This document shows positions 1 through 64,000 of a stretch of DNA of 64,000 nt, one piece after another. This DNA is from Rhodanobacter sp. A1T4. GTDB lineage: Bacteria > Pseudomonadota > Gammaproteobacteria > Xanthomonadales > Rhodanobacteraceae. A model generated the notes under the pieces. That model saw only the letters and a program-made list of their open reading frames with translations, ran no database searches and was not told the origin of the DNA. Positions within the stretch are counted from its first letter, which is position 1. Each line of letters starts with the position of its first letter. The translations under genes and the position numbers were made by a program. The stretch is taken from positions 62,001 to 126,000 of the forward strand of contig NZ_JACHCP010000005.1 in the NCBI RefSeq assembly GCF_014207185.1, given 5' to 3'.

Positions 1-106
1 CGTCGAGGCGGCGGGTCGACAGGATCACCGCATCGGCGCCCTGTTCCGCACGCACCTCACGCATGGCCTGACGCATATCAGCGGCGAGGAATCGCTTGAT
101 CTTCAT
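1..106 (-). CDS. flhF: FlhF, flagellar SRP-type GTPase (N-terminal 35 codons only)
   Basis: The visible residues begin MKIKRFLAADMRQAM and continue with EQGADAVILSTRR, the conserved start of FlhF, the SRP-like GTPase that sets polar flagellum position and number. The start is the ATG whose complement lies at 104-106. The gene runs off the left edge, so the GTPase domain is not seen. It lies 127 bases downstream of flhA on the same strand, the usual flhA-flhF order in polar flagellates. The identity rests on a short but distinctive N-terminus and on context. Confidence 0.85.
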   Translation of the reverse strand, partial: MKIKRFLAADMRQAMREVRAEQGADAVILSTRRLD

Positions 107-233
107 GGATGGCTCCCGCAAGGCAGGCCCGTCGCCGCGAAGGCAGCGACCTCCCTTGGCCTGGCTGGTCCCGTCACCATTGTTTTTTCAGGCTTCATCC
201 CGCGCTCCGTTACCCAGCTTTCGACCACATCAC

Positions 234-2324
234 TCATCGGCCCAGTGCCTGCACCAGCCTTACTCGGCGGTTGTCGGGCACCTCGTTGTAAGCAAGCACA
301 TGCAGGTTCTGCGCCACATGCCGAGTGAACCTTGCCAACCACGGCCGCAACTGCGGTTGCACCAGCAATACGGCCGGCTCGCCACTCACCTCCTGCCGTT
401 GAGCTGCCTCGGCCACGCTCTGTTGCAGACGATCGGCCAGGCCCGGTTCCACGGCAGCACCAGCAGCACCACTGCTCGAGAGAGAGCTGAGCAAAATCTG
501 TTCCAACTCCGGCGCCAGCGTCAGCACGGGAATTTCAGTACCTAAACCGGCGATTTCCTGGACGATCTGACGGCCCAGTGCCACCCGTACGGAGGCGGTC
601 AACGTGCCGGGATCCTGACTCTGCCCGGCGTGCTCCGCCAAAGACTCGACGATGCTGCGCATATTGCGAATCGGCACCCGCTCGGCCAGCAGGTTCTGCA
701 GCACCTTGACCACCACACCCAGCGCCAGACGCTTGGGCACGAGGTCTTCCACCAGCTTCGGTGCGCTCGCGGCCAGACGATCCAGCAGTTGCTGGACATC
801 CTGGTGACTGAGCAGTTCGTGCGCATGGTTCTGCAACAGATGCGACAAATGGGTGGCGATCACCGTCGCTGGATCGACCACGGTATAACCCAGGCTTTGC
901 GCATGGTCGCGCTGACTGTTCTCGATCCACACCGCTTCCAGACCAAAGGCCGGATCGCGCGTGGTCACACCTTGCAACGTGCCATGGACGCGACCGGGAT
1001 TGATGGCCATGTAGCGTTCGGTATAAACCTCCGCCTCACCCATCGGCACGCCCATCAAGGTGATCCGGTAGGTATTGGGCCCCAGATCCAGGTTGTCGCG
1101 AATGTGTACGGCAGATACCAGAAAGCCGAGTTCCTGCGACAGCTTGCGGCGCACCGATTTGATCCGCCCCATCAGCTCGCCACCCTGGTTCTTGTCGACC
1201 AGCGGGATCAGCCGGTAGCCGACTTCCAGGCCGACCGGATCAACGCTGGCGACATCCTCCCAGCCCAGTTCGAGCCGTTCGGTCGGTGCCGGTGCCGGCA
1301 GCGCTTCGGCGGCAGCCTTGGCGACCTGCTCCTTCACTTCCGCATCGCGCCGTTTCATCAACCAGGCGGCGCCTCCGCACGCCGCCGCCAGCATCAGGAA
1401 CGCAATGTTCGGCATGCCGGGAATCAGCCCCATCACCGCCAGTACCACGCCGGCAACCGCCAGTGCACGCGGCTGCGCGAACACCTGCCCGATCACCTGC
1501 TTGCCCATGTCCTGCGACTTGGAGACACGTGTGACGATCACCGCCGTGGCGATCGACAGCATCAACGAAGGCACCTGTGCCACCAGACCATCGCCGATGG
1601 TCAACAGCGTATACGTGCGTGCGGCTTCGCCGGCGGAAAGCCCGTGCTGCATGACGCCGACGAAAAAACCGCCGACGATATTGATCAGCAAAATCAGGAT
1701 GCCGGCGGTGGCATCGCCGCGAACGAATTTGGAGGCACCGTCCATCGAACCATAGAAGTCCGCCTCTTCGCGTACTTCCTGGCGGCGCTCACGTGCCTGG
1801 TCCTGCGTCAGCAGACCGGCGTTGAGATCGGCGTCGATCGCCATTTGCTTGCCGGGCATCGAATCCAGAGTGAAGCGCGCCGTCACTTCCGACACGCGCG
1901 TGGCACCCTTGGTGATCACCACGAAGTTGATGATGGTGAGGATCGCGAACACCACCAGGCCGACCGCGAAATTGCCGCCGATCACGAATTCGCCGAAGGC
2001 CTCGATCACCTTGCCGGCCGCACCGGGACCATCATGGCCGTGCAGCAATACCACGCGGGTGGACGCAATATTGAGCGCCAGCCGCAGCAGTGTCGCCATC
2101 AGCACGACCGTCGGAAACGCCGCGAATTCCAGTGGCCGCATCACGTAGACCACCGCCAGCAGAATCACCAGCGACAGCGCAATGTTGAAGCTGAAAAGCA
2201 TATCCAGAATGAATGGCGGCAACGGCAGCATCAGCATCGCCAGCATCGCCAGCATCACCACCGGCGCGCCGATGCCGCGGCGGGTCACCTGCTTGAATGT
2301 GTCAAATGCGCTTGTCGTGGCCAT
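234..2324 (-). CDS. flhA: FlhA, flagellar type III export gate protein
   Basis: FlhA forms the nonameric export gate in the inner membrane and recruits chaperone-substrate complexes through its cytosolic ring. The 696-residue length is typical. The N-terminal half has about eight membrane segments, including SFNIALSLVILLAVVYV near residue 45. It carries the FHIPEP signature around residues 138-172 (VITKGATRVSEVTARF then LDSMPGKQMAIDADL). The C-terminal half is the soluble domain. It follows flhB after 27 bases and is the last gene of the fliL-to-flhA run; flhF follows. No anomaly is seen. Confidence 0.97.
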   Translation of the reverse strand: MATTSAFDTFKQVTRRGIGAPVVMLAMLAMLMLPLPPFILDMLFSFNIALSLVILLAVVYVMRPLEFAAFPTVVLMATLLRLALNIASTRVVLLHGHDGPGAAGKVIEAFGEFVIGGNFAVGLVVFAILTIINFVVITKGATRVSEVTARFTLDSMPGKQMAIDADLNAGLLTQDQARERRQEVREEADFYGSMDGASKFVRGDATAGILILLINIVGGFFVGVMQHGLSAGEAARTYTLLTIGDGLVAQVPSLMLSIATAVIVTRVSKSQDMGKQVIGQVFAQPRALAVAGVVLAVMGLIPGMPNIAFLMLAAACGGAAWLMKRRDAEVKEQVAKAAAEALPAPAPTERLELGWEDVASVDPVGLEVGYRLIPLVDKNQGGELMGRIKSVRRKLSQELGFLVSAVHIRDNLDLGPNTYRITLMGVPMGEAEVYTERYMAINPGRVHGTLQGVTTRDPAFGLEAVWIENSQRDHAQSLGYTVVDPATVIATHLSHLLQNHAHELLSHQDVQQLLDRLAASAPKLVEDLVPKRLALGVVVKVLQNLLAERVPIRNMRSIVESLAEHAGQSQDPGTLTASVRVALGRQIVQEIAGLGTEIPVLTLAPELEQILLSSLSSSGAAGAAVEPGLADRLQQSVAEAAQRQEVSGEPAVLLVQPQLRPWLARFTRHVAQNLHVLAYNEVPDNRRVRLVQALGR

Positions 2325-2351
2325 GCCATGGTGCCCTGGTGGTGTGCTTCA

Positions 2352-3491
2352 TTACGGTTCGCGGTAATGGCCCTGCAGATCGGGATCGACCTCGGGTCGC
2401 GGTGGCGGCGGTGCGGGATCGCCGTGCTCGGTGGCCTGCCTCAGCTGATAGACGTAAGCAAGAATCTGCGCGACCGCGACATACAGCGCGGAAGGAATTT
2501 CCTGGCCTAGCTGGGTGGTTGCATACAAAGCCCGTGCCAGCGGCGGCGCTTCGACCAACGGGATGCGATGCGCCGATGCGACCAGACGAATCTGCTGAGC
2601 CAGCACGTCGACGCCCTTGGCGATCACGCGGGGCGCACGCATGCGGCTGTCGTCGTATTTCAGCGCCACCGCGAAATGGGTCGGGTTTACCACGACGACA
2701 TCCGCCTTGGGCAACTCCTGCATCATGCGACGGCGCGAAAGCTGCTGTGCCACCTGACGAATGCGGTTCTTCAGTTCGGGGCTGCCGTCGGTATCCTTGT
2801 GTTCGTCGCGCAATTCCTGCTTGGTCATGCGGTGGCGACGGTTGTAGTCGAAGCGCTGCCACAGCGCATCAATGCCACCGATAAAGCCCAGCACCAGGCC
2901 AAACATCAGTCCGGCCTGGCCCAGCAACGTGAGCATTTCACCGATGCCCGCGCGCACGGAGCCGCTGCCCGTGGCCAATACCGCGGACTCGGCATGACGC
3001 AGAAGCAGCACCAGCGCGCCACCGATGAAGCCGAGTTTCAGCAACGACTTGCCCAACTCGACTAGACCATTCATTGAAAACAACCGACCGACACCGGCAA
3101 TCGGATCGAGTCGATCGAATTTCGGTTGCAGCGCTTGCGCGCTGAAGCTCAAACCACCGATCAGGATCGGTGCCGCCAACGTGCCAAGCAGGGTCGCGAT
3201 GAGCAGCGGGAGCAGCAGCGCCAGCGCTTCGTGTCCGGCCGCCGACAGCACATGCAGTGGCAGTCGATCGGTGAACAACGCCTCACGCGGATAGCTCATG
3301 CCCAGCCTGTAGATCTGTCGCGCATGGCCATACATTTCCTGCCCGTTGGTGAGCAGCGCGATGACACCGGCAAGCACGATCATGGCGCCGGCGAGATCGC
3401 GCGAACGCGGTACCTCGCCTTTTTCGCGTGCGTCCTGCAGGCGTTTTTCCGATGCCTGTTCGGTGCGGTCTTCGTTTTCCTGCTCGGCCAT
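2352..3491 (-). CDS. flhB: FlhB, export gate substrate-specificity switch protein
   Basis: FlhB controls the change from rod/hook to filament export. The 379-residue product has a charged N-terminus (MAEQENEDRTEQASEKRLQ), four hydrophobic segments between about residues 30 and 210, and a soluble C-domain. That domain holds the autocleavage motif NPTH near residue 267, in VVVVNPTHFAVALKYDD. The start ATG is 10 bases downstream of the fliR stop, in line with an operon. A proline-rich tail (DPAPPPPRPEVDPD) extends past the conserved core. Confidence 0.97.
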   Translation of the reverse strand: MAEQENEDRTEQASEKRLQDAREKGEVPRSRDLAGAMIVLAGVIALLTNGQEMYGHARQIYRLGMSYPREALFTDRLPLHVLSAAGHEALALLLPLLIATLLGTLAAPILIGGLSFSAQALQPKFDRLDPIAGVGRLFSMNGLVELGKSLLKLGFIGGALVLLLRHAESAVLATGSGSVRAGIGEMLTLLGQAGLMFGLVLGFIGGIDALWQRFDYNRRHRMTKQELRDEHKDTDGSPELKNRIRQVAQQLSRRRMMQELPKADVVVVNPTHFAVALKYDDSRMRAPRVIAKGVDVLAQQIRLVASAHRIPLVEAPPLARALYATTQLGQEIPSALYVAVAQILAYVYQLRQATEHGDPAPPPPRPEVDPDLQGHYREP

Positions 3492-3501
3492 GCGTGCGCC
3501 C

Positions 3502-4272
3502 TCAACCGCCGAGCAACTGACGCATCAGCGTCCACGCCACGCCCTGCAGCGCCTCATACGCACTGGCCAGACCACGCATGGCCAGCCACAAGGCGATGAA
3601 GCCCATACAGATGCTGATCGGAAAACCCACCGCGAAAAGATTCATCGACGGTGCGGAACGACTGATCGCGGCGAAGCCGATATTCACCAGCAGCAAGGCA
3701 GTCATCGCCGGCAACGCCACACGAAATGCGCCAGCAAACATCTCGCCGCCGGCGGCAACCACCGCGAACAAGGCATTGTTGCTGAGGCCTGCCGCGCTCG
3801 GTGGCAACGTGCGAAAGCTGTCGGCGAGCAACGCGATAACCTGCAGATGGCCGTTCATCGCCAGGAACAGCAAGGTCACCAGCAGCAGGTAGAACTGGCC
3901 GAGCACAGGCACGCTGCCGCCGGAAGTGGGATTGACCAACTCGGCAAATCCCAGACCCATGCTTTGACCGACCAGGATGCCGCCGTAGGACACCGCCTGA
4001 AACACCAGCTGCAGCACGAAGCCGACGCTGCCACCGATCAGCAGCTGGCTGGCCATGGCCGCCACACCGGTTGCGCTGAACATATCTCCTTGCGTCGGTG
4101 ACAACGGCGCCAGCACGAACGTAAGCAGGACGACCGTCGCCACGCGGATTCGCGTCGGTATCACCGTGGCACCGAAGATTGGCGCAACCAGACAAAACCC
4201 GCCAACCCGACCCAGCGCCCACAGCATGCCACCCAGCCAGCTCATCACGCTGGCCAGTTCCACGCTGCTCAT
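3502..4272 (-). CDS. fliR: FliR, flagellar export gate membrane protein
   Basis: FliR is a core subunit of the FliPQR export channel. The 256-residue product beginning [20 protein letters not shown] has several hydrophobic segments and the typical FliR length. The open frame extends to 4584, but the ATG at 4272 is chosen because it overlaps the fliQ stop as ATGA (4269-4272) and leaves a normal N-terminus. It lies between fliQ and flhB in the conserved order. Confidence 0.95.
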   Translation of the reverse strand: MSSVELASVMSWLGGMLWALGRVGGFCLVAPIFGATVIPTRIRVATVVLLTFVLAPLSPTQGDMFSATGVAAMASQLLIGGSVGFVLQLVFQAVSYGGILVGQSMGLGFAELVNPTSGGSVPVLGQFYLLLVTLLFLAMNGHLQVIALLADSFRTLPPSAAGLSNNALFAVVAAGGEMFAGAFRVALPAMTALLLVNIGFAAISRSAPSMNLFAVGFPISICMGFIALWLAMRGLASAYEALQGVAWTLMRQLLGG

Positions 4273-4538
4273 TTGATCGCTCCAGGCAGGCCGACGATCA
4301 GCTCGTGCGTGAATTGCACCAGCGTGCGCAGCATCCACGGGCCGGCAACCAGCCCGACGACGGCCATCGCCATCAGCTTCGGAATGAAGCTCAAGGTCAT
4401 CTCGTTGATCTGCGTCGCAGCCTGGATGATGCCTACCAACAAACCCACCGCCAGCGCGGTAAGCAGCAGCGGCGCGGCGATAAGCATCGCTACAAAGAGC
4501 GCGTGCTGGCCAAACTGCAGTATCCACTCCGGCGTCAT
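4269..4538 (-). CDS. fliQ: FliQ, flagellar export gate membrane protein
   Basis: A small 89-residue protein with two transmembrane helices, starting [18 protein letters not shown] and containing [15 protein letters not shown], the conserved FliQ loop. It forms part of the FliPQR channel. The open frame begins at 4580, but the start at 4538 makes an ATGA overlap with the end of fliP and gives the usual size. Its stop overlaps the fliR start in the same way, so fliP-fliQ-fliR are translationally coupled. Confidence 0.95.
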
Positions 4539-5329
4539 GTGTAGAAACTCCCGGCGAGGGTTCCGATGAGCAACGACCAACCATCGACCAGCACGAACAG
4601 CATGATTTTGAACGGCAGCGAGATGATCGCCGGCGAGACCATCGCCATACCCATCGACATCAACACGCTGGCCACGACCAGATCGATGATCAGGAACGGA
4701 ATGAAAAGCAGGAAGCCCATCTGGAACGCAGTTTTCAGTTCGCTGGTAAGAAAGGCTGGCATCGCCACGCGGAACGGCACTTCATCCTTGCTGGCATAAG
4801 GCTGCTCCTTGGCCAGATGCGTGAACAACTGCAGATCGGCGTCGCGGGTCTGGTCCAGCATGAAGTGCTTGAACGGCGCCGCCGCCGCAGGAATGGCCTG
4901 CTCGGCGTCCATCTGATGATCCATATAGGGCTTCACGCCGTCCTGATAGGCATGATTGATGACCGGCGACATCACGAACAACGTCAGGAACAGCGCCAGT
5001 CCCAGCAGCACCTGATTCGGTGGCGTCGACTGCGTGGCCAATGCCTGGCGCAAAAAACTCAGCACAATGATGATGCGCGTGAACGAAGTCATCATCAGCA
5101 ACACCGCCGGCAACATCGTCAGCACGGTCATCAGCGCCAGCGTTTGCAGCGACAGACTCCAGTTCTGCCCACTGCCGACATTCTGCACCGTCAATATCGG
5201 GATGCCAGCCGATGGCGTCGTGGCAATAGGCGCGATCGGCGCCATCGGGCTGGTCTGCGCTGCCGAAGCGCCCAGCGGAAACAGCGCCAACAGGAAACAC
5301 AGCAACACGCGCAGCAGGCGACGATTCAT
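4535..5329 (-). CDS. fliP: FliP, flagellar export gate pore protein
   Basis: The 264-residue FliP has a cleavable N-terminal signal ([20 protein letters not shown], then ASA). It has the FliP family signature [18 protein letters not shown] near residue 85, followed by the [21 protein letters not shown] helix. It makes the pore ring of the FliPQR complex. Its start codon overlaps the fliO stop by one base (TGATG), and its stop overlaps fliQ. Confidence 0.97.
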
Positions 5330-5706
5330 CAGCGGCGCCTCCAGCGACCCAGCAGCTCACCAAAGCTCGGCGTCACTACCGGCTCGGCAGCAACCGTCGA
5401 TGCGACACCGTCGTAGACATGCAGCGTCCGTACGCCGCCCGTACCTACGCCGATCAGTACACGCTTGCCATCGGCATCCAGCAGCAGCACCCGTTCGCGC
5501 GTGCCGACCGACAACGTTTCCAGGCAGCGCAGGCGTCGACCGCCGGTGAACTGGCGTGCCTGCAGTCGCCGACTCATCCAGCCGGCCACGAAAATAAGCA
5601 CAACGATCCCGGCTAGACTCAGTACCACGCGCAACAGCTCACCACCGACGTTGATGTCGGGCGTGCTCGACACTGCCATCGGCAACGCGGCAGACAACGT
5701 ACTCAT
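5329..5706 (-). CDS. fliO: FliO, export gate assembly protein
   Basis: A 125-residue protein with one transmembrane helix near residues 25-45 ([20 protein letters not shown]) and a soluble C-domain containing [22 protein letters not shown], typical of FliO. FliO assists FliP assembly. It overlaps fliN at its start and fliP at its stop. Family sequences vary, so assignment also leans on its place between fliN and fliP. Confidence 0.92.
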
Positions 5707-6068
5707 CGCAGCTTGCGCACGCGTTCGGATGGGCTGATCACATCGGTCAGGCGGATGCCGAACTTCTCGTTGATCACGACCACCTCGCCATGCGCCACCA
5801 GCGTACCGTTGACGAACACGTCCAGCGGCTCGCCGGCAGCGCGGTCAAGCTCCACCACCGAACCCTGATTGAGCTGCAGCAGGTTGCGGATGCTGATGCG
5901 GGTGCGGCCCACTTCCATCGCCAGCGTCACCGGTACGTCAAGAATCATGTCCAGGCTGACGTCGGTGCCTTCGCCAGGCGTTTCGCTCAAGGCATCAAAC
6001 TCCAGTCGTCCTTCGTTCGTGGGGGCGGCGCTGCCGGTCAGGGGCGAGCTATCGATGCTCTGGCTCAT
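5703..6068 (-). CDS. fliN: FliN, flagellar motor C-ring protein
   Basis: The 121-residue product has a variable acidic N-terminus and a C-terminal SpoA domain from about residue 40: LDVPVTLAMEVGRTRISI, then GSVVELDRAAGEPLDVFVNG. This is the FliN C-ring domain that forms the lower switch ring and binds FliH during export. It starts inside the fliM stop (ATGA overlap) and ends inside the fliO start, so fliM-fliN-fliO are coupled. Confidence 0.96.
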   Translation of the reverse strand: MSQSIDSSPLTGSAAPTNEGRLEFDALSETPGEGTDVSLDMILDVPVTLAMEVGRTRISIRNLLQLNQGSVVELDRAAGEPLDVFVNGTLVAHGEVVVINEKFGIRLTDVISPSERVRKLR

Positions 6069-7078
6069 GGGACTTTCTCTTGGGAAAAATCGAGGAGTGC
6101 GCGCATTTCGCGGCGACGCACCTGGGATTTGAAACGCACGGCGTAACGGCCGTTGGATTGCCCATAACGGCCACGGAACACCGGCACATCCTCGGCAAAC
6201 ACGGTCGTCAATTCAGGCAGATTGAGCGGAATGACATCGCCGACGCGAAGCCATAGAAACTCGCCAATACTCATCTGGGTTTCCAGCAGCAGCGAGCTGA
6301 TCTCCACTTCGGCGTCCATCACTTCTTCGTGCAGGCAGTTGATCCAGCGATCGTCGCGTTCGACACGATCGCTTTGCACGCCAGCGTCCAGCATCGTCCT
6401 GATCGGTTCCACCATCGAGTACGGCAGCGTGAGATGAATTTCGCCACCACCACCATCGAGTTCGATGTGAAAGCGCGACACCACCACGGTCTCGGTGGGG
6501 CTGACAATATTGGCGAACTGCGGATTGATTTCGGAATTGAGAAACTCGAACTGCACCGGCATGACCGGCGCCCACGCTTCGATCATCGACGTGAAAACCT
6601 CCGCCAGCAGGATCTGGATGACGCGGTTTTCCGTCGGCGTGAAATCGCGACCTTCGATGCGTGCGTGATAGCGGCCGTCACCGCCGAAGAAATTGTCGAT
6701 CACGGTGAACACCAGCCGCGGCTCCATCAACACCAACCCGGTACCGCGCAATGGCTTGAGCCTGATCAGGTTGAGATTGCTCGGCACCGCAAGCCCGTGT
6801 ACGTACTCGTTGAACTTGAGCATGCGTACGCCAAGCACCGACACTTCGCAGGTCTTGCGCAGCACACCGAACAATGCAGTGCGAAAGAAACGTGCGAAAC
6901 GATCGTTGATCATTTCCAGCGTGGGCAGTCGACCGCGCACGATGCGATCCTGCTGGGTGAAATCGTATTCGACAATCGTGCCCGGCTCGGGCGGTACGTC
7001 GCTTTCGGTTTCCACCTGGCCATCGTCGACGCCGTTGAGCAGCGCATCGATCTCTTCCTGCGAAAGTAGGTCGCTCAT
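6065..7078 (-). CDS. fliM: FliM, flagellar motor switch protein
   Basis: The 337-residue FliM begins MSDLLSQEEIDALLNGVDDG, the conserved CheY-P binding segment. A middle domain follows (RFARFFRTALFGVLRKTCEV and GTGLVLMEPRLVFTVIDNFFGG), then a SpoA-like C-domain. It links the FliG ring to FliN in the C-ring. It lies 13 bases downstream of fliL and overlaps fliN by four bases. Confidence 0.97.
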   Translation of the reverse strand: MSDLLSQEEIDALLNGVDDGQVETESDVPPEPGTIVEYDFTQQDRIVRGRLPTLEMINDRFARFFRTALFGVLRKTCEVSVLGVRMLKFNEYVHGLAVPSNLNLIRLKPLRGTGLVLMEPRLVFTVIDNFFGGDGRYHARIEGRDFTPTENRVIQILLAEVFTSMIEAWAPVMPVQFEFLNSEINPQFANIVSPTETVVVSRFHIELDGGGGEIHLTLPYSMVEPIRTMLDAGVQSDRVERDDRWINCLHEEVMDAEVEISSLLLETQMSIGEFLWLRVGDVIPLNLPELTTVFAEDVPVFRGRYGQSNGRYAVRFKSQVRRREMRALLDFSQEKVP

Positions 7079-7091
7079 CGCTATGGTTTCC

Positions 7092-7604
7092 TCACTGCAT
7101 CACGAAGCTGGTGAAGTACAGCGCGTCGACGCCGGGTTTGCCGAGCTTGTCGGCGACAATCTTGCGCACTGCCGTCAGCGCTTCGGCCTGCAGCTTCTGT
7201 TTGCCGGCGGTCGTGCTGAGCTGATCGAACGTCTGGCTGCTAAACAGCATCACCAGCGCATTGCGGATGACCGGATCGTTGTCCTTGATCGTCTGGATCG
7301 CTGCGGCATCGCGCGACATCACGGTGACACCGACCTGCAGGTAGCGCGTGGCATCGTTGTTGTCCTGAAAATTCACCACGAACGATGGATCCAGCGGCAA
7401 ATAGACGTCCACCGCCTTGACTGCCGGCGCGGCAACGGCACCGCCCTCGGCGTTGGCCTGGGTCGAGCGCGAATGGAAAAAACAGAAACCGCCCGCACCA
7501 AGTGCAACCACCAACACGCCCCCCACGATCACCATCGTGCGCTTGCCGCCTTTCTTGGCGACGACAGCGGGCGATTCAACTTCAATACTTTCAGCGTTAG
7601 CCAT
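7092..7604 (-). CDS. fliL: FliL, flagellar stator-associated membrane protein
   Basis: A 170-residue single-pass protein: a short cytoplasmic N-terminus with KKGGKR, one helix (TMVIVGGVLVVALGAGGFCF), then a periplasmic FliL domain (YLPLDPSFVVNFQDNNDATRYLQVGV) ending in YFTSFVMQ. FliL rings surround the stator units. The frame extends to a TTG at 7616, but a GAGG sits directly against that TTG, so the ATG at 7604 (MANAESIEVE) is preferred. It is the first gene of the fliL-flhA operon and has its own sigma54 promoter. Confidence 0.94.
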   Translation of the reverse strand: MANAESIEVESPAVVAKKGGKRTMVIVGGVLVVALGAGGFCFFHSRSTQANAEGGAVAAPAVKAVDVYLPLDPSFVVNFQDNNDATRYLQVGVTVMSRDAAAIQTIKDNDPVIRNALVMLFSSQTFDQLSTTAGKQKLQAEALTAVRKIVADKLGKPGVDALYFTSFVMQ

Positions 7605-7681
7605 GAACAAACTCAACCTCTATGAATGACCCGACGCCATCGCTTCGACGAAACACCTACGAGCGAATCAACTGGAATGAA

Positions 7682-7699
7682 GAAGCCCGAACGGGCTTC
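7682..7699 (-). other. Perfect hairpin at the start of the predicted fliL transcript
   Basis: Seven-base arms GAAGCCC and GGGCTTC close a four-base loop (GTTC on the transcript). The hairpin starts only a few bases after the start predicted from the sigma54 site at 7714-7729. It has no U-run after it, so it is not a classic terminator. It may protect the 5' end or end read-through from fliK. Confidence 0.55.
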
Positions 7700-7713
7700 A
7701 ATGAAAACTATTT

Positions 7714-7729
7714 AGCAAACGTCATGCCA
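7714..7729 (-). promoter_or_regulatory. Sigma54 (-24/-12) promoter of the fliL operon
   Basis: On the minus strand the sequence is TGGCATGACGTTTGCT, with GG and GC ten bases apart, against the RpoN consensus TGGCACG-N4-TTGCW. It lies about 110 bases upstream of the fliL ATG with no gene between. Confidence 0.85.
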
Positions 7730-7944
7730 TCGATACGAATCGCGCTGTGAAGCGATCTGCCGGATAGGTGGAATCACGGGCAACGTTTTATTGACGCGTG
7801 TCGACAAGCAGACGCGACAACGGCGCAGTGATTCCGTCAGAGCGGGCAATGGCGAAAAACGCCCGTAGAAAGCTGACTCATGCAGCACGGTTCGCGCGCT
7901 GACGAAAACCAGGATTCATCGATGCCGTTTCGTCAAACACGCAG

Positions 7945-7966
7945 CATTCCGGCCTTCGCCGGAATG
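7945..7966 (-). terminator. REP-like palindrome downstream of fliK
   Basis: Nine-base perfect arms CATTCCGGC and GCCGGAATG enclose a four-base loop, 26 bases after the fliK stop. The ATTCCGGC/GCCGGAAT core resembles dispersed palindromic repeats common in proteobacteria. There is no strong U-run, so it is a weak terminator or 3'-end stabiliser at best. Only this one copy was noticed in the window. Confidence 0.5.
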
Positions 7967-7991
7967 AAGGAAAAGAGAAACTCGCGATGAC

Positions 7992-9305
7992 TCAGGCGAA
8001 GGCGTCGACCAGGCCTGTGGCCAATGGCTGTGATGATGTAGCGACGTCGGCATCGATCGACTCGGCTTCGTTCGTCTTGGCGGAGGCAGGGGATGTTTGT
8101 CCCTGCGAACTGCCGAACTGTTGCTGTGCAGTCTGCTGACCGACCGTGGCCTGACCCAGCGACAAGCCATGCCCGCCGAGCATCTGGTTGAGCTGGTCCA
8201 GGCTTTGCTGCACAGCCGCGACCGCCGCCGGATGCTGCGCCGAGAAAACCACGTCGACACGACCGTGCTCGACACTCACCTTCACGTCGAGTGGACCGAG
8301 TTCCTGTGGATTCAGACGGATCTGCGCCTGCTTGATGTCCTGCCCACCCAGCCATGTGACCTGCTGACCGAGCTCCTGCGAAAAACTGGGTGAAGTAACG
8401 CTCGCATTGATGTTCAGGCTGTGCGGTGTCACGTTGCTGGTCGCAGGTGCGCCGAGAACCGGCGTGGCAAGCGCGCCACGCAAGCTGGCCAGATCGCCCG
8501 TGTCCAGGGTCTGGCCAGCGGTTGTTGTTGCAGGAGTCGCGGCGATCAATGCGTTGTGACCGCTGCCGAGGAAATTGCTGACGGAAGTCTGTGCCGTCGT
8601 ATCGACGCTTTGCGCAAGCACGCTGCCAACGGCGTCGTTGTCATCGCTCGCGTCATCAGCATCGTCCGCATCCGCGTCGTCCGTGGCCGAAAACGCGCCG
8701 GCCGGTTTACCCAGCGTCTGACCCGATGCCATGGTGCCCGTGGTGGTGGTCGCCGGCAGTACGCCGGATGCCGCCGTGCTGCTGGCGCCTTGCGTCGCAG
8801 CTTGATTATTTGAGGGCGGAAGCGGAACAGGAGCACCGATCACCGCCGTCGGCACGGCGCCTTGCTGCACTGGCTTGATGTCAGCATCCTGGGGCGGTGT
8901 TTTGCCTGCAGGCGCCTTGCCATCGGTAGACGCTGTGGTCGCCGCGTTTGCATCGCCCGACGATTGATCGATCAGGCCAAGCACCTGCGTGGCTGCCGAG
9001 GTCGAGCCATCGGCGACATCGGTGTCGTCCTGGGTGCAGGCACTGGACGAGGTGCCCGTTTGCGCATGAGTTGCATCGTTGTTGGTGGCTGATGTCGTAC
9101 TGGAGACAGCCGCTTTGCTTGTGGATGACGTGTCCGTGGACGAACGGCTGTTCGATGCTTGCGACTGCTGCTGCGCGTCATGCAGGTGTGCGTTGAATGC
9201 CGTGCTATCGGCACGCTGACCGACCGGATCGGCCGACGGGCGCGACGTGGTCGAGCTCGCCGGGCTGGCAGTACGAAGAGCGGGTAACGGAAGGGTGCTG
9301 CTCAT
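7992..9305 (-). CDS. fliK: FliK, hook-length control protein
   Basis: The 437-residue product has a long low-complexity Ser/Thr/Ala/Asp-rich N-terminal ruler region (to about residue 290). The conserved C-terminal Flg_hook domain follows: WLGGQDIKQAQIRLNPQELG, then PLDVKVSVEHGRVDVVFSA. FliK is exported as a ruler and triggers the FlhB switch. It is separated by 69 bases from fliJ and by a long gap from fliL, and it has its own sigma54 site. The poor sequence complexity of the ruler is normal for the family. Confidence 0.93.
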   Translation of the reverse strand: MSSTLPLPALRTASPASSTTSRPSADPVGQRADSTAFNAHLHDAQQQSQASNSRSSTDTSSTSKAAVSSTTSATNNDATHAQTGTSSSACTQDDTDVADGSTSAATQVLGLIDQSSGDANAATTASTDGKAPAGKTPPQDADIKPVQQGAVPTAVIGAPVPLPPSNNQAATQGASSTAASGVLPATTTTGTMASGQTLGKPAGAFSATDDADADDADDASDDNDAVGSVLAQSVDTTAQTSVSNFLGSGHNALIAATPATTTAGQTLDTGDLASLRGALATPVLGAPATSNVTPHSLNINASVTSPSFSQELGQQVTWLGGQDIKQAQIRLNPQELGPLDVKVSVEHGRVDVVFSAQHPAAVAAVQQSLDQLNQMLGGHGLSLGQATVGQQTAQQQFGSSQGQTSPASAKTNEAESIDADVATSSQPLATGLVDAFA

Positions 9306-9343
9306 GCATGGACACTCGTGCTAAACGGATTCCCGATGACCGC

Positions 9344-9359
9344 AGCAAAAACCGAGCCA
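9344..9359 (-). promoter_or_regulatory. Sigma54 promoter of fliK
   Basis: The minus strand reads TGGCTCGGTTTTTGCT, with GG and GC separated by ten bases and a full TTGCT -12 element. It lies in the 69-base gap between fliJ and fliK, about 39 bases upstream of the fliK ATG, suggesting fliK is transcribed separately from fliE-J. Confidence 0.75.
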
Positions 9360-9374
9360 GACCAGCGCCTCGAC

Positions 9375-9806
9375 TCAAGCCGAGCCGACGGGGCGTCGGC
9401 GGTGTTGCATGCGCTCGTCGATTTCGGCCTGTTCCTGACGCTGCTCGCTCTGCTGCTCCTGTGTGCGATAGCGCCCAACCACGCTATCCAGCGCCTTTTC
9501 ACGCGCGTGCGCCTGCAACCATTGCAGGCGTGTTGTCTCGGTCAGTCGACGCTGACGTTCCACTTCGCGGCCTTGCTGGACGATCGCCTGATCAATGCGC
9601 TCGACGAATTGTTGACGGTTCAGCAACGCACTGACTGTCAGACCGCCGACGCCAAGGCCGTATTCCTCACGATAGCGTTCCAGCTCATCCAGCTGCTGCT
9701 GTACATAAGCCAACCGTTGCTGCTGTTCGACAAGGCGCTGCAACGCCTCCTGCTCGCGGCGTTCGGCCTGATCCACCGCCGGTTGCAATCGCTCCGAACG
9801 CGTCAT
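9375..9806 (-). CDS. fliJ: FliJ, flagellar export chaperone escort / ATPase stalk
   Basis: A 143-residue, almost wholly charged coiled-coil protein ([20 protein letters not shown] and similar runs throughout) with the FliJ-like motif [12 protein letters not shown]. FliJ sits in the FliI hexamer and contacts FlhA. Its start overlaps the fliI stop as ATGA. It is the last gene of the fliEFGHIJ run. Confidence 0.92.
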
Positions 9807-11170
9807 GCCATGACCTCGGACACGAGTTCACCCAGACGTTCCTGCGCCTCGCGCAGCGACACCGGCTCGTCGACTTCCTGCTGGAGAAACGTGAGCATCC
9901 TTGGCCACATCGCGATAGCCTGATCCACTTTGGGATCGGCGCCTTTCTGGTAAGCACCCACAGCGATCAGATCGCGCTGCTGGCGATAGGCCGAATACAC
10001 CTGGCGGAAACGCTGCGCAGCACGCATCTGGTCCTTGTCGATCACCGCCGGCATCACGCGGCTGATCGACGCTTCAATATCGATGGATGGATAGTGACCC
10101 GCCTCGGCCAAATCGCGCGACAGCACGATATGACCGTCGAGAATGGCACGTGCGGCATCGGCGATCGGATCGTGACGGTGATCATCGCCTTCGGTCAGCA
10201 CGGTATAGAAGGCCGTGATCGAACCGCGCCCCTCGGCATCGTTGCCGGCACGCTCGACCAATGCCGGCATCAGCGCAAATACCGAGGGTGGATAGCCCTT
10301 GGTTGCTGGCGGTTCGCCGATCGCCAGCGCGATCTCGCGTTGTGCCTGCGCATAGCGAGTCAACGAATCCATCAGCAACAACACTCGCTGGCCGCGGTCG
10401 CGGAACCACTCCGCGATCGCCGTGGCGTACTGCGCACCACGCAATCGTTTGAGCGGCGGCGCATCGGCCGGAGCGGCAACGATCACGGCGCGTGCGCGAC
10501 CTTCGTGGCCCAGCGTCTGTTCGACGAATTCCTTTACTTCACGACCGCGTTCGCCGATCAAGCCGACCACGACCACGTCGGCATCGGTATAGCGCGTCAT
10601 CATGCCAAGCAAGGTCGATTTGCCGACGCCTGAGCCGGCGAACAGGCCCAGACGCTGGCCACGCCCGACCGTAAGCAAGGCATTGATCGCGCGTACGCCG
10701 GTATCCAGCGGTGTGTCGATTGGTTTGCGCGACATCGGATTGATGGGAGCGCGCTTGAGTGCCGCATGCTCATCGACATCGAGCGGGCCCAAGCCATCCA
10801 GCGGCACACCATCGGCACCAATCACACGGCCCAGCAACGCCTCGCCTACCGGCAAGCCTCCAGCGCGCGAGCACGGACGCACACGCGCATTCGGCAGCAC
10901 ACCGTGCATTTCCGTCGCCGGCATCAACAGCAAGCGCTCGTCTGTGAAACCCACTACCTCAGTATCCAGCACCGTACCGTCAGCGGTGTCGACCAGGCAA
11001 CGCGAACCCAACGCGGCTTCGCATCCTTCGGCTTCCAGAGTCAGCCCAACCACGCGGCGCAGACGACCCTCCACCGTGAGCATCGGCACTACCACGGCCC
11101 GCTGCGCACGTTTCGCCAGCTGCTGTTGCCAGCGTCGCCGACGCGCTTCGGGCGATGGCTCCGCGCTCAC
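9803..11170 (-). CDS. fliI: FliI, flagellum-specific export ATPase
   Basis: A 455-residue F1-type ATPase. The P-loop [17 protein letters not shown] is near residue 175, the Walker B region is [20 protein letters not shown], and the signature [17 protein letters not shown] follows. It powers substrate unfolding and export together with FliH and FliJ. ATGA overlaps join it to fliH upstream and fliJ downstream. Confidence 0.97.
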
Positions 11171-11808
11171 GCAACCACCTCGTCGATACCGTCGTCGACA
11201 TCGTTGCCAAGCACGGCATCAATCACCGTGGCCAGGCGCGTATCCACGCGGGCATCGAGCCGCGAGCGCTCGCTTTCCAGCATGCAGTCGCCACGACTCA
11301 GCGTCGGCTTGGCGCCGAGCCGCCATTGCGGTTCGGTTGCACCGAGTTCGCGCAGCAGAATCAGATCGTCAGGATGAACCCATACACGCAATTCACGGGT
11401 GGCCGATGGCAGCGCCGCGGCGGCCTCGCGTACGGCCAGTTCGATCAGCGATGGATCGAGCTGCAACTCACGACCCACCACACGACGCGCCATCACCGTG
11501 GCAAGTCGTGCGAGCTCCTGTTCGGTGATGTCATCAAGCGCATCGAGAGGCCGCGCCGCGGCGGAACAGAGGGCCTCGAGACGGGCCAGTTGCTCATCCA
11601 TCTGATGTTTGGCCACGGCACGCCCCTCGGCAAGCCCGGCGGCAAACCCTTCTTCACGCGCCAGACGCTCGATTTCCTCCAGCTCGAATACCGTCGGCCC
11701 CGGCGGCGGCGGCGCGGGCTCAGTGAGTACGGGCAGAACAGCACCGATCTGCGGCAGCTCCCAGCGCTCGAAAGCGACAAGCTTGTCGCGGCTGAGTACG
11801 CCGGCCAT
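11167..11808 (-). CDS. fliH: FliH, negative regulator of the FliI ATPase
   Basis: A 213-residue protein with a Pro/Glu-rich N-terminus, a helical middle ([20 protein letters not shown]) and the C-terminal FliH/V-ATPase subunit E-like domain containing [17 protein letters not shown]-type sequence near residue 140. It links FliI to FliN. The start overlaps the fliG stop by one base (TGATG). Confidence 0.94.
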
Positions 11809-12818
11809 CAGACGAACTCATCGCCGTTGGCAGCGAGACTGATCTGACCGGCGTCGGCGAGTTTGCGTGCGATGGTCAGCACTTCCTTCTGCGCCGCGTC
11901 GACTTCGCTGAGTTTGACGGGTCCCTTGACTTCAAGGTCGTCGCGCAGCATGTCGGCCGCACGCTTGGACATGTTGCCGAAAATCTTTTCGCGCACCGCC
12001 GGCTCGGCACCTTTCAGGGCGGTGATCAGGCGCGCCGAAGGCACCTCACGCAACAGCGCTTGCATGCTGCGGTCGTCGAGATCGGCGAGATCCTCGAAGA
12101 CGAACATCAATTCTTCGATGCGTCCACCGAGACCGGCATCCTGGCCGCGGATGGCGGTCATCAGCTCCGCTTCGCGGCTCGTTTCCATCGCGTTGAGGAT
12201 GTCAGCCGCCGCCTTGAGACCGCCCACGCTGGCCGACTTCAGTTTGCTGGAGGTACCTGAAAACTGGCGCTCCATGATTTCATCGAGCTCATTGAGCGCA
12301 TGGGGCTGGACACCATCGAGATTGGCGATGCGCATCACCGCGTCGCTGCGCACGCGAGGCGGCAGATAACCGATCACTTCGGCGGCCTGGTCCGGTTCCA
12401 GATGGGCCAGCACCAGCGCGATGATCTGCGGATGCTCCATGCCGATCATCTCGGCGATGGCCCGGCTTTCCATCCATTTCAGCGACTCCAGGCCCTTGGT
12501 CGAACGGCCCAGCAGGATACGGTCGATCAAACTGCCGGCCTTGGTTTCACCCAGGGCGCTGACCAGCATCTTGCGGATGTATTCCTCGGTGCCTACGCCC
12601 AGCGACGTCTGTCGACCGATGTCATCGTTGAGTCGGCCGAGTACGTTCTCGACCTGCTCACGCGACACGTTCGTCAGCGTGGCCATCGCGGTACCCACGG
12701 CTTGCACGTCACGCGCACTGAGATGCTTGAGCACCTCCGCAGCGTCCTGCTCACCCAGCGTGAGCAGCAGGATGGCGGCGCGCTGGGCGCCACCGATGTC
12801 CATCGGCTCAACTGCCAT
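11808..12818 (-). CDS. fliG: FliG, flagellar motor switch / torque-generating rotor protein
   Basis: The 336-residue FliG has an N-terminal FliF-binding domain (GAQRAAILLLTLGEQDAAEV), the EHPQ motif in the middle domain (GMEHPQIIALVLAHLEPDQ), and the charged C-terminal domain that contacts the stator (FVFEDLADLDDRSMQALLRE). The ATG at 12818 has AGG five bases upstream and overlaps the fliF end by 11 bases. A second in-frame ATG at 12803 would remove the overlap. Confidence 0.97.
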   Translation of the reverse strand: MAVEPMDIGGAQRAAILLLTLGEQDAAEVLKHLSARDVQAVGTAMATLTNVSREQVENVLGRLNDDIGRQTSLGVGTEEYIRKMLVSALGETKAGSLIDRILLGRSTKGLESLKWMESRAIAEMIGMEHPQIIALVLAHLEPDQAAEVIGYLPPRVRSDAVMRIANLDGVQPHALNELDEIMERQFSGTSSKLKSASVGGLKAAADILNAMETSREAELMTAIRGQDAGLGGRIEELMFVFEDLADLDDRSMQALLREVPSARLITALKGAEPAVREKIFGNMSKRAADMLRDDLEVKGPVKLSEVDAAQKEVLTIARKLADAGQISLAANGDEFV

Positions 12819-14481
12819 CGTCGCCTACCCAGTTCATGACTACTTGCGCCACCTGCTTCGGATTTTCCTGGACCAACTTGCGGGCCTGGCCGATCTTCTG
12901 TTCGTAGGCCATCGACTGAATCTGCGGCGAGCCGATGCGCATGGGGTCGGGACGTTCGTCGAGGCGATCGTCATCGCTGATGCGCACGGACACCGATGGC
13001 ATCGGCCCGGGCAACGCAGCGAGCGGTTCGGGTGCGCGCATCAGGCCCTTGAGCAGCGGGCGCAGCAGACCGAAGGCAATCAGCAGCGCGATCAGGATAC
13101 CCACGCCCTGCTTGATCAGATCCATCATCCCCGGGTGCTGCCAGAACGGCTGGACGAAGGGCGCGGCATCCACCGGCGTCTCGGTGAAGGCTTGATTGAT
13201 CACGCTGACGGTATCGCCGCGCTGCGCGTCGAAACCCACCGCGTTCTTGGCCAGATCGGTGAGGTGCTGCAGATCCTGCGTACCGAACGGCACGCTCTTG
13301 CCCTTGCCGTCGATCGCCGCCTTGTTGTCGACCACCACGGCGACGGAGAGGCGTACCAGCCGACCGGCCGGGTCGCTGACGTGGCTGATGGTGCGACCCA
13401 GTTCGTAATTGCGCGTCGAACTCGACGAGGTTTGGCTAGGCGTGGATGTCTGCGCCGTGGCTGCCTTGGCGTTCGCAACATTGGGCTTGGCCGCGGTCGG
13501 CTGTGGCGTGCTGTTTGGCGGCTGATTGCTCAACGCACCGGCGATCGCACCACCCACGTCATCGCGCTTCTGCTCGCTGGTGGTCTGCTCACTGCGCACC
13601 GCCGGATTGGCGTTGTCGTAGCTTTCGGTAGCCTTTTCGGTCTGGCTGAAATCCAGATCGGCATGCACTTGCGCACGGACCCGACCCACACCGACCAGTG
13701 GCGTGAGCAGCTCTTCGATACGCTGCGCATAACTGTTCTCCATGCGCGTGGCGAGACGCAGGCGCATATCGCCCACTGCACCGGGGCTGTCAGGATCGGC
13801 CACCGTGAGCAACGCACCTTGCTGATCGACTACGGATACCTGCGCCGGATCCAGGTCGGGCACGCTGGCCGAGACCAGATGCACGATCGCGCCAACCTGA
13901 CTGCTGTCGAGCTGGCGTCCGGGGTAAAGCGTCAAGAGCACCGACGCGCTGGCCGGACGATTATCACGAATGAACGCCGACGTTTTCGGCAACGCAAGGT
14001 GGACACGCGCCGCACGCACGAACTGGAGCCCGGCGATGGTGCCGCCAAGGTCGGTTTCCAGCATCTGCTGATAGCGTGTGGTTTCGGCCAGATCGCTCAT
14101 GCCGAAGGGTGAATCGCTTTGCGGCAACATGCCGCCCGCGGTACTGCCCTGCGGCAGCCCCTGCCCGGCCAGCCGCAGCCGGGTGTCGGCAAGTGTTTCT
14201 GCCGGCACGGAAATGGAGGCACCGTCGGCGCCCAACTTGTACGGGGTATTGCTGGCCTGCAAGGCCTGCGTGATGCTTGAAGCATCTTTGGGATCGAGCC
14301 CGGCATACAGCAGCCCGTAGTTGGGGCCGCGTGACCACAGCACGATCGCCACGCCGAATGCCACTGCGGCGGCGACGCCGAACAGCAGCATGAGAAGCCG
14401 GGTCGCCGGATTGCGCAGGAGGCTTTTCAGCGGATCCAGGCGCGAACCGTTACCTGACGGTGTGATGGCGTTTTCGGCCAT
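12808..14481 (-). CDS. fliF: FliF, flagellar MS-ring protein
   Basis: A 557-residue MS-ring protein. A transmembrane helix lies near residues 27-50 (TRLLMLLFGVAAAVAFGV). YscJ-type ring-building domains follow (GLDPKDASSITQALQASNTPY), then a low-complexity Ser/Thr/Pro linker near residues 320-360 and a second helix near 440-460 (KQGVGILIALLIAFGLLRPL). The cytoplasmic tail for FliG ends it. It starts 49 bases downstream of fliE. Confidence 0.96.
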   Translation of the reverse strand: MAENAITPSGNGSRLDPLKSLLRNPATRLLMLLFGVAAAVAFGVAIVLWSRGPNYGLLYAGLDPKDASSITQALQASNTPYKLGADGASISVPAETLADTRLRLAGQGLPQGSTAGGMLPQSDSPFGMSDLAETTRYQQMLETDLGGTIAGLQFVRAARVHLALPKTSAFIRDNRPASASVLLTLYPGRQLDSSQVGAIVHLVSASVPDLDPAQVSVVDQQGALLTVADPDSPGAVGDMRLRLATRMENSYAQRIEELLTPLVGVGRVRAQVHADLDFSQTEKATESYDNANPAVRSEQTTSEQKRDDVGGAIAGALSNQPPNSTPQPTAAKPNVANAKAATAQTSTPSQTSSSSTRNYELGRTISHVSDPAGRLVRLSVAVVVDNKAAIDGKGKSVPFGTQDLQHLTDLAKNAVGFDAQRGDTVSVINQAFTETPVDAAPFVQPFWQHPGMMDLIKQGVGILIALLIAFGLLRPLLKGLMRAPEPLAALPGPMPSVSVRISDDDRLDERPDPMRIGSPQIQSMAYEQKIGQARKLVQENPKQVAQVVMNWVGDDGS

Positions 14482-14530
14482 GAATACTCTAATCGTGATG
14501 ACGCCGAGGGCGTCGGGTGGTGATCCGGAA

Positions 14531-14875
14531 TCAGACCGGCATGTTCATGATGTTGGTGTAGGCATCGGTGAGCTTGTTGCGCACCTGCACCAGCGCACGG
14601 AAAGAGAGATCGGCCTTCTGTCCGGCGATCACAGTGCTACCGATATCGGATCCGGCATCACCACGCTCGAACGCGTTGACTTGGTTCTGTGCTGTCGACT
14701 GGCTATCCGCAACGGCTGCCACCGATCGCTTGAGAAGCGAACCAAAATCGATTCCGGTTGCGCTGCCGACCGTATTGTCTGCGGTCCCAATCGGAGTTTC
14801 GGACAGCATCGATGTAGCTTGCGTGCCGAGCTGCCGCATTTGCGAGAGAACGCTGTTGACGTCAATTTGGCTCAT
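14531..14875 (-). CDS. fliE: FliE, MS-ring/rod junction protein
   Basis: A 114-residue FliE with the typical C-terminal core QKADLSFRALVQVRNKLTDA followed by YTNIMNMPV. It joins the MS ring to the rod and is the first export substrate. It is the promoter-proximal gene of the fliEFGHIJ operon, preceded by a sigma54 site. Confidence 0.95.
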   Translation of the reverse strand: MSQIDVNSVLSQMRQLGTQATSMLSETPIGTADNTVGSATGIDFGSLLKRSVAAVADSQSTAQNQVNAFERGDAGSDIGSTVIAGQKADLSFRALVQVRNKLTDAYTNIMNMPV

Positions 14876-14914
14876 GTCGGTTTTCCAACGCTAGACCGTG
14901 ATTGAAGAGATGTA

Positions 14915-14930
14915 AGCACAAGCCATGCCA
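14915..14930 (-). promoter_or_regulatory. Sigma54 promoter of the fliE operon
   Basis: The minus strand reads TGGCATGGCTTGTGCT, with ten bases between GG and GC. It sits in the 70-base fleQ-fliE gap, about 40 bases before the fliE ATG. The -12 element is GTGCT rather than TTGCT; the -24 element is good. Confidence 0.75.
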
Positions 14931-14945
14931 CGCAACCGACACTAT

Positions 14946-16388
14946 TCACTGTGCAGCCACACCCGCCTGCAAACCGTATTTGCGCAACTTCTCGACCAGT
15001 GTCGTGCGCTGCATCCGCAGCAGTTTCGCCGCGTGCGCCACCACACCGTCGGTGATATCCAGTGCCTGGCGTATCAGTCCCACTTCGATGTCCGCCAGGT
15101 GGTCTTTGAGATCCACACCGCCTTCAGGCAGCAACATGTCGGTATCCGGCGTGAGGCCGGAACTGGCCAATGCCGACTGCGGCGGTCCGTCCATCCACGC
15201 CAGCAGTACTCCGCCACCCACTTCGTCGGCGGACTGAGCGCCGCGATATTTTTCCGGCAGATCGCAGGCACGTACTTCGCTTTGCGGATAGAGAATCGCC
15301 AGCCGTTCGACCAGGTTGGAAAGCTCGCGCACATTGCCGGGCCACCTGTATTGGCGCAGCGCCTGCATCGCACTGTTACTGAAACGCACGCCACCGAGGC
15401 CACGTCGCGACAAGCGCTGGTTGAACTCGGTGATCAACTTGAAAAGGTCTTCCAGATGCTGATGCAGCGCCGGCATTTCCAACGGGAATACGCTCAGCCG
15501 GTAATACAAATCTTCGCGGAATCTGCCTTCGACGATGGCCCGTTCCAAATTGCGATGGGTGGCAGCGATGATCCGCACGTTACTACGCAGAGTGCGTGTG
15601 CCACCGACGCGCTCATACACACGCTCCTGCAAAACGCGCAGCAGCTTGACCTGCATTGGCAGGCTCATGTCACCGATCTCGTCCAGGAACAGCGTGCCGC
15701 CCTCGGCCAGCTCGAAACGCCCCTTGCGCGCACTGATTGCACCGGTGAAGGAACCTTTCTCGTGGCCGAACAATTCGCTCTCGAGTAGCTCGGCGGGGAT
15801 CGCGCCGCAATTGACTGCAATAAACGGCTTGTCGCGACGTGGCGAACAGTCATGAATGCTGCGCGCAACCATTTCCTTGCCCGTACCGGATTCACCCAGC
15901 ACCAATACATTCGAGTCGAACGGCGCAACCTGGCGGATCAGTGCATTGACCTTGCCCATGGCCACCGAATCACCCACCAGACGCTGGGTCATCGGAATCG
16001 ATGCCAGCTGGCGCGCGTGCAAACTGCGAATGGCCTCCGACAAGCGCTCATAGCGCAGCGGAAATTCCAGCAACTCCATGCGACCGGCAAAGCCGGAACT
16101 GGGAGCAGCCAGGAATGCGGCATGCGGCGAATCAGCACAAACCAGTAGCAGCAGCCGATCGTTCTGCTCTTGCAGCAACGTCAGTGCCTGACGGTCTTCG
16201 TCTTCGTCAACGAAGCTGCCCAGATAGACCACGCGCCAGTCATCCGATGCCAAATCAGTGTCCTGGGATGCATCCCACCGCTGCGAGTGATAACCCAGAA
16301 ATTGCAATGCCGAAACAATGCTGCTGGCGCGCGCGTCGTCGCGCTCCATCACAAGAAAATTGCCTTTATGCATGATGCAAAAGTCCAT
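14946..16388 (-). CDS. fleQ: FleQ-type sigma54-dependent flagellar master activator
   Basis: An NtrC-family activator of about 480 residues. It has a degenerate FleQ-type receiver domain (residues 1-130), then an AAA+ domain with Walker A GESGTGKE (about 161-168), a sigma54-contact loop GSFTGA (near 210), Walker [12 protein letters not shown], and a Fis-type HTH at the C-terminus ([20 protein letters not shown]). It should activate the RpoN promoters mapped here. The loop is GSFTGA, not the usual GAFTGA. The start is uncertain: TTG 16394, ATG 16388 and ATG 16373 are all in frame, none with a well-spaced ribosome site. A sigma54 site lies upstream. Confidence 0.93.
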
Positions 16389-16394
16389 CTCCAA

Positions 16395-16737
16395 TACCGC
16401 CGAACGAACACGGGACGATCCCAGACCGTGTTGCCCCTTCTGTGTCAGCGATCCGTCGCGACACCTGCGATAGGTTTCAGCAAGAAGGGTGCCAAAAAAT
16501 TTACGGCGGCATCATCCGCGCGCGGAAGCGTGGAGCGCGACTTGATAAACATGTCGCAAGAAGTTGCACGAAAAGTGCGTGTAGACGTTTAATTTAGATC
16601 GATATTTATGAAAGTAAAAACAGGTCAAGGACGACTGTCCAAGACGCCGGATGAAAACGGTTACGTCAAAATTTTCTCGCACCGACGCCCCAATAAGTGA
16701 TGACCGTCACGTTTTTAAAGTCGAGGCATCCGCGTCT
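16395..16737. other. Noncoding gap between PilZ gene and fleQ
   Basis: About 340 bases with no supported gene. It holds the sigma54 site for fleQ at 16479-16494. Beyond that it is an AT-rich stretch around 16590-16680, a plausible site for activator or IHF contacts, though no specific motif was recognised. Confidence 0.5.
16479..16494 (-). promoter_or_regulatory. Sigma54 promoter upstream of fleQ
   Basis: The minus strand reads TGGCACCCTTCTTGCT, with GG-N10-GC spacing and a perfect TTGCT -12 element. The expected transcript would have a leader of about 80 bases before fleQ. A sigma54 site before the sigma54 activator implies positive or negative autoregulation. Confidence 0.8.
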
Positions 16738-17289
16738 TCATAATGCCGTCGCGCGGGCCTCTGCCACTTTTCGTCGGTGGTGACGAAAAACGAAACGTTC
16801 CAACCCATCTTCGACCATTTCACTCGATTCAATAAAGGCGATATAGGCCGATCCGTCGTCGAATCGGCGCTCCAGGCACCCCGGGAGTTCGAGCGGCAGA
16901 GCACGGCAGGCGTCGAAATGCAGACGAACTAATAGTTGTTCGGTCGCCGGCAACAAATCCTGGGGAACAACAATACCGAGCGCGTTGAAACGGATAACGT
17001 GCTGGCCCGGCAACTGCGTTATCGGGATCAGTAGCCGATTGACCACTTCCATCAGCACATTGATCTTGCTGTCCATGCGCAGCAATTCCTGCATCACCGG
17101 ATTATCATCCTCGCCGTTGTTCTCGGCCCGTCGCTCATCCAGCGACGCCAGTGCCCGCAGAACGTGCAGATTCCGTTCGTTGTAGCCGGCCAATGCGTCC
17201 GGTGCGTTGTCCAGCGGCTCCACGGCCATGTGCAAACTGCCTTCGTAGGCCATTCGCTGAGAGAATTCCTGCCATTTTTTGTCGTGCAT
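16738..17289 (-). CDS. PilZ-domain protein of the fliD-fliS operon
   Basis: A 183-residue protein with a helical N-terminal region (residues 1-95) and a PilZ-like C-terminal beta-barrel region (VIRFNALGIVVPQDLLPATE, then VRLHFDACRALPLELPGCLE). An atypical PilZ protein occupies this place, after fliD-fliS, in xanthomonads. Canonical c-di-GMP residues (RxxxR and D/NxSxxG) are not evident, so ligand binding is doubtful. The frame opens at 17346, but the ATG at 17289 has AGGAG seven bases upstream. It is probably the last gene of the operon. Confidence 0.75.
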   Translation of the reverse strand: MHDKKWQEFSQRMAYEGSLHMAVEPLDNAPDALAGYNERNLHVLRALASLDERRAENNGEDDNPVMQELLRMDSKINVLMEVVNRLLIPITQLPGQHVIRFNALGIVVPQDLLPATEQLLVRLHFDACRALPLELPGCLERRFDDGSAYIAFIESSEMVEDGLERFVFRHHRRKVAEARATAL

Positions 17290-17403
17290 CTGCCCGCTCC
17301 TGACGCTGCCAATGAACCGACCCTGCGGCTCGATCGAGAGGTCCATTCCTGCAGCGCAATTCGTGACCGATGCGCGTTCAGTGAACTCCCCGTCCGATCT
17401 TAT

Positions 17404-17700
17404 TCAACCGGATGAGGCGATATATACGTTCAAGGCGCGATGGTTGTACTTATGCTGGCTCAATTCACGCTCCAGCGCCTCGCGTGCGACGTCCGCGCGC
17501 TTCAGGAGATGTTCGTTGTGCTGATGAAGCGTAGTCAGCAACTCCCGGCTGCGCTGGTCGTCACCGTGTTGCCTGATGCACGGCTGCCGCTCGGCCTCCA
17601 GTTCCGCGACCTGTTGCCACTGCCCATCGGCCGAGGCGGCCAGCATCTGCAGCGTGATGTCCAGCGCGCGTTGCAGCCCAGCATAGGCAGAATCGCTCAT
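17404..17700 (-). CDS. fliT: FliT-like flagellar export chaperone
   Basis: A 98-residue, mostly helical protein (MSDSAYAGLQRALDITLQML, then a C-terminal basic YNHRALNVY segment). Its size, helical nature and position directly after fliS, with an ATGA overlap, fit FliT, the chaperone for the filament cap FliD. Sequence conservation in this family is low, so the assignment is mainly contextual. Confidence 0.65.
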   Translation of the reverse strand: MSDSAYAGLQRALDITLQMLAASADGQWQQVAELEAERQPCIRQHGDDQRSRELLTTLHQHNEHLLKRADVAREALERELSQHKYNHRALNVYIASSG

Positions 17701-18119
17701 GGAGACGCCGCCAGCGTCGATGCCTGCTGATCAGCGAGAAACTTTCCGCGGATGCCCTGCCATGCTTCACGAATAGGTGCGATCAGTCGCTGACACTCAT
17801 CCAGCGCAGCCAGATCGTCGTTCAGCTGTGCGAACAGCAGACGGCGGGTCACGTAGTCGTAAAGGCTGTCCAGTCGCGCCGTCAGCACCGGCGCGACGGT
17901 GTGATCGAGGCTTGCCCGCAGTTCGGTGAGGATGGCGATGGCTTTGGAAAAGCTCTGGCCCTTGGCCGGCACATCCTGATGCAGGATATGGCCGCGCGCC
18001 TGATTGACCCGATCCACCAGACCATCGAACAACATGGCGATCAGCTGGTGGCGATCGGCCCCTTCGATACTGCCCTGGACGTCGGTCTGGCGATACAGGG
18101 CGCTTGCACTTTTCATCAT
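17697..18119 (-). CDS. fliS: FliS, flagellin export chaperone
   Basis: A 140-residue four-helix chaperone with the FliS core ADRHQLIAMLFDGLVDRVNQ, an N-terminal ALYRQTDVQ segment and LYDYVTRRLLFAQLNDD. It binds the flagellin C-terminus before export. Two adjacent starts (18119 and 18116) are possible. It lies 15 bases downstream of fliD and overlaps the fliT-like gene. Confidence 0.95.
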   Translation of the reverse strand: MMKSASALYRQTDVQGSIEGADRHQLIAMLFDGLVDRVNQARGHILHQDVPAKGQSFSKAIAILTELRASLDHTVAPVLTARLDSLYDYVTRRLLFAQLNDDLAALDECQRLIAPIREAWQGIRGKFLADQQASTLAASP

Positions 18120-18134
18120 GGCGCGGCCCTCACC

Positions 18135-19595
18135 TTAACTCTTGCTGCTGGCATTGTTCATCGCGTCCAACGACTGCGTGAGGTAGGAGCTGGTGTTATT
18201 CAGCGATGTCATCAACGTGTCCAGGTTGGTGTATTGCTTGACCAGTTGCTGTTGGTAGACCGCCATGCGCGCGGTCAATGCCGTCTGCTGCGCGCTCAGG
18301 TTGGTGACGTCGGTCGTGATGCTGCTGATCTGTGTCTGCAGCACACCGTCGCTGGCGTTGAAATTGCTGGCGACGCTGCTGAGCTGCGTCGCGATGCCCT
18401 TGGTCCCGGTGAACAGGCCCTGCACGGCAGCCGGGTTGTTGGCCAGCGCGTTACTCAACGTAGTCGAATTCAGCGAGATGCTGCCGTCGGCATTGCGCGT
18501 GATGCCCAGGCTGGCCAGGGTGCCAATGCTGTTGCCGGATACCGAGCTGCCCAGCACGTTGGAAATCTGCGTCTGAATCGCCGCCAGGGTCGGATCGCCC
18601 AACAACACACCGGCCTGACCGGTCGAGGAATTGTAGCTATTGAGCGTGGCGACGTTGCTTGCGTACTGGTTGTACGCCGTCACGAAATCGTTCACCGCCG
18701 TGCTGATCGGGGCGGTGCTTTGCGTGATATTGAGCTGAGACGAACCGGTACCGGTGAGAGCCAAGGTGACGCCGGTCAGGGCACCGCTCACATTGTTCGA
18801 GGCGCTGGTCACCGCTATGCCGTCGACCGTCAGCTGCGCGTCGCTCGCTTCATTGCTGCCCGGCGTATTGAGCGTGGTCGCCAACGCGCTGAGACCGCTG
18901 CTGCTGTCGCTGCTGGCGCTGACACTGAAACCATTGGCGACGCCCGTGCTGGTCGAGGTCAGTACCAGCTGCGACCCGTTGACGCCCACCACGACCGTGG
19001 CCGATACGCCCGGATTGTTGCTGGCATTGTTGATCGAGCTGGCGATCGAGGACAAAGTGTCCGTCGACGATACGGAAACATTGATCGATTTGCTGCCCAC
19101 GCCGATCGTGAGCGTGCCGGCTCCTACCGCAGAGGCACCGGCCGAGGCCGCGCTGATGCGCTTCTGCGCGGTTGCCAGCGCCGTCACATCGATATTGTAG
19201 GAACCCGGCGTCGCGTCGGGCAGCGTGGTTGCTGTGCCCACCGCCGTGTTGGCTAGCGACGCGGTATACGTGCTGTAGGTGGTACTGGACGTCAGCTCGG
19301 ACAGCGCCGCCTGCAAGCCACTCAACGAGGTACTCAGCGCCGTCAGACCGGCGATCTTATTGTTGTCCAGGTTGGTCTGATTGGTAATCTGGGCCTGCGG
19401 ACCGCTCTCCTGGGCACTGACCAGCGCGGTAATGATCGAATTGACGTCCAGTCCCGAGCCCAGGCCTAGCGAACTGAGCAAGCCGGTACCGCTGATGCTG
19501 GCCGAACCGGTAGCTGTCGTGGATGTGCCGGTGGCGGCGGTCCCGGTGGTGGCGTACGACGTCGTACTGGATCCCACGCTGGAAATGCTGCTCAT
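18135..19595 (-). CDS. fliD: FliD, filament cap protein
   Basis: A 486-residue cap protein with conserved ends: LGLGSGLDVNSIITALVSAQ near residue 45, and a C-terminal coiled-coil with ARMAVYQQQLVKQYTNLDTL. The middle is a Ser/Thr/Ala-rich variable domain. The frame begins at 19652, but the ATG at 19595 (MSSISSVGSS) has GAGG six bases upstream. A sigma54 site overlapping the fliC terminator lies 150 bases upstream. Confidence 0.95.
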   Translation of the reverse strand: MSSISSVGSSTTSYATTGTAATGTSTTATGSASISGTGLLSSLGLGSGLDVNSIITALVSAQESGPQAQITNQTNLDNNKIAGLTALSTSLSGLQAALSELTSSTTYSTYTASLANTAVGTATTLPDATPGSYNIDVTALATAQKRISAASAGASAVGAGTLTIGVGSKSINVSVSSTDTLSSIASSINNASNNPGVSATVVVGVNGSQLVLTSTSTGVANGFSVSASSDSSSGLSALATTLNTPGSNEASDAQLTVDGIAVTSASNNVSGALTGVTLALTGTGSSQLNITQSTAPISTAVNDFVTAYNQYASNVATLNSYNSSTGQAGVLLGDPTLAAIQTQISNVLGSSVSGNSIGTLASLGITRNADGSISLNSTTLSNALANNPAAVQGLFTGTKGIATQLSSVASNFNASDGVLQTQISSITTDVTNLSAQQTALTARMAVYQQQLVKQYTNLDTLMTSLNNTSSYLTQSLDAMNNASSKS

Positions 19596-19742
19596 GAAGG
19601 GCCTCGCAAAAATGGTTCGTCCGAACACCGCGGCATCGCCGCGATCCACCAAGCCGCCGGCAAAACTTACACCTCGGGTGAAAGCTTTACCTGCCGCTCG
19701 CGTGGGCTTTCTGGCGGTCGACGACCGCCGCCAGATCGCTTA

Positions 19743-19758
19743 AGCAAAATTCCGGCCA
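19743..19758 (-). promoter_or_regulatory. Sigma54 promoter of the fliD operon
   Basis: The minus strand reads TGGCCGGAATTTTGCT, with GG-N10-GC and a TTGCT -12. Its -24 half lies in the 3' arm of the fliC terminator stem, and its -12 half coincides with the terminator's T-run. Confidence 0.72.
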
Positions 19759-19780
19759 TGGCTCCAAAGCCATGGCCGGA
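19743..19780 (-). terminator. fliC rho-independent terminator
   Basis: Thirteen-base perfect arms (TCCGGCCATGGCT and AGCCATGGCCGGA) with a four-base loop at 19751-19780, followed on the minus strand by ATTTTGC. The hairpin starts nine bases after the fliC stop. Confidence 0.85.
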
Positions 19781-19788
19781 TGAACCCA

Positions 19789-21024
19789 TTACTGCAGCAA
19801 CTTGAGGATCTGCTGTGGCACGGAGTTGGCCGTGGCCAGCACCGAGATACCCGCCTGCTGCAATACCTGCGCCTGGCTTAACTGGGCAGTTTCTGCAGCA
19901 AAATCCGTATCTTGGATAGAGCTCTGCGAAGCGGTCAGGTTGGTCTGCTGAGCACTCACCGTGGCAATGGTGGACTGGAAGCGGTTCTGCACGGCGCCAA
20001 GCGTACTGGAGAAGTTACTCACCGTGGTCAGGGCCGCATCGATGCGCGAGATCAGCTGGTTGGCATCGTCCACCGTCAAAACATCGCCACCTTGCAGCGA
20101 ACCCGAAGCGGTCAGTGCTTCGCCATCCGTGTAAGCCGCACCGGTCGCGGGCAGACCTGCACCGGCGGTAGCACCGAAACCCGTGGCTGCCGTGGTGAAT
20201 GTGGTGAAGCCGGCTGCCGCCGAACCGGCCGAACCGGTAACCGTGGCACCGTTCACGGACAGCTTGCCCGACGAATAGAGGTTGATACCGCCGTTGGCGT
20301 TCACGGCAGCGCTGACCCCGTTGATGCCGGCGGCGTTGATGTCATCGGCCACGTCCTGCGCACTGCTTGCAGTGACATTGCCGGTGAAGGTGTACGACGT
20401 ACCGTCGGCGCCGGTGATCGACAGGCCGCTCAGGCTGAGCGTGCCGCCGCTTGCACCGGCCGCCGTGACGAATGCCCCGCTGAGGTTGCCGGTGGACACT
20501 TCGGATATCTGACCGACCTGGCCAGCGGTAACGCCCTGGCCCAGCTGCACATTGATCGACTGACCGACGTTTGCACCGATCTGGAACGACAGCTGGCTGG
20601 TGGAACCATTGAGCACGTTTGTGCCGTTGAAGCTGGTCTGGTTGGCGATACGGGTGATTTCCGACAGGTACTGCTGCACGGAAGTGTTGATCGCCGCGCG
20701 GTCGGAAGCCTGATACGTACCGTTGGCGGACTGCACCGCCAGATCGCGAACAGACTGCAGGTTGGACGTGATTTGCGTCAGCGCCGAACCGGCGGTTTGC
20801 GACAGGTTGATGGCGTCGCTGGCGTTTTCGCTGGCCTGGCCTAGACCGCCGATCTGCGTCTGGAAGCGGGTGGCGATGGCAAAGCCTGCAGCATTATCCG
20901 CAGCGCTGTTGACCTTCAGACCCGAGGACAGATCTTCCGTTGCGGTGCTCAGCTGGCTCGACGACTTGGTCAGATTGTTCTGGGCTTGCAGCGACGAGAT
21001 GTTGGTATTGAGTACGAGTGACAT
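19789..21024 (-). CDS. fliC: FliC flagellin
   Basis: A 411-residue flagellin. The N-terminal D0/D1 starts MSLVLNTNISSLQAQNNL and the C-terminal D1/D0 ends with LQQAGISVLATANSVPQQIL. The variable centre is rich in Ser, Thr, Ala and Gly, offering O-glycosylation sites. The open frame extends to 21222, but the ATG at 21024 has AGGAGA six bases upstream and gives the conserved flagellin start. It is the only flagellin gene in the window. It is driven by a sigma28 promoter, terminated by a strong hairpin, and lies beside the large glycosyltransferase gene. Confidence 0.97.
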   Translation of the reverse strand: MSLVLNTNISSLQAQNNLTKSSSQLSTATEDLSSGLKVNSAADNAAGFAIATRFQTQIGGLGQASENASDAINLSQTAGSALTQITSNLQSVRDLAVQSANGTYQASDRAAINTSVQQYLSEITRIANQTSFNGTNVLNGSTSQLSFQIGANVGQSINVQLGQGVTAGQVGQISEVSTGNLSGAFVTAAGASGGTLSLSGLSITGADGTSYTFTGNVTASSAQDVADDINAAGINGVSAAVNANGGINLYSSGKLSVNGATVTGSAGSAAAGFTTFTTAATGFGATAGAGLPATGAAYTDGEALTASGSLQGGDVLTVDDANQLISRIDAALTTVSNFSSTLGAVQNRFQSTIATVSAQQTNLTASQSSIQDTDFAAETAQLSQAQVLQQAGISVLATANSVPQQILKLLQ

Positions 21025-21113
21025 AGTGAGTCTCCTGGAACCGATAGCCGGTTTGTAAGTTGTGCTTATTCCGGCGGGGTTCTCAGAATGGTGTACCGAC
21101 CGCCTCGAAAACT

Positions 21114-21140
21114 TTTTCGGCCATACGGGGAAATACTTGA
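21114..21140 (-). promoter_or_regulatory. Sigma28 (FliA) promoter of fliC
   Basis: The minus strand reads TCAAGTAT, 11 bases, GCCGAAAA, against the consensus TAAAGTTT-N11-GCCGATAA (6/8 and 7/8). It lies about 90 bases upstream of the fliC ATG. Confidence 0.78.
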
Positions 21141-21450
21141 GCGCTGGACTTGATTTTTTTATTTTCCCGGGGAAACCCGTGTTTGGAGCGGACTCAGCAG
21201 ATCGCGTCTCCGCCGATATCAAGCGTTCCCGAAAGCTCGGTTAGCGGCAAGCGATGAAGACATGCCGATAGCGGCAGCCAGACGGCAAGCCTGAACTCTT
21301 TATTGCACCGCATCTATATGTTCGCGACGCTGCGCAATACGCAATATCAGCATCCCGCTACTCGCACTCCCCTCATTCGTATCTCGCGTGCCGCACCGAC
21401 CCAGGTCGGATACCGAACGCATGACGCTCCCATCGGCCAGACGCTGTCGT

Positions 21451-21466
21451 TGGCACCAAGCTTGCT
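21451..21466 (+). promoter_or_regulatory. Sigma54 promoter of the flagellin glycosyltransferase gene
   Basis: TGGCACCAAGCTTGCT matches the RpoN consensus with GG-N10-GC spacing and full -24 TGGCAC and -12 TTGCT elements. It lies 88 bases upstream of the ATG at 21554. Confidence 0.82.
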
Positions 21467-21553
21467 GCTGCCCCCTCATTTGGCGCCAGTGCGCCGAAGC
21501 GTCGGAATTTCGACGCGGGCGCCCGTTGCTAATCGATAAGGCGAGGAAGAAAC

Positions 21554-24500
21554 ATGCGTTGTGTATTGGCGGTCTGTGCCGTATTCAAGGACGAGGCAGC
21601 CTATTTGCGTGAATGGGTGGAATTTCACCAGTTGATGGGCGTGGAGCGTTTTTACCTCTACAACAACGGCAGCGACGATCGCTATATCGACGCCGTGCAG
21701 ATGCATATCGACGCGGGCACCGTGGTGCTGCACGAGTGGCCGCGTCGCCCGGCCCAGCTCGATGCCTACGAACACTGCCTGCGCACCCACGGCGCGGAGA
21801 CGGACTGGCTTGCCTTTATCGATGTGGACGAATTCCTTTTCTCGCCGAAAGCCAAGCTATTGCCCGATGTGTTGGCGCAGTACGCGGCTTATCCCGGCGT
21901 GGGCGTTAACTGGGTCATGTTCGGCTCGGCCGGGCACATGCAGAAACCAGCCGGAGGCGTGCTGGAAAACTATCTGCGGCGAGGACAGTTGGACGGCGGG
22001 CTGCACTATAAGCATCTAAAGCTCGCGGACGGCAGCTTTCGTCCGGAGAACTCGCACGTCAAAAGTATCGTGCAGCCGTCGAAGGTGATCGGCTGCGCCA
22101 ACGCTCACTTCATGCGCTATGCCGACGATGCGCGCGCGGTGGATGAGAACGAACAGCCGATCGATGGTCCCTTCTCCACCAAGGTATCGGTTGATACGCT
22201 GCGCATCAACCATTACTGGAGTAAGTCGGAAGAAGAGTGCCGGCACAAATTCAGCCGCGGCTTCGCCGATGGCTCCGGCGCGCGCGACTGGAAGGAATTC
22301 CTCGCCCACGAGCAGATACTGAACACCACGCACGACGACATCGTGCTGCGAGTGGTCGCACAGCTCGCCGTGTTGCCGCCCGCGTGGCCGTTGGAAAGCT
22401 TCCAGCAAAACGACGAAGGCGTATGGCACTCGCCGTTGCGCGACCGTCCGCCGCACACGGCCATACACACCGCAGCCACACGGCTGTTCGATCTGATGCG
22501 AGACGCGTCGGATACCAGCCTGTACTCGCCCGTGCTGGCGAAAGCCATCGAAGATCGCACCAGCGCGCTGCAGCTCTCGCCGCGACGCGCCAATTTCTTG
22601 CATGCGCTCGACGGCCTCGATAAGCACACCTGCGTGCTGGAAATCGGTTGTGGCGGCGGCGCGGTCACCCAGGCTTGGATCGAGCGCGGGTGCCACGTCG
22701 ATGCGATCGAATTCGCGCCACACTGGGCCCGCGTTGCCGCGGCGCGACTGCACGAACAGCCCAAGGCAAGAGTTTTCCAGGCCAGCCTGCGCGAGTTGAC
22801 GTTGCGGCCCGAATACGACGTGGTGTCCATGGCATTCGGCGACGACTACGCCGAGGCGTGGCCGCGTGGCGAATCGATTGAAGAGGCGATCAAAATCGCC
22901 GCCTCGGCACTCAAACCCGATGGCTTTCTACTGCTGGCGACATCCCAGACTTCGCCAGACAGCTGGGACAGCCGCATGCCATCGCGCAACCAGATGGCAG
23001 ACGTGCTGAAAAAAGCCGGCTTTTCCGGCATCGACACGCAGCTGGCTTTCCCCGATGCGCTGCTGCCTGAAGTGCTGATCGCCGAACCATTGCCCGCGCA
23101 AGCGGCCCACCTGCGCGTGGACGACCTGATTGCGCAACGCCCCTTGCTGCGCGACGGGGGCAAGCAAGCGACACGATGGGAGAGGCACGTCGAAACGGGT
23201 ACGTTGGCGCAGCACGCGCCCGGCGTGATGCTGGTGGCACGCCGAGATGGCGCTGCATCGCCCCTGCGCGCCGATCGCGTGGCCCAGGTGTTCGCCGACG
23301 ATCGCGTGCCGGCACTCAATACCGTCACCGACTATCTCCTGGCCGAGGAGACCATCCAAGTCGTTCCGCGTCCGATGTTGCCCGGTTCGTCATGGAGCAC
23401 GACGGCATTTGAATCAATCATGGACACCCGCGTGCTGACGCCCGGTCGTTCGCTGCTGGTGAAGCTTCGCCAGGCGATCCAGGCACAACGGACCGACCGC
23501 CTGATTGCGCTGCTGCGGAAGTGGGGGGCGCTGGTTTACGCCCAGGCGGACGACGAAGAGAAGATACCGGCCGAATGGCTCGACGCCGTGCCAGCGAGCA
23601 TGAACCTGCACGACTACGATAGCGTTGTTTTTCGAGGTGGCCAATGGCGCGCCCGTCAGCGTATCGAAAAGCAGATTCCGGTCTACGTGGGGCTATGGCA
23701 GATCGCCTACGAAAGCGGCATGGAGACGCTGCTCGGACTCGCGGCGCCGATCGACCGCGTGACGTGGCTGTGCAAGCGACTCTTGCTGGACGCGTCGCCG
23801 GAATGGATCGAGCACGGTCGCCATATCAACGAATCGTTCGCACGCGAAATTCACGATGCCGATTGCTGGACGCGCACGGATCGTCATTTGAAGATCGTGC
23901 CGGAGTGGCTGCTCCCGCCGCCGCCATCGGATACCTACAAGCAGTGGCAGGCGAAACTGCAGCTTGGCGACGTCGCCGTTGCGCAGGCAATAAACCGTAT
24001 CGAAAAAAAGGGTGCGCCGCCAAAGATGCAGCTGCTGCTTATCGACGCGGATAACGACGCCGAGGCCGTGTTACGCAGCGTTGCCAGCCTCGATACGCAA
24101 CAGTATCCGCACCGCGCGATCAGTGTCGTGTCGACCGAAGATCCTCTCGATCTGATCGAACGCGTCAACAATGCAATAGCCGCCTGCGATGCCGACTGGA
24201 TACAGCTCGTCTACGCTGGCGACCTGCTGCATCCGGCTTCGCTGCTGCTGTTGGCCGAGCGCATCACCGCGATGCCATATTTGACGGCAGTCTATGTCGA
24301 CGAAGACACCTGCAACAATGGCGTGTTCGAAAACCCGATCTTCAAGCCCGACTTCAATCTCGACCTGCTTCGCAGCTATCCGTATACAGGCCGATCCATA
24401 GCCTTCGGACGGCGACGTTGCATGGAGCTCGGCGGCTTGAACGAGGCCTACGGCGAACTCGGCGTTCACGATCTGCTGTTCCGCCTGATCGAAACGGACG

Positions 24501-26560
24501 GCCTGCACACCATCGGCCATATCGGCGAAGTGATGTATCGCGCCGCACTGCCTTACGGTCAATGGCTCGCCTCCGACGCGGTGAAGGCGTACAGCGCCGA
24601 GATCGTTTCCAGTCATCTGCAGCGGATGAATATCGCGCATACGATAGAGGCGGGCGTACTTCCCGGCTTCAATCGCGTGCTCTACCAACATGCGCGTCAG
24701 CCGCTGGTCTCCATCATCATTCCCACGAAAGACCAGCTGCCGATGCTGAATGGCCTGATCGATAGCCTGTTGTCCAAGACGAGCTATCTCAACTACGAGT
24801 TGCTGATCGTGGACAACAGCAGCGAGGAGCCTGCGGCGTGCGCCTATCTGGATGGCATCGAACGCCTCAATAGCAACCAGCTGCGCATACTGCGCTATCC
24901 GCACCCATTCAACTATTCGGCGATCAACAACTTTGCTGCGGCACAGGCGCGCGGCGAATACCTGATCCTGCTCAATAACGACACGGCGGTGCTGCATGAC
25001 GACTGGATCGAGGCGCTGCTCAATCACGCACAGCGACCGGAGGTCGGCATCGTGGGCGCCAAGCTGCACTATCCGGATGGACGGATTCAGCACGGCGGCG
25101 TAATACTCGGACTGCGCGGACCGGCCGATCACCCGTTCATCGGTTCGCCGATGGAAAATGACGGCTACATGCATCGCCTTCGCGTCGACCAGAATTACAC
25201 CGCGGTCACCGCGGCTTGCCTGATGATCCGCAAATCCGTCTACAGCGAAGTCGGCGGTCTGGACGAACGCAACTTCAGAGTGTCCTACAACGACGTCGAC
25301 CTGTGCCTGAAGGTGCACGCGGCTGGCTATCTGACCGTCTGGACGCCTTATGCGCGGCTCATGCATGTCGGCAGCGTCAGCCAGACCAAGGTCGACAAGA
25401 CGGCGCAGGAAACAAAGCTGAAACGTTTCCAGGGCGAACAAAGCGCGATGTATCGCAAGTGGCTGCCGCAGCTGGCACGCGACCCAGCCTACAGCATCAA
25501 CTTCAGCATCGATGGCAGCGGGTTTGAATTGAATCCCGATCACGGCAATGCTTGGCAACCGTTCGCCAATCCATTGCTGCCGCGTTTGTTTTGCGTCGCT
25601 GCGGATGCACACGGATGCGGTCACTACCGTGTTCGGCAACCGTTCGCATCGATGCAACGCGACGGACTCGTCGAAGGCATGATTGCCGGCTTGCATCTAT
25701 CGCCGGTGGCGATGGAACGTTTCCAACCCACGTCGCTCGTACTACAGCGGCAAGTGACCGAACAACAGATCAGCCTGCTCGAAAGCTATCGCGACTTTTC
25801 CCGCGCGTTCAAAGTATACGAACTGGACGACTACATCCAGCAAATACCGGTGAAGAGTCCGTTCCACAGCGTGATGCCCAAGGACATCGTCAAATCGCTG
25901 CGGCGCGCGCTAGCGACGGTTGATCGCTTCGTCGTCTCCACCGAGAGGCTGGCCGAACAGTTCCACGGGTTCCATTCCGACATTCGCCTGGTAGAAAACC
26001 GTCTGCCGGTCGACTGGTGGAGCGGGCTGAAAAACCAGCGTCGCGTCGGTCGCAAGCCCCGCGTCGGCTGGGGTGGTGGCGCAAGCCATCGCGGCGATCT
26101 GGAATTGATCGCCGACGTCGTTCGCGATCTGGCCGACGAAGTGGAGTGGGTGTTTCTCGGCATGTGCCCCGACAAGCTGCGCCCCTACGTGCATGAATTT
26201 CATGTAGGCGTGCCTATCGAGGAATACCCGCGCAAGCTCGCCTCGCTCAATCTCGATCTTGCCTTGGCGCCGCTGGAAGACAACCTGTTCAACGAGTGCA
26301 AGAGCAACTTGCGCCTGCTTGAATACGGCGCCTGCGGTTTTCCGGTGATCTGCACCGATATCGTCTGCTATCGGAATGATTTGCCGGTGACGCGCGTCAA
26401 GAATCGCTACAAGGAGTGGGTCTCGGCCATTCGTATGCATCTGGCCGACCTCGATGCCACTGCCGAAGCGGGCGATGCGCTGCGCGATACGGTGCAAAGG
26501 CATTGGATGTTGAAGGGGGATATGCTGATCGATTGGCGAAATGCCTGGTTGCCGAATTAA
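21554..26560 (+). CDS. Five-module glycosyltransferase/methyltransferase, probable flagellin-glycosylating enzyme
   Basis: A 1668-residue soluble multi-domain protein. Residues 1 to about 290 are a GT92/GT2-like domain (CAVFKDEAAYLREWVEFH, FIDVDEF). Residues about 350-520 are a SAM methyltransferase (VLEIGCGGGAVTQ). Residues about 820-1010 are a GT2-like module with YVDEDT and FKPDFNLDLLRS. Residues about 1050-1290 are a second GT2 module (VSIIIPTKDQ, LLNNDTA, DVDLCLKVHAAGY). Residues about 1415-1668 are a GT-B/GT1-like domain (VGWGGGASHRGDLE, LRLLEYGACGFPVIC). GAGG precedes the ATG by seven bases. Position beside fliC and a sigma54 promoter imply flagellin glycan assembly. Glycan and order of action are unknown. 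Confidence 0.88.
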   Translation: MRCVLAVCAVFKDEAAYLREWVEFHQLMGVERFYLYNNGSDDRYIDAVQMHIDAGTVVLHEWPRRPAQLDAYEHCLRTHGAETDWLAFIDVDEFLFSPKAKLLPDVLAQYAAYPGVGVNWVMFGSAGHMQKPAGGVLENYLRRGQLDGGLHYKHLKLADGSFRPENSHVKSIVQPSKVIGCANAHFMRYADDARAVDENEQPIDGPFSTKVSVDTLRINHYWSKSEEECRHKFSRGFADGSGARDWKEFLAHEQILNTTHDDIVLRVVAQLAVLPPAWPLESFQQNDEGVWHSPLRDRPPHTAIHTAATRLFDLMRDASDTSLYSPVLAKAIEDRTSALQLSPRRANFLHALDGLDKHTCVLEIGCGGGAVTQAWIERGCHVDAIEFAPHWARVAAARLHEQPKARVFQASLRELTLRPEYDVVSMAFGDDYAEAWPRGESIEEAIKIAASALKPDGFLLLATSQTSPDSWDSRMPSRNQMADVLKKAGFSGIDTQLAFPDALLPEVLIAEPLPAQAAHLRVDDLIAQRPLLRDGGKQATRWERHVETGTLAQHAPGVMLVARRDGAASPLRADRVAQVFADDRVPALNTVTDYLLAEETIQVVPRPMLPGSSWSTTAFESIMDTRVLTPGRSLLVKLRQAIQAQRTDRLIALLRKWGALVYAQADDEEKIPAEWLDAVPASMNLHDYDSVVFRGGQWRARQRIEKQIPVYVGLWQIAYESGMETLLGLAAPIDRVTWLCKRLLLDASPEWIEHGRHINESFAREIHDADCWTRTDRHLKIVPEWLLPPPPSDTYKQWQAKLQLGDVAVAQAINRIEKKGAPPKMQLLLIDADNDAEAVLRSVASLDTQQYPHRAISVVSTEDPLDLIERVNNAIAACDADWIQLVYAGDLLHPASLLLLAERITAMPYLTAVYVDEDTCNNGVFENPIFKPDFNLDLLRSYPYTGRSIAFGRRRCMELGGLNEAYGELGVHDLLFRLIETDGLHTIGHIGEVMYRAALPYGQWLASDAVKAYSAEIVSSHLQRMNIAHTIEAGVLPGFNRVLYQHARQPLVSIIIPTKDQLPMLNGLIDSLLSKTSYLNYELLIVDNSSEEPAACAYLDGIERLNSNQLRILRYPHPFNYSAINNFAAAQARGEYLILLNNDTAVLHDDWIEALLNHAQRPEVGIVGAKLHYPDGRIQHGGVILGLRGPADHPFIGSPMENDGYMHRLRVDQNYTAVTAACLMIRKSVYSEVGGLDERNFRVSYNDVDLCLKVHAAGYLTVWTPYARLMHVGSVSQTKVDKTAQETKLKRFQGEQSAMYRKWLPQLARDPAYSINFSIDGSGFELNPDHGNAWQPFANPLLPRLFCVAADAHGCGHYRVRQPFASMQRDGLVEGMIAGLHLSPVAMERFQPTSLVLQRQVTEQQISLLESYRDFSRAFKVYELDDYIQQIPVKSPFHSVMPKDIVKSLRRALATVDRFVVSTERLAEQFHGFHSDIRLVENRLPVDWWSGLKNQRRVGRKPRVGWGGGASHRGDLELIADVVRDLADEVEWVFLGMCPDKLRPYVHEFHVGVPIEEYPRKLASLNLDLALAPLEDNLFNECKSNLRLLEYGACGFPVICTDIVCYRNDLPVTRVKNRYKEWVSAIRMHLADLDATAEAGDALRDTVQRHWMLKGDMLIDWRNAWLPN

Positions 26561-26750
26561 GCAGGATAGGCATCCTCTAAGGCTTTACTCATTTGGCGGC
26601 AGCCCCTGGGTTGTCGCCAGAATGCCGCCTGCGCCACGCAACGTTCTGCTTTTTACTTCTAAAGCGCGGCGCCAACCGTTGCACCATCATCGTCCGCGGG
26701 CCGCGCATCGGCACCGAGCGGAATAAAGACAACGCCAGTGAATGAACGCA

Positions 26751-27995
26751 TCAACTCTGAATGTAGTTAAACAGACTCAATCCCTGCACCTTGGCGAACA
26801 CCTGTTGCGAAGCCTGTAATGCCGTCGACTGCAACGAAAGATTGCTGATCGCCGTCGCCATATCCACGTTCTGCACATCCGACAATGCGCTCTGATAGGT
26901 CACGCTCAAATCCGAATAGCTCGACTGCTGCTGCTGCAGGGTATCGATACGGCTTCCCACCGATACCTGCGTATTGGAAACGCTGGTCATCGCCTGGTTC
27001 AGCGATTCGAGTTGCCGGTTGAGGGTATTGTTCAGTGACGTCGAGTTGGCGTTACCGCTTTGCAGCGCGGTGATCATGTTGTTGAGCGTGGTGAACACGT
27101 TTTGCGTGTTCTGGGCCGTATCGGCATTCACGCTGACCGTGTCGCCGGCGGCGGGGGAGCCGCTCATCGTCACCGACAAGCCGTCGAACGTGATGCTGCC
27201 GCCGTCCTGGTACGTGCCGGTGATGGGATTGCCATTGGCATCGTTGACCGGATTGCCGTTGGCGTCGGTCACCGCGTAGGTACCGTTGGCGCCAAAAGTG
27301 ATGGTGTCGTTGACCGGACCCGATGCATTCGCAGCGGTCCATGCGGTGGTGTCGGTGACACTGTTGGCGCCCACGACAAGCGTGCCGGTATTGCCGCTGC
27401 CGGCGCTGGCCACGAAAGAGCCGTTGCCGGCAGGTATGTCCATGAACACCGAACTGCCCGGATCGGAATTGGCCACCTGCAGGCCCTGCCCGATCGCCGT
27501 GAGCGACTGCTGATTATTGCCGGCGTAGGTCACCGATCCGGAGCTGCTCTGCACGAATGGCGTAGCGGTGGTGCTAGTGCCGGCAAAGAGAGGTGAACCG
27601 TTGCCGTCGGTGGTGTTGGCCAACTGCACCAGCTGATCGCGCAGCTGCGTCAGCTGCGTCGCCATGTTGCTCAGGTCGCTGGAGGACAAGGAGCTATTGA
27701 TGGCGCTCAGACCGATGTCGTTGGCGCTGTTGAGCAAATTGGTCACTGAGCTGAGTGCCGACGTTTCGGTCGACAAACGCGTGTTGGCGGCGGTGATGTT
27801 GTTGGTATAACCGGTGTTTTCGGCCAGTACGTGATTGAGGCTGACCACCTGCGCCGCACCGGTAGGATCGTCGGACGGCACGCTGATGCGCAAGCCCGTG
27901 CTCACCTGATTCTGCGTGTTGGACAGCTCGCCCTCCTGGTTGAGCATCGTCGTCACGGATTGCTGGTACATCCAGCTGGTTGAGATGCGCATCAT
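26751..27995 (-). CDS. flgL: FlgL, hook-filament junction protein (HAP3)
   Basis: A 414-residue protein with flagellin-like ends (MMRISTSWMYQQSVTTMLNQ; SLQSTALQASQQVFAKVQGL). Its variable middle holds a beta-rich module (DTITFGANGTYAVTD, SGSPAAGDTVSV) that resembles one in the FlgK of this strain. A short internal repeat encodes DANGNPVNDANGNP. It starts two bases after the flgK stop and is the last gene of the flgB-L operon. The 190 bases between it and the convergent glycosyltransferase gene hold nothing clear. Confidence 0.94.
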   Translation of the reverse strand: MMRISTSWMYQQSVTTMLNQEGELSNTQNQVSTGLRISVPSDDPTGAAQVVSLNHVLAENTGYTNNITAANTRLSTETSALSSVTNLLNSANDIGLSAINSSLSSSDLSNMATQLTQLRDQLVQLANTTDGNGSPLFAGTSTTATPFVQSSSGSVTYAGNNQQSLTAIGQGLQVANSDPGSSVFMDIPAGNGSFVASAGSGNTGTLVVGANSVTDTTAWTAANASGPVNDTITFGANGTYAVTDANGNPVNDANGNPITGTYQDGGSITFDGLSVTMSGSPAAGDTVSVNADTAQNTQNVFTTLNNMITALQSGNANSTSLNNTLNRQLESLNQAMTSVSNTQVSVGSRIDTLQQQQSSYSDLSVTYQSALSDVQNVDMATAISNLSLQSTALQASQQVFAKVQGLSLFNYIQS

Positions 27996-27997
27996 GA

Positions 27998-29893
27998 CTA
28001 GCCGTCCTGTATCGCGGTGATCAGACTGGTGAATAGTTGCTGCGCGGTCGAGATCACCTGCGCCGACGCTTGATAGGCCTGCTGGAACTGCACCAGATTC
28101 GCCGCCTCCTGATTGAGGTTGACGCCGGCAAGACTCTGCTGGCTGCTTTCGGCCTGGTTGTAGAGGCTGGTCTGCGTGGTGAGGGCTGCCGTCGCCTGGC
28201 TGCCGGCCGTGCCCACCTGTGCGGTGAGATTGGCGTAGCTGCCGATGACCGAAGTCGTGCCGCCGTCGAGAACCTTGCTATTGGACAGTGCGGCCAGCGA
28301 CAGCGCATTGCTGTTGTCATTGAGCCCGTTGGTATTGGCAGCGATGGCGAATTTATCGCCGCTGGCAGGCGCGCCGCTCAAGCTGAGGCTCCAGCCGTCG
28401 GCGGTAATCGGCTGACCGGCGGTGTAGGTACCGGTTGTGGTGTTACCGCTGCCATCGGTCACCGTATAAGCGCCGCCCGCACCGAACGTGACCGTTGCGC
28501 CCGCGAGCAAGTTGCTGTTCGTCGCGTCGCTTACGCCGATGGAACTGACTTCGCCGGTACCGGTGTTGGCGGTGGCCGCCGTGGCGGTCAGAGCAGCAGC
28601 GGCCGCGATACCGCTGGGATCGGTCATTGTCACGGCGAGACTGGTGGCGGCATTGCGCGTGGGTTCGATCTCGTAGCTATCGCCCGTCTGTGCGGTGCCG
28701 GACACGCTGAAGGTTAGGCCATTAGCGGACAGCGTTCCGTCGGCATTCGCCGTTAGCGCCACGCTCTGGCCAGCGGTCGTACTGAGGCTCCAGCCGTTCG
28801 TGCCGGTGCCGCTGCCGGTGTAACTGAGGATATAGTCAGAGCTGGTGGTCTGGGAGACATCACTGACAGATGCCGTCACCGTCGCCGCCGTAGCGGAGTT
28901 CTTGCTCGAGGGCAGCACGGCCGGCGAACTCACGCTGAAAATCGGCTGGCCCTGCTTGCCGTTGAGATCCAGCCCCTGTGCCTGCTGTGCATTGACGCTG
29001 GTCGCGAGCGCGAGCGCCGACTGACCGAGCTGATTCTGCGCCGGCTCCAACACGGTATTGCGGTAGCTGATCAACGCACCCAGAGAGCCGCCGCTGAGTT
29101 GGGCCGTTACATCGTTACCCGAACTGTCGAAAACGTCTGTACTGGTCGGATCGTACTGATTGGCACCGGAAGACAGATTGTAGGACTGATTGCCGCTGAC
29201 CAGCGTGCCGCCCGCAGAGGTGTAGACGCTTACCGTACCATTGGATTCGGTCACCGCCGATACACCGGTGAGGCCGGACAGCTGCTGCACCAATTGGTCG
29301 CGCTGATCGAGCAAAGTATTCGGATTGCCGCCAAGGCTGGCCTGGCCAATCTGGCCGTTGAGCTGGGCAATCTGCGAGGTAAGCGTGTTGATGCTGGTGA
29401 CGGTGCCGCCGATCTGCGCGTTGACCTGGCTCGATTGCTGGCTCAACTGTTGGCCGAGTGTATTGTACGTCGCCGTCAGCGAGGATGCAGTGCCCAATGC
29501 GGCCTGCCGCGTCGACGCCAGGCTGGGCGAATTGGCGACGCTGCTGAAGCCACTGTAGAAATTGTCCAGCGACGTTTGCAGATTGCCGCTGCTGCTGAAA
29601 GAGCTGTTGAGCGTGCCGGTGAGATTGCTCATCGTGGTCGCGCTCTGCAGGCTGGAGTTGCTGCTCCACAAGGCGCTGGTCAGATATTGGCTGTACGCGC
29701 GCTGCACGGCCGCAACGTTGACGCCGCTACCGACCGTGTAGCGGCCCGTATTCTGCGTAACGCTCTCAACCTGCATCACGCTCTCCTCGCTGTAGCCCGA
29801 GGTGCTGGCATTGGCGATGTTGTTGCTCACGGTACTCAGTGCGACTTGCGCCGCATTCAATCCCGATATCCCAATATTGAGCATGCTAGACAT
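27998..29893 (-). CDS. flgK: FlgK, hook-filament junction protein (HAP1)
   Basis: A 631-residue HAP1 with the N-terminal rod/hook signature NIGISGLNAAQVALSTVSNN and the C-terminal GVNLNQEAANLVQFQQAYQA. A large variable centre carries at least two copies of a beta module ending SGxAxxGDxxxI. FlgK forms the junction between hook and filament. It is 52 bases downstream of flgJ and directly coupled to flgL. Confidence 0.95.
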   Translation of the reverse strand: MSSMLNIGISGLNAAQVALSTVSNNIANASTSGYSEESVMQVESVTQNTGRYTVGSGVNVAAVQRAYSQYLTSALWSSNSSLQSATTMSNLTGTLNSSFSSSGNLQTSLDNFYSGFSSVANSPSLASTRQAALGTASSLTATYNTLGQQLSQQSSQVNAQIGGTVTSINTLTSQIAQLNGQIGQASLGGNPNTLLDQRDQLVQQLSGLTGVSAVTESNGTVSVYTSAGGTLVSGNQSYNLSSGANQYDPTSTDVFDSSGNDVTAQLSGGSLGALISYRNTVLEPAQNQLGQSALALATSVNAQQAQGLDLNGKQGQPIFSVSSPAVLPSSKNSATAATVTASVSDVSQTTSSDYILSYTGSGTGTNGWSLSTTAGQSVALTANADGTLSANGLTFSVSGTAQTGDSYEIEPTRNAATSLAVTMTDPSGIAAAAALTATAATANTGTGEVSSIGVSDATNSNLLAGATVTFGAGGAYTVTDGSGNTTTGTYTAGQPITADGWSLSLSGAPASGDKFAIAANTNGLNDNSNALSLAALSNSKVLDGGTTSVIGSYANLTAQVGTAGSQATAALTTQTSLYNQAESSQQSLAGVNLNQEAANLVQFQQAYQASAQVISTAQQLFTSLITAIQDG

Positions 29894-29945
29894 GAAGCGA
29901 TCCTTGGGTATCTTGTATGGGGTGTGCCAACCTCGTGAGCTGTGC

Positions 29946-30902
29946 TCAGGGTGTCGGCACCGCTGTCACTTTCTTGAGCGCATCCAGCGCCTGACGCATC
30001 ATCGAGCTGTTGGCGATCGTCGCCACTTTCCCGGCGTAATTCGGATCGGTGGCATAACCGCCCTGGATAAGCGCCTGTGCGTAGCCGAGTACGTCGTCGC
30101 CGTGGCCGCGCGCCTGCGCATAGCGCGGGTCGCCGATGATCAGGTCGGCGAAGTCGGCCAGCGAGTCGGCGGTGGAACGATAAGCGCGGAACTGCGCTTG
30201 CTTGCGCACGGCAATGCCGCCTTCGTATTCCACCGTCGGCACGTTCACGCGCGAACCACCCCAGCTGCCGCCGGCCTTGATACCGAACAGGTTGAAGCTG
30301 CTCGTGCCATCCGGATGCGTTGGCATGTGCTTGCCCCATTGCGTTTCGAGCGCCGCCTGCGCCAGCACCGTGCGCAGCGACAGGCCAAGTTCTTTCGCAA
30401 CCACGCTGGCCTGCGGCGCGAGCTGACGTACAAATTCCTCGGCATCGGCCGGCAGCCACGCGGCGATGGCGTGGCCAGCCGAGCGCGTAGCGTCCTCGAT
30501 GCGATGCAGACGATCGCGCCAACCGTCCGCCATGCCGGTGGCATGCGGGTTGGTCGCGTTGGCGCCGGTCGTTTCCTGTGGGCTGTCGTGCTTGCCGAGC
30601 TGACGCATCAACATGTCGGCGATACCCAGCCCCTTGCCGTGCTGCGAAAGATTCAACGACAGCTGCTGATCGAACATGTCGCGCCATTGATCGCCTGCCT
30701 GGCTATCAAACTCCGGGTCGCCGAAGCTGGCATCGCGCATCGACTTCAGCATCATTTCGGTGAACATCGATTCGAATTGCTTGGCGACCGCCGGCAAGGT
30801 CGAGCCGCTGTCGGTCTCTGCCTGATGACGCAGCGCGCTAAACCCGGACAGATCCGTCCAGGTGCTAAGGCTCTGCGAAGCGGCGTCGCCGACGATGGCC
30901 AT
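29946..30902 (-). CDS. flgJ: FlgJ, rod cap and peptidoglycan hydrolase
   Basis: A 318-residue dual-domain FlgJ. The N-terminal rod-binding part contains AKQFESMFTEMMLKSMRDAS and the C-terminal glucosaminidase domain contains LRTVLAQAALETQWGKHMP, with the likely catalytic Glu in ALETQWG, then SFNLFGIKAGGSW. It opens the murein for the rod. It begins directly after the flgI stop with no gap. Confidence 0.96.
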   Translation of the reverse strand: MAIVGDAASQSLSTWTDLSGFSALRHQAETDSGSTLPAVAKQFESMFTEMMLKSMRDASFGDPEFDSQAGDQWRDMFDQQLSLNLSQHGKGLGIADMLMRQLGKHDSPQETTGANATNPHATGMADGWRDRLHRIEDATRSAGHAIAAWLPADAEEFVRQLAPQASVVAKELGLSLRTVLAQAALETQWGKHMPTHPDGTSSFNLFGIKAGGSWGGSRVNVPTVEYEGGIAVRKQAQFRAYRSTADSLADFADLIIGDPRYAQARGHGDDVLGYAQALIQGGYATDPNYAGKVATIANSSMMRQALDALKKVTAVPTP

Positions 30903-32036
30903 TCAGATCACCACCAAGTCCGCATGCAGTGCGCCAGCCTGCTTCAGCGCCTCCAGAATCGAAATCAGATCCGTCGGCGTGGCGCCGACCTGATTCACGG
31001 CGCGTACGATGGAATCCAGGCTCACGCCGGGCCCGAACTTGAACATGTGACCGCCGTCCTGGTTGATCGACACATTGCTGTTGGGCACTACGGTGGTCTG
31101 TCCTTTACTAAAAGGCGCCGGCTGGCTGACCTGCGGCTGTTCGCTGATCGTGACCTGGATCGAACCGTGCGCGACAGCCGCCGCCGTGACGCGCACATCC
31201 GAACCGATCACCACCGTGCCGGTACGCGAGTTGACGACGACGCGCGCTGGCGCATCGCCCGTCTGCACATCGAGCGACTCGATGGCGCCGAGCCACGCGA
31301 CTTTTTCGCTCGGGTCGACCGGACCCCGTACCGACACCGAACCGCCATCGAGCGCGCGCGCCGTGCCACCGCCATAGAGCCGATTGATGGCGTCGGCGAT
31401 ATGACCGGCCGTCGTGTAGTCGGCGGTATCGAGGTTCAGCACCAGATCGCCGCCGCCGCTGAACGAAGACGACACGGCGCGCTCGACCGAGGCGCCGTTT
31501 GGAATGCGGCCGCTGGCGGAAATGTTGATCTGCACGCTGGAACCGCTTTTACCCGTTGCGCTGACGCCACCGACCACGACGCTGCCCTGCGCCACCGCAT
31601 AGACATTGCCGTCTGCGCCGCGCAGCGGCGACATCAGCAGCTCGCCGCCGCGAATGCTCTTGGCATTGCCGATCGAGGCAACCGTCACATCGATGACTTC
31701 ACCGGGCTTGGCGAAAGGCGGAAGCTCGGCGGTAATCGTTACGGCGGCCGTGTTTTTCAGCTGCGGTTGCGTCCCCGTGGCCGGCACCGACACGCCGAAC
31801 TGCTTGAGCATGTTTTCCAGGCTTTGCGTGGTGAACGGCGCCTGCGTGGTCTGGTCGCCGGTGCCGTCCAGACCCACCACCAGGCCATAGCCGACCAGCT
31901 GATTGCTGCGCACGCCGGCAACCTGCACGAGATCGCGAATCTTGTCCGCACTCGCCGTCGGCGCAAAACCCACCGCGGTGACGATCACGGCAACGATGCC
32001 AACGATCGAGAGAGGTTTGCGCGATCGCGTATTCAT
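30903..32036 (-). CDS. flgI: FlgI, flagellar P-ring protein
   Basis: A 377-residue P-ring protein with a Sec signal ([19 protein letters not shown] ... PTASA before DKIRDLVQ) and the conserved [20 protein letters not shown]. It forms the periplasmic bushing. The frame opens at 32051, but the ATG at 32036 overlaps the flgH stop as TGATG and leaves a normal signal peptide. Confidence 0.96.
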
Positions 32037-32746
32037 CAGAAGGGCATCCACTTGGAGTTGAAGAACTTCGCCAGCCAGCCTTGCGTATTGGCGCTATCAA
32101 GCGTGCCGCGACCGGCATAAGTGATGTGCGCGTCGGCCACGCGTGTGGAGTCGACCGAGTTGTCCTGGCCGATATCCTGCGCGCGCACGATGCCGGAAAT
32201 CCGGATCAGCTCCTGACCCTGATTGATGGTCAGCCACTTCTCTCCGCGTACCAACAAGTTGCTGTTGGAAAGACGCTGCGCCACCGTGACGGTGAGCTGA
32301 CCATTCAACTGATTGCTCTGCGTGCTGCTGCCCGCGCCGTCGAAGCTGTTGGCGGTCGTGAGCGCCGAGTTCGCGGCGGCACCGCCGCCGACGCTGAGTG
32401 AATGACCGAGAATTTCCGGAGCAGCCGCGTTGACCTTGTCGCTCTTGCTGGTGGTGGTTTCGGATTTCTTGCTCGCCTGCATCGCTTCGACCAGGTTTAT
32501 GGTCAGGATGTCACCGATGCGATGCGCCCGTGCATCGTTGAACAACTCCATGTTCTGCATGTCGTGATAGATCGAGCCATTGGCCTGGGGCTGCACCGCC
32601 GGCTCGACCGGAGCGGTCGCCGCCCACTCGGCATCCTCCTGCTTCTGGCGATCTTGCACGGCGGCGCAACCGGCAAGCGCGACCCATAGCAGCGAGACCA
32701 CTACGGTACGCATGGCGAAGGAAAGGGATGAGGAACGAGCGGCCAT
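32036..32746 (-). CDS. flgH: FlgH, flagellar L-ring lipoprotein
   Basis: An outer-membrane lipoprotein with lipobox LAGC ([20 protein letters not shown]) and the FlgH core [20 protein letters not shown], then [20 protein letters not shown]. The start is unclear. A GTG/ATG pair at 32866/32863 has GGGGAC upstream, 13 bases after flgG, but would put about 50 Arg-rich residues before the signal peptide. ATGs at 32746 and 32713 give a normal lipoprotein signal but lack a ribosome site. I use 32746 as a compromise. Confidence 0.85.
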
Positions 32747-32876
32747 AGCGCAAGGCCACGGACTCGCGGCACTTGATCGGGATCGTGTCCGCGCTGCTCG
32801 CCGTTCGCCGGTTGATAAGTCGGCGGCACTCGTTGACTGCACCGCCATAGCATGCTTTTTCATCACGTCCCCGCGA

Positions 32877-33662
32877 TCAGGTCTTGTTGATGACGAACTG
32901 CAACATGTCGTCCACGGCGCTGATCGATTTGGAATTCATCTCGTAGGTGCGCTGGGCTTCGATCATGTTGACCATTTCGGCCACCACGTTGGTATTGGAC
33001 GATTCGAGCGAACCCTGTGCCACCGTGCCCATGCCGTTGACGCCTGGCTGGCCGGTTTGGGCGGTGCCGCTCGATTCGGTTTCGAGGTAAAGGTTCTGCC
33101 CCATGGCCTGCAGGCCGGCCGGGTTGACGAAGTTGGCCAACTGCAACACACCGAGCGTCGTCGGCGCGGTCGAGCCGTTGCTGGTGGCGCTGACGGTGCC
33201 GTCGGTACCGATGGTGACGCTGTTGACGTTGGCCGGCAGCGTAATCGCAGGCACCATCGGATAACCGTCTGCGGTGACGATCTGGCCGGTGGCATCTTCA
33301 TGCAGCGAACCGTCTCGCGTGTAGGCGACCGTGCCGTCGGGCAGGCTCACTTGCAGAAAACCGTTGCCCTGGATCGCCACGTCCAGCGAGTTGCCGGTCT
33401 GCGTGACCGCGCCCTGGGTAAACAGTTTTTCGCTGCCGACGACCTTTACGCCGGTGCCGAGCAACAAGCCCGACGGCGACTGCGTCTGCTCGGTGGTCTG
33501 GCCGCCGGGCTGCCCTTCGTTCTGGTACATCAGATCCTGAAACGAGGCACGCGAGGTTTTGAAGCCGGTCGTGCTCGCGTTCGCCAGGTTGTTGGAAATG
33601 ACGTCCATCTGCGTCTGCTGCGCATCCAGCCCGGTCTTGGCAATCCACAGTGAGGAAAACAT
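32877..33662 (-). CDS. flgG: FlgG, distal rod protein
   Basis: A 261-residue distal rod protein starting MFSSLWIAKTGLDAQQTQMD, with the rod/hook motif VISNNLANASTTGFK and the C-terminal SLESSNTNVVAEMVNMIEAQ. It forms the driveshaft through the P and L rings. It lies 36 bases after flgF. Confidence 0.96.
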   Translation of the reverse strand: MFSSLWIAKTGLDAQQTQMDVISNNLANASTTGFKTSRASFQDLMYQNEGQPGGQTTEQTQSPSGLLLGTGVKVVGSEKLFTQGAVTQTGNSLDVAIQGNGFLQVSLPDGTVAYTRDGSLHEDATGQIVTADGYPMVPAITLPANVNSVTIGTDGTVSATSNGSTAPTTLGVLQLANFVNPAGLQAMGQNLYLETESSGTAQTGQPGVNGMGTVAQGSLESSNTNVVAEMVNMIEAQRTYEMNSKSISAVDDMLQFVINKT

Positions 33663-33698
33663 CGCTTACTCCAAGTTCATGAAGATTGTCGTGCCGAC

Positions 33699-34439
33699 TT
33701 AGTTGGTCTGCAGCAGTTTGGTGCTGTCGTCCGCATCGTCTTCGGCGGTCTTGATCGAGCGCACCTGCATTTCGTACTGGCGCGACAGAGAAATCATTTT
33801 CACCAGCTCGGACGATGTATTGACGTTGCTGGCTTCCAGCGCACCGGAGGTCACCGTCACGGTGCTGTCGGCATCGGCCTGGCTGCCATCGTTGTTACGC
33901 ATCAGGCCATCGGCGCCTTCGGTCATCTGCGAGGGATCGGGATTGACCAACTTCAGCTGACCTACCGCGGCAATCGTGTCGGGGCTTTGACCCATCGGCA
34001 CCGTGGAGATCGTGCCGTCGCTGCCGACGCTGATGCTGGAGCTGTCCGGAATCGTGATCGGACCTGCCGAACCCATCACCGGGTTGCCACGACTATCGGT
34101 GAGGCTGCCGTCGGCACCGATCTGCAAATTGCCGGCGCGCGTATAGGCCTCGCTGCCGTCGGCCGCCTGCACCGCAATCCAGCCCGGACCGTTCACGGCG
34201 ACGTCGAGCGGCCGACCGGTGCTCTGGATCGAACCCTGCGAGTTGTCTTCACCGACGCCCTGCGCCACGGCATTGATGCGGGTATTCGCACCTTGTCCGA
34301 GTACGGGGAGGCTTTGAAACGCGCTGAGCTCGCCTTTGAAACCGACGGTGGATGCGTTGGCCAGATTGTGGCTGACGGCATCCTGCGCACGCATCGTCTG
34401 CGTGGCACCGGTCATGGCAATGTAAACGGAACGATCCAT
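33699..34439 (-). CDS. flgF: FlgF, proximal rod protein
   Basis: A 246-residue rod protein starting MDRSVYIAMTGATQTMRAQD, with the rod motif VSHNLANASTVGFKGELSAF and the C-terminal ALEASNVNTSSELVKMISLS. It is a proximal rod subunit and lies nine bases after flgE. Confidence 0.95.
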   Translation of the reverse strand: MDRSVYIAMTGATQTMRAQDAVSHNLANASTVGFKGELSAFQSLPVLGQGANTRINAVAQGVGEDNSQGSIQSTGRPLDVAVNGPGWIAVQAADGSEAYTRAGNLQIGADGSLTDSRGNPVMGSAGPITIPDSSSISVGSDGTISTVPMGQSPDTIAAVGQLKLVNPDPSQMTEGADGLMRNNDGSQADADSTVTVTSGALEASNVNTSSELVKMISLSRQYEMQVRSIKTAEDDADDSTKLLQTN

Positions 34440-34448
34440 GGCAGGCGA

Positions 34449-35672
34449 TTAGCGGTCGACTGCCTGGAACAGCGTCTGCGACAACGAATTGACCGTGCCG
34501 AGCATCTGCGAATTGGCCTCGTAGTTCTGCTGTGCCTGAATCATGTCGACCAGCTGGGCCGTGGTGTCGGAAGTATTGGAGGTTTCCAGCTCGCCTTGTT
34601 CGATGTTGCCGAACTGACCGGTGGCAGCCGAACCCAAGATCGGCGATCCGGACGTCGTGGTCGCCACCCAGCTCGTATTGCCGACCTGGCTGAGGCCCTG
34701 CAGATCGGAGAAGTTGGCTACCGCGACCTGACCCAGCTGCGTGGTCTGGTTATTGGAGTAATACGCCGTGACGATACCGCTATTGTCGATCTGTACGTTT
34801 GACAGAATGCCGGCCTCGTAGCCGTTCTGCGCGACCGTACCGGTGGAATAAGCCGTACCGAACTGGGTGGTGCCGGCGAGGTTGACCGACATCGTGGTGG
34901 GGAATGTCGCACCATTGGTCGGCTGGGTCGGCGTGAAGACCAGTGAGCCATTGGCCGGCGTGGTCAGCGTGCCGGAGGTATTGAACGCCAGCGCCTGCGT
35001 GCCGGCACTCTGTCCGTCGATATAAAGACTGGCGTTCCACGTGTTGTTGCCGGTCTTGGCATAGTAGATCGTCGCCGCGTGAGAGCCGCCCTGCGAGTCG
35101 TACACGGTCAGCGCGGTGGAGTTGTTGTAGCTGTTCGCATCGGTCGGACTGATGGGGGTGTCGACCGGCACCGTGGCGCCGGACGGCAGATTGGAGTTGA
35201 CCGTGATCGTACTTGTCGGTGTCGCCGCGCTTTGCGCCGTATTCAACTGCAGGTTGGTCAGCGTACTGGTGTTGAAACCGCCCGCGCCATTGGGCGGATA
35301 AACCTGCAGGTTGGCGCCCTCCGCCGTGGTGACGTAACCATTGGCGTTTTCCTGGAACGCGCCGTTGCGCGTGTACTGGTTGCCGCTGCCGTTGTTGACG
35401 ACGAAGAACCCGTTGCCACTGATCGCCAGATCAAGGCTGCCGTTGGTGGTTTCCAGATCGCCCTGCGAAAACTGCTGCGCCACGTCGGTGAGTTCCGCGC
35501 CGCTGCCAACCGCCGTCGAACTGAGGTTAAGGCCGGTGACGGCGTAGACCTCGGCGAATTCAGCACGCGATCCCTTGAAGCCAACCGTGCCTGCGTTGGC
35601 GATGTTATTGGAAATGACGTTCAACTCGGACTGGGCCGCGTTGATGCCACTAAGCGCCTGATTGAGAGCCAT
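34449..35672 (-). CDS. flgE: FlgE, hook protein
   Basis: A 407-residue hook protein with the N-terminal ALSGINAAQSELNVISNNIA, then NAGTVGFKGSRAEFAEVYA, and the C-terminal QGELETSNTSDTTAQLVDMI. The centre is Asn/Thr/Ser-rich as in hook domains D1 and D2. It follows flgD after 58 bases. No separate promoter was found in that gap. Confidence 0.96.
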   Translation of the reverse strand: MALNQALSGINAAQSELNVISNNIANAGTVGFKGSRAEFAEVYAVTGLNLSSTAVGSGAELTDVAQQFSQGDLETTNGSLDLAISGNGFFVVNNGSGNQYTRNGAFQENANGYVTTAEGANLQVYPPNGAGGFNTSTLTNLQLNTAQSAATPTSTITVNSNLPSGATVPVDTPISPTDANSYNNSTALTVYDSQGGSHAATIYYAKTGNNTWNASLYIDGQSAGTQALAFNTSGTLTTPANGSLVFTPTQPTNGATFPTTMSVNLAGTTQFGTAYSTGTVAQNGYEAGILSNVQIDNSGIVTAYYSNNQTTQLGQVAVANFSDLQGLSQVGNTSWVATTTSGSPILGSAATGQFGNIEQGELETSNTSDTTAQLVDMIQAQQNYEANSQMLGTVNSLSQTLFQAVDR

Positions 35673-35730
35673 GCTGTATCCCCTTGTGCCTGATAAAGGT
35701 GAATGTGTTTCGTTGCTTGAAGTGCAACGA

Positions 35731-36426
35731 TCAGTTGATCTGGGCGACCTGGCTTAGCGGCACACCGCCGACACCCGCCACTTGCAAATAAGTGCCCGTG
35801 CTGGAGCCGCCATAGCCGACCCCGGTTACGGAGCCAGCGGCGTAAGTGCTGAGCGCGGCGCTGTTGCCGCCGTTGTTGGCGCTGATGCTGTACGTACCGC
35901 TCGCGACGGTCTGGCCGTTATTGTTCGTACCATCCCAACTGAACGCCGACAGGCCGGCCTGCTGCGTGCCTAGATCGAGCGTCTTGATGGTATTGCCGCT
36001 GGAATCTTTGATCGACACCACGACATCGCCCGCCGTCGGCACATTCACGCCGCCACTGACAGCGCTACCGCTGTAAGCCAGTGCGTCAGAGGGCACGAGC
36101 ACCTGGCGTCCAACCAGATTGGCCGAGCTCAGCACCTGCGAAGTCTGGATGCCGCTGCTGACATTGCTGCTCAAACTCTGCAGATTGGTGTCGATATCCT
36201 GCTGGGTGGAAAGCTGACTGAACTGCGCCAGCTCCGACGCAAACTGCGAGTTGTCCATCGGCTGCGTCGGATCCTGCGACTGCAGCTGTGTGGTCATCAA
36301 CTTTAGAAAATCAGCCTGCGTCATCGTCGAACCCGTCGGCGTACTGGTGACGGTGCTGCCGGTGAGGCTCAGGCCTGAGGCCGAGTACGAGTAACTGCTG
36401 GTTGAACTGCTGAGTATGGCGGACAC
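35731..36426 (-). CDS. flgD: FlgD, hook-cap scaffold protein
   Basis: A 231-residue hook cap with the FlgD core QADFLKLMTTQLQSQDPTQP, then MDNSQFASELAQFSQLSTQQ, and a C-terminal FlgD Ig/Tudor region (NNGQTVASGTYSISA). The start is a GTG at 36426 with AAGGAG six bases upstream. An upstream ATG at 36459 would overlap flgC by 17 bases and lacks this support. Confidence 0.94.
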   Translation of the reverse strand: MSAILSSSTSSYSYSASGLSLTGSTVTSTPTGSTMTQADFLKLMTTQLQSQDPTQPMDNSQFASELAQFSQLSTQQDIDTNLQSLSSNVSSGIQTSQVLSSANLVGRQVLVPSDALAYSGSAVSGGVNVPTAGDVVVSIKDSSGNTIKTLDLGTQQAGLSAFSWDGTNNNGQTVASGTYSISANNGGNSAALSTYAAGSVTGVGYGGSSTGTYLQVAGVGGVPLSQVAQIN

Positions 36427-36442
36427 GGGATACTCCTTCGGA

Positions 36443-36874
36443 TTAGCTGCCGAGACCAATGGTCTTGATCATCAGCTGCTTGGTGGTATTCATGACTTCG
36501 ACGTTGTTCTGGTACGAACGCGATGCGGAGATCATGTTCACCAGTTCATCGACCGGATTGACGTTGCTGCCGTACACATAGCCGCTCTCGTCGGCCATCG
36601 GATTGCCCGGCTCATAGTGCGATTCCACCGGTTGCTGGCTTTCGGTCACGCCAACCATGCGAACGCCGTTGGTGCCTTCGCCGCTGTCCTGCGACATACC
36701 GCCTGGCTCGGCCGTGCCGGTCGGCGCGAACAAAAGCTCTTTCGCGCGGTACGCCGAGTCAGGGCTGTTGCTGACGCTGTCGGCGTTGGCCAGGTTGCTG
36801 GCGACGGTGTTGAGGCGCAGCGACTGCGCAGCCATGCCGGAACCGGCGGTATCGAAAATCTTCATGAGCGACAT
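36443..36874 (-). CDS. flgC: FlgC, proximal rod protein
   Basis: A 143-residue rod protein starting MSLMKIFDTAGSGMAAQSLR, with NTVASNLANADSVSN and the C-terminal VNPVDELVNMISASRSYQNN. Its start overlaps the flgB stop by one base (TGATG). It builds the proximal rod with FlgB and FlgF. Confidence 0.96.
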   Translation of the reverse strand: MSLMKIFDTAGSGMAAQSLRLNTVASNLANADSVSNSPDSAYRAKELLFAPTGTAEPGGMSQDSGEGTNGVRMVGVTESQQPVESHYEPGNPMADESGYVYGSNVNPVDELVNMISASRSYQNNVEVMNTTKQLMIKTIGLGS

Positions 36875-37275
36875 CAGCTGGCACCTCCGGTGATGGCCAG
36901 GCGCAGCGTCTGAATGGTCGCGTTGATGAAGCTCAGACTGGCCTGATAATGGACGGTGTTCGAGGCGAATGCGGATTGTTCGACCTGGGCATCGACGGTG
37001 TTGCCATCCATGCTCGGCTGCATCGGTACGCGATACTTGAGGTCGTCGGTGCTGGTACTGGTCGCATCGATCTGCCCTGCCGTCGGCGTGCTCATCGCAA
37101 GCTGACTGGATTCGCCACCGACCTGCTGCAGCGCGGCGCGAAAATCCACGTCGCGCGCCTGATAGCCGGGCGTGTCCGCATTGGCCAGATTGGAGGCAAT
37201 GACTTCGGATCGACGCTGCCAGAGGGCGAGCGCCGGGGCATTCAGTCCAAACACGCTGTCAGTGGTGATGGTCAT
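36874..37275 (-). CDS. flgB: FlgB, proximal rod protein
   Basis: A 133-residue rod protein starting MTITTDSVFGLNAPALALWQ, then RRSEVIASNLANADTPGYQA. The frame opens at 37395, but the ATG at 37275 has AGGGAG seven bases upstream and gives the usual FlgB length. It is the first gene of the flgB-to-flgL operon and is preceded by a sigma54 site 40 bases away. Confidence 0.95.
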   Translation of the reverse strand: MTITTDSVFGLNAPALALWQRRSEVIASNLANADTPGYQARDVDFRAALQQVGGESSQLAMSTPTAGQIDATSTSTDDLKYRVPMQPSMDGNTVDAQVEQSAFASNTVHYQASLSFINATIQTLRLAITGGAS

Positions 37276-37314
37276 GGGCAAACTCCCTACGGCAATGTCC
37301 GCCTGAGAGTCGAG

Positions 37315-37330
37315 AGCAAATTGCATGCCA
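37315..37330 (-). promoter_or_regulatory. Sigma54 promoter of the flgB-flgL operon
   Basis: The minus strand reads TGGCATGCAATTTGCT: GG-N10-GC, TGGCA at -24 and TTGCT at -12. It lies 40 bases upstream of the flgB ATG. Confidence 0.85.
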
Positions 37331-37452
37331 CCACAGCGCAACGCGACAGATTGCGGATTCAAGGCTGATAAAACGCGCTCAGCCGGGCGCCTCACCCCAT
37401 TGGGTGACGTTATATCGGCGTCTCAGGACGAAATCCCGACGCGGCTAGACCT

Positions 37453-37482
37453 GAAAAACCGACGTCAATTTGTTGACGTTGG
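37453..37482 (-). terminator. cheV terminator overlapping its stop codon
   Basis: Arms AACGTCAA/TTGACGTC-type (seven perfect pairs, 37462-37468 with 37473-37479) around a four-base loop, followed by five Ts on the minus strand (37453-37458 region). The cheV stop codon (37465-37467) is inside the stem. Confidence 0.75.
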
Positions 37483-38394
37483 CAATAGTTCCAATACGGT
37501 CTGGGCAAGCAAATCCGGCTGAAATTTCGCAATGAACCGATCCGCACCTACTTCACGCACGATCGATTCGTTGAACACGCCACTCAACGAGCTGTGCAAC
37601 ACCACTTTGATCCGACGCAATGCGGGGGACTCGCGAATCGCACGCGTCAGCGCATAGCCGTCCATGCATGGCATCTCGATATCCGAGACCACCAGATTCA
37701 CCCCTCCCTCGGCCGGCCCGTTGGCCAGCTCGAGTAGGCGATCAAGCCCCTCGCGACCGTTCTTTGCCACGACGCAATCGATGTGCATCTGTTTGAAAAC
37801 GCTCACCAGGCGCTGACGCGCCACGAGTGAATCGTCCACTACCAATATCCGGCGCGGGTTTATCGCCTGCTGCTCGGCGGCCTGTTGCAAACGCGTGGAT
37901 ACCTCGACCGCCGAGCCATCGATACTGACCAGCACCTGTTCCACATCGATAACCGCCATCAGCTGGCCATCGATACGCGTCACCGCGCTAACCCGGCTGC
38001 CGAAACCCAGCGCACCGGACGGCGCTTCCAGTGATTCGCCCGTGCAATGCACGATGCGCTGGAAATCGGCCACCAGGAAACCCTGCACCGAGCGACTGAA
38101 TTCGGTCACCACGAGATGGGCTGAATCCATCGCGGTCAACGGTGGATAGCCCATCGCCGCGCCAAGATCGATCACCGGGATTGTCTTGCCTCGATAGTCA
38201 CAACTGCCGGCGAGCAAGGCGTGTACACCGGGCATGCGTTCCAGCGGTGGCTTGCGCAACACCTCACGCACCTTGAACACATTGATACCGAACAGCTGGG
38301 CATCGCCGAGACGAAACAGCAACATCGCCACCCGATTGTGTCCGGCCAGCCGAGTGTGGCTTTCCACGCTTTCCAACAAGGGTGCAGCGGCCAT
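37465..38394 (-). CDS. cheV: CheV, CheW-receiver chemotaxis coupling protein
   Basis: A 309-residue fusion of a CheW domain (residues about 20-165; NRVAMLLFRLGDAQLFGINV, IPVIDLGAAMG) and a response-regulator domain (about 180-305; ILVVDDSLVARQRLV, phospho-acceptor Asp in LVVSDIEMPCMDGYAL, Lys in FIAKFQPD). It couples receptors to CheA and may buffer phosphate. The ATG at 38394 has AGGA six bases upstream; the frame's earlier start is unsupported. A weak sigma54 site precedes it, and a hairpin terminator separates it from flgB. Confidence 0.94.
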   Translation of the reverse strand: MAAAPLLESVESHTRLAGHNRVAMLLFRLGDAQLFGINVFKVREVLRKPPLERMPGVHALLAGSCDYRGKTIPVIDLGAAMGYPPLTAMDSAHLVVTEFSRSVQGFLVADFQRIVHCTGESLEAPSGALGFGSRVSAVTRIDGQLMAVIDVEQVLVSIDGSAVEVSTRLQQAAEQQAINPRRILVVDDSLVARQRLVSVFKQMHIDCVVAKNGREGLDRLLELANGPAEGGVNLVVSDIEMPCMDGYALTRAIRESPALRRIKVVLHSSLSGVFNESIVREVGADRFIAKFQPDLLAQTVLELLPTSTN

Positions 38395-38435
38395 GCTTGT
38401 TCCTCGATACGGTAGCCACTGCAAGCGCGACTCAT

Positions 38436-38451
38436 TGCATGGTATCGGCCA
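38436..38451 (-). promoter_or_regulatory. Possible sigma54 promoter of cheV
   Basis: The minus strand reads TGGCCGATACCATGCA, with GG-N10-GC spacing and a good TGGC but imperfect -24 tail and -12 (ATGCA). It lies 42 bases upstream of the cheV ATG. Weaker than the others. Confidence 0.45.
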
Positions 38452-38588
38452 CGTCACGCACGGACTTGAGCGCATCGATCGCGCCCATCAATGACCAGAC
38501 CTCGGTATCCAAAGGTATCGGCGCATGCCGTCGATCATGGTGATGTCGATCCTGATGCCCCGATGTCGATTCGCCATCCTTTTGGCGA

Positions 38589-38604
38589 TGGCATGTGCCT
38601 TGCT
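38589..38604 (+). promoter_or_regulatory. Sigma54 promoter of the chemoreceptor-flgA genes
   Basis: TGGCATGTGCCTTGCT has GG-N10-GC spacing and matches both elements (TGGCA, TTGCT). It lies about 60 bases upstream of the chemoreceptor start. Confidence 0.8.
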
Positions 38605-38666
38605 TGCTCAAGTTTATGCACTTCCAGACGATCTCTGGGTGACGACCTTTAGGAATTGCCTTGCTT

Positions 38667-39977
38667 ATGAGCCTGATCCGCAGCCAGCATCTGGCCGCCC
38701 TGACGCAAGCTGCACTCGCCGGAAACGAGGCGCAGCTCGCCGCACTGAGCCACCAGCATCCCGCCGCCGCCAACGCGCTGGCGCCGCTGCTGGCGCGACT
38801 GGCGCCGCGTCCGCCGGCCTCCGTCGCGCTGCAATCGCTGGAGCAGCAGAGCCTGGTATTGACCCACGCGCAGGCACTCAATCGCGAACAGGCCTCGCTG
38901 GAGCAATCCGCGGGCGAATGCCGCGATGGCGTCGGCCGCTTGACGGATGGCAGTGCCGGGATCTCGACTGCCTTGCAGCAGGTGCAGAGCAGTCTCGATG
39001 CGGCCAGCGTGGCCGGCGAGCAGAGTCAGGCCACCGTAAGCGAATTGAACGGCCAGTTACGCCTGCTGCGCAGCGCATTGTCCGCAATGAACCACAACCA
39101 GGGCCATCTGGCCAAGCAGGTTGCCCAGATTCGCGCCCTGACCACCAGCGTGCAGGAGATCGCCCATCAGACCAATCTGGTGGCACTGAATGCCGCGATC
39201 GAAGCGGCGCGCGCCGGCGAAGCAGGTCGCGGCTTCGCGGTAGTCGCCGACGAGGTCAAGCAACTGGCCGAAAAAACGGCGCTGGCCACAGCCGAAATCG
39301 AAACCGTGACCGGCTCCATCGGCGAATTCTCGCTGCACATGGACGGTGACGTGCAGCTGGGACTGCAGCGGCTCGAACGCGCGCAGAGCAGCATCGGCAT
39401 CGCGGAAGCCTCGTTGAATCAGGGCCACGACGCGTTACAAGGTACCGGCGGACGATTGCGCACGCTGCGCGAGAATCAAGACGGCCTGCAGGTACGCGCC
39501 ACCACTATTCAAGCGTCGCTCGGCGCACTGCAACGCCGCGCCAACGAGGCGCGACGCCATGGCGAAGGGCTCAATCGCGCGGCCGTGCTGGCGCATCGGC
39601 TGTGCCTGAGCTGGCTGGAGAGCGAGAGCGGCAATGACATCGCCAGCCTCAGCCTGACCATACGTGAATCCGTGCAGGGTCTGCGCCACGGCATGGAGCT
39701 GGCGCTACAGGAACCAACCGCGCTGGACCGTCGCTGGTTCGATACGGATGCACTTCAGCGCAGCCTGGATCGACTCGCGGCACGCCACGATGGTCATCCG
39801 ACCAGCCAGACCTTGCGTGAATCCGCCGCGCGCCTACATGAGCAAGGCAATGCCTTTCTCGAACTACTGGGCAGCGGCCAGCTCGATCAGGCGGCGCAGA
39901 TGTCTGGCAAATTCGAAAGCGCGCGCGAGGCCATCAACGCCCAGCTCGCCACCATGCTGGCCGACAATCACCCATGA
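38667..39977 (+). CDS. Cytosolic methyl-accepting chemotaxis-like protein
   Basis: A 436-residue protein with no membrane segment, HAMP or recognisable ligand domain. A helical N-terminal part leads to the conserved receptor hairpin tip [20 protein letters not shown] followed by [21 protein letters not shown] helical C-terminal extension of about 200 residues follows. It should bind CheA/CheW or CheV in the cytoplasm. A TTG at 38661 has AGGA six bases upstream and could be the true start; the ATG is at 38667. Its end overlaps flgA (ATGA), so the two are co-translated. Confidence 0.9.
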
Positions 39978-40672
39978 AGCGGCCAACGCTCATCGCCTTG
40001 TTGCTGGCTCCTGCTATGGCAACGAGCTTTTCGGCAAACGCGTCGGATATCGCGACCGATGTGCGCGCCGTCGCGGAACAGACAGTGCGCACGCAATACG
40101 CCCAAGCCGGTGGGCGGGTGGTGATCGTGCCGGAACAGCTCAACTCGCGCCTGCGTCTCGCTGCCTGTCCGCAAGCCTTGCAGGCGCGCCTGCCCGCGGG
40201 CCAGCAGCTCAGTTCGCGCGTCGCCGTATCCGTGAGCTGCCCCACCAGCGCAGGCTGGACGATCCGGGTCCCGATCCAGCTGCAGATCTATCGCCAGGTG
40301 CTTGTCACTACGCGCCCGCTGGCCCGCGGCGACAGCGTCGGGCTAGGCGATGTGCATAGCGAGGAGCGCGACATCACGCGACTTGGCTACGGCTACGTCG
40401 ACAACTTGGATCAGGTCGCCGGCCGTTCGCTGGCGCGGCCCTTGAGCCCGGGCACCGTGCTCCAGCCGGGCCAGCTCAATGGACGTGAGATGGTGCGGGC
40501 CGGCGATCAGGTCGAACTGATCGCTCAGCTCGATGGCATCGAAGTGCGCACCACCGGTCAAGCCCTGGACGGCGGCGACACCGGGACGCGCCTGCGTGTA
40601 CGTAATGGGCATTCGGGGCAGATCGTGCCCGGCATCGTGCTGGCAGCGGGCGAAGTGAAGGCATTACCTTGA
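39974..40672 (+). CDS. flgA: FlgA, P-ring assembly chaperone
   Basis: A 232-residue periplasmic chaperone with a signal peptide ([20 protein letters not shown], then ANA). The C-terminal SAF domain contains [40 protein letters not shown] and ending [20 protein letters not shown]. It assists FlgI polymerisation. It begins inside the chemoreceptor stop codon, so it probably shares that gene's sigma54 promoter. Confidence 0.95.
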
Positions 40673-40711
40673 CGTCTGATTAAAAGCATACTTAAGCAGC
40701 AGTGGTGACCT

Positions 40712-40738
40712 TAAAGTTTCAGATGGACATGCCGATAA
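40712..40738 (+). promoter_or_regulatory. Exact-consensus sigma28 promoter of flgM
   Basis: TAAAGTTT, 11 bases, GCCGATAA: both elements match the FliA consensus completely. It lies 42 bases upstream of the flgM ATG, in the flgA-flgM gap. Confidence 0.92.
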
Positions 40739-40780
40739 GCCCACTACAGGGGCTCAACGCACAAGAGAATCCTAGGACCT

Positions 40781-41095
40781 ATGAACACGACCATTTCGCC
40801 CAACGGATTGCCTGCGCTACCGCAGACAAAGACCAACCAAGGCAGCGCCGGCAGTCAGACCAGCACGACCAGCGCCAGCGGTTCGGCTTCGCCGCAGGCC
40901 GACGACAGCGTCAAGCTGACCGACTCGGCGCGCGCGCTGCATCAGGCTAGCAGCGTGAATGCGCAAAGCCCGGTGGATACGGCCAAAGTCGAGCAGATCC
41001 GCAAGTCGCTCGCCGACGGCAATTATCGCGTCGACGCCAGCAATATCGCCGATCGTCTCACCTCGATCGAAAGCCAGATCAACGGCACGTCATGA
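40781..41095 (+). CDS. flgM: FlgM, anti-sigma28 factor
   Basis: A 104-residue protein with a Ser/Thr/Gln-rich disordered N-terminus and the FlgM C-terminal helix region VDTAKVEQIRKSLADGNYRV then DASNIADRLTSIES. It holds FliA inactive until exported through the finished hook. A perfect sigma28 promoter upstream makes it self-limiting. Its stop overlaps the flgN start as ATGA. Confidence 0.95.
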   Translation: MNTTISPNGLPALPQTKTNQGSAGSQTSTTSASGSASPQADDSVKLTDSARALHQASSVNAQSPVDTAKVEQIRKSLADGNYRVDASNIADRLTSIESQINGTS

Positions 41096-41538
41096 TCGCG
41101 CCGTTGCAGGCCGAACTCGACGACGCACTGCGCGCCATCGTGGACGACATGAGTGCGGCCACGACGCAGCTGATCCTCGTTCTGGACGAGGAGCGCGAAG
41201 CGCTCAACCGTGCCGACGCCAATGCACTCAACCGCGCCGGCGAGGCCAAACAGATGCTGATGCGCCGACTCGAGCAGCTCGATGCCGAGCGGCTGCACAT
41301 GAGTTCTTCCTCGGCGCACGCCACGCAAGCGGCTCAACCGGCTTGGAGCGAGCTGCTCAAGACGTTGACCAATTGCAGGGACAAGAATCAACGCAACGGC
41401 GCGCTGGTCGGCCAGCGGCTTTCCCAGGTACGCCGGGCACTTTCCGTGTTGACGGGAAATGACAATGAAAGCAGCGTCTACAGTCACAGCGGAATGCTTC
41501 AGGCCGGACATCGTTCCCTGCCTCTGGCCGAAGCCTGA
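41092..41538 (+). CDS. flgN: FlgN, export chaperone for FlgK and FlgL
   Basis: A 148-residue helical protein (DDALRAIVDDMSAATTQLIL, then DEEREALNRADANALNRAGE, and NRDKNQRNGALVG-type C-terminal sequence). It fits FlgN by length, helical content and coupling to flgM. FlgN escorts the junction proteins FlgK and FlgL to the export gate. Confidence 0.9.
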   Translation: MIAPLQAELDDALRAIVDDMSAATTQLILVLDEEREALNRADANALNRAGEAKQMLMRRLEQLDAERLHMSSSSAHATQAAQPAWSELLKTLTNCRDKNQRNGALVGQRLSQVRRALSVLTGNDNESSVYSHSGMLQAGHRSLPLAEA

Positions 41539-41561
41539 TTGATAAAGCGCTGTTTTGATAA

Positions 41562-41597
41562 GCGCCGTTTCAGTCGTGCGATGGCGGCGCCTTTTGT
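41562..41597 (+). terminator. Possible flgM-flgN terminator
   Basis: Six-base GC arms (GCGCCG at 41562-41567 and CGGCGC at 41585-41590) followed by CTTTTGTTCT, 24 bases after the flgN stop. The 17-base loop makes it a modest candidate. Confidence 0.45.
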
Positions 41598-41651
41598 TCT
41601 CTGCGATCACCTGCAACGGCGACGCACTTGCCCGATCCTGACGAAAGATCA

Positions 41652-42935
41652 ATGAGCTCAACTTTAGCCAGAACCATGTCCAGTCACGACGACACCGGCG
41701 CGCTGATCCCCGATCTGCCCTTGCCGATCGTGCGCAGCCCCATGCTGGATAGCCGCGGTCAACTGGTTGCCTACGAGTTGCTGTTCCATCGCGACGAACT
41801 GGGACCAGATGCCGAAGCGACGCTGATGCGGCGCCTGCTCGCCACCATCACCGATGGCGTGATGACTCGGCTGGTGCGTGGCAATCGCGCTTTCCTTCGT
41901 TTGTCGCGCGATCTGCTGATGGAGCAGACCGATGTGCTGGCGCACCATCCACGTCTGGGCATCATCGTCGACCCGACCAGCATCAGCGACGCAGCATTGG
42001 TGCCACGCCTGCAGCAACTTGCCCAGCGCGGTTGCGCACTGCTGCTGGACCTGAGCGAGCTGGATGCCAACACTGACGAACCTTACGGCAATCTGGAACC
42101 GCTGCTGGCCATGGCCACCCACGTGCGACTGGATGCCGGCGCGCTCGATGCACGCACGCTGGCGATGCGCAGCACGGAACTCCATGCGCGCGGGCTGGAC
42201 GTGATTGCCGGCTTCGTGGATGACTACGAAATCTACAGTCGCTGCCAGCATCTGCCCGTGCAGGCCATACAGGGGCGTTACCTGCTTCTGCCCGAACAAT
42301 TCGAGGTGCCGGTCCTCACTGCCAGTCGGGTGAGTCTGCTGCGGTTGATGAATGCGCTGCAGGAAAACAATCCCGGCCCGGTGGAGCTTGGCGAGATCAT
42401 CCGTGACGATGCGGTGCTGAGCTACAAGCTTCTCGGCTGCGTCAACTCAGCTTATTTTGCGTTACCGCGACAGCTCAAATCCATCCAGCAGGCGGCGATC
42501 TTTTTTGGCGTGGCGCGTATGCGCAACTGGATCTACACCATGATGCTGGGTGGCATGGACGATCGGCCGCCCGAACTGCTGCGCGCCGCGTTGATCCGCG
42601 CCCATATGTGCGAAAAGCTGGCGCAGGACATGCCTGTAAAATATCAGGACATGGCATTCATGGCCGGACTGCTGTCGCTGCTGGACACGCTGATGTGTGC
42701 ACCGATGGAGTTTGTATTGAGCCATCTGCCACTCGCGCCCGAAATCCACGAGGCGCTGGTGGAAGATCGCGGCCCTTTTGCTGCCCCGCTGCGACAGATC
42801 TACATCTGGGAAGCGGGTGAGCTTGGTGCCACCGACGTGCAGCCGCAGGACATCGAACGGATGTCGGCGATTTATCTCGAATCGACCGAATGGGCTGATC
42901 AGGTTTACAACTTCGCCAACCGGCAAGCCTACTGA
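41652..42935 (+). CDS. EAL-like/HDOD signalling protein
   Basis: A 427-residue two-domain protein. An N-terminal EAL-like domain (residues about 20-220; PMLDSRGQLVAYELLFHRDE) has lost the catalytic EAL motif (YELL) and likely the metal ligands. The HDOD domain (about 220-410; SVSLLRLMNALQENN-type start, LGCVNSAYFALPRQLKSIQQ) follows. Such proteins (YuxH type) act as signalling or binding proteins, not phosphodiesterases. The chosen ATG (41652) has no strong ribosome site; a TTG at 41628 and an ATG at 41676 are in frame. It follows flgMN, which suggests a link to motility control. Confidence 0.82.
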   Translation: MSSTLARTMSSHDDTGALIPDLPLPIVRSPMLDSRGQLVAYELLFHRDELGPDAEATLMRRLLATITDGVMTRLVRGNRAFLRLSRDLLMEQTDVLAHHPRLGIIVDPTSISDAALVPRLQQLAQRGCALLLDLSELDANTDEPYGNLEPLLAMATHVRLDAGALDARTLAMRSTELHARGLDVIAGFVDDYEIYSRCQHLPVQAIQGRYLLLPEQFEVPVLTASRVSLLRLMNALQENNPGPVELGEIIRDDAVLSYKLLGCVNSAYFALPRQLKSIQQAAIFFGVARMRNWIYTMMLGGMDDRPPELLRAALIRAHMCEKLAQDMPVKYQDMAFMAGLLSLLDTLMCAPMEFVLSHLPLAPEIHEALVEDRGPFAAPLRQIYIWEAGELGATDVQPQDIERMSAIYLESTEWADQVYNFANRQAY

Positions 42936-43014
42936 TAATTCGGCAATCGCCCGATACCTTGTGAGGATTGGCGCGCCAGCACGGCGATGAACGATCGGTC
43001 ACGCATCGATCCGC

Positions 43015-44064
43015 TCAATGGATTTTTCTATCCGGTGGCCCGAAGCTGCGCCGCAGATCCTGTCGGGCACGATCGACCAGCAACACTGGCAGACCATCGA
43101 CACGATCCTTGGTCAGCGGTGTGGCGCGCTCCACTCGGTGATTTTCGGCCAGCAGCTGAACCATCGCCAGCTGATCGCCGGCCAGCAGCGCCTTGCCAAG
43201 CACCGTGATCGGCGGCTTGCTGCGTGCATCCATGCGCTCGCGCAAGGCGTCAATGACGTTGGGTGGCAACTCCCAGTGTTGTGCCGCTCGCAATGTCAGG
43301 TGATTCCCCATCTTCGCGATGCTGGTCAGAAAGCTCCTGCTGAAGACACCAATCGTCGGCCATACCTCCTGATCGAGCACGCGGATCATCGCGCCGACAC
43401 CGGCATTGCAGACGATGCCGGCCAAGTACGCTTCGAACGGATCACTCTGGCCTTTGGCCAGAAACATGCCAGCGTGCGCGCACTGCTCGGCGTGATCCCA
43501 CAAACGCTGCCCGGCAGCATGACCAAGCATGCCGGCGCTGCCCTGCAAGATCGGCTTCATCACATGCTGCGTCACCATCCTGCGCAGACCGTCATGGCCG
43601 AGCAGCACCACGGCATGCTGCAAACTCGCGATCGGCTTGAGCGTGCGGTAATGCGCACTCTTGGTCACGCGCATGACTTCACCGACGAGCACGGGATCGC
43701 GACCGATCAAGCGGGCTACCTTGGTGCCGTCAGCCTCATCACTCTTGAGCAGACGCAAAAGCTGCGGCAGTATCGCTGGCAGACGCGGCAAGCTGCCAAT
43801 ATCGAAGCGATCGGCACCGCACACTTCATCGAGTCGCTTGAGCATGGCCACTTCAGGCAGACGCATGTCGACGACAGTCGAGTCAGGCATGCCAAGCACC
43901 AGGCGATAAAAGCGGTCTTCGATTTCGGTACTGTCGAGCACCGGAACATCCTGGATCGTCGACAGATCGGTAGCGGACGCGAAAGCGCCGACTGTTGTGA
44001 TAGCCGCGACTGATCCAGCCACTGGCACATCACGCATAAACCATCGCTTCCAGATTTTCCCCAT
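43015..44064 (-). CDS. HDOD-domain protein
   Basis: A 349-residue protein with an HDOD domain at about residues 90-290: SLPRLPAILPQLLRLLKSDE, DPVLVGEVMRVTKSAHY, SLQHAVVLLGHDGLRRMV. An N-terminal extension of 80 residues has no recognised domain. No HD catalytic pair is evident, as expected for HDOD. It is convergent with the EAL-like/HDOD gene 79 bases away. HDOD proteins regulate motility, c-di-GMP or stress pathways in xanthomonads. The specific role here is unknown. Confidence 0.82.
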   Translation of the reverse strand: MGKIWKRWFMRDVPVAGSVAAITTVGAFASATDLSTIQDVPVLDSTEIEDRFYRLVLGMPDSTVVDMRLPEVAMLKRLDEVCGADRFDIGSLPRLPAILPQLLRLLKSDEADGTKVARLIGRDPVLVGEVMRVTKSAHYRTLKPIASLQHAVVLLGHDGLRRMVTQHVMKPILQGSAGMLGHAAGQRLWDHAEQCAHAGMFLAKGQSDPFEAYLAGIVCNAGVGAMIRVLDQEVWPTIGVFSRSFLTSIAKMGNHLTLRAAQHWELPPNVIDALRERMDARSKPPITVLGKALLAGDQLAMVQLLAENHRVERATPLTKDRVDGLPVLLVDRARQDLRRSFGPPDRKIH

Positions 44065-44434
44065 GTCTTCTCACGCTCCGCCGCCGGCTTTTTCTCAATC
44101 CCGACGGCGCGTCACGTCTCTCCACAGCAGCGGGATACCGCCGCAATGATCGTTTACTCGCCGCCTTGACCGTGTCAGGTCAGGGATGTGTCGACAGACT
44201 GTCTTGTTCAACGGCCGAGGCTGCGAATACTTGAGATCGTCAGGTGATTCACCCTGCGCGCGAACAGCCCAAAAATTCGCACCATGCAGCAGGCAACCTC
44301 CTAGTCTGTTGCGACAATGATATCCCGGTATCTGGATGCAGCTCTCTGGATGCTGCCAGCACTCGCCAAAGATAGACGGCTTCGAAGAGGGCTCACTGTC
44401 CAAAAGGTGAAATCACGGCGACATGGACCGACCG

Positions 44435-44453
44435 CATTCCACCGTTTGGAATG
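44435..44453. repeat. Inverted repeat CATTCC-N7-GGAATG
   Basis: Six-base perfect arms around seven bases, 342 bases upstream of the receptor start. It may be a regulator-binding site. Short arms mean chance cannot be excluded. Confidence 0.35.
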
Positions 44454-44603
44454 GTTCTTTCCGCAATTGGCCATTTTGGTCCCCATACTGGATTCAGTGA
44501 CGCGCGCATAGTTCGCTGCAAGGCAATCCTTTCGTGAGTTCAGCTGGGCTTGGCGGTGCTGACAACGGGTGGCGAGTGGGGATCGAATCGGCCCAAACCG
44601 TCC

Positions 44604-44626
44604 TCACTTCAACCCGCCTGAAGTGA
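44604..44626. promoter_or_regulatory. Inverted repeat TCACTTCA-N7-TGAAGTGA, candidate operator
   Basis: Eight-base perfect arms separated by seven bases, about 170 bases upstream of the TonB-dependent receptor start. The spacing suits a dimeric repressor or activator. There is no U-run on either side, so a terminator is unlikely. Confidence 0.5.
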
Positions 44627-44794
44627 ATCACTATTGGAAACGGGGCTGGCGTCGTTACGTGCCGTTCGGGAAAGGTATCGCACCGGCCACGAAGACGCCG
44701 CCAATGCGAAATGATTCGCACGCTGAAACAGTGGCGTTGCTCCGATTGGAAATCGCCGTTGGGGTCATCACGAGATCGTCGAGGGGTGTTAAAG

Positions 44795-47278
44795 ATGTCG
44801 ATTCGTCAAAGAAAACTTGCCGTTTGTCTGCGCGGCATCCTGGGCAACAGTGTCGCGTTTTCGCTGCTGCTGAGCGCAGGCGCGATGGCGCAGACGCAGC
44901 CCGCTCCCGACGCACCAACCCCAGTGAAAGCGGCGAAGGTAACGCCCAGCACAGCCGCGACGGACGACAAGGCGGCAACCAATCTTGGCAACGTTACGGT
45001 GACCGCGCAGAGCCGTACACAGGCAGTGCAGGACGTGCCGATTGCCATGCAGATCGTGACTCAGGCACAGATCGATACACTCGCCGCGACCGATCTTTCC
45101 AAAATGAACGGTTACATTCCCGGCCTGTTTGTCGATGGCTCGCAGCCGACCCAACCTGTTTACACGCTGCGCGGCATCAGTGTCACGGATTTTGGTATCG
45201 GTACGGATTCCCCTATCGGCATTTACGAAGACGGGGTCTACACCGGCAAGACCGGCGGTGCGCTACTCACCTTCGACGATATTGAGCGCGTCGAAGTGCT
45301 GAAGGGACCCCAAGGCACGCTGTTCGGACGCAATAGTGCGGCGGGTGCCATTTCCGTGGTGACCGTTGCCCCGGAAGATGACTGGGAAGAACAGGCGCAC
45401 GTGCGTCTGGGAGACTACGGCACACGTTATATCGACGCCGTGTTGAATGCCCCGATCACGCCTGACGCCGCTTATCGCTTCAGTTTTGTCGACAACCAAA
45501 GTGACGGCTGGTTGCGCGATGCAGCGACGGGCCAGCACTACAACAAGAATGACGACTGGGGTATGCGCAACCAACTGCGCTGGAACTTCCCCGGAGATAC
45601 CGTGGTACGAGTCGCCTGGGAGCACGAACATTTGAACCAGCCGGCGCGCCCGGCGATCGGGCTGGTCCCTGTTCCGTCTGCTCCGGAAGTGCTGCCGTTT
45701 CCGGCCAATCCGCAAACCTATCTGAACCCCATTACGGCGCCGGTTTACAACGACGTCGCCAACAGTAATGAAAAGCGTAACTTCGATGGCGTGACGCTGT
45801 CTGTCGACCATCCATTCTCGTTCGGTGATCTGAGTTCGATCACAGCTTATCGGCATTTTTCCACGTCGAATCTTGAGGACAGCGACGGCACCAACCAGCC
45901 GTACCTTTATCTTGCCACCGACAATATCGAGCAGAACACCAGTTGGTCGCAGGAATTCAAGTTGTCCGGCAAGAACGATCTGCTCGACTGGGTCGCGGGC
46001 ACGAGCTACTACCATGACAATGCACGGCAAGACAATCAGATCGATGTGCTCACGAACAGCATCGATACGATTTTGAACAATACCGGGGTCGCACCGGGCG
46101 GCCTGTATGGACCCATAAGCAGCGCACTTGCCTCGGCAGGGTTAGGGTCGCTGTCGTTGCTCAATGACCCGTGGCAGGAAGACATGTTCAATCATGCGCG
46201 CTCGCAGGCCTATGCCTTGTATGGCGACCTGATCTGGCATTTGACCGATCGTCTGGATTTGACGACGGGCCTGCGCTTCACCCGCGACGAAAAGGCGTTC
46301 AGCTGGTACAACCCCGAACGCGTCGCACCGCAGCTCGATGCCACCCTGGCCAAGCTGCAGGCGCTCGGCATCTTCAATATCCCCGGTGTGCCACCGATCC
46401 AGACCTTTCAGCAGAACATCGAGTTCAACAGCCCGGCGGCAACGAGTGCGCCATATAGCATCAGTCGCAGTTGGAACGACTTCAGTCCGCGCGTCGTGCT
46501 CGATTACAAATGGACTCCCAACGTGATGCTGTACGGCTCCGTAGCCAAGGGCTACGAGGCCGGCGGCTTCAATGCGGAAGAGGTAGGCTCGGTGTACCAG
46601 CCGGAAGAAGTCTGGAACTACGAATTCGGCATCAAGAGCTACTTTCCGGAATATCGGCTGCTGTTCGATGCGTCGACGTACTACTACCGCTACTCCAACC
46701 TGCAATCGCTCAGCCTGATTTCCAATGGCGACGGCGCGTTACCGATATACGAAGTCACCACCAGTGACCAGGTGGCAAAAGGAGTCGATCTCGAGGCACA
46801 TTGGCAAGCGACAACAGCGTTGCGACTGAACCTTACTGCCAGCTATATCAATGCGACCTACCAACACTACGTGGATCCGGAAGGCGGCAGTCTTGCAGGA
46901 CAGCCCGTCGGTGAACCGCTGTGGACGATTGCCGCGGGCATGGAATACGTTTGGCACAATGTCGCCAACGGCGATCTGAATTTCACCCTGCAAGAAGCCC
47001 ATCGCGGGAAAACCCGCTGCAACGACGATTCGGTAGCGCAAGGTCAATGTTTGACCACGCCTGCCTTCACCCTTGGCGTGGCCCAGAATCGCACCGATCT
47101 GCACTTGGGATGGTCTTCGCCGCATTCGCCTTGGAGCGTCGGGCTCTTCGTCAACAACGTGTTCAACAAACAGTACGTGCAGAGCATCAACAATATCAGC
47201 ACAAGCATTCTGGGAACGCCGTTTGCCTACATCACGCCGCCACGCATGTGGGGTGTAGAGATGGGCATGAGCTTCTGA
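44795..47278 (+). CDS. TonB-dependent outer-membrane receptor, beta-glucoside locus
   Basis: An 827-residue TonB-dependent receptor with a signal peptide (ILGNSVAFSLLLSAGAMAQ), a TonB-box-like NLGNVTVTAQ, a plug domain (VEVLKGPQGTLFGRNSAAGA) and a C-terminal barrel ending in Phe (GVEMGMSF). The frame opens at 44711, but the ATG at 44795 has GAGG upstream and leaves a clean signal. It precedes a GH1 beta-glucosidase and a sugar permease, so a glucan or beta-glucoside ligand is inferred. Plug similarity to siderophore-like receptors leaves other ligands possible. Confidence 0.9.
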   Translation: MSIRQRKLAVCLRGILGNSVAFSLLLSAGAMAQTQPAPDAPTPVKAAKVTPSTAATDDKAATNLGNVTVTAQSRTQAVQDVPIAMQIVTQAQIDTLAATDLSKMNGYIPGLFVDGSQPTQPVYTLRGISVTDFGIGTDSPIGIYEDGVYTGKTGGALLTFDDIERVEVLKGPQGTLFGRNSAAGAISVVTVAPEDDWEEQAHVRLGDYGTRYIDAVLNAPITPDAAYRFSFVDNQSDGWLRDAATGQHYNKNDDWGMRNQLRWNFPGDTVVRVAWEHEHLNQPARPAIGLVPVPSAPEVLPFPANPQTYLNPITAPVYNDVANSNEKRNFDGVTLSVDHPFSFGDLSSITAYRHFSTSNLEDSDGTNQPYLYLATDNIEQNTSWSQEFKLSGKNDLLDWVAGTSYYHDNARQDNQIDVLTNSIDTILNNTGVAPGGLYGPISSALASAGLGSLSLLNDPWQEDMFNHARSQAYALYGDLIWHLTDRLDLTTGLRFTRDEKAFSWYNPERVAPQLDATLAKLQALGIFNIPGVPPIQTFQQNIEFNSPAATSAPYSISRSWNDFSPRVVLDYKWTPNVMLYGSVAKGYEAGGFNAEEVGSVYQPEEVWNYEFGIKSYFPEYRLLFDASTYYYRYSNLQSLSLISNGDGALPIYEVTTSDQVAKGVDLEAHWQATTALRLNLTASYINATYQHYVDPEGGSLAGQPVGEPLWTIAAGMEYVWHNVANGDLNFTLQEAHRGKTRCNDDSVAQGQCLTTPAFTLGVAQNRTDLHLGWSSPHSPWSVGLFVNNVFNKQYVQSINNISTSILGTPFAYITPPRMWGVEMGMSF

Positions 47279-47442
47279 CTGTTGATGCGAGCTTGCGAAA
47301 CGGGATAGCCAGCGCAAGCCCGGAACGCGTATGCCGAATCCGGGCTGCACTCGAGCGAAAGTGGTTGGCATGAGGTAGAAGCGGACATTCGAGTACCGGC
47401 ATCTACATCTTGAACAAGATCACCTTGAATAAGATCGCCACC

Positions 47443-48798
47443 ATGCACGAATCCGCCAAGAAACTGGATTTTCCCAAAGATTTTCTCTGGGGTGTGTCCA
47501 CCTCGGCGTATCAGATTGAAGGCGCGTTGCACGATGACGGTCGTGGCCCTTCGATCTGGGATACCTTCTGCAGCGAGTCCGGCCGCATCGCCGACGGTGA
47601 TACGGCTGAAACCGCCTGCGATCACTACCACCGCTATCCCGAAGACGTGGCACTGATGGCCACACTCGGTGTCGATACCTATCGCTTCTCGATCGCCTGG
47701 TCGCGCATCCAGCCGAGTGGTCGTGGTGCGGCGAATCCCAAGGGGATGGACTTCTATTCGCGCCTGATTGACGAGCTGCTGGCGAAAGGCATCAGTCCAA
47801 CGCCGACCTTGTTCCATTGGGATCTGCCGCAAGCCCTGCAAGGCGCCGGGGGCTGGTTCAACCGCGACACTGCCGATCGTTTCGCCGAATTCACGCGAAT
47901 CGTCGCTGAGCGTTTGGGTGATCGCGTGTCGCGCTGGATCACCCACAACGAAACCTTCGAGCACACCGTGCTCGGCCATGCCATCGGTACGCACGCACCG
48001 GGGCAGCAGTTGGGGTTGGATATCTTCCCGGTGGTGCATCACTTGCTGCTATCGCACGGCAAGGCGGTGCAGGCCTTGCGAGCGACACTGCCGGCAGCGG
48101 CGCAGATCGGTATCGCGCAAAGCATGGCGCGTGCGCGACCGGCCTCTGGCCGCGTCAAGGATCGATTGGCGGCACACCTGCTGGAAATCCTGCACCTGCG
48201 GATGCATACCGATCCGTTACTGTTTGGCCGTTATCCGCTGGAGCTACGCCTACTTGGCATAGACCGGTCGGCATTGCGCGCTGGCGATTTGGCGACCATC
48301 GCGCAACCGCTGGATTTCCTCGGCATCAATTTTTATAACCCGCAGTACGTCCGCAGTGGACCGAAGGGTGGCGCCGTGCCGATTGAAGCGGCCGAGCCAC
48401 CTACGCACCTGGAGCGCACCGAGATGGGCTGGCCGGTGGATGCCGATGGCTTCGGCGAGTTATTGCTGTATCTGCGCAAGCGTTATCGCACCAAGTTACC
48501 GCCGATCTTCATCACCGAAAACGGCGCGGCATTTCCCGACACAGTCGATGCGCAAGGCCGCATCGATGATCCGCGCCGTATTGCCTACCTGCAGGCACAT
48601 CTGCATGCACTGCGCCAGGCGATGGAGGCAGGCGTCGACGTACGCGGCTATTTCGTCTGGTCATTGCTCGACAACTTCGAGTGGGCCGAAGGCTATCGGC
48701 CACGCTTCGGGCTGGTGCATGTCGATTATTTGACCCAACAGCGCACCCCCAAGGCTTCGTTCGACTGGTATCGCCATGTGATCGCAGCCAATCGATGA
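47443..48798 (+). CDS. GH1 family beta-glucosidase
   Basis: A 451-residue glycoside hydrolase family 1 enzyme. It has FPKDFLWGVSTSAYQIEGA near the N-terminus, acid/base Glu in WITHNETFEHT (THNE rather than the commoner TFNEP), and nucleophile Glu in IFITENGAAF. No signal peptide is seen, so cytoplasmic hydrolysis of imported beta-glucosides is likely. TTG codons at 47410 and 47425 are in frame upstream; the ATG at 47443 gives the normal family N-terminus but lacks a good ribosome site. It overlaps the next gene (ATGA). Confidence 0.93.
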   Translation: MHESAKKLDFPKDFLWGVSTSAYQIEGALHDDGRGPSIWDTFCSESGRIADGDTAETACDHYHRYPEDVALMATLGVDTYRFSIAWSRIQPSGRGAANPKGMDFYSRLIDELLAKGISPTPTLFHWDLPQALQGAGGWFNRDTADRFAEFTRIVAERLGDRVSRWITHNETFEHTVLGHAIGTHAPGQQLGLDIFPVVHHLLLSHGKAVQALRATLPAAAQIGIAQSMARARPASGRVKDRLAAHLLEILHLRMHTDPLLFGRYPLELRLLGIDRSALRAGDLATIAQPLDFLGINFYNPQYVRSGPKGGAVPIEAAEPPTHLERTEMGWPVDADGFGELLLYLRKRYRTKLPPIFITENGAAFPDTVDAQGRIDDPRRIAYLQAHLHALRQAMEAGVDVRGYFVWSLLDNFEWAEGYRPRFGLVHVDYLTQQRTPKASFDWYRHVIAANR

Positions 48799-50084
48799 AT
48801 AAAAACGCCACACACGGATTCGATGCCAGGTCTTCCGGCAGTGCGTTGGACGAACCTCTCATACCGGTACGCGCGCGGTTTTTCACCAGCATGGCGCTGT
48901 CGAATCTTGGCGTATGGATGGCCTTTTTTGCGCCGATCCAGATCCTGCTGGCACAGCAGATGGAAGTTCTCGCACCGACACACAAGGAGTCTGCATTAGG
49001 CTGGGTGACCGGCATCGGCGCGCTGGTATCGCTGTTCGCCAATCCGCTATTCGGTGCCTGGTCGGACCGTACCATCTCACGCTTCGGCCGCCGTCACCCG
49101 TGGAATATCGGTGGTGCGCTGGTCGGTGCATTGGCCATGGTGATGCTGGGCCGACAAGGCACCCTGCTGGGCATCATGCTGTGGTGGTGCGTGGCGCAGT
49201 TCGCGCTCAATGCGATGCTCGCCGCCTTGACTGCCGAAGTGCCGGACCAGGTGCCGGTGACGCAGCGTGCGGTATGCAGTGCCTGGGTGGGTGTGACCCA
49301 GCCACTGGGTGTGGTGGTCGGTGCCTTGCTGGTAACCCAGCTGGCGCATGGCATCGCGCAGGGCTATCTGCTGGTCGCTGTGGTACTGATGCTGTGCGCG
49401 ATGCCGTTTGTGGGACTGGTGCGCGATATACCTTTGCGACGCGATGAACGCTCGACATGGGACGGACGCGCATTCCTGCGTGGCTTCTGGATCAGCCCGC
49501 GTGAATATCCGGATTTCGCCTGGGCTTGGGCGACGCGCTTCCTGATCAATCTCGGCAACGCGATCGGCACCTTGTACATGCTGTATTTCCTGCGCGATCG
49601 GTTGCACTACGAGCGACTGTTTCCGGGCAAGGCGGCGGAAGACGGTTTGCTGATCGTGGTGGCGGTCTACACGGCTGGCGTACTGGTCGGAGCCTTTGCG
49701 GGAGGTGCGCTCTCCGACCGCAGCGGGCGCCGCAAGATCCATGTGATCCTGTCCAGCGTGGTGATGACGGTTGCGGCGCTGATGCTGATGCCATCACCCA
49801 TCTGGCCGCTGGTGCTGGCGGCTTCGGCAGTACTCGGGCTCGGCTATGGCATCTACGTCGCGGTTGACCAGGCATTGATCACCCAGGTGCTGCCGCTGGC
49901 GACCGACCGCGGCAAGGATCTCGGCATCATCAACATCGCCAACTCTGCCCCGCAGGTAGCGGCGCCGGCTATCGCGGCGATCCTGGTGACGCAGCTGGGT
50001 GGCTATCCCGCGTTATATCTGATCACCGCAATATTTACCCTGCTGGGCGGTGTGCTGGTGCGCCAGATCCGCAACGTTCCCTAA
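48795..50084 (+). CDS. MFS sugar transporter
   Basis: A 429-residue permease with about 12 membrane segments. SDRTISRFGRRHPWNIGGAL is the loop 2-3 motif seen in sugar/cation MFS carriers, repeated later as SDRSGRRKIHVIL. The frame opens at 48681 inside the beta-glucosidase gene. The ATG at 48795 overlaps the upstream stop as ATGA and is the clear start. Coupled translation with GH1 suggests import of the disaccharide that the enzyme cleaves. Confidence 0.9.
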   Translation: MNKNATHGFDARSSGSALDEPLIPVRARFFTSMALSNLGVWMAFFAPIQILLAQQMEVLAPTHKESALGWVTGIGALVSLFANPLFGAWSDRTISRFGRRHPWNIGGALVGALAMVMLGRQGTLLGIMLWWCVAQFALNAMLAALTAEVPDQVPVTQRAVCSAWVGVTQPLGVVVGALLVTQLAHGIAQGYLLVAVVLMLCAMPFVGLVRDIPLRRDERSTWDGRAFLRGFWISPREYPDFAWAWATRFLINLGNAIGTLYMLYFLRDRLHYERLFPGKAAEDGLLIVVAVYTAGVLVGAFAGGALSDRSGRRKIHVILSSVVMTVAALMLMPSPIWPLVLAASAVLGLGYGIYVAVDQALITQVLPLATDRGKDLGIINIANSAPQVAAPAIAAILVTQLGGYPALYLITAIFTLLGGVLVRQIRNVP

Positions 50085-50154
50085 ACCGCCATACATCAAC
50101 ACGGCGTGCTTCTAGGGTGTGGGGGCTGCCTTACTTTTTTGACCTTGGGCCTAC

Positions 50155-51057
50155 ATGACATCACTTAAGAGCCGAATCGTTCGCTACACCGTGAAGAAAA
50201 TGATCGAACGGACTGATCCAAACGCATCCGTGGAAGCGATACGCGCGCGCTATGAAGCCATGGCCAGAAAGCGCGAGTTACCCAAAGGAGTAACGAAACA
50301 GGCTACTCGTGCAGGCGGCCGCTACGCAGAATGGTTGCGGCCGACCGGCTCGACGAACGATCGGGTCATCCTGTATTTGCACGGAGGAGCCTATGTGCTG
50401 TGCTCGTGCAATACGCACCGTGCATTGGCCATGCGCATCGCCGTGGCCAGCGCGGCGTCGGTATTACTGCTGGATTATCGCTTGGCGCCTGAGCATCCGT
50501 TTCCTGCCGCACTTGATGATGCCGTAGCCGCCTATCGCGAGCTGATCAGCGATCAAGGCATTGCGCCAGGAAGGATTGCGCTGGCTGGCGATTCCGCTGG
50601 AGGTGGCCTGGCACTGGCCTTGAGCCTGCGGCTGCGCGACGAAGGCATGCCGTTGCCCGCTGCCGTCATCTGTCTATCGCCCTGGACCGATCTGGAACTT
50701 GCAAACCCGTCAGTCACCAGCCTCGCCAGCCGCGACATCTTTTTTCCCACCACGGAAAGACTGCACCGCAGCGCCGCCATGTACGCCGGCGACCTGCTGT
50801 TGGCGCATCCCTATATGTCACCGATCCATGCCGATCTCCATGGACTGCCGGCGCTGATGATCCAGGTAGGCGACGACGAAATCCTATTGGATGATTCTCG
50901 CTTGCTGGCACAGCGTGCCCAAGCCGCTGGAGTGGACGTGTCGTTGCGCGTATGGCCGGGGATGTGGCACGTCTGGCAAGCCTTTGCTCCCCTTTTTAAA
51001 GAAGCGAATGAGGCTATCCGCGACATCGGCACTTTCATCCGACAGCGAATAAATTAG
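50155..51057 (+). CDS. HSL-family alpha/beta hydrolase (acetyl-esterase type)
   Basis: A 300-residue carboxylesterase of the hormone-sensitive-lipase family. The oxyanion motif is YLHGGAYV, the nucleophile elbow GDSAGGG (Ser near residue 147), with a likely catalytic Asp in VGDDEILLDD and His in MWHVWQ. No signal peptide is seen, so it is probably cytoplasmic. It lies 70 bases after the permease on the same strand. It could deacylate acylated sugars, but the physiological substrate is unknown. Confidence 0.88.
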   Translation: MTSLKSRIVRYTVKKMIERTDPNASVEAIRARYEAMARKRELPKGVTKQATRAGGRYAEWLRPTGSTNDRVILYLHGGAYVLCSCNTHRALAMRIAVASAASVLLLDYRLAPEHPFPAALDDAVAAYRELISDQGIAPGRIALAGDSAGGGLALALSLRLRDEGMPLPAAVICLSPWTDLELANPSVTSLASRDIFFPTTERLHRSAAMYAGDLLLAHPYMSPIHADLHGLPALMIQVGDDEILLDDSRLLAQRAQAAGVDVSLRVWPGMWHVWQAFAPLFKEANEAIRDIGTFIRQRIN

Positions 51058-51410
51058 GTGCTGAATCCAGCCGATAGGCGATGGCTCGACTGCTTCACCC
51101 GATATTCGGCCGCATCGATTTAAGCAAACCTCTTTCATTTGAATACAAACGGAAATACCGGTTTCAGCACATTCTGGATGCGGTATTCGTATGCCATGTC
51201 GTGTACTGATTTTGGTCTTGGTAATCAATGATCAATACCAGCGGCATGCCAGGCGAGGCAATAACAGATCATCCGCGACAGCAAGTAAGCGTACGCTCGC
51301 GTTTTGGCCCGATTTGCCCTTTGGCGTTCTCCGATGGTGTGTTCGACTGTGCATTGATCGGCGACAACGTACATGAGCGCAACCGACGCCAGTGATGGGG
51401 TAGAACCAAG
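51058..51410. other. Noncoding gap
   Basis: About 350 bases between the esterase and the next permease. No supported gene, terminator or promoter was recognised; open frames here lack coding character. Confidence 0.4.
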
Positions 51411-52574
51411 ATGATTCCAATGCGTTATCGCGTTCTCACGGTCTATGCCGCATTGCAGGCGTTGATGCAGTTCGAATGGCTGCGCTTTGCGCCGATTACG
51501 AGTGAGATCGCCATCCATTACAGGGTGTCGCAGAGCGCCATCGGTACGCTATCGCTGGTATTCCCCCTGCTGTTCATACCGCTGGCATTGCCGGCGGGTA
51601 TGTTGCTCGATCGCGTGCCAGTGCGCACGTCACTACGCATCAGCGCGGTAGGGATGGCATTGGCTGCGTTGCTGCGCATTCTAGGGCCGAGCTACGGGTT
51701 TCTGCTGGCGGGGCAGGTGATGTTCTCGGTGCTGCAGCCATTGGTGTTGGCGTTGGTCGCCCGGTTGGCCGCGGTTTGGTTCGACGAAGACGAACGGCTG
51801 CGTGCGACCGAGATCTCCAGCATGGCGATGTTCGCAGGACTTGGCGTGGCCTTTGTGCTGGTGCCGATGATCGGGTATCAGACGTTGTGGCTTGATGTGC
51901 TTGTGTTGGGTGCGCTGGCACTGCTGACCTGGCTATGGGTGCCGGCCGATCCGCGCGAGGCTGCCACCACGCCAGGCCCTCGGCCATCATGGCGATCGGC
52001 GATGCTGGCGATGCTGCGCGCACCGACGTTCCTGGTATTGACCGCGTATTTCTTTCTCGCCAATGGCTATTTCAATGCCATTTCCACCTGGCTGGAATCG
52101 ATTCTGCATCGGCATGGGATTGATCCGCAGACGGCCGGCATCGTCGCGCTCTGCATGCTGGTCAGCGGCATCATATGCATGGCGTTGATCGAACGCGTTT
52201 CGCGTCTGCTGAGCCTGCGCATGCTGATGCTGATTGCCGCGCTGGGCTCAATCGGTGTCACCGTGGTGCTGTTCAGCAGCGGCTCACCGATCGTGCTGGG
52301 TCTTGCCGGTATCGTACTCGGCGCGACCCTGTTGGCGCCGCTGCCGTTGCTGATCCAGGCCGTGGTGAACACCACTGGTGAGGAGCATGCAGGCACCGCA
52401 GTCAGCCTGTTTTTCTTGATGGGTAACGCTGGCGCCGCTGCCATTATCGCCGCGCTCGAGCCGATCGCCGATGCCGGGCAGTGGACGCTGGGTTGTTGTC
52501 TGCTGATCGCACTGCTGGTCGTACAGGGGGCTCTCGCTGTCATAGGAGGGCCGCGTCAAAAACAGTCCGCGTAA
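51411..52574 (+). CDS. MFS transporter
   Basis: A 387-residue permease with about 12 membrane segments (FPLLFIPLALPAGMLLDRVP; LMLIAALGSIGVTVVLFSSG). The first start is ATG 51411; a second ATG at 51420 is in frame. The substrate cannot be told from sequence. It stands alone on the plus strand and converges with the EEP gene; 220 bases between them show nothing clear. Confidence 0.85.
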   Translation: MIPMRYRVLTVYAALQALMQFEWLRFAPITSEIAIHYRVSQSAIGTLSLVFPLLFIPLALPAGMLLDRVPVRTSLRISAVGMALAALLRILGPSYGFLLAGQVMFSVLQPLVLALVARLAAVWFDEDERLRATEISSMAMFAGLGVAFVLVPMIGYQTLWLDVLVLGALALLTWLWVPADPREAATTPGPRPSWRSAMLAMLRAPTFLVLTAYFFLANGYFNAISTWLESILHRHGIDPQTAGIVALCMLVSGIICMALIERVSRLLSLRMLMLIAALGSIGVTVVLFSSGSPIVLGLAGIVLGATLLAPLPLLIQAVVNTTGEEHAGTAVSLFFLMGNAGAAAIIAALEPIADAGQWTLGCCLLIALLVVQGALAVIGGPRQKQSA

Positions 52575-52794
52575 GCGCCGTTCTGTGAATTGCCAAATAC
52601 CCGGAACCCCCTACCCGGCACGACATGTGCAACAAGCCTGTTACCTCGATGCCGTATCGCTTCACGACCGTAGTACTTGTCGATGTCAGACTCGAACATC
52701 CTCCGCAGCAGCAGTCTCTTGATCAACGACACACTCAGTTTCAGATGAGCAATGCCGGCCAATGGTCAGCGTGGTTTGAAGGCATTTCCACGCC

Positions 52795-54669
52795 TTATCG
52801 CTGCCAGTCGAATGTGGCCACTACCGGCCGGTGATCGGAAGCCGTGGTCTGCGGAACAGAAATGGCGGAGACCTGCAGCCCCTTCGACAGGAAGATGTAA
52901 TCCAGTTGCATCGTTGGCTTGTCGGATGGCCAGGTGAACAACGGTCGCGCTAGTACCAGACCGTCCCTCAGCACAGCCAAAAGCGGCTGCAGGCGTGCAT
53001 CACTGGGCTCCAGGTTGAAGTCACCGGTGAGTATCAGCGGCCGGTGGCCGGCATTGGAAAGTCGGGATATCTGATGGGTCAGATCGACGACCTCGCTGGC
53101 TGGTACACCTGCAGTGCTCTCTTGCATATGCGTGACGACCAAGGTCAAATCGCGGCCGTCGCCGAGCTTCAAGACGCCGCTGAGCGCGCCTGGACGCGTG
53201 GCCACACCGGGCGTGGGCAGGGTCATGGGCTGAACGTCTTGCAGCGGCCATTTGCTGAGGATCGCGTCGCCGAACAGCGGCTCGCTAGCGGGGCTGTAGT
53301 AGGCGTACATGTGCAATCGCCGCTGCAACAAGGCGAGCGAGTCGTGACCGCCAGTGAGCAGGAAGCCGCGATCGACTTCCTGCAACATCACCACGTCCGG
53401 GTTATTGGCACGAATGACCTTGGCCAGCGCATCCGGGTTGAAGCGACCGCCATTGGAAATGCCACTGCGGATGTTGTACGTCAGAATCCTGAGCGGCAGG
53501 CGGGTGGGCACATCGGTCTGTTCGGGTCCCATGGAAGCCGCTATGAATGCCGTGGCGAAACACAGCACGGCCAAGGTCGCGATACCGATGGTCAGCGTAC
53601 GCGGTGGTACCACCAGGTTCGCCGAGCGGCGGCTCAATGCAGCGATGCCCATCATTGCCGCGATCACCAACACGAAGACGGGGCGTGGAATCGGAATGAC
53701 CATATCGAATGCAACGTAGTAAGCGATCAATAACAGCACGCTCACCAGCAGCCCGACATAAGCGGCTATCCCTCGCCATGCGCTGCCAGCAACGCGCGCT
53801 TGCGCGGCATGCGCGAGCGTTGCCGGAATGACGAATGCCAGCAAAGCTTGTGGCCATGCGATCCAGATCGGAAATGCTTCGCCATGACGTGATAGATCCG
53901 CGAATGCGGTAACAACCATGATCAACACGGCAGTCAGCCAAGGTCCGCGTATCAGGCCACCGCGCCACGCTGCCCATACGCCGGCCGCAGCCCCCACACC
54001 TACCAGTGCGCCGCCCCACCACGTCGGTGGCCAATAGATACCAGCCCAGGTGCGGCCGATCGTCGTGCTGATCAGGCCGGCGAGAATCAGCGCCGGCATC
54101 GCCGCCATCCACAAGGCCGCACCGCCCTTGCCGGTCACGTCACGGCACGCCCAGCACCCACCGAGCAACAGCACCGCAGCCATCGACAGGATCGGCCAAC
54201 CGGACCACGCCGGTTGCCAAGTCACGTCGACCGTGCCCGTCGCCAAGTTCATCAGCGTCGTCGCGGCCAACGCGATCGCGAAACCGATGGCCGCGTCTCG
54301 TGGCGCCCAGCCGCGCACGGCGATGGCCACCAGCCAGGCCATGCCTGCGGATGACGCCACGCAGCTTGCATACAATTGCCATGCGTCGCTGGCACCGGCC
54401 TGCAGCAGGATGTGTGCGGCAACCTCGACAGCGGCAGCGATCAGTGGCAGCCAACGCCCCCAGCGGGGCATTGCGAGCGGCACGGCCAACACCAGCGGCA
54501 CGATCCAGGCCAGACAAAACACCACGAAAACACTGTCCGGTGTCGTTCCGGCCGAACCATAGATTGTGGTGAAGGAAGGTAGCCAGATGCGAAGGCTGTC
54601 CAGCAGCAGGAACGAGCCGGCCGCGGCAGCCATCGTTGTACTGCGCGACATGCTCGATGCGGACGACAT
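52795..54669 (-). CDS. Polytopic membrane protein with C-terminal endonuclease/exonuclease/phosphatase domain
   Basis: A 624-residue protein. About ten hydrophobic segments fill residues 10-380. The C-terminal EEP domain (about 385-624) has the family residues: Asn in ILTYNIRSG, Glu in MLQEVDRG, Asp/Asn in LTGDFNLEP and SDH in TASDHRPVVA. Such domains cleave phosphoesters in nucleic acids, sphingolipids or phosphoinositides. The membrane-plus-EEP layout recalls eukaryotic CWH43/PGAP2IP, so a lipid substrate is a reasonable guess. The start at 54669 overlaps the upstream stop (TGATG). Confidence 0.82.
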   Translation of the reverse strand: MSSASSMSRSTTMAAAAGSFLLLDSLRIWLPSFTTIYGSAGTTPDSVFVVFCLAWIVPLVLAVPLAMPRWGRWLPLIAAAVEVAAHILLQAGASDAWQLYASCVASSAGMAWLVAIAVRGWAPRDAAIGFAIALAATTLMNLATGTVDVTWQPAWSGWPILSMAAVLLLGGCWACRDVTGKGGAALWMAAMPALILAGLISTTIGRTWAGIYWPPTWWGGALVGVGAAAGVWAAWRGGLIRGPWLTAVLIMVVTAFADLSRHGEAFPIWIAWPQALLAFVIPATLAHAAQARVAGSAWRGIAAYVGLLVSVLLLIAYYVAFDMVIPIPRPVFVLVIAAMMGIAALSRRSANLVVPPRTLTIGIATLAVLCFATAFIAASMGPEQTDVPTRLPLRILTYNIRSGISNGGRFNPDALAKVIRANNPDVVMLQEVDRGFLLTGGHDSLALLQRRLHMYAYYSPASEPLFGDAILSKWPLQDVQPMTLPTPGVATRPGALSGVLKLGDGRDLTLVVTHMQESTAGVPASEVVDLTHQISRLSNAGHRPLILTGDFNLEPSDARLQPLLAVLRDGLVLARPLFTWPSDKPTMQLDYIFLSKGLQVSAISVPQTTASDHRPVVATFDWQR

Positions 54670-55937
54670 CAGATTTCTCCGAATGGCAGCCACTCATCGA
54701 CGACACGACCATCCTCGATCACACGTACCGGACCGTAGTGCAGCAACGTACCTTCGGACTGATACGGGCGAAAGAATACGGTGTCGTTGACCGCGAGCGC
54801 ATGTTCGCGAGGGCCGTTGAGGATGGACTGGTTGAAGCTGAGACCAAACTGTTTGTTGGGTAACAGTCCCACTGGCGAGGCCGGCTGCGCTGGCCAGCCA
54901 CCGCCATAGATGAAGTAGCTACGTGCACGCTGCGCACGTCCGCCGAACAGCAGCTTCGACAGCCACGCCGGTCCCGGCAGGCGCGTACCGTCCTGCGCCT
55001 TGAGTACGGGGGTGGTGATGAATACCGCAGGCTCGAATTCCGCCAGCAGGTCGATATCGAACTCGAGCGGTTTGAGCAGCGCCGAGCCCGCGGACACATC
55101 GTTGAGCGGCGAGTTGTGCCGATGCAAGGCAACGGTCGGGCTGCCGGCACCGTTCCAGCAGAGCGTCGGCGCCAGTTCGGGGAACTCCGCGCGCGCCACT
55201 GCCTGGAATGAACGATACGCATCGACGGCCTTGCCGAAACTCGTCTCGCGACTCTGCACCAGACCCGGCAATTTGCCAACGTGAGCGTCGTAGCCCATCA
55301 GACCCGCAAATTCGAGATGCTCGGACGCGCCATGCAGTTGTTCAAGCATGACGCGCAAAGCCGACGGATCGGTCACGCCACCGCGATGCAAGCCGACATC
55401 GATCTCGACATTGACGCGTAACTTCGTGTCTAGACCGCGCGCGAGTTCCAGATATTCCTGCAGCCGCGCCGGCGTATCGATCAGCCATTGCAGCTGGCGT
55501 GCGGGATCGAAAGAGGTATTACCCAGATGCCGGTAGAAATGCCGCGCGGCAAGCACAGGCATCGGCTTGCCCATCAGCAGATCGCTGTCGGGAAACCGCT
55601 GTGCCACCTGACGCAGCTGTGGCTCATGAAACACCATCAGTGCGCTGGTCTCGGTCAGCTTCATGGCCTCGTCCAGCAGCGCCGGCACCGGTAGCGATTT
55701 CTCGACCAGGCGAAGTTGCGCGTTCGACGCAATCAACGCCTTCAGGCGTACCGCGTTGCGGCGCAAACGCGCCCGGTCGATCACCACGCTGGGACTGGCA
55801 ATGCCAGCGTGACTCAGCGCGTTCTGCAACCCGCTGAAATAACTATCGTGGGGGCCGGCATGAATCGCCGGCGAGCTGTCGCGGATGGTATCTGGCGACG
55901 ATGGCGCAACCGACGTGGTGGAGCGGTCCCGACTCAT
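54669..55937 (-). CDS. DSD1/alanine-racemase-fold PLP enzyme (D-threonine aldolase or D-serine dehydratase type)
   Basis: A 422-residue fold-III PLP protein. The probable PLP lysine is in LRLVEKSLPVPALLDE (near residue 78). Further features are VNVEIDVGLHRGG, GLMGYDAHVG and the C-terminal region with NDTVFFRPYQSEGTLLHYGP. It may act on a D-amino or beta-hydroxy amino acid. It is coupled to the FAD oxidase upstream (ATGA overlap) and to the EEP gene downstream. The substrate is not visible in sequence. Confidence 0.83.
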   Translation of the reverse strand: MSRDRSTTSVAPSSPDTIRDSSPAIHAGPHDSYFSGLQNALSHAGIASPSVVIDRARLRRNAVRLKALIASNAQLRLVEKSLPVPALLDEAMKLTETSALMVFHEPQLRQVAQRFPDSDLLMGKPMPVLAARHFYRHLGNTSFDPARQLQWLIDTPARLQEYLELARGLDTKLRVNVEIDVGLHRGGVTDPSALRVMLEQLHGASEHLEFAGLMGYDAHVGKLPGLVQSRETSFGKAVDAYRSFQAVARAEFPELAPTLCWNGAGSPTVALHRHNSPLNDVSAGSALLKPLEFDIDLLAEFEPAVFITTPVLKAQDGTRLPGPAWLSKLLFGGRAQRARSYFIYGGGWPAQPASPVGLLPNKQFGLSFNQSILNGPREHALAVNDTVFFRPYQSEGTLLHYGPVRVIEDGRVVDEWLPFGEI

Positions 55938-57358
55938 GCCTTTGCCATTCCGAACAACTGCCGCAAGTGCGGATTGAGAAACTTTCCGCGCGGATCGAGT
56001 TCATTGCGCAGACGCAGAAAGCGCTCGAGATCGGGATACAGAGCATGCAGATCTGCACTATCGACGGTATGCAACTTGCCCCAGTGCGGGCGGCCGTTGT
56101 GACGGCGCAGCACAGGCTCCGCCACTGCGAACAACGGCCGGTAATCCTGCTTGTGATATTGATGCACCGAGATTGAACAGCGCGCTTCGCCGATGGCACT
56201 CTGGAATGGACTCAGCCAATAGTCATCGGCGGCGACGAAGCGGAACTCGATCGGAAAGAATACGCCGATCTTACTCTTGCTCACCGCCTTGCAAACCTCA
56301 TCCAGACAGGATGCCCCCGTAGCTAGCGGTACCTGGTATTCCATCTCGTTGAAGCGCACGTTGCGCGCCGATGCAAAGATCTTGTGTGACCAGTTGACGC
56401 GTTCAGTGGGTTGAATGAAGCGGCCAATCATCGCTTGCAGTCGGTGCCCCAGGCCTGGCAACCAGCGGGTGAGTTCGCAGCTCAATCTCAGCATGGCATC
56501 GTCGGAGTCGGCGCCTTGTGTTGCGCCTGTGGGCGGCTCTTCGGTGAGATCGAGCGTCTTGACGATGGCTAGACGGCTGAACGGAAAAACCAGGAGTTCG
56601 AAGTGACGATGTTGTCGAACCCACGTATCCATCTCGGGCAATAATTGATCCAGCGGTAGCAACTGCACGCGCTCGTGCAGACGATAGGCCGGCACGTTCT
56701 GCAGCGTGACCTGGGTGATTACGCCGAGCGTGCCCAGCGACACCGCGGCCGCGCGAAAAAGGTCGCCATCACGATCACGACTGCATTCGAGCACGTCGCC
56801 CTGCGCGGTCACCAGTCTCAGTGCGGTGGCGCCGGCAGCGATACAAGGTAAGGTGATACCGGTGCCGTGCGTAGCGGTGGAAAGGGCACCAGCCAGACTT
56901 TGCCGATCGATATCGCCCAGATTCGGCATGGACTGGCCGATGCCGTGCAGCAGAGGGCCGGCGTCGAACAGACGAGTGCCGGCCCACAAACGAGCCTGCT
57001 GTTTCTGCGTGTCGTGGCTGATCAAGCCGCTGAGGTGATCCAGCGACAGGATCGCGCCGGATGTCGGCACCAACGGGCTGAACGAATGACCGGCACCAAC
57101 GACGCGCACGCTGGCTGCGTCGCGCACCCCCTGACGTAGCTCATCTTCGTCCTGCGGTGACCATTTGGCGGAAGGTTGCGCGCGCTGCCCACCGGACCAG
57201 TTCTGCCATGCCGGCTGCGCGCCATGCAGGCCATCATCCAGGCCGGTGCGTGGCGCTGGGGGTGTGAAGTGACGGGACAACACACCACGTTTCCGCGGCG
57301 CCGCCAACGGCTGCGGATGCATGGGTTCATCGGCAAGCCGTGACGGTCTCTCAGACAT
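55934..57358 (-). CDS. FAD-linked lactone/alditol-type oxidase
   Basis: A 474-residue VAO-family flavoprotein of the arabinono-lactone/alditol oxidase type. VVGAGHSFSPL near residue 90 holds the His expected to bind FAD covalently. SLAGALSTATHGTG follows and the C-terminal HWGKLHTVD motif is typical of sugar-lactone oxidases. An N-terminal extension of about 50 residues is present. It oxidises a polyol or lactone with oxygen; the true substrate is unknown. It follows the AraC gene after 105 bases and overlaps the PLP enzyme. Confidence 0.86.
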   Translation of the reverse strand: MSERPSRLADEPMHPQPLAAPRKRGVLSRHFTPPAPRTGLDDGLHGAQPAWQNWSGGQRAQPSAKWSPQDEDELRQGVRDAASVRVVGAGHSFSPLVPTSGAILSLDHLSGLISHDTQKQQARLWAGTRLFDAGPLLHGIGQSMPNLGDIDRQSLAGALSTATHGTGITLPCIAAGATALRLVTAQGDVLECSRDRDGDLFRAAAVSLGTLGVITQVTLQNVPAYRLHERVQLLPLDQLLPEMDTWVRQHRHFELLVFPFSRLAIVKTLDLTEEPPTGATQGADSDDAMLRLSCELTRWLPGLGHRLQAMIGRFIQPTERVNWSHKIFASARNVRFNEMEYQVPLATGASCLDEVCKAVSKSKIGVFFPIEFRFVAADDYWLSPFQSAIGEARCSISVHQYHKQDYRPLFAVAEPVLRRHNGRPHWGKLHTVDSADLHALYPDLERFLRLRNELDPRGKFLNPHLRQLFGMAKA

Positions 57359-57463
57359 AGGTGCTGGCTCGAAGCTCTAAAGCGCTAGTGCAGCACAGCT
57401 CCTGTGGGTGCTACAGGGGTCGGTAGCGGCCAAATCCGATAGCGACGTTTTCGCGTGTTCGCG

Positions 57464-58492
57464 TTACACGCCTGCGTTGCGCCGCATCGTCCCCGGCACT
57501 TCACCTACCCAACGCTTGAAAGCTCGCCGGAACGCGCGCGCATCGCTGAAACCAAGATGCTCACTGGTCTCTGCCACCGTCAGTCCTTCATCCCGCAGCA
57601 TGTGTTGCGCCTTCAGTGCGCGCAAACGTTCGCTCAATATGCGGAACGATGTGCCGGCCTCGCTTAGGCGTCGACGCAAAGTACGCGAGCTCAGGCCAAG
57701 TGCCGCCGCAACCTCTTCGACCGACATCGCCACGTTGCCGGTCTGCTGCAATACGTGTTCGATGGCGGCCACCGTATTAGGCGTGTGCTGACTCAATGCG
57801 CGCGCTTCCAGCAAGGCGCGCAATTCGGCGGCGGCCACCGGCGAATGGCTGGCCAACGGCAGCGCAAACCAATGGCGCGGAAAAAGACCACGGTTGCGTG
57901 GCTGTCCGAAGCGCACCGGGCATCCGAACACTTCGGCGTAACGTGCGGCATGTGGCGGTGCAGGATAGTCAAATTCAAGAGCCTGTGGACGATAACCGCT
58001 GCCCAGAAGAATACGGACCAGCACCATCACACTGGCGTACAGTTCTTCGACCACGAACGTTTGCACTACCGGGTCGCTCGTGCGCGGCTGTCCGATCAGA
58101 GCACCGAGATCGTCGTTGAGTTCAAAGCTGACGTCCATCAGACCACCGCTTTGTCCTTGATAACGCACACCGATATCGACGGCCTCGCCGAATGTGCGCA
58201 TCGCGGTCATGGCAAAGCCAGGCAGACCGAAGTGACTGATGTTCTGGCGCCGCCCCACTTCGAGACCCAGATCGGTACGGCCGGTCAGCTGGATGGCACG
58301 TCGGACGAGACGCCCGACCTGGCGATTGGAAATCAACTCGCCGGCGCACATGTCGGCACTGCTGATGCCTACATCCGCACATAAGCGCTCGGGCGCAATA
58401 CCGAGTTCGCGCACCAGTTCGGTCAGTTCCGCCAGCGCCAACGGCGCGATTTCAGGAGCAAATTGACGTGGATCGAGTTTGGGACGTGGCAC
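57464..58492 (-). CDS. AraC-family transcriptional regulator
   Basis: A 342-residue regulator with an N-terminal arabinose-binding-type domain (residues about 20-215) and an AraC HTH at the C-terminus (VEEVAAALGLSSRTLRRRLS, then HLGFSDARAFRRAFKRWVGE). It lies directly upstream of, and on the same strand as, the oxidase-PLP-EEP genes and is their likely regulator. The effector cannot be predicted. Confidence 0.9.
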   Translation of the reverse strand: MPRPKLDPRQFAPEIAPLALAELTELVRELGIAPERLCADVGISSADMCAGELISNRQVGRLVRRAIQLTGRTDLGLEVGRRQNISHFGLPGFAMTAMRTFGEAVDIGVRYQGQSGGLMDVSFELNDDLGALIGQPRTSDPVVQTFVVEELYASVMVLVRILLGSGYRPQALEFDYPAPPHAARYAEVFGCPVRFGQPRNRGLFPRHWFALPLASHSPVAAAELRALLEARALSQHTPNTVAAIEHVLQQTGNVAMSVEEVAAALGLSSRTLRRRLSEAGTSFRILSERLRALKAQHMLRDEGLTVAETSEHLGFSDARAFRRAFKRWVGEVPGTMRRNAGV

Positions 58493-58730
58493 GTCTGACC
58501 CCCTATGTGGCCGCGATGGTCCCCATCCTACGCTCGCTTTTGCCGTCTAGCTCCGTGCGTTGCAGCATCCCTTGCAATTGACCGGATTCGTCCTATGCCC
58601 GGCATCGAACCCGAATCGAACGGCCGTGGACTTTCACGGCGAGCTTCAGCGCCCTGATACTCCAGCAACTCGATTCGCTCCCCGCTGTGTCGATGATGGT
58701 CAGCGATGAATTATGCCGTTCAATGCACCA

Positions 58731-58991
58731 TCAACCACGGCAGCCTGCAATGATCTCTTCAAGAAATCGGATGACCTCATCGTGAGCGCCATCTCGCACG
58801 AGTTCAGCGGCCGTTTTATTACCCAGCTCATGAATTTGCACGGTCCTGAACCAATTAAGGGCATGTGCATCGTCAGCATCAATACGGGCAGCCCAACGCA
58901 GTACTGCTGCAGTCGCTGCACATTGGATAGCCGGATAGCTTCCATGCGCACGCAATGGGGTAGACGAAAGGCGTGACATGCTGTTGTTCAT
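58731..58991 (-). CDS. Small orphan MbcA/ParS/Xre-type toxin-binding-domain protein
   Basis: An 86-residue protein whose last 45 residues (HALNWFRTVQIHELGNKTAA, then ELVRDGAHDEVIRFLEEI) match the pattern of the antitoxin Xre/MbcA/ParS toxin-binding domain (A-x-W-L-x...L-x-G-x-T-P-x-E-L). GAGG lies four bases before the ATG, supporting a real gene. No N-terminal HTH and no RES-type toxin gene is seen nearby, so it is either a solitary paralogue or a remnant. The 238 bases to the AraC gene hold nothing clear. Confidence 0.62.
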   Translation of the reverse strand: MNNSMSRLSSTPLRAHGSYPAIQCAATAAVLRWAARIDADDAHALNWFRTVQIHELGNKTAAELVRDGAHDEVIRFLEEIIAGCRG

Positions 58992-59356
58992 GGTGCCTCA
59001 CTCAGTTTCAGAGTTTCTCGGATATCGAACCCGATGCCAGTAAACCGCCCAGCCAGCGCCTAGAACCGGTCGGCGAGTGCCCGCGTGCGCACCGGGAAGC
59101 ATCTTCTCCGGCGGCGTCACCAGCGCAGTTTGTCAGGGGACCTGCGAGCTGAAGCAAACTTCCAGCGCGCCTGAATATCGGACCGTCGAGGATGCCGATG
59201 GTTCACAAAGTGCGCGGCTTTCAGCCGGCAGCGCTGAAAAGGGCGGTTTCAAAATTTCGGATCTTCGGAAGCGAAAAAGTCAGCTACTGACGTCACTTCG
59301 AATTAAACCGAATGCAATGGAGGTCACTGCATTTCCGACAAAATCACCAGCGGCTC
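58992..59356. other. Noncoding gap
   Basis: About 365 bases between the toxin-binding-domain gene and the XRE-cupin gene. A plus-strand open frame (59077-59367) has no recognisable coding character. No promoter or terminator was identified. Confidence 0.4.
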
Positions 59357-59935
59357 TCAATCGTTGAAGATCGCCGGTGTACCTACCCAGATCATGCGCA
59401 CTTCAACCTTGCCAGCGTTGCGCATGTTGTAGGGGTGGCGTTGATCGAAGTGGGCGCTGTCGCCAGCCTGTAGGACAAACTTCTTTTTGCCAACGCACAT
59501 TTCCAACTCACCACTGAGGATGTACCAGAAGCCTTCGCCCTCACGATGGATGGTGGGCGCTACCAGACCGGGCGGCACGATCAACCGCAACGCTTCCATT
59601 TTTCGTTCGGCGTGTCGGCCACTCAGGCGCTCGTAGATCACCGGCGAATCGAGTTCGATGCGATCGTGCTCGTTGGCGCGGCATACGATCTGGCTCGGCG
59701 TTGGCACCCCGACGAAATAATCGACATCGACATCGAGCGCCTGCGCGATGGCTTCCAGTGACAACAGCGAGGGCGACGCCAGATTGCGCTCGATCTGCGA
59801 CAGAAACGGTATCGACAAACCCGATCGGCTGGCGAAGTTCTGCAAGGTCAGACCGAGTCCACGGCGTCGGTCCCGGATTGCCGCGCCGATACTCAGTCCG
59901 CTGGATTTGTCCCGCTGAGGTGCGGTACTGGCCAT
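59357..59935 (-). CDS. XRE-cupin transcriptional regulator
   Basis: A 192-residue regulator with an N-terminal HTH (IRDRRRGLGLTLQNFASRSG, then LSIPFLSQIERNLASPSLLS) and a C-terminal cupin domain (GEGFWYILSGELEMCVGKKK, LQAGDSAHFDQRHPY). The layout is that of PuuR-like repressors of amine or amino-acid catabolism. It lies two bases after a SnoaL-like gene, so the two form one unit. The divergent TonB receptor-peptidase genes are possible targets. Confidence 0.88.
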   Translation of the reverse strand: MASTAPQRDKSSGLSIGAAIRDRRRGLGLTLQNFASRSGLSIPFLSQIERNLASPSLLSLEAIAQALDVDVDYFVGVPTPSQIVCRANEHDRIELDSPVIYERLSGRHAERKMEALRLIVPPGLVAPTIHREGEGFWYILSGELEMCVGKKKFVLQAGDSAHFDQRHPYNMRNAGKVEVRMIWVGTPAIFND

Positions 59936-59937
59936 CG

Positions 59938-60390
59938 TCAGGAGGTGTGGTCAACAACGATAAGCCACTGCTTGCCCACCTTGTGGAACAGCAGCGTGGT
60001 GATGCCGGATACCGTATCGCCAGTGGCAGGTTTCAGTGAATAGCGGCCGATCACGAACGCATATTGCGGCCCGACTTCTTTCACATCGATCAACTGCAGG
60101 GAAAGCTGGCCCATGCTGGCGCCATTGCCGTTGTGAAAACGTGCGGCATACATCGACTGGATCGCGTCGTAACCAACGGTGACGCCCTTGGGATTGATGT
60201 AGCGGACCGTCGGCGAGTTTTCGTAGAGCTGCATGAAGGTTTTCAGATCGCCAGCCGTCCACGCCACAGCGCTCTCATTGAGCGCTTTCTCGATCGACGC
60301 GTGCACGGTATCCGTGGTGGTTTCAGCGATTGCGGGCATGGAGACCACGATAGCTGCAGTCATGCAGAACAGTAGAGGAATAATTTTCAT
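59938..60390 (-). CDS. Exported SnoaL/NTF2-like protein
   Basis: A 150-residue protein with a signal peptide (MKIIPLLFCMTAAIVVSMPA, then IAE) and an NTF2/DUF4440-like fold suggested by WTAGDLKTFMQLYENSPTVR and GISTLLFHKVGKQW-type sequence. The ATG at 60390 has GAGG six bases upstream. The frame opens at 60456 but lacks that support. Function unknown; NTF2-like proteins include ligand-binding and enzyme members. It is co-directional with the XRE-cupin regulator. Confidence 0.8.
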   Translation of the reverse strand: MKIIPLLFCMTAAIVVSMPAIAETTTDTVHASIEKALNESAVAWTAGDLKTFMQLYENSPTVRYINPKGVTVGYDAIQSMYAARFHNGNGASMGQLSLQLIDVKEVGPQYAFVIGRYSLKPATGDTVSGITTLLFHKVGKQWLIVVDHTS

Positions 60391-60918
60391 GGCGATCCTC
60401 AAAGATGATAAATGGCGGGCTATCGCCCCGCGAGCAAACAAAATCTGATCGGCCAACGTTGCCGGTGAAGCATATCGCGCAGACCAGGATCCGGCTCACT
60501 AAAGCCATACCCATTGCCGCGCCTCCGGTGCATGGCGCTTTTCACCGGACACTCAAACTGACGCAGGGCGATGGCAAAAGCCATCCTCGTCCTAGCCTAA
60601 CTTAAAATACTTGACGTCATCATAATTTTTTGATTTGATCAAAATCAAGCATGACGCACAGCAACATAAAGTCGCGCAATGCCTGCAAAAAGCAAGATCG
60701 GGTGGTGGCGGCTGTGACATTGGCGAGCACATCCCTCTTCCGGCAAAGCCGCTGATCGTGCGGGTCTTTCGACCAGCGGATCGGGTGAGTAATAGAGGGA
60801 TGAAAGCAAACGCATGCCGGACGACGGGCGGCCGTGATGGATGGGCTGCACGTGATAGGGGAAGCTCGGGAGCACCAAATCCATCGTGATTCGATAGCTA
60901 CATAGCCAGGGGAAAATT
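60391..60918. other. Divergent regulatory region, SnoaL-regulator unit and TonB receptor
   Basis: About 530 bases with no supported gene. A perfect ten-base palindrome TTTGATCAAA lies at 60634-60643 in an AT-rich stretch, within the imperfect dyad TTGATTTGATCAAAATCAA (60630-60648). TGACGTCA lies at 60612-60619. These are candidate binding sites for the neighbouring XRE-cupin regulator. Confidence 0.5.
60630..60648. promoter_or_regulatory. Candidate operator dyad TTGATTTGATCAAAATCAA
   Basis: A dyad around TTTGATCAAA in the divergent gap, about 270 bases upstream of the receptor start and 240 upstream of the SnoaL-like gene. Confidence 0.4.
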
Positions 60919-63258
60919 ATGAATAGTCATCTGGGCCGAGCCCTATTGCGCACAGCCATCGCGGCCGTTCTGGCCAATGCAGCACTGGCAGACATGGCTT
61001 GCGCACAAGAAGCGTCTGCCAGCGATACAGCCACGCCCAAGCCGGCGGCGGCTACCAGCACGTCCAAACTGGCACCGACAGCAACCACCCTGCAGGGCAT
61101 CGTCGTGACGGCGGCCAAGCGCGAGCAGAATATCCAGAAGGTGCCGATCAGCATGACGGCCTTCTCCGGCGAGCAGCTCGAGCGCCAGGGCGTCACCAGC
61201 CTGCTGGATCTGGCAAGGATTGCACCGGCGCTCAACGTTGCATCGTCCGGTCCCGGTGAAAACAATCTGGTCATTCGCGGCATTTCTTCCAGCGCCGGCT
61301 CGGCAGCAACCGTGGGCTACTACCTCGACGATGTGCCCATCGCTGCCTCCAGCAACGCCGCCCTGCTCTCGACTCGCGGCGTGATCGATCCGTCCGTGTT
61401 CGATATCTCGCGCGTCGAGGTATTGCGCGGACCACAGGGCACCATCTACGGCTCCAGCTCGATGGGCGGCACGATCAAGTACGTGACCAACCAGCCCGAC
61501 ACGGACAGTACGGAGGCACGCATCAAGACTGACGTCTCGGGCACCTATCACGGCGGCCCCAATGCCAACGTCAACGGCGTGCTGAACATTCCGCTGATGC
61601 CGGGCGTGGTCGGTCTGCGCGTATCCGCTTACTACCGCGATGACGATGGCTTTATCGATCGCTACCCGATCGACCCCACCAACTATCTGGCGGCCGAACC
61701 GAACAGCAAGAAGCAGGACAACGTCAACACTTACAAGACGTATGGCACCCGTATCGCGATGCTGATCAAGCCGAACGACACGCTGACCATCACTCCAAGT
61801 TTCATCTACCAGTACTCGAAACTGGGATCGCCATTTACCTACGACAAAATTCCCGCCAGCCTGGATGACGCGTATCAGGTTCGCGACGTCAACGAAGCCA
61901 ACATCCAGAAATCGACGATTTCCAACCTGGCGATCCACAAGCAGTTCGACAGCGTCGAACTGATGTCGTCGACTTCATACTTCACCCGTGATGTAAGCCT
62001 GCGCGACGATGCGTCCAAAGTTGTCAATTATTTCTTTGGATTGCCGACCGTCTATCCGGTGCCGATGTATGGCGATTACAAGAACAAGGAATTCACCGAG
62101 GAAGTACGTGCCACCAGCAAATTCGATGGCCCGTTTCAGGCCTTGATCGGTGCGTTCTATCACGACGTCAATGCACCACTCGCGTCCTCCATCCCCTTCC
62201 CCGCAGGCTTCAACGAAACCTTCGGCACGCCATTTCCCGGCTATTCCACCATCTATGCCGGAACCCGCAACGCCACCCTCGATGAGTACGCGATCTTTGG
62301 TGAGGCCTCCTACAACATTACCGACAAGTTGAAAGCCAGCGTCGGCATGCGTGCGTTTGAAGTGAAACAGTCCTTTGCGCAAACAGGCGATGGCCTGTTC
62401 AACGGTGGTTACAGCAGCGTCACGAGCGGCTCGAAAGACTATGGCAGCACTCCGAAGTTCACGCTGCAGTATCAGCTGACGCCAAGCGACATGGTCTATG
62501 CCACCGCTTCGGAAGGCTATCGTCCCGGTGGTCCGAACAATCCGGCACCGGCGGCACTTTGCGGCAGCGAAGTCGCCGGGCTCGGGCTAAGCCAATCGCA
62601 GCTCAACAAGTACGGCCCCGACTACTTGTGGAACTACGAGCTGGGCATGAAAACCGCATGGCTCGACAACCGGCTCACCGTGGACGGCTCGATTTACCAC
62701 GTCGACTGGAGCCGGGTGCAACAGCAGATCGTGCTGAGCTGCGGCTTCAACATCACGGCCAACTTTGGCAACGCGACGAGTCAGGGTGGCGAGCTGGAAG
62801 TGAAATTCCTGCCGATCAATTCGCTGACGCTCAGCGCAGGCGCGGGCTATACCGATGCCTATCTGAAAAACGATGTGCCAGGAACGCCCGCAAAAGACGG
62901 CGACCGCCTGCCCAACGTGCCGCGCCTCAGTGGATCCACCGCGGCCGAATACCGCTATCCCGTCAACGAAACCTACAACGGCTTCCTGCGTGCTGACATC
63001 AGCTACGTAGGCCACGAAACCTTTCTCTACGACCGCACCAGCCCGTTCTACAACCGGGGCGGATTCACTACCACCAATTTCCGTATTGGCGTCGAAGGTC
63101 GCAATGGCATCGACATTTCCTTCTATGCCAACAATCTGTTCGACAAACGGGGCGAGACGGATCTTCCGGTGGCAATCTCGGCGGATCTTCCAACGACCCG
63201 TCGTGTAGGTATCAACCAGCCGCGAACCATCGGCATGACGTTTCAATACCAGTACTGA
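60919..63258 (+). CDS. TonB-dependent outer-membrane receptor, peptide locus
   Basis: A 779-residue TonB-dependent receptor with a signal peptide (LLRTAIAAVLANAALADMAC, then AQ), TonB-box-like TLQGIVVTAA, a plug (VEVLRGPQGTIYGSSSMGGT) and a barrel ending FQYQY. The downstream Xaa-Pro peptidase gene suggests that peptides or peptide-like molecules are imported. AGGGGAA lies just before the ATG. A GC-rich hairpin follows the stop. Confidence 0.9.
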   Translation: MNSHLGRALLRTAIAAVLANAALADMACAQEASASDTATPKPAAATSTSKLAPTATTLQGIVVTAAKREQNIQKVPISMTAFSGEQLERQGVTSLLDLARIAPALNVASSGPGENNLVIRGISSSAGSAATVGYYLDDVPIAASSNAALLSTRGVIDPSVFDISRVEVLRGPQGTIYGSSSMGGTIKYVTNQPDTDSTEARIKTDVSGTYHGGPNANVNGVLNIPLMPGVVGLRVSAYYRDDDGFIDRYPIDPTNYLAAEPNSKKQDNVNTYKTYGTRIAMLIKPNDTLTITPSFIYQYSKLGSPFTYDKIPASLDDAYQVRDVNEANIQKSTISNLAIHKQFDSVELMSSTSYFTRDVSLRDDASKVVNYFFGLPTVYPVPMYGDYKNKEFTEEVRATSKFDGPFQALIGAFYHDVNAPLASSIPFPAGFNETFGTPFPGYSTIYAGTRNATLDEYAIFGEASYNITDKLKASVGMRAFEVKQSFAQTGDGLFNGGYSSVTSGSKDYGSTPKFTLQYQLTPSDMVYATASEGYRPGGPNNPAPAALCGSEVAGLGLSQSQLNKYGPDYLWNYELGMKTAWLDNRLTVDGSIYHVDWSRVQQQIVLSCGFNITANFGNATSQGGELEVKFLPINSLTLSAGAGYTDAYLKNDVPGTPAKDGDRLPNVPRLSGSTAAEYRYPVNETYNGFLRADISYVGHETFLYDRTSPFYNRGGFTTTNFRIGVEGRNGIDISFYANNLFDKRGETDLPVAISADLPTTRRVGINQPRTIGMTFQYQY

Positions 63259-63273
63259 TTCTTTTCGACAGCC

Positions 63274-63308
63274 GGTCCTGCAGTGCAAGAGTTATGCGCT
63301 GCAGGACC
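63274..63308 (+). repeat. Perfect ten-base hairpin between receptor and peptidase
   Basis: Arms GGTCCTGCAG and CTGCAGGACC close a 15-base loop, just after the receptor stop. There is no U-run. It may stabilise the receptor mRNA 3' end or reduce read-through into the peptidase. Confidence 0.55.
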
Positions 63309-63448
63309 ACTGCGGCAGATCTCCACGCTCAGCCTTGCAGTTGCTGCACAGAAAACGGCACGAGCAAATTCGATGTCTATCTCGCTGCATAACCACGCCC
63401 TGAACCCGCAGCAAGCGGGCCTCGCAATGAACCACGGGGATTTTCCAG

Positions 63449-64000
63449 ATGGCTTGCACATCCGATCCATCCGTCATCCATGACGCATTGAGCCGTATTC
63501 AACCCTGGCAGTCGGTGGCCGCACCCATAAGCCGCGAAGAACGACTCATACGTATCGAACACGCCCGTGCATTGATGGCTGCGACCGGTATCGATGCGCT
63601 TCTGATCGGCGCCGGACCCAGCTTGCAGTACTTCACCGGCGTTGGCTGGGGCATGATCGAGCGCCTGCTGGCGATGGTCTTGCCGCGCGAGGGTGATCCC
63701 GTGCTGATCTGCCCAGCTTTCGAAGCCGGATCGCTGAATGCGGTTTTGGAAATCGATGCAGACGTTCGCCTCTGGCAGGAGCATGAAAGCCCTTATGCCC
63801 TCGCAGCGAGTTTTCTCGATGACGCGGGCATCAAACTGCTGGCACTCGATCCTTCGCTACCGTATGCCATGACGGAAGCATTGCGAAAGGCCGCTTCGTC
63901 ATCACTGGCGATCTGCAGCGCGGCGGCCGTTATCGATGGCTGCCGCATGAGCAAATCCCGAAATGAACTGGCGCTTCTTCGGCAGGCAAAGCAGATGACA
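63449..64000 (+). CDS. M24-type Xaa-Pro peptidase (N-terminal part, cut by the window edge)
   Basis: The 184 visible codons begin MACTSDPSVIHDALSRIQPW and continue with RIEHARALMAATGIDALLIG, then YFTGVGWGMIERLLAMVLP. This is the creatinase/prolidase N-terminal domain. SKSRNELALLRQAKQMT marks the start of the catalytic domain. GGGGA lies nine bases before the ATG. It cleaves Xaa-Pro bonds or related substrates; active-site residues lie beyond the edge. It lies 190 bases after the TonB receptor on the same strand. Confidence 0.82.
   Translation, partial: MACTSDPSVIHDALSRIQPWQSVAAPISREERLIRIEHARALMAATGIDALLIGAGPSLQYFTGVGWGMIERLLAMVLPREGDPVLICPAFEAGSLNAVLEIDADVRLWQEHESPYALAASFLDDAGIKLLALDPSLPYAMTEALRKAASSSLAICSAAAVIDGCRMSKSRNELALLRQAKQMT

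Follow-up and report, generated by a model that had tools for sequence, protein, structure and literature searches.

The window, the whole 64-kb stretch of DNA analysed here, comes from a genome of 5.08 Mb in 31 contigs. Within a flagellar gene cluster of this window, a gene for a multi-module protein lies between fliC on one side and flgL on the other (Table 1). Beyond fliC follow fliD, fliS, a PilZ-domain gene, a gene for a FleQ-like sigma-54 activator, fliF, fliG and a fliI-like ATPase gene, and beyond flgL follow flgK, flgJ, flgI, flgH and further hook and rod genes. Scanning the neighbours on the fliC and the flgL side revealed no sugar gene, and no genes like PA1088–PA1090 of Pseudomonas aeruginosa were seen beside the gene.

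Table 1. Features at the locus. Positions refer to the window, residue numbers to the 1668-residue protein.
Feature	Position	Strand	Basis and remarks
fliC (flagellin)	19789..21222	-	Longest ORF; MSLVLN is the likely start, giving 411 residues
Sigma-54 (-24/-12) promoter site, exact	21451..21466	+	103 bases 5' of the ATG
Multi-module protein gene	21554..26560	+	Uninterrupted ORF, 1668 residues; coordinates include the stop codon
GT92/GT2-like domain, residues 1-235	21554..22258	+	Pfam; DVD within FIDVDEFLF
Class I SAM methyltransferase domain, residues 336-515	22559..23098	+	Pfam, fold matches, SAM motif
Region X, residues 516-770	23099..23863	+	Downstream of the methyltransferase in 12/12 proteins having X
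GT-A-like domain with YVDED, without DxD, residues 822-1024	24017..24625	+	Model, alignment
GT2 domain, residues 1049-1304	24698..25465	+	Pfam; NND and D1247/D1249 intact
C-terminal domain, residues 1340-1668	25571..26557	+	Probably GT-B; model, Pfam below cut-off, alignment
flgL	26751..27995	-	Pfam flagellin N and C regions; followed by flgK

Both the single chain of 1668 residues and its position beside fliC had been proposed in the original prediction and were confirmed. Among the matches listed, eight further loci (L037–L043 and L045) encode the whole protein with 72–76% identity over residues 1–1668, aligning with it from end to end. Seven of them come from as many Dyella species, the eighth from a MAG that bears the label Eremiobacteraeota. 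The contig of the latter (L037, labelled Candidatus Eremiobacteraeota) carries a Dyella-like flagellar cluster, with FliC and FlgK 80% and 79% identical to those of the window, and was probably wrongly binned. A chance reading frame or an assembly fusion is ruled out by these eight relatives, which come from separate records. Mean pairwise dN/dS, calculated from 36 of 36 pairs for each module, amounts to 0.14 for the GT92-like domain, 0.23 for the methyltransferase, 0.20 for region X, 0.24 for the middle GT-A-like domain, 0.08 for the GT2 domain and 0.11 for the C-terminal domain. Since all means fall between 0.08 and 0.24, every module is under purifying selection, and the values of the N-half (0.14–0.23) rule out that this half is decaying.

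The promoter site upstream of the gene was assigned by comparison with the sigma-54 consensus. Two exact sites occur in the 64-kb window versus 0.12 expected from shuffled sequences, and two were reached by 1 of 100 shuffles. The second site (16479–16494, minus strand) is located 5' of the gene for the FleQ-like activator. All eight full-length relatives possess an exact site at −106 to −109 from the ATG. Only 9 of 82 family loci (the best 80 of 562 plus L007 and L008) have a site with no more than one mismatch in the 300 bases upstream; hence, the promoter of the window type is a Dyella feature rather than a family-wide one. At the locus of Dyella RRB7 (L044) an exact site at position 6726 is barely within the longest ORF. 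In G004, a genome of the same genus as the window host, a one-mismatch site precedes the aminotransferase gene that lies in front of the enzyme gene.

At the N-terminus, the Pfam family GT92 matched residues 7–197 with 76.9 bits (cut-off 23) and the GT2-like model PF13704 also matched residues 12–100. The DxD is present in all nine proteins bearing this domain, to which strong matches of our own GT92-like profile are confined among the matches listed; weak ones occur in three GT2-type N-parts from Pseudomonas (L072, L096, L112). The AlphaFold model of residues 1–833, calculated from an alignment of 11 sequences, reached a pLDDT of only 61.4. The GT92-like part is poorly predicted therein (pLDDT mostly under 50) and the methyltransferase with region X mostly ranges from 60 to 93. 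Solved SAM methyltransferases, including WbdD, are the best fold matches of this model. Together with a Methyltransf_25 match at residues 361–457 (38.5 bits, cut-off 27) and the SAM motif GCGGG, profile, fold and motif all agree with a class I SAM methyltransferase. Region X, mostly well predicted by AlphaFold, had been overlooked in the original prediction and matched no known Pfam family. Among the matches listed, methyltransferase and X occur together in 12 proteins, i.e. the nine GT92-bearing ones (window included), Dyella RRB7 (L044), Pseudomonas L059 and Andreprevotia L055.

The SAM motif is intact in eight of the nine GT92-bearing proteins; in that of Dyella acidiphila (L041, about 7001–11995) it is short by one residue, in frame. 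Furthermore, about 23 residues found in the methyltransferases of L044 and L059, with a motif that is also present in L055, are absent from all nine. Because of this missing stretch and the residue lost in L041, methylation is uncertain. Methyltransferase and X might thus no longer methylate and be kept as a scaffold or in another role, leaving the glycan unmethylated, and the methyltransferase has one of the higher dN/dS values of the protein. We nevertheless regard this explanation as unlikely, with the motif intact in eight of nine proteins, a dN/dS far below 1 and solved SAM methyltransferases as the best fold matches.

Across the class, methyltransferase and X together were matched in 33 of 369 genomes besides the host's own (E <= 1e-6), in each case by the methyltransferase part only and never by X, and the GT92-like part was matched in just one of the 369, with 28% identity. 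Within the genus the N-half was found in the host genome only, of 45 searched (E <= 1e-8), and no stretch of the viral contigs matched six exact peptide patterns. A recent foreign origin of the N-half is unsupported by base composition, its GC3 being 0.75–0.81 versus 0.72–0.77 for the core.

The remainder of the chain (residues 775–1668) was modelled by AlphaFold from an alignment of 37 sequences, with a pLDDT of 90.4 and a pTM of 0.85. The model consists of two GT-A-like domains and a two-part alpha/beta C-terminal domain, the limits of which were read from its secondary structure. Its best solved fold matches are the tandem GT-A enzymes chondroitin polymerase and heparosan synthase, the 50 listed matches referring to the model as a whole and being unsorted by domain.

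In GT-A enzymes the DxD forms the metal-binding site. The middle GT-A-like domain, which contains YVDEDT (about residues 822–1024), has no Pfam match, and D-x-D was found at positions 886–890 in none of the 82 aligned proteins (the best 80 of 562 plus L007 and L008). YVDEDT was also considered as the active site itself and rejected, because the expected DxD position directly before it lacks D-x-D in all 82. As the metal-binding DxD is missing throughout, this module is probably not a working glycosyltransferase, and its sequence suggests a domain that is probably catalytically inactive. The following GT2 domain matched Pfam at residues 1053–1231 with 77 bits (cut-off 23.3). In the same set of 82, its NND is kept in 35 proteins, always along with D1247 and D1249, and is missing in 47. 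Pseudomonas relatives such as L071–L116 have NND replaced (e.g. by NPY or NAF) and the C-terminal domain still conserved, as if the active site of the GT2 domain had been given up. Judged by invariant columns, no other part of the family is as conserved as the C-terminal domain, whose signature is kept in 79 of the 82 proteins, the exceptions being L046, L052 and L067. The best score of this domain against GT-B-type Pfam families (PF13524, 18.7 bits) is below the cut-off of 25; the model, with two alpha/beta halves, suggests that it is probably GT-B.

Of the five modules originally predicted, the GT92-like domain, the SAM methyltransferase, the GT2 domain with NND and the C-terminal domain are thus present, the first three with Pfam matches above cut-off, whereas the YVDEDT module has no match and does not stand as a working GT2. 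With its DxD lacking in 82 of 82 proteins, the count of four working glycosyltransferases is not borne out.

The 82 relatives have a core of about 840 residues in common, from about residue 825 on. Many of the best 80 loci (of 562 confirmed candidates) are from close Pseudomonas, so that family counts are not independent. A FliC or FlgL gene lies near 77 of these 80; none is contained in the fetched stretch of L052, L061 and L066. Dyella monticola possesses, besides its full-length copy (L039), a second copy (L052), in which the C-terminal signature is altered and around which the fetched stretch holds no flagellar gene. The N-parts comprise 324–1415 residues, some of these lengths being upper limits because the ORFs were taken at their longest; the longest N-part (L067) holds a second core-like stretch. 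Single-linkage clustering sorted 83 N-parts into seven groups of 58, 12, 5, 3, 3, 1 and 1. In a joint scan of 54 N-parts, Pfam GT2 was matched in 52. A further 20, scanned singly, contained up to three GT2 stretches, GT61, GT-B group 1, RgpF, CDP-glycerol-phosphotransferase-like and methyltransferase domains, except that in two of these 20 (L047 and L049) Pfam matched nothing. The N-parts of the eight full-length relatives were covered by our own profiles. The architecture of the family, our main finding, is a constant C-terminal core preceded by exchanged N-terminal parts (GT2, GT61, GT92-like, GT-B-like, methyltransferase, CDP-glycerol-phosphotransferase-like or RgpF).

How often this happened was traced on a tree of 49 of the 83 cores, from which 34 Pseudomonas rows had been dropped beforehand and in which the label GT2 stands for every row outside the other groups. 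The seven labels together require 12 changes versus a least possible number of 6. Shuffled labels required 21.0 on average and came as low as observed in 0 of 200 cases. For methyltransferase and X the tree requires four changes, all four forced by starred branches. Since the labels are much more clustered than shuffled ones, the exchange is repeated but not free. On this tree the N-part changes partly independently of the core.

In G004, the site occupied by the gene in the window holds an enzyme of 1183 residues with a core 69% identical and a GT2 N-part without detectable match to that of the window. Genes for a DegT aminotransferase and a hexapeptide acyltransferase adjoin it, and FliC, FlgL and FlgK are 73–79% identical to those of the window. 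From the few loci opened, our impression is that donor genes seem to go with the modules: the phosphotransferase-like module has methyltransferase, HAD and cytidylyltransferase-like genes alongside in L058 and genes for PEP phosphomutase and a TPP enzyme in L055, and the enzyme of L061 has NeuB and cytidylyltransferase genes alongside. The Andreprevotia locus L055 (418–12028) encodes 2061 residues with phosphotransferase-like, methyltransferase plus X and RgpF modules; genes for PEP phosphomutase/nucleotidyltransferase and a TPP enzyme adjoin it, and the flagellin is possibly decorated with phosphonate. L061 (4–9394) encodes a member of 1593 residues, and formyltransferase and methyltransferase genes adjoin it as well. 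Its N-part begins with ~450 residues that have no Pfam match and may represent a nonulosonic acid transferase.

Large flagellin glycosyltransferases are already known, and so are an enzyme of this kind with a phosphotransferase fused to it (PA1091) and flagellar glycosyltransferases that include methyltransferase domains (PMC4875605 for the last). The P. straminea locus L058 comprises flgL, methyltransferase, HAD, cytidylyltransferase-like gene, core enzyme with phosphotransferase-like module and fliC. This matches the PA1088–PA1091 set of methyltransferase, HAD, cytidylyltransferase-like protein and fused glycosyl- and phosphotransferase (PMC11833859, PMC10714395). There, the flagellin of a pa1091 mutant is unglycosylated, and pa1088, pa1089 and pa1090 mutants retain only the core deoxyhexoses (PMC11833859, PMC10714395). 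Like FgtA (PA1091, type-b, P. aeruginosa PAO1), the window protein would be a flagellar-cluster glycosyltransferase fused to a second, decorating activity, which in PA1091 is a phosphotransferase (PMC11833859, PMC10714395). In contrast, by comparison of descriptions, the window protein carries the GT92-like domain, methyltransferase and X before the core where PA1091 has its phosphotransferase, and its gene lacks the PA1088–PA1090-like neighbours.

FGT1/FGT2 and VioT (1173 residues) of P. syringae pv. tabaci are likewise described as large flagellin glycosyltransferases; Fgt1 puts rhamnose on serine, and the glycan has a methylated sugar (PMC3927599). In contrast to the window protein with its fused methyltransferase domain, methylation is there due to a separate VioM (241 residues) from a separate island (PMC3927599). 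Enzymes of GT41/GT2 type with methyltransferase domains from enterobacterial flagellin glycosylation islands also combine glycosyltransferase and methyltransferase in one flagellar-locus protein but mostly belong to another family, GT41 (PMC4875605). Fgi-1 (327 residues) is, by its description, an unrelated small enzyme (PMC7874193).

In summary of these comparisons, a large glycosyltransferase gene lies beside fliC or flgL in the flagellar cluster in the window and at 77 of the best 80 loci, and we consider it reasonably probable that the product of the window gene is a flagellin glycosyltransferase of FgtA/FGT type, with the constant core as primer and the N-part as decorator. Kinship to PA1091, FGT1 and FGT2 is drawn from synteny and domain make-up, by way of the PA1091-like locus L058. 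The likeliest division of labour, with the core initiating the glycan and the N-part decorating it, follows from the core being the part common to the window protein and the L058 enzyme, together with the mutant phenotypes of the PA1091 set.

In detail, the enzyme would be made under sigma-54 control together with the flagellum. The C-terminal domain would set the first sugar on Ser/Thr of FliC, because it is the sole catalytic-looking part that is nearly constant; this sugar would probably be a deoxyhexose such as rhamnose. The GT2 domain (NND) would then add a second sugar, the GT-A domain without DxD may have a structural role, and the N-terminal cassette of GT92-like domain, methyltransferase and X may add and/or methylate an outer sugar. 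As no sugar gene was seen beside the gene, donors would come from general metabolism. RmlD is over the cut-off in the host genome, which makes dTDP-rhamnose plausible; along with the published systems, it suggests rhamnose as the first sugar.

The original prediction went further and assumed that all modules are active and act from the N- to the C-terminus, so that module order reflects the order of sugars. Every module is indeed under purifying selection, and the DxD of the GT92-like domain, GCGGG and NND are intact in the window protein. However, the middle domain lacks DxD in all 82 proteins, and a variable N-part before a constant C-terminal end is the reverse of what an N-terminal first step would leave. 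The order claim is thus unsupported, and the model appears improbable. That the enzyme is a surface-polysaccharide glycosyltransferase merely located in the flagellar cluster is very improbable, given the flagellar genes beside 77 of the best 80 relatives, the promoter site of flagellar sigma-54 type and the flagellin phenotype published for the PA1091-type enzyme (PMC11833859), even though surface-polysaccharide clusters commonly have GT2 domains and residues 890–1338 have a 40% identical counterpart within an 829-residue frame at another place in the genome, some 7 kb away from rmlD.

The sequence is best read as coding for a fused enzyme that assembles a flagellin glycan and perhaps also methylates it. 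The idea that one polypeptide does both agrees with a single gene that has its own sigma-54 site and no sugar gene by it; its methylation part is uncertain. That several genes are needed in other bacteria holds for the published systems, with separate genes or partial fusions (PMC11833859, PMC10714395, PMC3927599, PMC4875605). What appears to be new is the combination of a single constant core with front modules that can be exchanged, and the form GT92-like plus methyltransferase plus X. For neither was a paper found, in a search that reached few subscription journals and is therefore weak evidence of absence.

We tentatively propose, at somewhat less than even confidence, that many Proteobacteria rewrite their flagellin glycans by swapping the module at the N-terminus of a single giant enzyme. 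A core that stays constant would recognise flagellin and start the glycan, and the modules plugged in at its front (glycosyltransferases, methyltransferases, phospho- or phosphonate-transferases and possibly a nonulosonic acid transferase), exchanged with their donor genes, would set the outer structure. The window protein would be a self-contained form that needs no adjoining donor genes. If this is true, one could test which of the domains attaches the first sugar, a question described as hard to resolve in the fused enzyme of P. aeruginosa (PMC11833859). The domain make-up of one gene would then reveal the outer structure of the flagellar glycan, and flagellar surface variation would gain a clear genetic source, namely exchange of the front half of one protein at a fixed site.
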